Virus record (IMG/VR): IMGVR_UViG_3300020469_000186
Span: 1-28,900 of that record
From: a virus
Direction: 5' to 3' (one strand)
DNA length: 28,900 bases
Shown: positions 1 through 28,900 of the stretch, piece by piece
Numbering within the stretch: position 1 is the stretch's first letter
Layout of the letters: each line of letters starts with the position of its first letter
The notes under the pieces: model-generated
The model's input: only the letters and a program-made list of their open reading frames with translations
The model's database searches: none
What the model was told of the DNA's origin: nothing
Position numbers and translations under genes: made by a program

Positions 1-77
1 TGTCAAATATTTCGTTATGTATTACCATTGTTTTTATTATTATATTTACTTAAAGGTGCTTTACCTTCTTCTTCTAA
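1..77. repeat. Terminal direct repeat, left copy
   Basis: The first 77 bases are identical to the last 77 (28824-28900). A gene (28726-28851) and its neighbour (15-473) read smoothly through the join, so the repeat marks a circular map of 28,823 bp. A length of exactly 77 is a common assembler k-mer size, so it is probably an assembly overlap and not a biological terminal repeat. Confidence 0.95.
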
Positions 78-473
78 TTCTTTTTGTAAGTTAGCTAAGG
101 CTCTCCAAGCTACCTTTGCTGAGTGTCGCTGTAAGTCTGTGTCTATTGTACCAGCTTCAATAAGATGTCTTGCAAGAGCATCTAATTCATCAGATGACTT
201 TGATCTATCCCAATGCAAAGGTTTGTGAGGATGGTGTTGCTCGTTACCAATCCAAGATACTTTAGCTACTTCTCTTATAGCATCTGGGAAGTATTTAAGT
301 ACTCCACTAAATACTGGTGTTATCTTTCTCTCTGCTTTAAGCATTGCTTCGTGTTCATTATAATCCTCATCATCATACACTCCAGCTTTCATTTCTTCGT
401 AATCTAGCTCTTCTTGTTTGTTCATTGTGTATGCAGATTCTGTTCCACTAATGTAGTCAATATTTTTATTCAT
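15..473 (-). CDS. dATP/dGTP diphosphohydrolase N-terminal-like (DUF5664-type) protein
   Basis: 152 aa. Residues from about 74 onward read W-I-G-N-E-Q-H-H-P, then HWDRSKSSDELDALARHL, GTIDTD and RHSAKVAWRALANLQ. I recognise this as the phage family named dATP/dGTP diphosphohydrolase N-terminal (DUF5664-like), in which conserved His, Asp and Glu residues suggest a metal-dependent nucleotide hydrolase. A role in trimming the dNTP pool during replication is inferred from the family name. The acidic N-terminus (about 45 residues) is not conserved to my knowledge. It starts by ATGA overlap with the gene at 470-661, and its last 14 bases overlap the start of the 41-aa gene across the contig junction. 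No PurZ-like gene is present, so a link to 2-aminoadenine DNA is not supported. Confidence 0.7.
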   Translation of the reverse strand: MNKNIDYISGTESAYTMNKQEELDYEEMKAGVYDDEDYNEHEAMLKAERKITPVFSGVLKYFPDAIREVAKVSWIGNEQHHPHKPLHWDRSKSSDELDALARHLIEAGTIDTDLQRHSAKVAWRALANLQKELEEEGKAPLSKYNNKNNGNT

Positions 474-661
474 ATTTTTTTTGATTTTGTTCCACCTCTT
501 GTTGGTGCTATCTTAGACCTTATGTTTGTTCTGCTATAATAATTTGTTTGTGCATCTTCATCACAAGATATAAATTTAACCTTGTCTTTTGCTTTACTTA
601 TCTCTGATAGGTTTACCCACTTGCCCTTTATCTTTCTCCAAATCGATTTTTTTGTTTTCAT
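470..661 (-). CDS. Small basic hypothetical protein (63 aa)
   Basis: 63 aa, lysine-rich (starts MKTKKSIWRKIKGKW) with a basic tail. No family recognised. Its stop overlaps the next start as ATGA, which supports translation. Its first 68 bases overlap the 3' end of the 58-aa coding frame at 594-770 in another reading frame, so either the two genes genuinely overlap or one is not expressed. I keep both: this one for the coupled stop/start, the other for its coiled-coil composition. Confidence 0.5.
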   Translation of the reverse strand: MKTKKSIWRKIKGKWVNLSEISKAKDKVKFISCDEDAQTNYYSRTNIRSKIAPTRGGTKSKKI

Positions 662-770
662 CTTTCTTTGCTAATGTTAGTTTTATAGCTTCTATCTGTA
701 CGTAGAGCTGTGATACTATGTTTTCTAATCTAAGTATGCGTTGTATCTGTGTGTGTTTTTTTGCTTTCAT
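594..770 (-). CDS. Small coiled-coil hypothetical protein (58 aa)
   Basis: 58 aa, starting MKAKKHTQIQRILRLENIV. Heptad-like hydrophobic spacing over residues 10-35 suggests a short coiled coil, followed by a charged tail. It overlaps the upstream 136-aa gene by 41 bases and the downstream 63-aa gene by 68 bases, both in different frames. Short leucine-rich helices of this kind are common in phage early operons. No function is assigned. Confidence 0.45.
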   Translation of the reverse strand: MKAKKHTQIQRILRLENIVSQLYVQIEAIKLTLAKKDENKKIDLEKDKGQVGKPIRDK

Positions 771-1140
771 TTTTTTTATAAATTGCGTTCCATTTTTTAT
801 TATGTTTTAACCACATATATCTTCTTGCATCTGCTGGTCTTGGTGTGTTACCCCTTACCTTATAAGTCATTGTATAATCATCTATTGCAATAAATTTAAC
901 TTTTTTATTATTTTTCTTATTAGATGGTTTTATTTTTTTTTTATTTTTAACTACCCAGTCTATAATTGAACCATCACAATTAATTATATCTTTGCATAAA
1001 ATTTGATTATTTTCTATACTACATTCATAAGCATAATAATTGTCTTTGCAATGTATACAATGAACAACAGTATCTTTATCGAAAGTATTTTTTATTGGAG
1101 TGTTTTTATTTAAAAATTTTATTTTTTCTTCTATACTCAT
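730..1140 (-). CDS. Lysine-rich protein with a Cys pair (136 aa)
   Basis: 136 aa, starting MSIEEKIKFLNKN. The start at 1140 is chosen because it overlaps the stop of the upstream exonuclease gene as ATGA; a TTG start 18 bases upstream is less likely. A CIHC pair near residue 30 followed by two further cysteines about 20 and 25 residues later could bind zinc. A lysine/asparagine stretch near residues 70-80 separates this from a C-terminal part with RPADARRYMWLKHNKKW, which looks basic and possibly nucleic-acid-binding. No family recognised. Confidence 0.6.
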   Translation of the reverse strand: MSIEEKIKFLNKNTPIKNTFDKDTVVHCIHCKDNYYAYECSIENNQILCKDIINCDGSIIDWVVKNKKKIKPSNKKNNKKVKFIAIDDYTMTYKVRGNTPRPADARRYMWLKHNKKWNAIYKKNESKKTHTDTTHT

Positions 1141-1910
1141 AACTCCCCAGTTAAACAATAGTTATCTAAGTCTGCACCCTCTATAAAGAACTTGTTGTAT
1201 AAGTCAAGTGCTTTCTCTACTTTCTGTTCTCCTTTATAGTAGAACTCCTCTGAGCAATTAAATACACCAATGTCAAGACAGCCTTTGTCTAATACTAAAA
1301 AATAAAAATCTTTGAATGTCTTACCAAACAAATTGCAATATAAGTAGCATTGTACATCATATCCGTACTTGTTAGCACTCCAACTAAAGTCCTTGATGTT
1401 TGTAGTTGTTTTTAAATCTACAAGCCTATCTCCTAAGACATCTGCCTTGCCTCTAAACGGAAATCCTAATACGTTGTCTATTGCTGGTATCTCAAACTCT
1501 GCTTTAGTGATTAGTTCCTTAGCGTGTTCGTTGCGATAGAACGCATCTACAAGCCTTTCTGTTTCTCCTCGTTCCTTAGCTGTGTATGCTGTACCAAACT
1601 CCTCTAGAGCTTCTTTAAACTTCTTTGTATTTCTGCTCTGTACCTCAACAAACTTTTGTGATGCAAACTTCTCTGGCTCTAATATTGCCCAATGAAATAA
1701 AGCACCAGCTCTAAGTGCTGCACTATCCCCACTACCATACTTTAAACTAAAGCTGTATGTCTTAGGACTTGCTAAGAGTTGTTTAAGGCTACTACTACTA
1801 AGAGCTAACTTGTTTAGTTCTCCATAGTAAAAGGAGTCATCTTCCATACGTTTAAGCAGTTCTGCTTTGTCGTAGTATTTATTATCTAATAATTTTATCT
1901 TAGATTTCAT
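1137..1910 (-). CDS. PD-(D/E)XK exonuclease, RecE/Cas4-like
   Basis: 257 aa. The layout matches the PD-(D/E)XK exonuclease family related to the exodeoxyribonuclease VIII C-terminal domain: LSSSSLKQLL near residue 37, GALFHWAILEPEKF with the candidate metal-ligand His at 73, GKAD with Asp157, VDLKTT with Asp165-x-Lys167, and a QCYLY motif from Gln187. Such phage nucleases resect 5' DNA ends to make 3' overhangs for a partner annealing protein; the candidate partner here is the gene at 5020-5427. It overlaps the downstream gene as ATGA and the upstream gene by 11 bases. All expected catalytic residues appear present, so I take it to be active. Confidence 0.85.
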   Translation of the reverse strand: MKSKIKLLDNKYYDKAELLKRMEDDSFYYGELNKLALSSSSLKQLLASPKTYSFSLKYGSGDSAALRAGALFHWAILEPEKFASQKFVEVQSRNTKKFKEALEEFGTAYTAKERGETERLVDAFYRNEHAKELITKAEFEIPAIDNVLGFPFRGKADVLGDRLVDLKTTTNIKDFSWSANKYGYDVQCYLYCNLFGKTFKDFYFLVLDKGCLDIGVFNCSEEFYYKGEQKVEKALDLYNKFFIEGADLDNYCLTGEL

Positions 1911-2154
1911 ATTGTTTTAGTTCTTCTTTTAGTTTTAGTATCTCTTTGTTTTTCTCGTTTCTTATAAGGCTTTCTCTTTTCTTTACTATCTCTAGCTCTG
2001 TGTATAAAGAGTTAGCATATATACCGACCTCAGCTATTGCTTTTACACAATTGTTAAGGTCTTTGTTGTTTGGCTTCTGTTCTTGCCACTCAATAATCTT
2101 TTGCATTAGAAAAGAATACCAAAGGTTATAAGATTGTTTTTTAAGTAAGTCCAT
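1900..2154 (-). CDS. Coiled-coil hypothetical protein (84 aa)
   Basis: 84 aa from the ATG at 2154 (MDLLKKQSYNLWYSFL). An upstream TTG at 2178 would add eight hydrophobic residues and lie deep in the preceding gene, so it is rejected. The C-terminal third is a charged heptad-like helix rich in Lys, Glu and Leu, likely a coiled coil. It overlaps the genes on both sides by 11-14 bases, typical of this operon. Function unknown. Confidence 0.6.
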   Translation of the reverse strand: MDLLKKQSYNLWYSFLMQKIIEWQEQKPNNKDLNNCVKAIAEVGIYANSLYTELEIVKKRESLIRNEKNKEILKLKEELKQYEI

Positions 2155-2323
2155 TGTATAGAATGTAAAAAATTGCAATTAACCAAAAAGCTACAAACAT
2201 CACGCTTATGTTAATAGTACGTTGTCTTTCTTTTATTGCTTTTTCTTTCAATTCTTTTTCTGTATATACTTCTATTCTATTCTTAAGTGTTTCTATATGT
2301 AATCCTGTCTTTGTTTTTTTCAT
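2141..2323 (-). CDS. Small single-span membrane protein (60 aa)
   Basis: 60 aa. A basic, charged N-terminal half (about 35 residues) is followed by one hydrophobic segment, roughly residues 38-56 (ISVMFVAFWLIAIFYILY), so a C-terminally anchored inner-membrane protein is predicted. It starts one base after the stop of the 50-aa gene. Function unknown; its place among early genes argues against a lysis role. Confidence 0.6.
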   Translation of the reverse strand: MKKTKTGLHIETLKNRIEVYTEKELKEKAIKERQRTINISVMFVAFWLIAIFYILYNGLT

Positions 2324-2324
2324 T

Positions 2325-2477
2325 TTATCTTATGTTTATGATTGTGCTTTTGATATTGTGTATCTTGTCCTGTATTTCTTTTACAAGCCATTGAGGAGCG
2401 TTAGTAACTTGCGAGTGATACAATTGCATCTCTGCTGTGTGCAATTCTTTGCGTAAGTGGTCTAGTTGTGTTTTCAT
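2325..2477 (-). CDS. Small hypothetical protein, first gene of a transcription unit (50 aa)
   Basis: 50 aa (MKTQLDHLRKELHTAEMQL), predicted mostly helical. It directly follows a well-matched promoter (2497-2528), and its A-rich leader (AAACAAAAACAA before ATG) is typical of Bacteroidota translation starts. The downstream genes follow with a one-base gap or overlaps, so it opens the operon that runs to the terminase genes. No family recognised. Confidence 0.6.
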   Translation of the reverse strand: MKTQLDHLRKELHTAEMQLYHSQVTNAPQWLVKEIQDKIHNIKSTIINIR

Positions 2478-2496
2478 TTGTTTTTGTTTTATACTA

Positions 2497-2528
2497 CAAT
2501 ATTAAATAATATAATTGTTATAAACAAA
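2497..2528 (-). promoter_or_regulatory. Bacteroidota-type promoter before 2477
   Basis: On the minus strand, TTTG (2528-2525), a 20-bp spacer and TAATATTG (2504-2497), one mismatch from TAnnTTTG. The upstream DNA carries a tandem TTTGTTTATA word, also seen at the promoter before 26280. It lies in a 73-bp intergenic gap, one of the few in this operon. Confidence 0.65.
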
Positions 2529-2550
2529 TTATAAACAAACTTTTTTTGTT

Positions 2551-2964
2551 TTACTTCTTAAAATCGTTGATGTTTATTACAGATGCTAGGCTCTCGTCTA
2601 TCAAATAACAAGGCTTTAGAACTTTCTTTTTAGTCCATAGTGTAGTGTCTGGGCAGTACATATCAACAGGTTTTAAGTCCGTAAGGCTATTTAGCCAAAA
2701 CATATAATTGCCTTTGGGGTCATTAACAAAGTATAATGCTATCTTTCCTGTTTCTATTAGCTTGTCGTACTTGTAAACCTCTAGTAGTTTATCTTTGTAG
2801 TATTTGTTTCTAAACTTAAATTCTATTACTACGTCTGTTCCTTTAGGACTTGTACCTATGGCATCATAATGCTCAAATCCTTCCCCTGTGTGTGTTAAGT
2901 TCCAGCCATCAAAGTTAAGTAACATTATAACAGCCTTTTCCCACTTATGTACGTTCTTTATCAT
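2551..2964 (-). CDS. PD-(D/E)XK-fold nuclease-like protein
   Basis: 137 aa. The core reads HYDAIG (Asp34) followed by VVIEFKFRNK (Glu48-x-Lys50), the D...ExK signature of the PD-(D/E)XK nuclease fold, and then a KY-rich helix. It resembles small phage Holliday-junction-resolvase or VRR-type nucleases, but I cannot name the subfamily. A role in processing recombination or replication intermediates is inferred. It overlaps the upstream 67-aa gene by 20 bases; the 73-bp gap downstream contains the next promoter. Confidence 0.65.
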   Translation of the reverse strand: MIKNVHKWEKAVIMLLNFDGWNLTHTGEGFEHYDAIGTSPKGTDVVIEFKFRNKYYKDKLLEVYKYDKLIETGKIALYFVNDPKGNYMFWLNSLTDLKPVDMYCPDTTLWTKKKVLKPCYLIDESLASVININDFKK

Positions 2965-3148
2965 ATATTTTATCTATGTCCTCAATCCATTGTAATAGCC
3001 GAGCTGGATTACAAGAACAAGGCTCGTGATACTTATGATTATAATAAATGGAATGTAAACTGCACAATAGTTTATATTGGTCTTGTGTCAAGGTGTTTGT
3101 AAGTTTAGCCTTAAATACTTCCCATTCTTGTTTGTGTTCTACTTCCAT
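2945..3148 (-). CDS. Small Cys-containing hypothetical protein (67 aa)
   Basis: 67 aa. An N-terminal acidic helix (TLTQDQYKLLCSLHSIYYNHKY) is followed by HEPCSCNPARLLQWIEDID. The pattern of His and two Cys near residues 41-46, then a helix, recalls short phage proteins that sit next to sigma-like and nuclease genes in Bacteroidota phages. Metal binding is possible but unproven. It overlaps both neighbours (10 and 20 bases). Confidence 0.6.
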   Translation of the reverse strand: MEVEHKQEWEVFKAKLTNTLTQDQYKLLCSLHSIYYNHKYHEPCSCNPARLLQWIEDIDKIYDKERT

Positions 3149-3273
3149 AGTTCAATGTCGTTCCATTCCTCTTGTCTTTTATCACACCCACAATCATCTC
3201 CCCATATTTTTTTTACTATCCATCTTATGCCTGTGTAGTAAGTAATGTAATAAACTAAATCGCCTAACTTCAT
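3139..3273 (-). CDS. Small CGC-motif hypothetical protein (44 aa)
   Basis: 44 aa (MKLGDLVYYITYYTGIRWIV, then KKIWGDDCGCDKRQEEWN). The start overlaps the stop of the sigma-like gene as ATGA. The combination IWGDDCGCDKRQ looks like a small protein seen repeatedly in Bacteroidota phages; I am fairly sure it is real but know no function. The N-terminus is mildly hydrophobic and may touch the membrane. Confidence 0.65.
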   Translation of the reverse strand: MKLGDLVYYITYYTGIRWIVKKIWGDDCGCDKRQEEWNDIELWK

Positions 3274-3764
3274 AATTGTTCTTTTATGTGTTTTAATGCT
3301 GTCCTATATGTATTATATAAACTATAATAGCTTATTTTAGTATCTCGGCTTAGTGAGGCTACTGACTTACCACTAGCAACCAAAGTAAAAACCTTACTAT
3401 CATACCAGTACATTTCATTTAATATATTATCTATTTTTTCTTTTCGTTTAGCATATTGTACCTCATCTATTCCTAAGTCATCTATTTGTTTTATTTTTCC
3501 GTCTATGTCCTCTATGTATGTTTTTATCATTCGTGCCTCTTTCTTGTGAGTGTTTAAGTATATGCCTCGTAATACCTTATATACATAGTAAGTGTTTATA
3601 TCGTCATTATACCACAAGTCTAAACCTTTTTGAATATCACATATAAGTTGGATGTACATTTCTTGTACAATATCCTCAGCATAGTTTTTATTAGCACCAA
3701 AGCTACGAACTATTTTTACCCAGGTCTTATGTTTATTATATGCTAGTTCAACAAGTGATTTCAT
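3270..3764 (-). CDS. RNA polymerase sigma-70-like protein
   Basis: 164 aa. Residues 28-40 (YAEDIVQEMYIQL) match the region 2 signature of ECF-type sigma factors (AEDlvQevf). Residues from about 130 (SGKSVASLSRDTKISYYSLYNTYRTALKHIKE) form a region 4-like helix-turn-helix. Such short proteins occur in many Bacteroidota phages, usually next to replication genes. It could redirect host polymerase to phage promoters, for example those with the TATTAATATATAA element, or be a terminase-like or packaging DNA-binding protein that reuses the fold. It overlaps both neighbours by 4 bases. Confidence 0.7.
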   Translation of the reverse strand: MKSLVELAYNKHKTWVKIVRSFGANKNYAEDIVQEMYIQLICDIQKGLDLWYNDDINTYYVYKVLRGIYLNTHKKEARMIKTYIEDIDGKIKQIDDLGIDEVQYAKRKEKIDNILNEMYWYDSKVFTLVASGKSVASLSRDTKISYYSLYNTYRTALKHIKEQL

Positions 3765-4633
3765 AATTTGTTTTTACTCACAACAAAGTATTTTAAGGGG
3801 TCATATATCTCTCCTACTACAAAAGGTAGTCCATATTCATTTATACTAAAACTAAATGTTTCAAAAGGAAAACCTCTTGACCTTTTGCACATAACTGTAA
3901 CCCAATCTTTGTTAGTTGTGTTTAACTCTAATTCTATAACACACTCTGATTTTTTTTCTAGAAAGCTTCCCAGATGTCCTGTTCCTAGTTTTGCACTTCC
4001 GTAATTTTGGTGCATTACAACCATAATATGAGTATTAAAACGTGTCGATAGTTGCATAAGTTTTGACACCATTTCATTACAACTTGGTAAATCATTAACG
4101 TCAGCAACTAAATCTGCTGCACCATCCACGAAAACCATACCTGTGTCTTTTCCGTTTTCTTTATTTTGTTGTAAAGTCCATTCAATAAACTCTAATCTTT
4201 GCTTATAGCTTAAAGTCCTCAAGGCATATGTTTGATAACAACCTACCTCTTTTATATTAGCCATTTGCTCACAACGTCTAAAACAACGAGCTGCGTGAAA
4301 CGTACCTTGCTCTGTATCGTGGTGCATTAAACATTTATTTTTTCTATGCCCTATAATTTTACCCCCGAAGTTATTACCACCACTTAGATAGACAGATGCA
4401 AGTAGTGATATAAAAAAAGATTTTTTGCTTTTTGGTGGTGCTGTAACGTAACTTATATTACCTAAAGTTCCAATAGGGATAGGATAAGTTTTTTTTCCAT
4501 TTTTTGTTTCTATTGTTTTTTCTCCGTAACTCAAAGCTAACTCTGGGTACTCAATATCTAGTGAAGTGTCAATAGTACACTCCTCTTTTATGAGTTGCAT
4601 CAGCATATTATGAGTTGTTTCTTCTTCAGTCAT
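3761..4633 (-). CDS. RecA-like (RepA/AAA_25-type) ATPase, putative replicative helicase
   Basis: 290 aa. The P-loop region is APPKSKKSF at residues 65-73, aligned with GxxxxGKS but with both glycines replaced (Ala65 and Lys70). A strand MVFVDGAADLV ends in the Walker B Asp170, and HHDTEQG (Glu108) and VVMHQNYGSAKLGTG match the sensor and loop regions of the RepA/DnaB-like RecA superfamily. The role is inferred as a helicase or helicase loader for phage replication. It follows SSB with a terminator between them, and overlaps the sigma-like gene by 4 bases. Confidence 0.75.
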   Translation of the reverse strand: MTEEETTHNMLMQLIKEECTIDTSLDIEYPELALSYGEKTIETKNGKKTYPIPIGTLGNISYVTAPPKSKKSFFISLLASVYLSGGNNFGGKIIGHRKNKCLMHHDTEQGTFHAARCFRRCEQMANIKEVGCYQTYALRTLSYKQRLEFIEWTLQQNKENGKDTGMVFVDGAADLVADVNDLPSCNEMVSKLMQLSTRFNTHIMVVMHQNYGSAKLGTGHLGSFLEKKSECVIELELNTTNKDWVTVMCKRSRGFPFETFSFSINEYGLPFVVGEIYDPLKYFVVSKNKL

Positions 4634-4666
4634 TTGTTAGTTTTGTTTTTGTTTAGATAAAGGTAT

Positions 4667-4694
4667 AAAAAAAAGGGGTTAAAAAACCCCTTTT
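4667..4694 (-). terminator. Intrinsic terminator between SSB and ATPase genes
   Basis: A perfect 10-bp inverted repeat (AAAAGGGGTT/AACCCCTTTT) with a 4-base loop, followed on the minus strand by more T. The flanks are A- and T-rich on both sides, so it could work in both directions. It lies 15 bases after the SSB stop and should lower transcription of the ATPase relative to SSB. Confidence 0.85.
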
Positions 4695-4708
4695 GATTAT
4701 GAAAAAAA

Positions 4709-5008
4709 TTAAAATGGTAGGTCTGCTACCTCTTTTGATTGGTGTGGCACTTCTTGTGGCTCTCTTTCTGCTAAAACTATATTATTGTCAGTCCATACAA
4801 CCTTTCCGTTGCCTATGTATTGACGTTGTTTCTTAGCCTCTCGTTCTTCTTTTGTTTGGTTTACATATACGCTAGAATTATTACCATATCTTGTTTCATC
4901 GTTTACAGACATAGTAAGGTTTACATATACACTTCCATTTTTACCAGCTACGAATTTCTCCTTTGGTAATTTACTGACATCTAAATTAAAATTTATTATT
5001 GCACTCAT
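4709..5008 (-). CDS. ssb: Single-stranded DNA-binding protein
   Basis: 99 aa. The N-terminal part (MSAIINFNLDVSKLPKEKF, VYVNLTMSV) reads as beta strands of an OB-like fold, and the protein ends in an acidic tail with DLPF, the classic SSB C-terminal tip (D-[DIL]-P-F) that recruits replication and repair partners. Shorter than bacterial SSB (about 170 aa) but usual for this phage type. It lies directly after the candidate annealing protein and is followed by a strong terminator. Confidence 0.75.
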   Translation of the reverse strand: MSAIINFNLDVSKLPKEKFVAGKNGSVYVNLTMSVNDETRYGNNSSVYVNQTKEEREAKKQRQYIGNGKVVWTDNNIVLAEREPQEVPHQSKEVADLPF

Positions 5009-5019
5009 AGTTTATTTAT

Positions 5020-5427
5020 TTATAGGGTTTTATATTCTGTTTTAGGTTTTTTAAATGATTCGGATTCATCTTCTCCAAAGACTCCTAACTCATAGAATCC
5101 AGTGAGTTTTAACACAGCTCTACTCATAGCTCGTTTCTCTGCCATTTCAGCAACATAAAATGAGTTAGTAGTTGATTCTTTATAGTTCTCGCCTTTTAAG
5201 GCACTACCAAAGGTTTCTATAGTTGTATTGCCTTTAGTCGCTATAGCTTTAAATACAGCGTAATGTGGCTCACATCTTATAACTTCATAATTTATTTGTA
5301 TGTTAGCTTTAGCTTGTATAAGGTCTATACCATTTCTACAGATAATTGTGTAATGCTGATGTTTAAAAAAATGCTCAGCTTTAAGGTCGTAGAGTTCGTA
5401 TAACTCTTTTAATCTATTTTTGTTCAT
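5020..5427 (-). CDS. Putative single-strand annealing (ERF/Rad52-like) protein
   Basis: 135 aa. A beta-rich N-terminal half (HYTIICRNGIDLIQAKANIQI, CEPHYAVFKAIATKGNTTIETFGSA) is followed by FYVAEMAEKRAMSRAVLKLTGFYE. The second part resembles the helix of ERF/Sak-type annealing proteins (xxYAEKRAxxRAxLxLTG) and is typical of a protein that sits before SSB in Bacteroidota phages. With the exonuclease at 1137-1910 it could form a recombination pair. The assignment is by motif and context, so moderate. It starts by ATGA overlap with the 38-aa gene. Confidence 0.5.
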   Translation of the reverse strand: MNKNRLKELYELYDLKAEHFFKHQHYTIICRNGIDLIQAKANIQINYEVIRCEPHYAVFKAIATKGNTTIETFGSALKGENYKESTTNSFYVAEMAEKRAMSRAVLKLTGFYELGVFGEDESESFKKPKTEYKTL

Positions 5428-5540
5428 TGTTCTTTGTTTAATATTTCTACTTCTATTATTGCCTCTAAATTTTCTATCCTTTTACCCATTGAATCAATCC
5501 TCATCTCTAGGTAATTTATGTAATTTTCTGTATAGGTCAT
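5424..5540 (-). CDS. Small coiled-coil hypothetical protein (38 aa)
   Basis: 38 aa (MTYTENYINYLEMRIDSMGK, then RIENLEAIIEVEILNKEQ), a single predicted amphipathic helix with heptad Leu/Ile spacing. It starts two bases before the end of the 71-aa gene's intergenic gap (1-bp gap) and its stop overlaps the next start as ATGA, so it is tightly built into the operon. Function unknown. Confidence 0.55.
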   Translation of the reverse strand: MTYTENYINYLEMRIDSMGKRIENLEAIIEVEILNKEQ

Positions 5541-5541
5541 A

Positions 5542-5757
5542 TTACAAATCTTTAAACATTTCAAAGGGATTTTCTACCCCTAGTAAAAATTTAAAATCTA
5601 AAATACTACTATACTTCAATTCTGTTACTATACTTTGATCGTGTAAAGTGTCAACTATCTTACCAGTTAGCTCTGGGTATTTAATATTAGTTTTGTGTAG
5701 TTGTTCTATGTAGTGTGGTTTGAGCCTATCGTAAAGGCTAATCATTCTATAGTCCAT
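5542..5757 (-). CDS. Small hypothetical protein at the head of the replication operon (71 aa)
   Basis: 71 aa starting MDYRMISLYDRLKPHYIEQL. The frame is open for 25 residues further upstream, but the promoter (5779-5809) lies inside that extension, so the ATG at 5757 with its AAACAAAAACA leader is chosen. The sequence ends GVENPFEMFKDL; an ISLYDRLKPHY start is familiar from Bacteroidota phage proteins of unknown function. It is the first gene of a replication unit. Confidence 0.65.
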   Translation of the reverse strand: MDYRMISLYDRLKPHYIEQLHKTNIKYPELTGKIVDTLHDQSIVTELKYSSILDFKFLLGVENPFEMFKDL

Positions 5758-5778
5758 TGTTTTTGTTTTAAGTTTACC

Positions 5779-5809
5779 CAAAGCTATAAAAAAATATTTA
5801 ATAAACAAA
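5779..5809 (-). promoter_or_regulatory. Bacteroidota-type promoter before 5757
   Basis: On the minus strand, TTTG (5809-5806), a 19-bp spacer and TAGCTTTG (5786-5779), a full match to TAnnTTTG. It directly follows the T-tract of a probable terminator (5818-5852), and a second TTTGTTTATA word lies just upstream. Confidence 0.75.
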
Positions 5810-5817
5810 ATATAAAC

Positions 5818-5852
5818 AAAAAAAAAGTCCACCCAATCAAGAGCAGACCTTT
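5818..5852 (-). terminator. Probable intrinsic terminator after ninG
   Basis: On the minus strand, AAAGGTC and GACTTT can pair (6 bp with one bulged G) around a GC-richer loop, followed by nine T. The stem is weaker than the other terminators here. Its T-tract merges into the next promoter. Confidence 0.45.
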
Positions 5853-5905
5853 AAAACAATCTAAACAAAAACAAAAATTATTTGCTACAAATATATAAAA
5901 TTAAA

Positions 5906-6313
5906 TTAAACTACAGGTAATTTTTCTACTAAAGATTTATACTTATCTATAAGTTCTATAAGCTCAAAATCTAACTGCTTTATAGTTTGTCTAGACTTTT
6001 GTAATAACTCGTCTGCCTTATCATACCCAAACTCTTTATTGAGATTCTGTGCAAATACATACTGCTGACCATACCTCATACAATTACAACCATAGCATTG
6101 TGGTCTGCAATTATCTTCATTCCATCTTAAAATCCTAGATGCTCTACTTATAAAGTGTCCGTTCTGCATCCCTTGACCTTTCCAGTATGCCTTCTTGTTA
6201 CAAGTAAAACACTTAACAATACCATTCTTATCAGCATACTTTCTTCTAATATACTCACTAAACACACTATCAAGCTTTTTAATAAGATTTTTTCTAGATG
6301 TTTTTTTTGGCAT
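5906..6313 (-). CDS. ninG: NinG (Rap)-like recombination endonuclease
   Basis: 135 aa. KLDSVFSEYIRRKYADKNG, CFTC (Cys35, Cys38), NGHFISR (His53), LRWNEDNCRPQC and GCN (Cys73, Cys76) follow the order of the lambda NinG/Rap family, a zinc-binding HNH-like nuclease that cuts branched recombination intermediates. The usual length is about 200 aa in lambda, shorter in many phages. All four cysteines and the His are present. It stands alone between the lysis cassette and the replication operon, with an AT-rich 140-bp stretch before it. Confidence 0.85.
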   Translation of the reverse strand: MPKKTSRKNLIKKLDSVFSEYIRRKYADKNGIVKCFTCNKKAYWKGQGMQNGHFISRASRILRWNEDNCRPQCYGCNCMRYGQQYVFAQNLNKEFGYDKADELLQKSRQTIKQLDFELIELIDKYKSLVEKLPVV

Positions 6314-6453
6314 TTGAATAGATTTCAGATGTCTTATATTTATTTATAACTTATTTTATATTTTTATTTATACTTATATTTATTTATTTAGACCTAAATA
6401 TATTTTTATAATAAATGGCTGTAAGTTATATATTATATTTTAAATAAAAAAAT
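6314..6453. other. Very AT-rich intergenic stretch with repeated words
   Basis: 140 bp between holin and ninG made almost only of A and T. The 15-mer CTTATATTTATTTAT occurs twice (6333-6347 and 6373-6387), 40 bp apart, with further TTTATTTAT and TTATAT words. A partial -7 box (TATATTTA on the minus strand) lies within it but no good -33 element. It could be an origin unwinding region or a promoter/terminator area. No origin-binding site could be defined. Confidence 0.35.
6333..6387. repeat. 15-bp direct repeat pair in AT-rich gap
   Basis: CTTATATTTATTTAT at 6333-6347 and again at 6373-6387, 40 bp apart, in the AT-rich gap between holin and ninG. Low complexity limits its weight. Confidence 0.5.
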
Positions 6454-6915
6454 TTATTTTTTACTTATAGCTTTAAACTTCTCTGCACCACGAGAGCCAA
6501 AGTATGCTACGTAAACAGTAATAAGAAGTGATTTAAGTAAATCTACCCAAGCATCGTCAATAGAAAAATCTATTTCAAATCCATCTAATAAAATAAATAT
6601 TACTAATGAACAAGTAAGAAATATTAAACTCATTGGTCTAGTATTTTTGCTAAGCCAAGAATCAGACTTCATATCTGACTCCCAACGTTTGCTTACTTCT
6701 TGCATTTCTACCATATCTTGCTCTAACAGTTTTAAGGCTTTTTCTTTATCTTCTGGTGGTAGAACAATGTCTGGCTCTTTTTGTATCAGTCCTTTAACAA
6801 CACCTAAAACACCAGCATCTGGTAACACATCGCCTACTAGTCCAACAATAGCTGGTACTTTATCAGTAAGAAATTTACCTACTTTAGTTTCACTAAACTT
6901 TTTCTTATTTGGCAT
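6454..6915 (-). CDS. Holin, 3-TM family type
   Basis: 153 aa. The plan is that of the phage holins with an N-terminal soluble part and C-terminal spans: a polar region (with VPAIVGLVGDVLPDAGVLGVVKGL), a charged EDKEKALKLLEQDMVEMQEVSKRWESDM helix, then SWLSKNTRPMSLIFLTCSLVIFILLDGF and a second span LLKSLLITVYVAYFGSRG. The SWLSKNTRP motif before the first span is characteristic of this family. It would open the inner membrane to the M15 peptidase, whose gene it overlaps by 11 bases. Confidence 0.8.
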   Translation of the reverse strand: MPNKKKFSETKVGKFLTDKVPAIVGLVGDVLPDAGVLGVVKGLIQKEPDIVLPPEDKEKALKLLEQDMVEMQEVSKRWESDMKSDSWLSKNTRPMSLIFLTCSLVIFILLDGFEIDFSIDDAWVDLLKSLLITVYVAYFGSRGAEKFKAISKK

Positions 6916-7336
6916 AGTTCCAACGTGCTTTAGTTTTTCTTATGTCATAATGAACAAATGTATCGTAAAGACCTAATCCACCTTGTAGCATTTCGCCCAT
7001 ATCTATCAAATCCTCAATGATTCTATAAACCTCTGCTGGTTTCAAACTCTCTATTGCTATGTCTGCTGCTTTGCCAAAAACGTGCTGTGATGTTTCAATT
7101 CTTTTACCATCAATCATCTTATACGCACCACCTATTTTTGCATTGTGTTCTGGACTTCTATATGCACTATTAACAGTAATAGGTCTGCCTGTATAATCTC
7201 TAAGAAATTGTAATTGTTGTGCGAGTTTTATAATGTTTTCATAAACATTCAAAGGCATACTGCAATTATTATCACAATCTTTACATTTGCCCTTACATTC
7301 AAACTCTTTTATATTAAAGTTTTTTGTTAGTTGCAT
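6905..7336 (-). CDS. M15-family peptidase endolysin
   Basis: 143 aa. The zinc site of M15 (D-Ala-D-Ala carboxypeptidase/endopeptidase) enzymes is intact: SQHVFGKAADI gives His85 and Asp92, and FVHYD gives His129; NSAYRSPEHN precedes it. It should cut peptidoglycan peptides at lysis. The N-terminus has a cluster of four Cys (residues 14-25, C-x3-C-x2-C-x3-C), more than in most relatives. There is no signal peptide, in keeping with release through the neighbouring holin. It overlaps genes on both sides. Confidence 0.9.
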   Translation of the reverse strand: MQLTKNFNIKEFECKGKCKDCDNNCSMPLNVYENIIKLAQQLQFLRDYTGRPITVNSAYRSPEHNAKIGGAYKMIDGKRIETSQHVFGKAADIAIESLKPAEVYRIIEDLIDMGEMLQGGLGLYDTFVHYDIRKTKARWNYAK

Positions 7337-7490
7337 TTTTTCGTTTCTTGTATACCTCGTATATTTTCTGAAAGGTGTATATAATAGATGCTAAGAGCAG
7401 TATAATTTTTAGACTGTTTTCTACAGCAGTAAAGCTAATTCCTAAAGTAATTAAATTAAATATGTACAATCTTGCATCTTCTAAATTCAT
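7314..7490 (-). CDS. Small membrane protein of the lysis cassette (58 aa)
   Basis: 58 aa from the ATG at 7490 (MNLEDARLYIFNLITLGISF), chosen because this ATG overlaps the stop of the 32-aa gene as ATGA; a GTG at 7520 would add ten residues and give no such coupling. Two hydrophobic stretches, about residues 8-24 and 28-45, and a basic tail (KKRKNATNKK) suggest a small holin- or spanin-like membrane protein. It overlaps the M15 peptidase start by 23 bases. The precise role in lysis is unknown. Confidence 0.6.
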   Translation of the reverse strand: MNLEDARLYIFNLITLGISFTAVENSLKIILLLASIIYTFQKIYEVYKKRKNATNKKL

Positions 7491-7585
7491 AACATCAAAC
7501 CTTTTAAAAAAGCGTTCCACTTAGCTATAAGATATAACTGAAACATTTCTATTTTGTCTGCTAAGTATCTTAATCCTTTTACCAT
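7487..7585 (-). CDS. Very small hypothetical protein (32 aa)
   Basis: 32 aa, starting MVKGLRYLADKIEMFQLYLI. An amphipathic or hydrophobic helix over most of its length, with Trp near the end. Its start overlaps the stop of the 100-aa gene as TAATG and its stop overlaps the next start as ATGA, which supports translation despite the size. It may be membrane-associated and part of lysis. Confidence 0.5.
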   Translation of the reverse strand: MVKGLRYLADKIEMFQLYLIAKWNAFLKGLML

Positions 7586-7887
7586 TACATTTTATTCAAT
7601 TGATAATCTATTCCGTAAAAACTGTGTACTCCATTTCCATCTGCTATTGCAACTGCGTAAGATTTCCAGCCATAAGGGTGTTCTTCTAATCCTTTCCACA
7701 TTACATCAATATGGTATTTATCGCTTAATACATTAGGAGTTATTTCGTTTCCTTCTGCATCTTCTTGTCCTTGTTCTAATGTAATATGACCTAGTTTTAC
7801 AATAGCGTGTGCGTGATTCTCTGGCAAACCTTCAATTTTAGTGTAAGCTTGTGCCTCATCAACAAATTCATATTTAGCTATTCTCAT
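7585..7887 (-). CDS. Hypothetical protein next to tail adhesin gene (100 aa)
   Basis: 100 aa starting MRIAKYEFVDEAQAYTKIEG. It contains AHAIVKLGHI, a central DKYHIDVMWKGLEEHPYGWKSYAV segment and a HSFYGIDY end, a mixed alpha/beta composition. I know similar small proteins after fibre genes in Bacteroidota phages but no function. It overlaps the LamG-type gene by 4 bases, so it may be a virion or fibre-assembly protein. Confidence 0.6.
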   Translation of the reverse strand: MRIAKYEFVDEAQAYTKIEGLPENHAHAIVKLGHITLEQGQEDAEGNEITPNVLSDKYHIDVMWKGLEEHPYGWKSYAVAIADGNGVHSFYGIDYQLNKM

Positions 7888-9074
7888 AATGTTGTAAGTG
7901 TTTCTAATTCGCTTTGAGTTAATACTGTATCATAAATCCTAGCATCATATACTTTGCCTTCAAAAAATCTAGATGTGCCACCTTCATCAGCAAAATTAAA
8001 CTCTAGAAATCCAGTAGGCACTACTCCACTTGTGTCTGTGTTTTTTAACACACCATTGAAATAAACTTTAAACTCATTTTCTTTAAATGAGATAGCCATT
8101 TTATTTTTTTGGTTTTCTATTACGTCTGGAATTGTATACTCAGCTTGTGTACTACCATTATAAACAGTTACTTTTATAGTTCCAACAGTAGGTGTACTTG
8201 CTTGAAATTGAAACCTAATAAAATCACTAGTCGAGTTGTCTGATAACGTTATATTGTTATAAGCGTTTAAAGGTTGTCCGTAGTTGTTTACATATAGATA
8301 AATAGTACCTTCTGTTATATTAAATAAATTAACATCTCCAGCATCTGTACACTTATCTACTTCCCTTGTTGTTGCACTACCATCGGTTATAATTGTACTA
8401 CTAGCATATAAGCAATCTATTTCTACCTGACCACCCCATACAGAAATATCAATATCTGCATTTGTTGAGTGCTGACTTGCCCAAGTACCTAAATAAATAT
8501 ATTTTGTTAATCCACTTCCTCTTGATGCTACTACATTTATTGTAGTCCATTGAGGAGTTATAGTGTGCTTTGTTGTAGTACTTCCATTACCATAAAAACT
8601 TATGTCTTGATTTATACCTGTATTACTTTTAACCCAAACGCTGCCAAAATAAGTTCCATCTCCAGTTGTTGTTGTTGGAAATTCTATCAATGAATAGTTT
8701 GATCCAGTTACACTTGCTTGTAATCTAGTAGCTGTTTTAGTTCCATCTGGTGCTATAATATAGTTAGCAGTCAATGTAGGATTTGGACTACTACCACTTA
8801 AAGCACTATAAGTGTTCATAGCAGTATTATTAATAGCGTGGTTAGTCCTTTGTGGCTCTAACAATAAGCTAGGACATTGGTCATTGTACCAGTCTAATCT
8901 AGGTATACTTGTACTATCTGAGCCAACTTCTTCAAGCAAACCATCTTTCCTAACTCTTGTAGCTTTACAAGTTCTTTCAAAAGTAAAATCTCCTGTACCA
9001 TCATTAGGCAATACAGAAAAGACCTTAGCATTCATATAAGCACTTGGGATTAAAGCTAAAATAGGTTTACTCAT
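7884..9074 (-). CDS. Tail adhesin/spike with LamG-like domain
   Basis: 396 aa. PSLLLEPQRTN at residues 68-78 is a motif found in phage head-spike and tail proteins. Residues 85-240 are beta-rich with SVWVKSNTG, like carbohydrate-binding jelly-roll modules. The last 150 residues (EGTIYLYVN, KNKMAISFKENEFKVYFNG, FFEGKVYDARIYDTVLTQSE) follow the LamG/concanavalin-like pattern. It probably binds host surface glycans. It overlaps the genes on both sides by 4-8 bases. Confidence 0.75.
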   Translation of the reverse strand: MSKPILALIPSAYMNAKVFSVLPNDGTGDFTFERTCKATRVRKDGLLEEVGSDSTSIPRLDWYNDQCPSLLLEPQRTNHAINNTAMNTYSALSGSSPNPTLTANYIIAPDGTKTATRLQASVTGSNYSLIEFPTTTTGDGTYFGSVWVKSNTGINQDISFYGNGSTTTKHTITPQWTTINVVASRGSGLTKYIYLGTWASQHSTNADIDISVWGGQVEIDCLYASSTIITDGSATTREVDKCTDAGDVNLFNITEGTIYLYVNNYGQPLNAYNNITLSDNSTSDFIRFQFQASTPTVGTIKVTVYNGSTQAEYTIPDVIENQKNKMAISFKENEFKVYFNGVLKNTDTSGVVPTGFLEFNFADEGGTSRFFEGKVYDARIYDTVLTQSELETLTTL

Positions 9075-9198
9075 CTTCTTCTTTAGGGATTGATTCGTTA
9101 AGTATTTTTACAATCTCTTGTGCTTGTGCTAACACAGCAATAGGTAATGTATTAATAACTTGATTTACTCTTGCAATTTGTTCTTTAGTAATTTCCAT
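9067..9198 (-). CDS. Small hypothetical protein (43 aa)
   Basis: 43 aa (MEITKEQIARVNQVINTLPI, AVLAQAQEIVKILNES), a helix-rich acidic protein. It lies between the 81-aa and LamG-type genes and overlaps the latter by 8 bases. The composition suggests a short helical bundle; function unknown. Confidence 0.6.
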   Translation of the reverse strand: MEITKEQIARVNQVINTLPIAVLAQAQEIVKILNESIPKEEDE

Positions 9199-9215
9199 AA
9201 TTATATATTTTTAAA

Positions 9216-9461
9216 TTATTCTGGCAAATCTTCAAAAGAATCTGCATAGTCGCTCGGCAAATAGCTTTCCATTTCTGTAATCTGCTCTGCGCTTAACTCA
9301 TCTTTATAAAAGTCATTTGCTAAAACCCACTTAAAATGGTCTTTAATTGCTTCTGTGTTATCATCATCAGCGATTTGACTTAATTGGTCTGGTATCTGCG
9401 AACTAATTACCACTTTATGACTATCTGGTGTGTTTTCTGTTGTTACTACGTTTCTAAACAT
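9216..9461 (-). CDS. Acidic hypothetical protein (81 aa)
   Basis: 81 aa, with HKVVISSQIPDQLSQIADDD, a DHFKWVLANDFYKDEL helix and an acidic end (SDYADSFEDLPE). It follows the S74 fibre gene by 3 bases and is likely expressed with it. No family recognised. Confidence 0.6.
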   Translation of the reverse strand: MFRNVVTTENTPDSHKVVISSQIPDQLSQIADDDNTEAIKDHFKWVLANDFYKDELSAEQITEMESYLPSDYADSFEDLPE

Positions 9462-9464
9462 TAT

Positions 9465-11117
9465 TTATGATTTTAATAATTCTACTTCTGATTTTAATTC
9501 TTTTATTGCTTGTACTAATACAGGTATTAATCTTCCGTAAGTAGCCTCTAATTTATCTGGGTTACCATCATATACTAAATTTAAGTAATCATCATCAACC
9601 CCTTGTAAGTCTTGTGCAATAAACCCTATATCTTTTTGACCTTTACGAGAGCTAAAAAACTCATTACCATTTAAATCAGTTTCTGCTCTATTATCCCAAA
9701 CAAACTTTTTAGGCTGTAATGAATCAATAAAATCTAACCCATAAGGTATTGTTTCAATTTGTGTTTTATCTCTTTCATCTGATATAGCTGTAATACTTGT
9801 TACTGCACATCTTAAAGTTGCAATACTAGAATTACCTAAAGTAACTTGATTTGAGCCATTAGTAGGCGAACTTGTTGCTGCATAACCTATTGCTGTAGTG
9901 TTTGTTCCAGTTACAGTAGGGTCTGTAGAACTTCCTAAACAAGTATTGTTTGTTCCACTACCAATACTTTGACCAGCATTGAAACCTAGCATAACATTAC
10001 CAGTTCCAGATGATAAGCCAATTCCAGCTTGATAACCTACAGCAGTATTAGAACCAGCATCTGTTGCAATTTTTCCAGCTTCATAACCAACTAAAACATT
10101 ATTAACCCCTGTAGTTAGATTTAAAGCAGCTTTTCTGCCAATTACTGTATTTTGGCTACCATTGGTAAGTGCAAACAAACTATTTTGACCTAATGAAGTA
10201 TTGTCAAAACCACTACCACTACCAGCAGAGGCTGCACCAGTACCAACAAAAGTGTTTGAGCTTCCAGTAATACTTTTACCAGCTTCATAACCAATATTTG
10301 TATTAGAGCCTCCAGTTGTGTAGCTATAACCAGCTTTAAAACCTATGTTAGTATTACTTGCTCCAGATGTGTTTGAGAAACCAGATTGATGACCTATTGA
10401 AATTGTACCCTCAGCTGAATTATTCCTATTAGCAAAGTTACCTATTCCAATACTATTTGAACCTGTATTACTATTTCCAGCAGAAACACCTATACCAACT
10501 TGATATATTCCTGTGTTTGCAGATGTTCCAGCATCAAGACCAATATAAACGTTGTTTGATGCAGTACCAGTCCTATAAGCATTTTTACCTATTGCTACAT
10601 TGCTTCCTCCAGTAGATAAAGTAGATAAAGCGTCTAATCCTATTGCAACACTATTTGTACCGCTAGTTATAGAATCACCCGCATTGTTACCAATTAAAGT
10701 GTTTGAATCACCTGAAGTTAAAGATTCTCCAGCTCTAATACCTAAAATAGTATTATCTTGTGGATTTCCACTTAAATTACTTGGTACTTCTCCAACGTAC
10801 AAGCTATCTGTATCAACTAACACATCACTAAGACCATTTAGGCTTGTTGCACCACCACTAGCAGTTGTAAAAGTAAACGAGCCACTTCCATTAGTAGTTA
10901 ATACTTGCCCATTTGTACCATCAGAGCCTACATCATCTAACTGAGTTAAACCTAAAGATACTGCTCCAGTCAAACTATTTACGCTTGTTACTGGAGCTGC
11001 TGGTGCTAAGTTAGCTGGTGTAATTCTAACATTATCAGAGCCATTAAAACCTACAACGAAAGCTACATCCGAAGAATTGGTTTTTAAATCAAATTCACTA
11101 AATTTTTTATTTGCCAT
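9465..11117 (-). CDS. Tail fibre with head-type repeats and S74 chaperone domain
   Basis: 550 aa. A short N-terminal part (MANKKFSEFDLKTNSSDVAF, likely virion attachment) leads into a Gly/Ser/Asn-rich region from about 110 to 430 with many xAIGxxAG, NTxIGxxAG or NTNIGYEAG units, like the left-handed beta-roll head repeats of trimeric adhesins. The last 106 residues begin ISDERDKTQIE and include KDIGFIAQDL and YGRLIPVLVQAIKEL: a peptidase S74 intramolecular chaperone, which trimerises the fibre and cuts itself at the Ser of SDERxK (Ser446). Likely receptor-binding fibre. Confidence 0.85.
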   Translation of the reverse strand: MANKKFSEFDLKTNSSDVAFVVGFNGSDNVRITPANLAPAAPVTSVNSLTGAVSLGLTQLDDVGSDGTNGQVLTTNGSGSFTFTTASGGATSLNGLSDVLVDTDSLYVGEVPSNLSGNPQDNTILGIRAGESLTSGDSNTLIGNNAGDSITSGTNSVAIGLDALSTLSTGGSNVAIGKNAYRTGTASNNVYIGLDAGTSANTGIYQVGIGVSAGNSNTGSNSIGIGNFANRNNSAEGTISIGHQSGFSNTSGASNTNIGFKAGYSYTTGGSNTNIGYEAGKSITGSSNTFVGTGAASAGSGSGFDNTSLGQNSLFALTNGSQNTVIGRKAALNLTTGVNNVLVGYEAGKIATDAGSNTAVGYQAGIGLSSGTGNVMLGFNAGQSIGSGTNNTCLGSSTDPTVTGTNTTAIGYAATSSPTNGSNQVTLGNSSIATLRCAVTSITAISDERDKTQIETIPYGLDFIDSLQPKKFVWDNRAETDLNGNEFFSSRKGQKDIGFIAQDLQGVDDDYLNLVYDGNPDKLEATYGRLIPVLVQAIKELKSEVELLKS

Positions 11118-11127
11118 TTTTTTATTT

Positions 11128-11304
11128 TTATTCTATTATTATATATTCGTTGTTTTCCGTTTGTAAGTAATCCCCATTTTCAGCTAATATCTCAAAAGCT
11201 GTCGTAGGGTCTACTAAATCTCTATAAATTATACCCCATCCTATAGTGTTGTCTAAAACACCATTTCCCCAATATGTAGTATCGTATATCTTTCCAAATG
11301 CCAT
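11128..11304 (-). CDS. Small virion-associated protein (58 aa)
   Basis: 58 aa (MAFGKIYDTTYWGNGVLDNT, then IGWGIIYRDL). It ends with LAENGDYLQTENNEYIIIE, which matches the last residues of the 883-aa tail protein (LAENGDTLITEGSDTIILE). It follows the 43-aa gene with stop and start directly adjacent and precedes the S74 fibre gene. A structural or fibre-joining role is inferred from this shared end. Confidence 0.6.
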   Translation of the reverse strand: MAFGKIYDTTYWGNGVLDNTIGWGIIYRDLVDPTTAFEILAENGDYLQTENNEYIIIE

Positions 11305-11436
11305 TTATTTGTCTTTATAAGTTTTGTAGCATATCGCTACTGATTGTTCTCTATTGTATTCCTTTGTCATTTGTGCCACACACCGAATCATAAAATCTTT
11401 TTGCTTCTCTTTCGCTTTTGGTTTCGGTATCGGCAT
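11305..11436 (-). CDS. Small MPIPKP-type phage protein (43 aa)
   Basis: 43 aa (MPIPKPKAKEKQKDFMIRCV, then AQMTKEYNREQSVAICYKTY). The start MPIPKP, the RC near residue 19 and the final AICYK match a short motif family seen as free proteins or as appendages of phage head proteins, in the pattern MPxPKPxxxE...FxxRC...QxxAVCY. Function unknown. The start lies inside the 45-aa frame at 11351-11488; the stop abuts the next ATG. Confidence 0.65.
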   Translation of the reverse strand: MPIPKPKAKEKQKDFMIRCVAQMTKEYNREQSVAICYKTYKDK

Positions 11437-11488
11437 CTATATACTTTTTTAGTTTTGTTATGTTTGTTTCTTTTACTTTATATTTCAT
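11351..11488 (-). CDS. Small hypothetical protein overlapping the MPIPKP gene (45 aa)
   Basis: 45 aa (MKYKVKETNITKLKKYIDAD, then TETKSEREAKRFYDSVCGTN). The start overlaps the stop of the connector gene as ATGA, which supports translation. Its last 86 bases overlap the MPIPKP-type gene in another frame. Either both are made or only the downstream gene is real; the coupling makes me retain it. No family recognised. Confidence 0.45.
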   Translation of the reverse strand: MKYKVKETNITKLKKYIDADTETKSEREAKRFYDSVCGTNDKGIQ

Positions 11489-12000
11489 AAAACCCAGCCT
11501 TTAAAGGTTGTGTCTGTGTCTGGACTTATGTCCTCATCTGTGTTACTATTATACTCTGGAAACAAATCATTATGAAAACTTAAATAATCTACTAATCTTG
11601 TAGAGTAATAGTTAGCGTATTCTCTAGCTTTACTAACTAAGTAATCTACTTCGTTTTTATCTACGTTCTGTGCTGTTTCGCTACTATGCTTAAATACACC
11701 ACCATTTTTTATTTGATAAGCCGCGAATGGGATATAATTCATCTGCGCGAACCAAATGAGCGTTGGCTGCACGAATGTGTTTACTAAGGTTAAATAATTA
11801 CCAGATAACCCAGCACCGCCACCAGCACCAGAAGCTATATCTGCACCTATCTTGTTGTATAGGTCTGTACCTAATAAGTTTTGTATGTCTATCTGTTGAG
11901 CAACCTTAATAAATTGTATAAATTTATCCGTATCTACATTGCCATCAATAATAGAGTTTTTAACTAGGTCTGTTCGTGATATAAATAATGCTGTTGCCAT
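11485..12000 (-). CDS. Head-tail connector (head completion) protein
   Basis: 171 aa. The helical start (ISRTDLVKNSIIDGNVDTDK), QIDIQNLLGTDLYNKI, a Gly/Ala-rich loop (ASGAGGGAGLSG) and a helical second half (FAQMNYIPFAAYQIKNGGVFKHSSE, YLVSKAREYANYY) match a head-completion family of Bacteroidota phages comparable to gp6/gp15-type adaptors. It should sit on the portal and join head to tail, in line with its gene lying 1 base after the portal gene. Confidence 0.65.
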   Translation of the reverse strand: MATALFISRTDLVKNSIIDGNVDTDKFIQFIKVAQQIDIQNLLGTDLYNKIGADIASGAGGGAGLSGNYLTLVNTFVQPTLIWFAQMNYIPFAAYQIKNGGVFKHSSETAQNVDKNEVDYLVSKAREYANYYSTRLVDYLSFHNDLFPEYNSNTDEDISPDTDTTFKGWVL

Positions 12001-12001
12001 A

Positions 12002-13816
12002 CTAATTCTTAAATCCTATTTTATTCCAATACTCAGCAGTATAACCTTTATACTTCATATCCTTTGGTGCTACTGGCACTTTTTGAGCGTTTGCTTCTGG
12101 CTTAAAACCCCTAGACCTTGCCTCTGTTGTGCTTATAGCTTCTCCTAAGCCTTTCCCACCTTCTTTACGTACGTAGGTCTTTCTAAACCATTTATGTGAG
12201 CATCTAGCACCGCCTTTGTACAACCATATAGAGTATGTATCACTACCACCCTTACCAAATCCAGCATTGACTGCTTTGTTTTCCATAGCTACTATGTCCT
12301 CTTTACGATAAACCTTTTTAGCACTTACCATTTTAGAACAGAATTGTCTTGATGTAGCTTTTGTTCTAGCTGGGTTATACATATACCTTACTAAAAACTC
12401 TTTACCTTCTTCTTGTTTGCTTGTGCCATCTTGCTCACTTTCTCCGTAAGGTCTTGCACTACCAGTACTTACAAACTCCCATATCTTAGCTAATGTGCTT
12501 TTATCTTTAGGTTTGTTTAGGTCTGTTATAACCTCGTCTAATCCATCTTCTTGCTCATAATCAACCTCACGCTCGTCTATTACGTTAAAGTCCTTTAAAA
12601 GCTCTGATTCGTCCTCTCCTAAATCAATTAAAGCATCTGCTATTGTACTTCCTATTTCGTCTGGTAATTCCTTACCTAACTTTACTCCTGTTTCTTCTTC
12701 TTTTGTTTCTTCGTCCTCTACGTTTTCAAGGTCTGTAAACTCTAGTGGTTGTAAGGTCTTAAAGTATAGTTTTAAGGCGATATTATTGTAAGCAAGTATA
12801 GAATCAAAGGCATCTATTAAAAGGTGCTGAAATGGTCTAATAACTGTGTTATCCATAAGGATTGATGCGGTCTGCAACTCGTCTGCGTTGTTTCCTAATC
12901 CTGTTGAATCTTTTATCCCTAATAACATAGGACTTACAACTCTATGTGCTACCATTATCTTTTTACCACTCTCGTCTGATAAGAATTGATATTGGTTGTG
13001 TGCATCACTTAATTGTATAGGCTCTATTGTAGCTTGGCTCTCTGCGTTATCATTAAAAGCAAGAATAAATTTACCAGCATTAGAACTCCCAGAAAACTTA
13101 GAGTATATACGATTCTCTAACATTTGACGTTCCTCTGCGTTTGGAGTTCCATTATTAAAGTTAATAAGCATACTTGGTGCAAGACCATTAAGAATGTTGT
13201 TTAAGTGGTAGTTAGATATTTCTTCTTCTAACTCTGCGTATTGTAAGCCACCTTGATAGTCTGGACTACTATAATATTTGTACCCAGCTCTATAAGGCTT
13301 TACATAGATAATCTCAATGTTTTCTTTAGAGAAACCAAAAGCTGGTATTCTTTGTAGTTCTGTTCTTTGCTTTACCTTAGACCAATCGTCTGAATAATAA
13401 TACCCAGCTATTTCGCCCTTGTCATTGCACTTTTCAGCTCTTAGATTTTCTACTGGAATATGCTCTACTTGTGCAATAGTTTTTCTGTCCTTTGAGTAAA
13501 TAACTTGTATAGCACATTGCCCCATAAGTTTTAGGTCATAGCATAGCTTTCTAACGCAGTCTTTGTGAAACAGAGTAATCATTTTAGCGTATGCTTCTGG
13601 CTTTTTATTAGAATCTAAAGCATCTAAGCCTTTTCCGTAAATCATTTGACTAACACCATTAATAATAGCGTTGTTTGTAGGACTTCCGTTGTATCGGTCT
13701 ATTAAGTAACCAAAGTAATTGTTATCACTACCATAAGCCACCCATTGCTTATTCGACTTCTCTACAATCTCTGGACTTGTGTAAGTGCTTAAATTAACTA
13801 TTCTTAAATCGTTCAT
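12002..13816 (-). CDS. Portal protein with C-terminal extension
   Basis: 604 aa. Residues 1-360 are portal-like: KQWVAYGSDNNYFGYLID, NAIINGVSQMIYGKGL, CYDLKLMGQCAIQVIYSKD, then GLAPSMLINFNNGTPNAEE and AHRVVSPMLLGIKDSTGLGNNADELQ, the stem and crown signature of phage portals. From about 455 a separate basic module (FLVRYMYNPARTKATSRQFC, DTYSIWLYKGGARCSHKWFR) follows an acidic linker; it resembles a domain attached to head proteins in Bacteroidota phages. The portal forms the dodecameric DNA channel and docks terminase. It overlaps the 116-aa gene by 4 bases. Its position after the capsid genes is unusual. Confidence 0.85.
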   Translation of the reverse strand: MNDLRIVNLSTYTSPEIVEKSNKQWVAYGSDNNYFGYLIDRYNGSPTNNAIINGVSQMIYGKGLDALDSNKKPEAYAKMITLFHKDCVRKLCYDLKLMGQCAIQVIYSKDRKTIAQVEHIPVENLRAEKCNDKGEIAGYYYSDDWSKVKQRTELQRIPAFGFSKENIEIIYVKPYRAGYKYYSSPDYQGGLQYAELEEEISNYHLNNILNGLAPSMLINFNNGTPNAEERQMLENRIYSKFSGSSNAGKFILAFNDNAESQATIEPIQLSDAHNQYQFLSDESGKKIMVAHRVVSPMLLGIKDSTGLGNNADELQTASILMDNTVIRPFQHLLIDAFDSILAYNNIALKLYFKTLQPLEFTDLENVEDEETKEEETGVKLGKELPDEIGSTIADALIDLGEDESELLKDFNVIDEREVDYEQEDGLDEVITDLNKPKDKSTLAKIWEFVSTGSARPYGESEQDGTSKQEEGKEFLVRYMYNPARTKATSRQFCSKMVSAKKVYRKEDIVAMENKAVNAGFGKGGSDTYSIWLYKGGARCSHKWFRKTYVRKEGGKGLGEAISTTEARSRGFKPEANAQKVPVAPKDMKYKGYTAEYWNKIGFKN

Positions 13817-14163
13817 AAAATAATATAATCGTTATCAAAGCTATTCTCTGTGGTGTATTCTCCATCATTTACAGAATAGTAATCGTTGTTTGTTTGGTTT
13901 ACTGTTTGGTCTGTACAAAACACTCTGTCTTTATATATAACCGCAGTACCATTTTTTATGTCAAGCGTATAAAAATCGCCTTCTGTCAATGTTCCAAAAA
14001 CTGCATCAAATGACATATAGTTGCCAACTGTTGAGGCAGTAGGTGTTTTATTTATTACTGCACCTGTGCTTTCACTTGTAAGATTTACAGTTATTGCACC
14101 ATTAATAAATTGTCTAGGAATTACGTTAAAAGTCTTATTCCCATTTGTTCCTATTAACTTCAT
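13813..14163 (-). CDS. Hypothetical structural-region protein (116 aa)
   Basis: 116 aa, beta-rich (TFNVIPRQFINGAITVNLTS, YTLDIKNGTAVIYKDRVFC), Asn/Thr-rich, ending NSFDNDYIIL. The ATG directly abuts the TATTAATATATAA element and lies a few bases after a -7 box, so the transcript may be almost leaderless. It opens the portal-connector-fibre unit. The portal gene overlaps its end by 4 bases. A small virion protein is likely; no family recognised. Confidence 0.6.
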   Translation of the reverse strand: MKLIGTNGNKTFNVIPRQFINGAITVNLTSESTGAVINKTPTASTVGNYMSFDAVFGTLTEGDFYTLDIKNGTAVIYKDRVFCTDQTVNQTNNDYYSVNDGEYTTENSFDNDYIIL

Positions 14164-14184
14164 ATTAATATATAAACAAATATA
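14163..14184 (-). promoter_or_regulatory. Late promoter candidate with TATTAATATATAA element
   Basis: Minus strand TATATTTG (14184-14177), a full match to the TAnnTTTG box, followed at once by TTTATATATTAATA ending at the ATG. The T-tract of the preceding terminator (14198-14204) lies where a -33 element would be; there is no clear TTTG there. Confidence 0.55.
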
Positions 14185-14197
14185 AATTATTTTGCAT

Positions 14198-14226
14198 AAA
14201 AAAAGCCTCTCGCAAAGGAAAGGCTA
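14198..14226 (-). terminator. Intrinsic terminator after the major tail protein gene
   Basis: On the minus strand AGCCTTTC/GAGAGGCT pair (8 bp, one G-U) around a 6-base loop, followed by seven T. It lies 60 bases after the tail protein stop and joins directly to the next promoter. Confidence 0.85.
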
Positions 14227-14287
14227 ATTCTATTTATGTCGTCAACCAAAACAGACATAGGACAAATATACAAAAATATATCTAAAC

Positions 14288-14827
14288 CTAAGCTGGACTG
14301 ATTGGAGTAGCACTCGCTATATCTGGAACAGTACAGAAGAACGGAGGAAAAACCTCAGTTGCTACCGCTGTCAAAGTAAACCCTTGTAAATCTCCAGCAG
14401 CTGCACCAGTTACTATAGTACCTCCAGTAATTTCAGCACCATTATCTCTACCCATTAGCAAATACTTAGTACTACCAGCACCATTAGGGTACAATTCTAT
14501 AACGTAATGTGCTCTACCTCTATTTAAGAGTTTAATTTCCTCTTGCGTAGCTACGTCTAAGACTTGGAAAGTAGCGTTTAGTGTACTTTCATAGAATGTC
14601 GTTCCATTCTCTCTAGAACTTGTTACAGTTGTTTCTAAAGAAGTTTGTCCTCCTTTTACCTCAAACTTAAAGAACTCAGCAGAGTTATCAGTAGGTAGTG
14701 TAACAGTACCAGCAGTATCGCTTAAAGCAGCAATAGCAGCACTATAATCTAAGATGTAAATATTTTTAATTCCAGCGAAGGCGGTCTTACATCCTACCCC
14801 TCTGCCTTTCGATATTAAACAAGCCAT
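14288..14827 (-). CDS. Major tail (tube) protein
   Basis: 179 aa. Begins MACLISKGRGVGCKTAFAGI, then IYILDYSAAIAAL, SAEFFKFEVKGGQTSLETTV, a TTFYESTLNATFQVLD strand and GSTKYLLMGRDNGAEITGG. This beta-rich plan with a conserved FYE.TL motif is typical of the major tail protein of Bacteroidota siphoviruses. It forms stacked rings around the tape measure. It lies alone between two terminators (14842-14872 and 14198-14226), so it may be read by passage through the upstream one. Confidence 0.7.
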   Translation of the reverse strand: MACLISKGRGVGCKTAFAGIKNIYILDYSAAIAALSDTAGTVTLPTDNSAEFFKFEVKGGQTSLETTVTSSRENGTTFYESTLNATFQVLDVATQEEIKLLNRGRAHYVIELYPNGAGSTKYLLMGRDNGAEITGGTIVTGAAAGDLQGFTLTAVATEVFPPFFCTVPDIASATPISPA

Positions 14828-14841
14828 ATTTTATGATTTAA

Positions 14842-14872
14842 TAAAAAAGGGTAGGCAGTTTTGCCCACCCTT
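14842..14872 (-). terminator. Intrinsic terminator between capsid and tail tube genes
   Basis: On the minus strand AAGGGTGGGC/GCCTACCCTT pair over 10 bp with one G-U, a 6-base AAAACT loop, then T-rich. No full promoter is visible between it and the tail gene, so partial read-through is expected to set the capsid-to-tail ratio. Confidence 0.85.
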
Positions 14873-14895
14873 CTTATGTTAGTTATTAGTTTCTA

Positions 14896-15807
14896 TTATG
14901 TGTAAAGAACTATATCAGCACCAACTCCTATTTGAGTTCCAGCCGTATATCGCATTACTACTCTTACGTTTTGGCTTCCATCTATATCGCTCATATCAAT
15001 TACTTTTACTTCATTGTAATCAGAAAGCAATCCAGTACCCATAAATAAATTAGAGGCTCTTGCAGCAACCATCTCGTTTGCACCCATACCACTTGTTGGG
15101 TATAATTTAACTCCATCAAAACTTAAAGCACCACCAGTATAGAAAGTGTGTGATTTAGCATCTACACCACTATTTGTTGCAGCAAATCCACCTAAAGCTC
15201 TTATATAGGCTTTAAATACGTTTTGCGCACAATAGATGTATAAATCCTCAGCACCATATACTCCAGCTGGTATAGCATCTACTACTGCACCAATTTGTGC
15301 AACTACGTTTGTAGATGTAACATCTGTAGCAGTAACATCTACTACTGTAGCATCAGCAGCTAATTTAGCTTTGAATCCTTCAAAGTTTCCATCTGTATCT
15401 GTACCACTCCATAGGTTTGATTCTGTAGCAGATGCAACCTCAGCAGCTACTCTTGAAATTACAAAATCAGAGAATAATGGAGGTAAGTTGTCAAATGCAC
15501 TAAAACCCATTTGAGCAGCTTCCCAGTCAGCGTGTAAGTCTTTTTTACAAATGTCAATATTGACTTGTAACTCTTTTGGAGTTAAAACTTTTTCTGTTAA
15601 AGCTAAGCTAGACGTTGATGTGTCAAAGTCGCAACTTGCATTTTTAATTAAGTTTGAAAAAGCTCCAACTTTCATTGTGCTTTTATATTTGATGTTAGGT
15701 AATACTGTAATTACACCATCATCGATTGTCTTAGCAGCTAGTAAACTTGCAGCAATGTATTTTCCAGCAAATTGACCAGCATAAGTACTTGTAATTGATA
15801 CACTCAT
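14896..15807 (-). CDS. Major capsid protein (HK97-fold type)
   Basis: 303 aa. The N-terminal region includes GKYIAASLLAAKTIDDGVI and TVLPNIKYKSTMKVG; a central part has LTPKELQVNIDICKKDLHADWEAAQMG, followed by FSDFVISRVAAEVASATESNLWSG and DLYIYCAQNVFKAYIRALGG; the end has YNEVKVIDMSDIDGSQNVRVVMRYTAGTQIGVG. This helix-strand plan with the C-terminal VRV(V)MRYTAGTQ beta element matches the capsid of Bacteroidota siphoviruses. It follows the scaffold-like gene by 12 bases. It is followed by a terminator. Confidence 0.85.
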   Translation of the reverse strand: MSVSITSTYAGQFAGKYIAASLLAAKTIDDGVITVLPNIKYKSTMKVGAFSNLIKNASCDFDTSTSSLALTEKVLTPKELQVNIDICKKDLHADWEAAQMGFSAFDNLPPLFSDFVISRVAAEVASATESNLWSGTDTDGNFEGFKAKLAADATVVDVTATDVTSTNVVAQIGAVVDAIPAGVYGAEDLYIYCAQNVFKAYIRALGGFAATNSGVDAKSHTFYTGGALSFDGVKLYPTSGMGANEMVAARASNLFMGTGLLSDYNEVKVIDMSDIDGSQNVRVVMRYTAGTQIGVGADIVLYT

Positions 15808-15819
15808 TTTTATTTATTT

Positions 15820-16425
15820 TTAGTTATTAATTTTTAATATTCTTTCCATTACTCTGTCAGCTGTAGTTTTAGCTCTGTTATTTCCAAATCTATAACCGCC
15901 AGTATTTTTATTCTCAGCCTCTGGGTTTGCCACGATTGGCTCAGCAGATGGTTGATTAAGCTCTACTTGTACTTCTTCTGGTACTTCGCTTAACTTTTCG
16001 TGTTTAGCAAGTTCCTCAGTCATAAGATTTCCTAAATCATCAGCGTTCATTTCTTCCTTAGGCTCTAACATAGCTTTGATTTCTTCAATCATTTCTTTAA
16101 CCTCAGCTAGTTCTCTTTTTGTAGCATACATTTCTTCTTCTTCGTCTTTTGCTTCTACTTCTTCAACTTCTTCTTCTTCCTCAGCTTTGATCTCAGCAAT
16201 TAAGCCTACTTCTTCAACAAGTATTGAACGTCCATCTTCAAGCTCATACTCTCCAACAGGTAAAGCTACTTTCTCATCTTCTGTTAAAATAAAGACCTCT
16301 TTACCAGCCTCAAAAGAATCAGCCTCTAATATAGTTCCGTTCTCTAATTTTAATTGTTCTAGCTTGACTTCTTCCGACAAGTTTAGAACTTCTTTTATTT
16401 TTGATAACATATCATTTGATTTCAT
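15820..16425 (-). CDS. Scaffold-like acidic coiled-coil protein
   Basis: 201 aa. It is strongly acidic, with AEEEEEVEEVEAKDEEEE near residues 80-97 and a helix ELAEVKEMIEEIKAMLEPKEEM, typical of capsid scaffolds. The end is basic (YRFGNNRAKTTADRVMERIL), as expected for a scaffold tail that binds the shell. Position between prohead protease and capsid supports the call. The start at 16425 directly abuts the TATTAATATATAA element. An internal Met at residue 6 is possible. Confidence 0.7.
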   Translation of the reverse strand: MKSNDMLSKIKEVLNLSEEVKLEQLKLENGTILEADSFEAGKEVFILTEDEKVALPVGEYELEDGRSILVEEVGLIAEIKAEEEEEVEEVEAKDEEEEMYATKRELAEVKEMIEEIKAMLEPKEEMNADDLGNLMTEELAKHEKLSEVPEEVQVELNQPSAEPIVANPEAENKNTGGYRFGNNRAKTTADRVMERILKINN

Positions 16426-16437
16426 ATTAATATATAA
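16425..16437 (-). promoter_or_regulatory. TATTAATATATAA element before the scaffold-like gene
   Basis: One of five identical 13-mers directly upstream of gene starts (others at 14163, 18200, 25839, 27841). Here no full TAnnTTTG box precedes it; a near match TAATTTTT lies further upstream. It may be a translation or operator element. Confidence 0.5.
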
Positions 16438-16461
16438 GTGTTAAAAATTAATTTTGCATTT

Positions 16462-16611
16462 TTACTTTGATATTTTTCCTATCCCTTGCGCCCTTAATGA
16501 GCCATCACAACACTTTATCTTGTAAGTATTGTCTTCACATAGACAACCTCTGCGACCACCTTTAGGACTTGTTTTGCTTGGTGTTATAAATTTTTTAATT
16601 CGTCTTATCAC
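16462..16611 (-). CDS. Small four-Cys protein (GCLC..KCCDG type, 49 aa)
   Basis: 49 aa starting at GTG, which overlaps the protease stop as GTGA. The sequence has RRGCLCEDNTYKIKCCDGSL and ends AQGIG-KISK. This small Cys-rich protein, with C-x-C and CC separated by nine residues, recurs in structural regions of Bacteroidota phages. The cysteines could bind a metal or form disulfides; no function is known. No ATG alternative exists in the frame, supporting GTG use. Confidence 0.7.
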   Translation of the reverse strand: MIRRIKKFITPSKTSPKGGRRGCLCEDNTYKIKCCDGSLRAQGIGKISK

Positions 16612-18200
16612 TTCTTTTCGCTTTTTGGGTGTCCTTTAGGGAGTAAATCGTTATCCGCTGTGTATTTTGAGTTTTGTGGTCTGCCATTCTTTACTAAGTA
16701 TAAGAAAGCGTTTACCCTTGCAAATGCCCAAGCAGATGCAGACTTAATTCGAGGACTGTGTGAAACATTAAAAGCTCCTAAGCCTCTTTGAAATACAGCC
16801 TTAAGAGTTCCTACGTTTGCACCATATCCTAGCTTTTCTTTATATCTCTCGTTAAAGTCATCAGACTTCTTTTTTAAAGTAGCTTCGTCTGCCTTAGACA
16901 CTTTAGCACCTCTGCTTGTAGAAGCATCGCCTTTGGCTGTTCCTTTACCTTTAGGGTTTGTATTTGGTGTACCACTCTTAGGTGCTTTCGGACTTTTTCT
17001 TATGCCACCTCTTTCTCCTACCTCAGCCATCTTCACACACTTACCATCTTTTTTTTTGAAACCCTTAGGGCATTTGCCATACATTTCGTCCTTTATATGA
17101 GCTTCACAAGGCATATACCAAGTCTTACCCTCAAACTCGTGTGTATGAAAACCTTTACAACCAATATTCTTAGCCATTTCTTCAGCTTTCTCTTGTGTTG
17201 CATACGCAAGTCTATCATCTATTATTGCAAAATCTTCATTGATTACCATAGATGCTAAGCTTAATTCTCCAAACTCTTTTAGTTTTTTAGCAGCGTATCT
17301 TTTACCAGCTAAACCACCCCACAATAAATAAGATATAGTACCACAAGCCTCGTTATCGCTTTCATCATAGTATTCCTCTGCTCTTGACAAAAATGAGTAC
17401 ATTCGTTTAATTGTTTCTTTACTTATTGATTTGCCTTGTGCGAGTTGTTGCGCTCTTATCTTTCCTACTTCCGTAGCACATTTGTTGTTTACCTTTTTGT
17501 TGAGGTCTATACCTTTTTGTGCATTGTTCTTAACTGCATCTGGATAATCGTTGTAGCTTTCAAGAGTTGTCTTTTTACCACTTTTATAACGATTGTCTTT
17601 TTTTATTATAGCTTTTACTTGCTTAAGTAAATACTCTGCTTCTTCTTCTTCTATTTTTGCGAGTTCGTCTTTTATGCTTTCTTTAGGACGTTCCATTTTA
17701 TCAGCAAAGTAACCTTCTATTGAAAAGCCTTTTACCTTACCTGTCTTTACAAACTCAGTCCAGATTTTATCGTTGTTTACTTTTACAGCACCTACCCAAG
17801 TACCTAAAGGCAAATCCATTCCATACTTTACACTTTTGTCGTGTACCTTATCTTCTACAATCCAACTCTCTACTAAACTAAGTCCGTTTAATTCGTATTG
17901 GTGCTCTAAGGTTGAGTTGTTTTGTTTGCCTTGCATTAAGTACATTTGCGAGGCTTTTAAGACAGTATCTTTTGAGAAATAGATATAGTACTCATCTTCC
18001 CCACTACGTCTGTATATGGGCTTGTTTGGTATAAGTAAAGCACCCATTAAAATACGCTTCTCTGCATCTACCTCAGCAAGTTTAAACTCTTGTGATTTAA
18101 GAGCTATAAAATCTTCTTCTATTGCTGGGTTTTCCACTACGCTAATAGCTTCTATTCCTATTTCTTGATCTTCGTCTAAAATTAGTTCTACTATTCGCAT
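16608..18200 (-). CDS. Prohead protease (XkdF/S78_2-like), multidomain
   Basis: 530 aa. Residues 1-170 match the XkdF-type putative phage serine protease: ILMGALLIPNKPIYRR near 50, LEHQ with His100 and VKGFSIEGYF with Ser160 as likely catalytic residues. Residues 215-310 (DAVKNNAQKGIDLNKKVNNK, MYSFLSRAEEYYDESDNEACGTISYLLWGG) are a helical module often fused to head proteins in this phage group. A Gly/Lys/Pro-rich linker then leads to a C-terminal module (LGAFNVSHSPRIKSASAW, YTADNDLLPKGHPKS). It matures the capsid. The ATG abuts a TATTAATATATAA element (18200-18212). Confidence 0.7.
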   Translation of the reverse strand: MRIVELILDEDQEIGIEAISVVENPAIEEDFIALKSQEFKLAEVDAEKRILMGALLIPNKPIYRRSGEDEYYIYFSKDTVLKASQMYLMQGKQNNSTLEHQYELNGLSLVESWIVEDKVHDKSVKYGMDLPLGTWVGAVKVNNDKIWTEFVKTGKVKGFSIEGYFADKMERPKESIKDELAKIEEEEAEYLLKQVKAIIKKDNRYKSGKKTTLESYNDYPDAVKNNAQKGIDLNKKVNNKCATEVGKIRAQQLAQGKSISKETIKRMYSFLSRAEEYYDESDNEACGTISYLLWGGLAGKRYAAKKLKEFGELSLASMVINEDFAIIDDRLAYATQEKAEEMAKNIGCKGFHTHEFEGKTWYMPCEAHIKDEMYGKCPKGFKKKDGKCVKMAEVGERGGIRKSPKAPKSGTPNTNPKGKGTAKGDASTSRGAKVSKADEATLKKKSDDFNERYKEKLGYGANVGTLKAVFQRGLGAFNVSHSPRIKSASAWAFARVNAFLYLVKNGRPQNSKYTADNDLLPKGHPKSEKK

Positions 18201-18212
18201 ATTAATATATAA
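18200..18212 (-). promoter_or_regulatory. TATTAATATATAA element before the protease gene
   Basis: Identical 13-mer, here in a 34-bp gap after the tape measure. No TAnnTTTG box is seen just upstream, so it is probably a translation-initiation or regulator site here. Confidence 0.45.
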
Positions 18213-18234
18213 TAGTTTTTAATTTATTTTGTAT

Positions 18235-20115
18235 TTATCCTAGTGTTGCACCCTCAACTATGTTATTCTCTAAGCTCTGTGCTGTTGTTACATCATTAGC
18301 TACTACAAATGCTTGTATGGGTTGTTGTGTCTGTCCTCCTATTGCATCTGCTAGTTGGTTAGTATCACTTGCGCCTACTATATTAAATGATGGGGGAATA
18401 GATGGTGTTGATGGTGCTGATGGTGCTTCTGCAGAAGTAGCTACATTTGCTTTGGTTTTTTTAACCGCCTTTTTAACACTACTAATAATTGATAACCCTT
18501 GACCTATTGCAGCAGCTATTGTTACAATGTTTTGAGGGAAACCTATTTTAGAGCTTTCTGATACATTTTGTGCAGCATCAACCCCAGCACCTGCAACTGC
18601 TTGTGTACCTTTAAAGGTTATCTTTTTAATATCCATTAAGGTTTCTTTTAAGGCAAGAGCTTGTTTGGCGAATAATAAAGCTCTACCAACTCCAGTTTCA
18701 GCACCAGCAATAGATACAATAGCATCTAAAGCCTGTTGTTTGCTTTGTATCTTTTTTTTATCAAGATTTATTTCGGCTTCTGTATTTGCTTTTTTTGTTG
18801 CTAAGTCTTTATCATCAAATTCCTTTTGTTTTAATCTTTTGGCTTCATCTCTTGCAGCTTCAAGTTCATCAGTTTTTATATTGTTTTCTTCTGCTTGTAA
18901 AATTAAATTATCGTAATGCTCTTGTATTTTTATTAGTTCTAAATCTCTTTTTTCTTGTTCAGATACTGCCTCTGCATCTCTTAATATTTTTTTAAAATCA
19001 GCTAATTCTTTTGCCTCTGCTTTTTCTTGTGTTGCTTTAGATTTATTTTCAGCTTCTATTTGTTTGCTTATAGTATTTACTTCTCTTTGAACTTGTCGTG
19101 CTGTGTTTGCCCTAGATGCTTGTTGTCTGTTTACTGCTGCAATAGCTTCGGCTTCTTTTGTTAGGTTTTCTTTATTACTTCTACTAAATGTGTTTTCTAA
19201 TATTTGTGCATCTCGTCTTAATTCTAAAAACTCTGTTTCTTTATCAAGTAATTGGTCTTCTAAAACCTGTGCATCTAACAAAGCCTGTTTTCTTTCGGCA
19301 GCACTAAATTCTTCTTCTTGTCTTGATTTAAGCCTTAAATTTGCAATTTCACTTTCTAATTTAGACCTATCTACAATTAATTTTCTTTCTATCTTATCTG
19401 CTTTAGCTCTCATATCAGCAACAGAAGCAGCTTGTGCAAGTTCTATTTTTTGTTCTTTGACAAATTCTGTTGTGGCTTTAGTTAAAGCCTTTCGAGCCAT
19501 TGTCGCTACATTTAAGTTGTCGTTAAGTTTTATAATTCCAGATTTAGCATCCTCTAAAGCACCACTAAAATCGCCAGTAAAAGTTTTTTTAATTGCACTG
19601 CCAAGTAAGCCAAACCCCTCTATAGCACCATTAATTTTATCAGTTATAAAAGTTTTTATTGTATCTGCAAAACCTTTTATAGTTTCAACAGGATTTAAAA
19701 ATGCATCTATTATTCCTTCTCCTAAATCTGCTAATAAGTCTACTAAATTACCAACAGCAGCACCTATAACAGTCGTAAGTTTAGAAAACTTGTTTTGCCC
19801 TTCTTCACTACCTTTAAAAGCAGCTATAAGAGATGAAATAGCAATTATTAATAAGCCAATCCCAGTTGATGCAATAGCAACTTTCATTGTTTTAAAACCA
19901 CCAGTAACTCCTTTTAAAGATGTTTTAAAAGCCTTAAACTTAGATATAGCACCACCTGTAAGATTATCAAGTTGTCCTGTAAGTTCAGAACTTGAAGTAG
20001 CTGTTTCTTTAACCTCTTTGTTTACACCCTCAACTGCTTTCTCTAACTCCTTTACTTCTTTTTGCGAGGACTTAGTGTCTGTTTTGATTACTATTGTTTT
20101 TTCTACTGTTGCCAT
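18235..20115 (-). CDS. Tail tape measure protein
   Basis: 626 aa, the longest helical protein here. Long Ala/Lys/Glu-rich helices (residues 230-470), a hydrophobic segment at about 79-100 (VAIASTGIGLLIIAISSLIAAF) and another near the C-terminus (IVTIAAAIGQGLSIISSV), typical of tape measures. At about 1.5 angstrom per residue, 626 residues predict a tail near 95 nm. It follows the two large tail genes and a 47-aa gene. The antisense strand has a long open frame (19103-20131), a by-product of codon composition. Confidence 0.85.
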   Translation of the reverse strand: MATVEKTIVIKTDTKSSQKEVKELEKAVEGVNKEVKETATSSSELTGQLDNLTGGAISKFKAFKTSLKGVTGGFKTMKVAIASTGIGLLIIAISSLIAAFKGSEEGQNKFSKLTTVIGAAVGNLVDLLADLGEGIIDAFLNPVETIKGFADTIKTFITDKINGAIEGFGLLGSAIKKTFTGDFSGALEDAKSGIIKLNDNLNVATMARKALTKATTEFVKEQKIELAQAASVADMRAKADKIERKLIVDRSKLESEIANLRLKSRQEEEFSAAERKQALLDAQVLEDQLLDKETEFLELRRDAQILENTFSRSNKENLTKEAEAIAAVNRQQASRANTARQVQREVNTISKQIEAENKSKATQEKAEAKELADFKKILRDAEAVSEQEKRDLELIKIQEHYDNLILQAEENNIKTDELEAARDEAKRLKQKEFDDKDLATKKANTEAEINLDKKKIQSKQQALDAIVSIAGAETGVGRALLFAKQALALKETLMDIKKITFKGTQAVAGAGVDAAQNVSESSKIGFPQNIVTIAAAIGQGLSIISSVKKAVKKTKANVATSAEAPSAPSTPSIPPSFNIVGASDTNQLADAIGGQTQQPIQAFVVANDVTTAQSLENNIVEGATLG

Positions 20116-20246
20116 TGTATCTCTTGTTTAAGTGCCTTATATCCCTCTTTTATTGTTGTAGGTAGTTTGTGTTTACCTTGTGCTATACGGATTGTTTCTG
20201 TTTCTCCGTTTGCGTGTTTTAGTAAATCAAGTATTTGTTTTATCAT
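20103..20246 (-). CDS. Small basic hypothetical protein before tape measure (47 aa)
   Basis: 47 aa (MIKQILDLLKHANGETETIR, IAQGKHKLPTTIKEGYKALK). The start overlaps the stop of the 883-aa gene as TAATG and the end overlaps the tape measure start by 13 bases. It may be a small tail assembly factor; no family recognised. Confidence 0.6.
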   Translation of the reverse strand: MIKQILDLLKHANGETETIRIAQGKHKLPTTIKEGYKALKQEIQWQQ

Positions 20247-22897
20247 TATTCTAGTATTATTGTGTCTGAGCCTTCTGTTATTAATGTATCTCCATTCTCA
20301 GCTAATGCAGTAGGTGCTGGGTCTGTTGTTGCAAATACTATTCTATCATTAGAGAATGATATGACCCCTCCTATTGTGTACCTAGTTCTTATAGCAAACT
20401 TGTATGTAATATCACTTGTTAAACCTGTTAGAGTTCTACCACTAATATCGTTGCCTAATGTTTCTACAAAAGCATCGTCTTTGTAAATGTCGTAGCCAGT
20501 TATATTATTAGCTACTGGGTCGCTCAAAGGAGTCCACCCTAAAGTAACAAACGTAGTACCCTTACCAGCAATACTTATACTTGCTAGTCTAGGTAATGCA
20601 GAAGATTGACTATTTTCTATTGCAGTTATTTCTTGTGATAAGCTATATAGTTCTAAAGAGCTTTTGTTATTTAATAGATTTGTTTTTATAGAGTTTATTC
20701 TATAAGGTTTGTTGCCTATAATAAACCTATCATTTAGTTCATAATTCAAAATAATATGTAAAGGCAAATATGCTTCTACTTTGTTTATTCTTGCTTGTGG
20801 ATGAAACACACTAGCTACATAATTTAAGTAATACTTTTTTAGTAAGTTTGTTCCTTTTGGCTCTAGAAAAAACTCGTCTTGCTCTAGTCCAAAATTTAAT
20901 GCAGATGATGAATCACTAACAGCACCACCAGAAACAAATACTTGGCTCGGTCTGTTATATGTAGCAACAGTTTCATCACTACCTCCATCAGCATTTGCAA
21001 ATAAAAAGTTTGGTGTAGCAGCTTGATTAACTATATACAATAAAAGTGGTTTACCTATTGTAGCATTAAAGTCTTTGTCCAACATAGCACCTTGCCCAAT
21101 GGTAGTTAATGCTCCACTACTTGGATTTTCATCAGATAGCCTTTCATACATCATTTTCTCAAAATCTAACTCTATCTTGTAATCTCCTCCATCCCCCTGT
21201 GGTAAACCTAAATCACTACCTCCAAAGTTATCTGCTTGTAGTTCATCAGATTTTTCTACTAAGTAACTTTTTTTGCTCTTGAAGTTAAAGTTGAAGTTTT
21301 TAAATTGTAATACTTTTGAAATAGAGTTTTTAGTTGTATCTACATACTTGGTTATGTTGTAAGAAACTCCTTCATCATAAAAGTCGTTTAAAGGTAGTAC
21401 TCGTATTTGTGTTCCCTCTTTATAGGCTACAAGATTAAACATCTTAAACAGATTAGTAATAAAATCAAAAGTTTTTATTTTTGGCATCTGTCTATTTATC
21501 TCAACAGTATTAGCTACCGATAAACTATCAAGTGTATATGTTCCAGAGCCACCTCCTGTTTTAGATGCTACAATTTCAAAAGTTTGTATATTAAAAGAGT
21601 TAGTAGAAGTAACTTCTATAAACACATTTACAAGACTACTTCCAAAATTATGAGATACACTATAAGAAGTTGCTCCTGTAAATTCTTGGTTTATAATATT
21701 AGTTTCTGGTAGAGTAAAATCTAATTCTCCTATTGTAATAGAAGAAAAATATACTCTTAAATTAAATGTACTGGCTGCAGATGCAGTTGTTATATTAAAG
21801 GTTAAAAGTGAATTCACACCTCCACCAAAAATAATATCTCCACTGCTACCAGATAAAGGTCGCATCTCTATACCACTTGAAAGGCTTAAATTAGCATCAG
21901 TATCATCTGGTAAATGGAAATGTCCTCTTAATACATTCAATCCTCCACCCTCTGGTGCATTACTCATAAACCCTTTTTCTCTGTGCATCCATAAATAAAG
22001 ATTACTAAAATCCTCTGTATTAAAAAACTCGCCAGTAAAATCAATATCTGGATATGTGGTTTCTATTGCATCTATAATTTTTCTTACTTTTATAGCTGGT
22101 TTTATATCTCTGTAATTTAGTTTCTGGTCAGCAACTGGTGTTATTGATCTATAAACATTAGTATTATATCGCATATTTTTAGTATGCGTAATTAATGGAA
22201 AACATACATCTGATAAATTTATAAACTTATCTAATATTGTTGTATGATTATATGCAAAGTTTAAGTTACTTGGAAAAGTTAAATCACTTAGCATACCTTC
22301 GCCTAGTATGTCTTTTAGTTCAATAGTTTCTCCAAAGAAGATTAACTTGTAAGCGTGTGGCTTGTTGTTTTTTAATGATACACTACTTAATTTAATTTTA
22401 CCTTTCTTGTAGTCTGTTCCGTTTAGTTTTATAAGTGCATCTACTTTATATCTAGCATCAAAACTATTTATAATGTCTTGGTCTTCGTAGTGTCTAAATA
22501 TCTTTGCATTATGCTTTGAAGCTGGTACATTAAACTGTTGAGAAAATGGTGTAAATATCTTAGCTACATCTCTTACGTTCTTTATAGAATCTGTAATGCT
22601 CACACTCTCATCCTCGAACAAGTCAAGCCTTTTGAAATCACTTTTAATTGTGTACTGCTCTCCAACAGTGAAGAAATTACTACCATCAGTAGATTCAGAT
22701 AATACTAAAGTGGTGTCATTAGTGATTGCAGTTACTTTAGCTGATGTACCATTTTTTTCGTTAAATACAATATAGCCTACCTCAACAGTAGATGTAAAAC
22801 TAGCACCAGAATCAATTAAGTTGTTAGTAGATGTGCTTGTAGCAGCAGCTGGTTGTGTAACCACGCCATCACGTATGTATAGCTCTATTATCTGCAT
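20246..22897 (-). CDS. Large tail protein with fibronectin type III domain
   Basis: 883 aa. N-terminal 230 residues contain FKRLDLFEDESVSITDSIKN, VFTPFSQQFNVPASKHN-like text and RYKVDALIKLNGTDYKKGKIKL, typical of the baseplate or tail-tip protein of Bacteroidota siphoviruses. Residues from about 770 to 860 (RLASISIAGKGTTFVTLGWT, NITGYDIYKDDAFVETLG, YKFAIRTRYTIGG) form an FN3 domain. The very end, LAENGDTLITEGSDTIILE, is repeated in the 58-aa protein at 11128-11304. Likely tail tip or central fibre. Confidence 0.75.
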   Translation of the reverse strand: MQIIELYIRDGVVTQPAAATSTSTNNLIDSGASFTSTVEVGYIVFNEKNGTSAKVTAITNDTTLVLSESTDGSNFFTVGEQYTIKSDFKRLDLFEDESVSITDSIKNVRDVAKIFTPFSQQFNVPASKHNAKIFRHYEDQDIINSFDARYKVDALIKLNGTDYKKGKIKLSSVSLKNNKPHAYKLIFFGETIELKDILGEGMLSDLTFPSNLNFAYNHTTILDKFINLSDVCFPLITHTKNMRYNTNVYRSITPVADQKLNYRDIKPAIKVRKIIDAIETTYPDIDFTGEFFNTEDFSNLYLWMHREKGFMSNAPEGGGLNVLRGHFHLPDDTDANLSLSSGIEMRPLSGSSGDIIFGGGVNSLLTFNITTASAASTFNLRVYFSSITIGELDFTLPETNIINQEFTGATSYSVSHNFGSSLVNVFIEVTSTNSFNIQTFEIVASKTGGGSGTYTLDSLSVANTVEINRQMPKIKTFDFITNLFKMFNLVAYKEGTQIRVLPLNDFYDEGVSYNITKYVDTTKNSISKVLQFKNFNFNFKSKKSYLVEKSDELQADNFGGSDLGLPQGDGGDYKIELDFEKMMYERLSDENPSSGALTTIGQGAMLDKDFNATIGKPLLLYIVNQAATPNFLFANADGGSDETVATYNRPSQVFVSGGAVSDSSSALNFGLEQDEFFLEPKGTNLLKKYYLNYVASVFHPQARINKVEAYLPLHIILNYELNDRFIIGNKPYRINSIKTNLLNNKSSLELYSLSQEITAIENSQSSALPRLASISIAGKGTTFVTLGWTPLSDPVANNITGYDIYKDDAFVETLGNDISGRTLTGLTSDITYKFAIRTRYTIGGVISFSNDRIVFATTDPAPTALAENGDTLITEGSDTIILE

Positions 22898-24036
22898 TAA
22901 CGTACATTGTTTATAGTGTCATAAGCAAACTCAACCTCAATGGTGTAGTTTATAATCTTGTCGTTTAGTTGTGTCTTGTAAGCTAGTGAGCTGCTTGTAA
23001 CTTGTATCGGTAAAGTTTTAGAATCTATCTCTATCCAGCAATCCTCGCTTAGTTGCATTTCTTTAAACACATCATTATAAGCCTCTGGGTAATAGCCTGT
23101 GTTAAGCGTTAGTTTTTCTTTACCATTCTTAGTAAGTGTCTTGTCTTGATGGTTGCTTATATTATAAGTTGAGCCAGTAATAATGTTACGCTTAAACTTT
23201 TCTGATTTAGTAGTTAGTGTTTCATTAGTACGTTTAAAAAACCAAATGTCTTGTAGCGTTCCGTACTTGTTTATGAATGTTACTTTGTAAGGTGTAAACT
23301 TACATTCGCTAATGCTTTGTACTGTTAGCTTAGTAACTCCAATTAAACTTGATGAACTATCTACGTAAATAGTATCAAAGTCAAATAAAGTAAACTCTCC
23401 TTCAAATTCTTCTAAACAAGAACTACCTTCAAATATACCTCCAGCTTGTATAACTCTATCCTCAAACTCATCAGAGCCATTTACTCCACTTGTAACGTAT
23501 TTTATTTGCGTTGTGCTAACACTGCTTGAATTTATAGCTTCGGTGTATACTTGTTCTCCGTTTAGCTCGTAGGTTACTTGTGTTGCTAAGGCAGTATCGA
23601 CTGCTATTGTTGCTGGTGCATCGTCTAGTTTAACTATGGTGTTGTTTGATTGAAGTACTGATTTAGTGTTTAAAGGATTTGCACCATCTTCAAAAAAACC
23701 ATAGCCATAAAAAGCTCTACCTAATGTAAAATTACTTGTTGCATCTGGTGTAGTTTGTCTTGTTTCAGTTGTTCTGAAATCTACCCATAGTATCTCAGTA
23801 GCATAATCGCCATCAAAAGAATTACTGAAATAATCTCTTATAAGTTCCGATATTTCAAAAGTACAGACATTATCTACTGCAAAAGAGTTAAGTGTGTAAG
23901 TGGGTGTTGTTGGTCTGCTACCAGAGGGAGCAGCACCTTGCGTACCTGTGTAAATAAACAACTCTAACTTAGTGGTTGTTAAATTAATTACTGTTCCAGT
24001 AGATATATAATATGGACTTCTTGCGTTTATACTCAT
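22897..24036 (-). CDS. Tail protein (379 aa)
   Basis: 379 aa, starting MSINARSPYYISTGTVINLT, with LELFIYTGTQGAAPSGSRPT, FEISELIRDYFSNSFDG, and a KFTPYKVTFINKYGTLQDIWFFKR segment. The beta-rich pattern is characteristic of a conserved tail protein encoded before the large tail-tip gene in Bacteroidota phages, perhaps a distal tail protein. It overlaps both neighbours (1 and 4 bases). No enzymatic motif seen. Confidence 0.65.
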   Translation of the reverse strand: MSINARSPYYISTGTVINLTTTKLELFIYTGTQGAAPSGSRPTTPTYTLNSFAVDNVCTFEISELIRDYFSNSFDGDYATEILWVDFRTTETRQTTPDATSNFTLGRAFYGYGFFEDGANPLNTKSVLQSNNTIVKLDDAPATIAVDTALATQVTYELNGEQVYTEAINSSSVSTTQIKYVTSGVNGSDEFEDRVIQAGGIFEGSSCLEEFEGEFTLFDFDTIYVDSSSSLIGVTKLTVQSISECKFTPYKVTFINKYGTLQDIWFFKRTNETLTTKSEKFKRNIITGSTYNISNHQDKTLTKNGKEKLTLNTGYYPEAYNDVFKEMQLSEDCWIEIDSKTLPIQVTSSSLAYKTQLNDKIINYTIEVEFAYDTINNVR

Positions 24037-24539
24037 TTGCTTATGTTTACTTGTATCTGTTTCTCTAGACCTATTGAGTAGGCTTCTACTAACTCGTCTG
24101 GTAATCTTTTAAATGCTGCTTCAAATGGCTTAGTAAAAAACATACTAGGTCTTATTCCCTTTTTTTTGATTGACTTTGCTATTGCAAACTTTATCCCCTC
24201 ACGTTTTGTAAACTTACCACCAGATCCTCTTGGTGCTATTCCTTTTCTAACTATCCAACTATCTAATGATTTAGTAGGAGGCATTTTATTTGTGTACTTA
24301 TAAGGTGTGTTATATTTCTTTTGTGTTCCACTTACCCCTTTGTCTTGGAACTTACCATAGTCAGCCATTTCAAAGGCTAAGGACGTTGTCTTTGCACTTT
24401 GTGATACTTGGTAGCCTAAAGAGTTATAAAGTTCCTTAGAAGAACTTTTTTTGCCTTTAGTTAGGTTGCTTCGTGATTGTTGTATAACATACTTAGCAAA
24501 CTTGTTTAACTCATCTTTTAAATACTGGTCTGCTAACAT
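24033..24539 (-). CDS. Neck / head-tail joining protein (HK97 gp10-like)
   Basis: 168 aa. An N-terminal helix (DELNKFAKYVIQQSRSNL), LYNSLGYQVSQ, FEMADYGKFQDKGVSGTQ, and FFTKPFEAAFKRLPDELVEAYSIGLE match the HK97 gp10-like family of tail completion or neck proteins. Strongly basic (KSIKKKGIRPS). It overlaps both neighbours and should act with the 156-aa protein in closing the tail-head joint. Confidence 0.7.
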   Translation of the reverse strand: MLADQYLKDELNKFAKYVIQQSRSNLTKGKKSSSKELYNSLGYQVSQSAKTTSLAFEMADYGKFQDKGVSGTQKKYNTPYKYTNKMPPTKSLDSWIVRKGIAPRGSGGKFTKREGIKFAIAKSIKKKGIRPSMFFTKPFEAAFKRLPDELVEAYSIGLEKQIQVNISK

Positions 24540-25003
24540 ATATCAATATCATTGTGTATTATTACATTCATAGTTGCAGCATAACCAGCTAGTCGATTAT
24601 CAAACCTTTCATAAAAAGGCTCTAGTGTTGCATCGCCTTCTAGCTGAAACTTGTCGCTATATAACGTGCCTCTACGCAATACCATTTGTAGTTTGTTAAG
24701 GACTGCTAGTTGTGAGTTAAGTACATCTTGCTCATTGTTATTGCCTACAAAAATATCTGTCGTTTCTTTCTTACTCTCATCTACAATATCCATAGCCATA
24801 ACAGTAATGTTAAATAGTAGTACTTGTTCTTGTGCTGTAACGTTGTTTACAATAATGTGAGCTAAAGGAAATATGCTTTGCTTTGATAAGTCAATATCAA
24901 ATATATCTCCAGTAGTAACTGTGTTTACATTCACATCTGCTAAGAGCTGTGTCTTAATCGTTTCTGTAAGTTGGTAAAAACCCCTTATACCTGTTTGGCT
25001 CAT
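24533..25003 (-). CDS. Tail-terminator-like protein (156 aa)
   Basis: 156 aa. GFYQLTETIKTQLLADVNVNT, IFPLAHIIVNNVTAQEQVLLFNITVMAMDI and LYSDKFQLEGDATLEPFYERFDNRLAGYAAT follow the strand-helix order of tail terminator (gpU/gp11-like) proteins in Bacteroidota phages, with LEPF and the NxLAGY motif. It would cap the tail tube. It overlaps the 44-aa gene by 50 bases. Confidence 0.65.
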   Translation of the reverse strand: MSQTGIRGFYQLTETIKTQLLADVNVNTVTTGDIFDIDLSKQSIFPLAHIIVNNVTAQEQVLLFNITVMAMDIVDESKKETTDIFVGNNNEQDVLNSQLAVLNKLQMVLRRGTLYSDKFQLEGDATLEPFYERFDNRLAGYAATMNVIIHNDIDIC

Positions 25004-25088
25004 TTATTATTGTTTTAATTACTACTGCTATAAAAACTATTGATATTATGCTTATATGACATTCGCACAATCCTAGTAAGTGTTTCAT
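24954..25088 (-). CDS. Small membrane-like protein (44 aa)
   Basis: 44 aa (MKHLLGLCECHISIISIVFI, AVVIKTIINEPNRYKGFLPT). One hydrophobic span, about residues 12-27, with Cys8 and Cys10 before it. The start overlaps the stop of the frameshifted chaperone product as ATGA (25085-25088), which supports both. Its last 50 bases overlap the 156-aa gene in another frame. Function unknown. Confidence 0.5.
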   Translation of the reverse strand: MKHLLGLCECHISIISIVFIAVVIKTIINEPNRYKGFLPTYRND

Positions 25089-25827
25089 TTAAATTTGTTT
25101 TTAATCCTTGATGCTTCTATGTCGTTCTTTTCTTTTGTGTACTCTAAATACGTTAAGCATTGGTGTACGTTTAGTTTAGTGATATTTTCAAATCTTGTAA
25201 TATCTCCGTTAGCGATTGCATAGAGGGAATTAAACCATCCCCATTTTGCTGTGAAATTAGATGCTGTGCTAAAGCCTTCTCGTTCTTCTTGTCCAAAGAG
25301 TTCAGCATAACCATCGACAAGTCCTTGCCTAAACTGTAAAAAAAAACAATAGCACCTAACACAACACCTAAAGGAAACTCTTTAGCATCTTCGCTTGTGT
25401 CTGGGTTGTAATCTTTTATTGTATATCTATTACCTCGCTTGTGTTCTATTGGTCTAAATAGTACGTTTATTGCTCTATGTAAGTTATCATTATCGCCTAT
25501 GAAAGTGTCTAAGTCCATATACTCTCCAAAGCTCATATCGTCAAGCTGAGGAATAAATCCGTATTCTTTACCATCTAGTTTGAATCTGTTTATCATTTGA
25601 TGTTCTGTGTCAAACATATTATTTATAATCTCGCATATCTCAGCTATGTCAGTAGCTTTCATATTACGAACAACAATCTCTGGTACTTTACAAAAGATTT
25701 CTATTATCTTTAATTGTATCGCTGTGTCGTTAGTTTCATCTAGTTTAGTTTCTAGCTTTGCAAACTCTTGATATTGTGCAAGGGTTACGTCATTAAGATT
25801 TGATGGGATTCTTAGATTAACTTTCAT
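25085..25827 (-). CDS. Tail assembly chaperone, -1 frameshift product (247 aa)
   Basis: At codons 161-163 (GTT TTT TTT, followed by TAC) nine T in a row (25338-25346) give a perfect U UUU UUU slippery heptamer. A -1 shift leads to 84 further residues (LQFRQGLVDGYAELFGQEER, then KWGWFNSLYAIANGDITRFE and QCLTYLEYTKEKND) up to TGA at 25085-25087. The WGW..LY.LAnGDI pattern matches C-terminal extensions encoded beside such chaperones in Bacteroidota phages. The new stop overlaps the next start as ATGA, while the zero-frame stop leaves an 82-base gap; the shift therefore fits the operon better. This is analogous to lambda gpG-GT. Confidence 0.75.
25171..25827 (-). CDS. Tail assembly chaperone-like protein, zero-frame product
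   Basis: 218 aa starting MKVNLRIPSNLNDVTLAQYQ, a start common in Bacteroidota phage proteins next to tail genes. The helix-rich body (YGFIPQLDDMSFGEYMDLDT) and the length fit a lambda gpG-type chaperone that coats the tape measure. The zero-frame end (YSLGKDLSMVMLNSLDKK..., stop at 25171) is one of two endings: nine T at codons 161-164 allow a -1 shift (next entry). The start lies 12 bases from a TATTAATATATAA element, just after the structured RNA's terminator. Unusually it is separated from the tape measure by six genes. Confidence 0.7.
   Translation of the reverse strand: MKVNLRIPSNLNDVTLAQYQEFAKLETKLDETNDTAIQLKIIEIFCKVPEIVVRNMKATDIAEICEIINNMFDTEHQMINRFKLDGKEYGFIPQLDDMSFGEYMDLDTFIGDNDNLHRAINVLFRPIEHKRGNRYTIKDYNPDTSEDAKEFPLGVVLGAIVFFYSLGKDLSMVMLNSLDKKNEKALAQHLISQQNGDGLIPSMQSLTEILQDLKISLN
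25338..25347 (-). promoter_or_regulatory. Slippery site for -1 ribosomal frameshift
   Basis: Minus-strand G followed by nine T, read in the zero frame as GTT TTT TTT TAC. Both tRNA(Phe) could re-pair after a -1 slip. I did not define a stimulatory stem or pseudoknot downstream. Polymerase slippage on the T run is an alternative way to the same product. Confidence 0.7.
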
Positions 25828-25838
25828 ATTACTTTGCT

Positions 25839-25860
25839 TATTAATATATAAACAAAATTA
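25839..25860 (-). promoter_or_regulatory. Late promoter candidate before chaperone gene
   Basis: Minus strand TAATTTTG (25860-25853), a full TAnnTTTG match, followed immediately by TTTATATATTAATA (the 13-mer at 25839-25851). It follows the terminator of the structured RNA by about 15 bases; its -33 region falls in the terminator's T-tract (TTTTTTTATG). Confidence 0.55.
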
Positions 25861-25875
25861 ATAATTTTTAGACAT

Positions 25876-25904
25876 AAAAAAACCCCTACACGTCTGTAAG
25901 GGTT
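25876..25904 (-). terminator. Intrinsic terminator of the structured RNA
   Basis: Minus strand AACCCTTACA/TGTAGGGGTT pair over 10 bp (one G-U) around GACG, followed by seven T counting the stem end. The ascending arm's AACCC can instead pair with GGGTTAA at 26201-26195 (TTAACCC at 25906-25900), which would break the terminator. Confidence 0.9.
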
Positions 25905-26279
25905 AATTTATAGAATATTAAATAAAAGTGAGGTGGTAGTTAGGGTTTAAGACAACTTGATAGGGATGCCTTACCCTCGTAGCTATCAAACTACTTCTTT
26001 CTTCTACCTTTAAGAGAATACTTTCTATCTCTCCTTTGCTAATGTTTATTGTCTTGTTTGATTACTGTAGCTGTCGTTCCATTCTTTTGACTATCGCCCT
26101 TCTGGGCGACTGGGTGGATAAAATCCCAGACCTTCTACAGACACATTCTCAAATAATCAGATACTCTTTCAATCTGTTTCACACCATTTGTTATTTAACC
26201 CCCCTACTGTTTCAAGGGGAAGCAAGTTTCCTTTTGTTTAATATTCAATATGTTTAAGAACTTTGTACTATTTCTTGTA
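25876..26279 (-). ncRNA. Candidate structured non-coding RNA, about 400 nt, class unknown
   Basis: This fills the 520-bp gap between terL and the chaperone gene and has no coding frame on the minus strand. It begins just after a strong promoter and ends in an intrinsic terminator. Helices in order (minus strand): 26219-26215 with 26205-26201 (CCCCT/AGGGG); 26159-26154 with 26064-26059 (TGATTA/TAATCA); 26140-26135 with 26070-26065 (CTGTAG/CTACAG), enclosing 26129-26125/26114-26110 (CTGGG/CCCAG) and 26108-26104/26099-26095 (CGCCC/GGGCG, AGAA loop); 26055-26049 with 25955-25949 (AAGACAA/TTGTCTT), enclosing 26032-26028/26017-26013 (AGAGA/TCTCT) and 25989-25983/25957-25963 (TTGATAG/CTATCAA). No tRNA, tmRNA or group I intron features are seen. 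Pairing is by eye, with no energy or covariation test. Confidence 0.65.
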
Positions 26280-26284
26280 CACTA

Positions 26285-26317
26285 CAAATATACAACATAA
26301 TAAACGTTATAAACAAA
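26285..26317 (-). promoter_or_regulatory. Bacteroidota-type promoter of the structured RNA
   Basis: Minus strand TTTG (26317-26314), a 21-bp spacer and TATATTTG (26292-26285), a full TAnnTTTG match. It is preceded by TTTATAATTTGTTTATAAC, shared with the promoter before 2477. Start of transcription is expected near 26279. Confidence 0.75.
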
Positions 26318-26348
26318 TTATAAACATATTTTAACAAAACTTTAACAT

Positions 26349-27554
26349 TTAGTGTACTATATACCTACCTCTATTTGGGTTTTGTAACTGATAGCCTACT
26401 GCATATCTAACAGCATCTATCAAGTGATTGTATTTGTCTATAGGTGTATTGCTCTTACGTTCTAACCAGCGATAGTTGTTTAGCTCTTTGATGAGGTTTG
26501 TACTATTTGGGTCTATTACTAAATCATAATCTTGTAGTAGGCTTATTCCGTATGTTACACTTCCTTGTCCTTTTATACTTGGCTTTACGTTGCAATGTCT
26601 TTTAAGTTCTGTTATTAGTCTTGGCTCTGCACTATCCCCTACTATTAAGCCATCTCTAGCGTGTTTCTGATTCAGCTCTGCTATTTGTGATGTTGTTAGT
26701 CTTGGTAAGTAAAAACACTCTTTTAAATATATTCTCTTATTGGCTCTGTCTATGTTTACCTCAACTAATGTAGAAGGATCAGCTGCAAATCCATAATCTT
26801 GCCCCCATACACTTACGCTTGTTTTTTTAAACTCTCCTATTGTCCAGTTGCTAAATATAACACCCTCAGCTTTAGACATCCAACTACCTAGCATTTGTTG
26901 TTTGTACTTCTCTGGTCTACGTTTACGCATTTGGTCTATTTGGTCTATGTAGCTTTTAGATAGGTTGTCTATGTTGTCTATATAAGTTGTGTGTATGTAA
27001 GTAGTGTTTTCTTTTGTTGTATTGCTTCCCTCTTGTACTCCTCTTTCCTCAAAGAATCGTGTATATATAAAGTGTTCCTTAGTAGTAGGGTTTAGTATTA
27101 GTATAACTCTATTAGGTTTGCCTTGCTGTCTTACACTTAGGTCTATGGTATCAAACTTCTGCTCGTCTGTTAGTTCCTCAGCCTCATCTACTACCCAAGT
27201 AGTAATCCCTTGCAGAGATTTAAGGTTTGCAGTCTGATCTCCACTTGATGTCTTAATACCTCTAAATATTATCTTGCTACCTGTCTTTTTGTTTAGTATC
27301 TCGTCTTTGGTTATGTGAAAATCGTGTACGCAATTAAAGAGTTCTAGCTTGTCTATAAACTCTGGAATGATAGAGATGTATGCTGAGGTTAATGTATAAC
27401 GTGTAAATAGTATTGTGTGCCCTTGCTCGTATGTTAGCTTAACTAAAAGGGCATTAATAGTAAAAGACTTTCCACTACCTCTACCACCACTTACTATAAA
27501 GTACCTACTATCTTCGCTGAGTATAGGTTTGTATTTGTTGTGTATGTTAATCAA
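26349..27554 (-). CDS. terL: Terminase large subunit (PBSX-type)
   Basis: 401 aa. ATPase: Walker A GGRGSGKS at residues 23-30 and Walker B TWVVDEAEEL with Asp123-Glu124. Coupling motif region ILNPT near 153. Nuclease: WGQDYGFAADPSTL (Asp253), GLIVGDSAEPRLI (Asp307) and NHLIDAVRYAVGY (Asp380), the three acidic residues of the RNase H-like nuclease. It packages DNA into the prohead with TerS, whose gene overlaps by 8 bases. Length is usual for the PBSX family (about 400-430 aa). The gene ends next to the promoter of the structured RNA. Confidence 0.95.
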   Translation of the reverse strand: MINIHNKYKPILSEDSRYFIVSGGRGSGKSFTINALLVKLTYEQGHTILFTRYTLTSAYISIIPEFIDKLELFNCVHDFHITKDEILNKKTGSKIIFRGIKTSSGDQTANLKSLQGITTWVVDEAEELTDEQKFDTIDLSVRQQGKPNRVILILNPTTKEHFIYTRFFEERGVQEGSNTTKENTTYIHTTYIDNIDNLSKSYIDQIDQMRKRRPEKYKQQMLGSWMSKAEGVIFSNWTIGEFKKTSVSVWGQDYGFAADPSTLVEVNIDRANKRIYLKECFYLPRLTTSQIAELNQKHARDGLIVGDSAEPRLITELKRHCNVKPSIKGQGSVTYGISLLQDYDLVIDPNSTNLIKELNNYRWLERKSNTPIDKYNHLIDAVRYAVGYQLQNPNRGRYIVH

Positions 27555-27813
27555 CGAAATTAATTAAATCCCTAAAATTGATGTTTAAGCCTTCGCTAGA
27601 GTTAATGTCTACACTCTCCTTAGGCTTTCCGTAACGATAGCTTAAATAGGCTTGTATGGCTCTCATATCGCCCTTCCTTACTAGCTCTCCTAGTTTACCT
27701 ATTGCTTCGTCTTTGTCTATTATATTGTCTAAGCGTTCTATAAGCTTTTGCTCTTGTGCTTTTGGCTTTCTTCCAGCACCTTGTCTAGCACCTCCTCTGT
27801 TTTCTACTTTCAT
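27547..27813 (-). CDS. terS: Terminase small subunit-like protein
   Basis: 88 aa. The N-terminus reads NRGGARQGAGRKPKAQEQKL, the basic GGARxGAGRKP start found in many small terminases. The rest is helical (LDNIIDKDEAIGKLGELVRK, MRAIQAYLSYRYGKPKESVD). It recognises the pac or cos DNA for TerL, by family. The C-terminal NINFRDLINFVD may bind TerL. Short for a small subunit (usually 120-180), so a truncated oligomerisation region is possible. Confidence 0.75.
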   Translation of the reverse strand: MKVENRGGARQGAGRKPKAQEQKLIERLDNIIDKDEAIGKLGELVRKGDMRAIQAYLSYRYGKPKESVDINSSEGLNINFRDLINFVD

Positions 27814-27825
27814 ATTTTGAAAAAC

Positions 27826-27839
27826 TTTGATTAATCAAA
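27826..27839. promoter_or_regulatory. 14-bp palindrome before terS
   Basis: TTTGATTAATCAAA is a perfect 14-bp palindrome 12 bases before the terS start and just inside the expected transcript. An operator or a packaging-related site is possible; no other copy was noticed. Confidence 0.4.
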
Positions 27840-27840
27840 C

Positions 27841-27862
27841 TATTAATATATAAACAAACTTA
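27841..27862 (-). promoter_or_regulatory. Late promoter candidate before terS
   Basis: Minus strand TAAGTTTG (27862-27855), a full TAnnTTTG match, followed directly by TTTATATATTAATA (13-mer at 27841-27853). Same arrangement as 14163 and 25839. No clear -33 TTTG upstream. Confidence 0.5.
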
Positions 27863-27869
27863 TTTTTTT

Positions 27870-28376
27870 TTAGCTCACGTCTAACTCTTTATTTAATTGT
27901 TCTTGTGTAAGCACATAGGATTTACTATACTTAAACTGTTGTAGATTTTTAGAATTTATTATTTCGTTATAAGATGACCAACCACTAAAAACAAAGTTTG
28001 GGTATTGCCCTATCATTAAAGCATACAAATCTACTTTCATTTTTTCCTTACCTTGTCTAATAAGTAGTTTACCTGTTTTGTATATTGTATTTTTTATATC
28101 TACTGTCTTTCCATTTTTTAAAGTTGCATCTACTTTATTAAAATGGTTTTCATATTCATTAGTAGTATAATCAAAGGGTATATCACATAGTTTACAAAAA
28201 GCAAGTTCAGCACCAAATCCATTTAAGTTCATTTGGTTCAAGTCCATTTTTCTATCTATCTTATATTTACTTTTAAAATATGTTCTCCCTTGATTACATA
28301 TCTTATTAGACATATTAATAATAATTTCTTGTTCTTCTAAATTTAATTTATATTGTGTTCCGTACTTTATTGTCAT
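27870..28376 (-). CDS. PD-(D/E)XK nuclease-like protein (168 aa)
   Basis: 168 aa. NLNGFGAELAF with Glu57, then VDATLKNGKTVDIKNT with Asp83 and Asp93-x-Lys95 match the E...D...DxK layout of the PD-(D/E)XK fold. Cysteines at 61 and 64 follow the Glu. It resembles phage putative nucleases of restriction-endonuclease-like fold beside terminase genes. A DNA-end or recombination role is inferred. It starts by ATGA overlap with the DnaA-like gene. Confidence 0.65.
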   Translation of the reverse strand: MTIKYGTQYKLNLEEQEIIINMSNKICNQGRTYFKSKYKIDRKMDLNQMNLNGFGAELAFCKLCDIPFDYTTNEYENHFNKVDATLKNGKTVDIKNTIYKTGKLLIRQGKEKMKVDLYALMIGQYPNFVFSGWSSYNEIINSKNLQQFKYSKSYVLTQEQLNKELDVS

Positions 28377-28729
28377 CCTAATAGTATTTCTTCTATCTGT
28401 TCTATCTGTTTATCGGTAGCATCTGGTATACGTTCTAAAACAAATAACTTATTATCTCCCAATAATGTTTTGTACATCTTTTCTAAGTCTATATTGTAGA
28501 AACAGTTTTGCTTATAGTTCTTTAATGAGTGTAATATAGTTGCGTGGTGTGTTTCATATCCACAACGTTGATAATCTCTTACTATATCCATAAGCCGCAT
28601 TTGTTTTACTTTGCTCATATATTGGTTTGCTACGCATCGCATCTCTACTACATCCCTACGTCTTGTTTGTTCAAAGATGTCTATGTTGTTTAGTGTTAGT
28701 ATTGTTTCTCTTATTGCTTCTAATTTCAT
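28373..28729 (-). CDS. DnaA domain IV-like DNA-binding protein
   Basis: 118 aa. TRRRDVVEMRCVANQYMSKV aligns with the basic helix of DnaA domain IV (R...VxxRqvAMyL), and GYETHHATILHSLKNYKQ with its signature (xxDHTTVLHAxKxI) at residues 58-75, including HHATILHSLK at 61-70. The AAA+ part of DnaA is missing. Such DnaA-C-like proteins are common in Bacteroidota phages and may bind host or phage DnaA boxes, to start phage or block host replication. It is flanked by ATGA overlaps on both sides. Confidence 0.75.
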   Translation of the reverse strand: MKLEAIRETILTLNNIDIFEQTRRRDVVEMRCVANQYMSKVKQMRLMDIVRDYQRCGYETHHATILHSLKNYKQNCFYNIDLEKMYKTLLGDNKLFVLERIPDATDKQIEQIEEILLG

Positions 28730-28851
28730 ACTACTTCTTTTTCTACTTTCTTATATATAGCGTAACCATTGTCTTTTAAGAATTGTATTGCTTCTTCTAT
28801 TTTTTTTTGTTCTATTCTGTAACTGTCAAATATTTCGTTATGTATTACCAT
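28726..28851 (-). CDS. Small hypothetical protein spanning the circular join (41 aa)
   Basis: 41 aa (MVIHNEIFDSYRIEQKKIEE, AIQFLKDNGYAIYKKVEKEV). A helix followed by FLKDNGYAIY, which reads like a short helix-turn-strand. Its start at 28851 also corresponds to position 28 in the left copy, and it overlaps the gene at 15-473 by 14 bases after circularisation. Its stop overlaps the DnaA-like start as ATGA. Function unknown. Confidence 0.6.
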   Translation of the reverse strand: MVIHNEIFDSYRIEQKKIEEAIQFLKDNGYAIYKKVEKEVV

Positions 28852-28900
28852 TGTTTTTATTATTATATTTACTTAAAGGTGCTTTACCTTCTTCTTCTAA
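28824..28900. repeat. Terminal direct repeat, right copy
   Basis: Exact second copy of bases 1-77. It carries the 5' end of the 41-aa gene (start codon at 28849-28851) and the 3' end of the gene annotated at 15-473. Confidence 0.95.

Follow-up and report, generated by a model that had tools for sequence, protein, structure and literature searches.

A covarying RNA of a class absent from Rfam, as candidate optional cargo next to the terminase gene of a phage

The window, by which we mean the whole stretch of 28,900 nucleotides that was analysed, appears to carry between terL and the following gene an independently transcribed, structured noncoding RNA of ~400 nt, and we consider it probable (roughly 60%) that this RNA is optional cargo, an 'RNA moron', of an exchangeable terL-adjacent cassette in marine Bacteroidota phages. 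That the region encodes a structured RNA of a class absent from Rfam, a novel class having been raised by the first-pass annotation, is well supported: compensatory changes go beyond those of the controls, the fold fits members that were held out from its prediction, and Rfam holds no match.

The window looks like a whole phage genome, complete at ~28.8 kb, as its bases 1-77 are identical to 28824-28900 (an exact 77-bp terminal repeat) and as related contigs span the terminal junction, carrying both of its sides in the same order. Almost every long gene is on the minus strand, including terL (26349-27554) and a 218-aa gene (25171-25827), which flank a gap of 521 bp (25828-26348). Among cultured phages, Nonlabens phage P12024L comes nearest in its TerL (54%), and the host is therefore probably a marine flavobacterium; in P12024L itself, terL abuts the next gene, with no space there for the RNA. 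The gap had been described as free of genes and provided with a promoter and a 10-bp terminator, and this description holds, with no ORF of at least 30 aa on the minus strand of the 521 bp. The cassette is made up of the following elements:

25828-26348, minus strand: whole cargo cassette, consisting of the promoter block, the RNA, the terminator and, ahead of the following gene, a short AT-rich tail; 'empty' relatives have 28-40 bp here
26285-26317, minus strand: Bacteroidota-type promoter, TTTG-N21-TATATTTG, in a block conserved in relatives
25876-26280, minus strand: predicted transcript of ~400 nt, as deduced from the promoter and terminator positions
25906-26253, minus strand: conserved structured RNA core, the region matched by nhmmer and the covariance model, without the terminator
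25874-25904, minus strand: intrinsic terminator, a 10-bp stem (25904-25881) plus U-tract, common to relatives with other cargo

The Bacteroidota promoter consensus has TTTG at -33 and TAnnTTTG at -7 (PMC2483708). As chance alone would give the bare pattern about two times per window, the weight of the promoter rests on its place and on its conservation in relatives. Transcription would start near 26280. As judged by sequence, the RNA cassette has a promoter and a terminator of its own. A terminator-like site on the plus strand (26213-26236) lies inside the RNA and was taken as chance.

The minus strand of the gap folds better than its shuffles (z = -3.65, 0/100), the plus strand more weakly (z = -2.8). 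A TerL scan yielded 80 related viral contigs, and homologues of the RNA were gathered by pattern scans, a scan with the downstream protein and nhmmer; 41 pattern-scan matches in genome contigs were put down to chance, as nhmmer confirmed none. Duplicates aside, full-length homologues are found in L010, L039, L043, L048, L049, L053, L085, L086, L088 and L104, and more divergent ones, also full-length, in L204, L211, L106 and L227. Thirteen distinct members were aligned with MAFFT on sequence only (alignment A5), and this alignment was scored against a structure that has 83 pairs and was drawn up from the helices of the window with the relatives in view. In this alignment 86.3% of cells are paired and 41 of the 83 pairs show compensatory change, with both sides altered; the covariation score is 0.318, as compared with 0.131 +/- 0.010 for shuffles (0/500) and at most 0.114 for slid partners. 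Covariation in homologous gaps, for which the first-pass annotation had asked, is thus present.

As the shuffles ignore the relatedness of the members, and as the helices were written with relatives in view, a held-out test was also made. An RNAalifold structure derived from the 11 sequences of another alignment, A1, which lacks L106, L204, L211 and L227, was transferred to these four members, where 74.3% of cells are paired (37-48.5% in 16 slid versions) and 25 pairs show compensatory change (at most 17 in slid versions). A hand-chosen helix table, a source of arm variants cited below, is biased by that choice and serves for illustration only; it is the A5 covariation and the held-out test that carry the argument. 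It should also be considered that, between two sequence types, MAFFT fails to align H3-H5 correctly, and A5 therefore understates the support for these helices; the arms as read by hand pair in nearly all cells, though they were picked by eye. Taken as comparisons between sequences, these data show an RNA structure under selection and no conserved coding frame.

25913-26246, minus strand: closing helix P1, 26246-26237 with 25922-25913 and 26235-26231 with 25928-25924
26036-26225, minus strand: span of helices P2 and P3
26225-26221 with 26040-26036, minus strand: helix P2, UUGCU/AGCAA (UUAGC/GCUAA in L204)
26184-26181 with 26045-26042, minus strand: helix P3, GUGU/ACAU (GCGU/ACGU in L106)
26201-26219, minus strand: hairpin H1, 26219-26216 with 26204-26201, CCCC/GGGG
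26158-26176, minus strand: hairpin H2, CAGAU-UGAAAGAGU-AUCUG, with a conserved loop
26065-26140, minus strand: long-range helix H3, 26140-26135 with 26070-26065, CUGUAG/CUACAG, enclosing H4, H5 and H5b
26129-26125 with 26114-26110, minus strand: H4, inside H3
26109-26104 with 26099-26094, minus strand: H5, inside H3
26091-26089 with 26075-26073, minus strand: H5b, inside H3
26013-26032, minus strand: hairpin H6, AGAGA/UCUCU (AUGCAU/AUGCAU in L039), with double change in 4 of 5 pairs
25935-26008, minus strand: 3' domain, H9 (26008-26004 with 25939-25935) around H7, H8 and H10
25994-25991 with 25982-25979, minus strand: H7, inside H9
25977-25973 with 25946-25942, minus strand: H8, inside H9
25970-25967 with 25954-25951, minus strand: H10, inside H9
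25957-25989, minus strand: kissing-loop candidate, H7 loop UUGAUAG (25989-25983) with H10 loop CUAUCAA (25963-25957)

P1 closes the RNA and is paired in 96.8% of cells, with double change at 3 pairs, and is re-formed with different sequence in L106 and L227. Inside it lie the 5' domain (P2, P3, hairpins H1 and H2, and the long-range H3 around H4, H5 and H5b), hairpin H6 and the 3' domain. The stem of H1 reads elsewhere as CTCG/CGAG, CCTC/GAGG, CTCTC/GAGAG, CTATG/CATAG or GTGG/CCAC, and that of H2 as CAGCU/AGCUG (L106) or AUAGC/GCUAU (L204), while H7, H8, H9 and H10 show double change at most of their pairs. Two of the four helices named in the first-pass annotation are conserved and two are not. 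CTGTAG/CTACAG corresponds to H3 and is conserved with covariation. TTGATAG/CTATCAA is the contact between the H7 and H10 loops, probably a loop-loop kiss; it pairs in 93% of cells and is nearly invariant, its sole variant, in L039, being compensated (CUGAUA/UAUCAG). TGATTA/TAATCA and AAGACAA/TTGTCTT are paired in 47% and 41% of cells, respectively, no better than shuffles.

Rfam scans of the window and eight relatives gave no credible match to a described family, the best in the permissive scan being TarA (E 0.18, score 22.6 against a cut-off of 80), and a blastn search against annotated phages and plasmids returned noise only. Covariance-model searches found no match to the RNA in 75 further loci, nor in 395 bacterial genomes of the class to which Flagellimonas belongs, where stricter filters make this a weak negative.

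For a census of the slot, we considered 119 loci that have the window-type TerL and both flanks, which reduce to 49 distinct gap sequences. Twenty of these are empty (28, 35 or 40 bp), ten carry the main RNA, ten a small ORF of 49-90 aa, four a long ORF, one a second hairpin RNA and four something else. The two genes that flank the RNA cassette are direct neighbours in relatives, and the promoter block and the terminator are common to cassettes of differing content. The long ORFs would encode DNA methyltransferases, and the one of the four that was checked by Pfam proved an N6/N4 DNA methylase; the small ORFs have no annotated function, and none is annotated as anti-defence. Across the compared loci, presence or absence and swapped contents show the slot to be an exchangeable promoter-terminator cassette.

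Some further contents of the slot are also recorded here. The second noncoding cargo (L195:2803-2890, L199:2800-2890 and L043:7014-7045) consists of a single hairpin or a pair of hairpins, in which the 14-nt loop, AGTWTATGAAATAA, is conserved and the 5-bp stems differ compensatorily (CTTAG/CTAAG, GGTTG/CAACC, GTTGA/TCAAC, GGTGG/CCACC and GTTGG/CCAAC); in L043 it precedes the main RNA within one cassette. A further, ORF-less cargo, enclosed by this promoter and terminator as well and with no Rfam match, occurs at L029:2422-2847, at L030:7210-7635 and in L184, and a cassette with the shared ends at L215:2513-3000 has no ORF above 37 aa.

The main RNA follows terL in four TerL lineages, those of the window, L085, L227 and L106. 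In L227, the TerL is of a third kind, and in L085 it is only 32% identical to that of the window, with the downstream gene at 82%. The same relation is seen throughout L085, L164, L165, L174, L177, L180, L199, L203 and L206 (TerL 31-36% identical, downstream gene 79-86%), so that terL itself has been exchanged beside the slot. In the distant lineage of L114, the slot faces the opposite way. It is provided there with a conserved promoter of its own, TTTG-N21-TATATTTG, and a conserved terminator, and is mostly empty (27-35 bp); where it is filled, the content is small ORFs, an ORF of 256 aa or the main RNA, the latter in L106, L110, L111 and L114. Reversed slots after terL with ORFs of 50-82 aa or 256 aa were seen in L325, L326, L328, L340, L362, L366, L369 and L349, most of them with the conserved promoter. 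Outside the terL neighbourhood, the RNA and the same promoter block are found in L088, L091 and L094 between the lysis genes and the point where the early genes begin, these roles being read from translations.

Takeover, counter-defence and exclusion are the usual roles of genes at such slots, and it is because of the company that the RNA keeps there that we propose a role in trans. Host RNA polymerase would transcribe the RNA from the Bacteroidota-type promoter, and the RNA would then act as a folded molecule through its long closing stem, conserved unpaired segments and loop-loop contact. It might bind a protein, an RNA or a ribonucleoprotein of the host or of a rival phage, and such binding could help in takeover, counter-defence or exclusion. 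Pairing of the RNA to its own genome is no longer than in shuffles, which speaks against simple antisense action on the phage's own mRNAs. RNA cargo of this kind is known: the moron site of lambdoid prophages carries anti-sRNAs, such as AgvB and AsxR of E. coli, and AgvB and its relatives are Hfq-bound RNAs of 51-60 nt (PMC4104026). Like phage morons in general, AgvB and AsxR included, the RNA described here is an optional load that separates genes lying side by side in relatives; unlike AgvB and its relatives, it has ~400 nt and a complex conserved fold, and it belongs to Bacteroidota phages. More tentatively, and at somewhat less than even odds, it could represent a novel kind of large phage RNA that comprises ~15 helices plus a kissing-loop contact, does as a folded RNA effector what anti-defence or takeover proteins do, and is exchanged, like protein effectors, at a dedicated cargo slot.

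To our knowledge, large structured phage RNAs are few, and no job is known for GOLLD and ROOL. An ornate, self-assembling RNA like these two, forming a nanocage or oligomer with UUGAUAG/CUAUCAA partly intermolecular, is an unlikely reading here and yet the most interesting open alternative. The RNA shares with them that it is large, elaborate, free of protein-coding sequence and phage-borne, its fold includes a 7-bp loop-loop contact, and GOLLD and ROOL themselves provide the precedent (PMC12286853). However, it is shorter, the contact may be intramolecular, and neither family matches it by sequence or Rfam covariance model, in line with the earlier remark that neither could be recognised. GOLLD and ROOL are also often found near tRNA islands (PMC12286853), and no tRNA gene is present in the window.

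We regard as quite improbable a non-autonomous mobile RNA element, i.e. an ORF-less intron, a retron-like element or a transposon remnant. The pattern of presence and absence and the several places in the genome would fit such an element, as would the 256-aa ORF that is the cargo of the same slot in L349 and looks like a GIY-YIG homing endonuclease. Yet no gene is interrupted, the RNA has its own promoter and terminator, no target duplication is obvious, and the swapping of cargo is explained by homologous recombination at the shared cassette ends. A group I or group II intron in particular was rejected, as the RNA is intergenic and matches no intron family in Rfam. About equally improbable is a cis-acting leader or attenuator of the downstream structural operon. 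The RNA does lie upstream of the window's structural genes, with a terminator before them, but close relatives keep the operon without the RNA (gap of 28-40 bp), in L106 and L114 the RNA is antisense to the operon, and in L088 and L094 it precedes other genes.

The first-pass annotation had also thought of a packaging-motor RNA like the pRNA of phi29, working with the adjacent terminase, and this we consider very improbable. phi29 pRNA, of roughly 120-170 nt, is a required part of the packaging motor and hence occurs in every member of its phage group. Here, L003, with a TerL 99.8-100% identical to that of the window, has a gap of 28 bp, as have relatives with a 96-100% identical TerL. The covariance model finds no copy of the RNA anywhere in L004 (a near-complete record of 28,960 bp, TerL 96%) or in the near-complete relatives L021, L032, L045, L066 and L069; over 27 related records, it finds none in 23 and recovers all four known carriers. 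As close relatives thus do without the RNA, it is not essential to the shared motor. Absence of the gap from close relatives, which had been named beforehand as evidence against the candidate RNA, counts against an essential packaging role and not against the existence of the RNA. The comparison with pRNA is owed to the place of this phage RNA beside the terminase, but the RNA is dispensable in its family, is much longer, matches no described RNA family model and can sit elsewhere in the genome, as at the lysis/early junction of L088, L091 and L094. Nonetheless, the RNA recurs directly behind terL in four TerL lineages, so that its position by itself gives no ground for discarding a link to packaging, and a role as a packaging aid keeps a small probability. 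Least credible of all is a degenerate small gene in place of a functional RNA, as the open frame of 39-53 aa that is kept in one sequence type is lacking in the window, indels among the homologues are not in threes, and covariation is strong.

If the RNA is indeed optional cargo of an exchangeable cassette, its role is testable by comparing presence with absence, as the family is compact and modular and as carriers and non-carriers differ mainly in the RNA. The slot, with one promoter, one terminator and interchangeable contents, is also a source of short candidate RNA and protein effectors against Bacteroidota hosts. Elsewhere in the window, the early region holds a 79% copy of the cassette promoter block (2483-2543, minus strand), ahead of small early genes.
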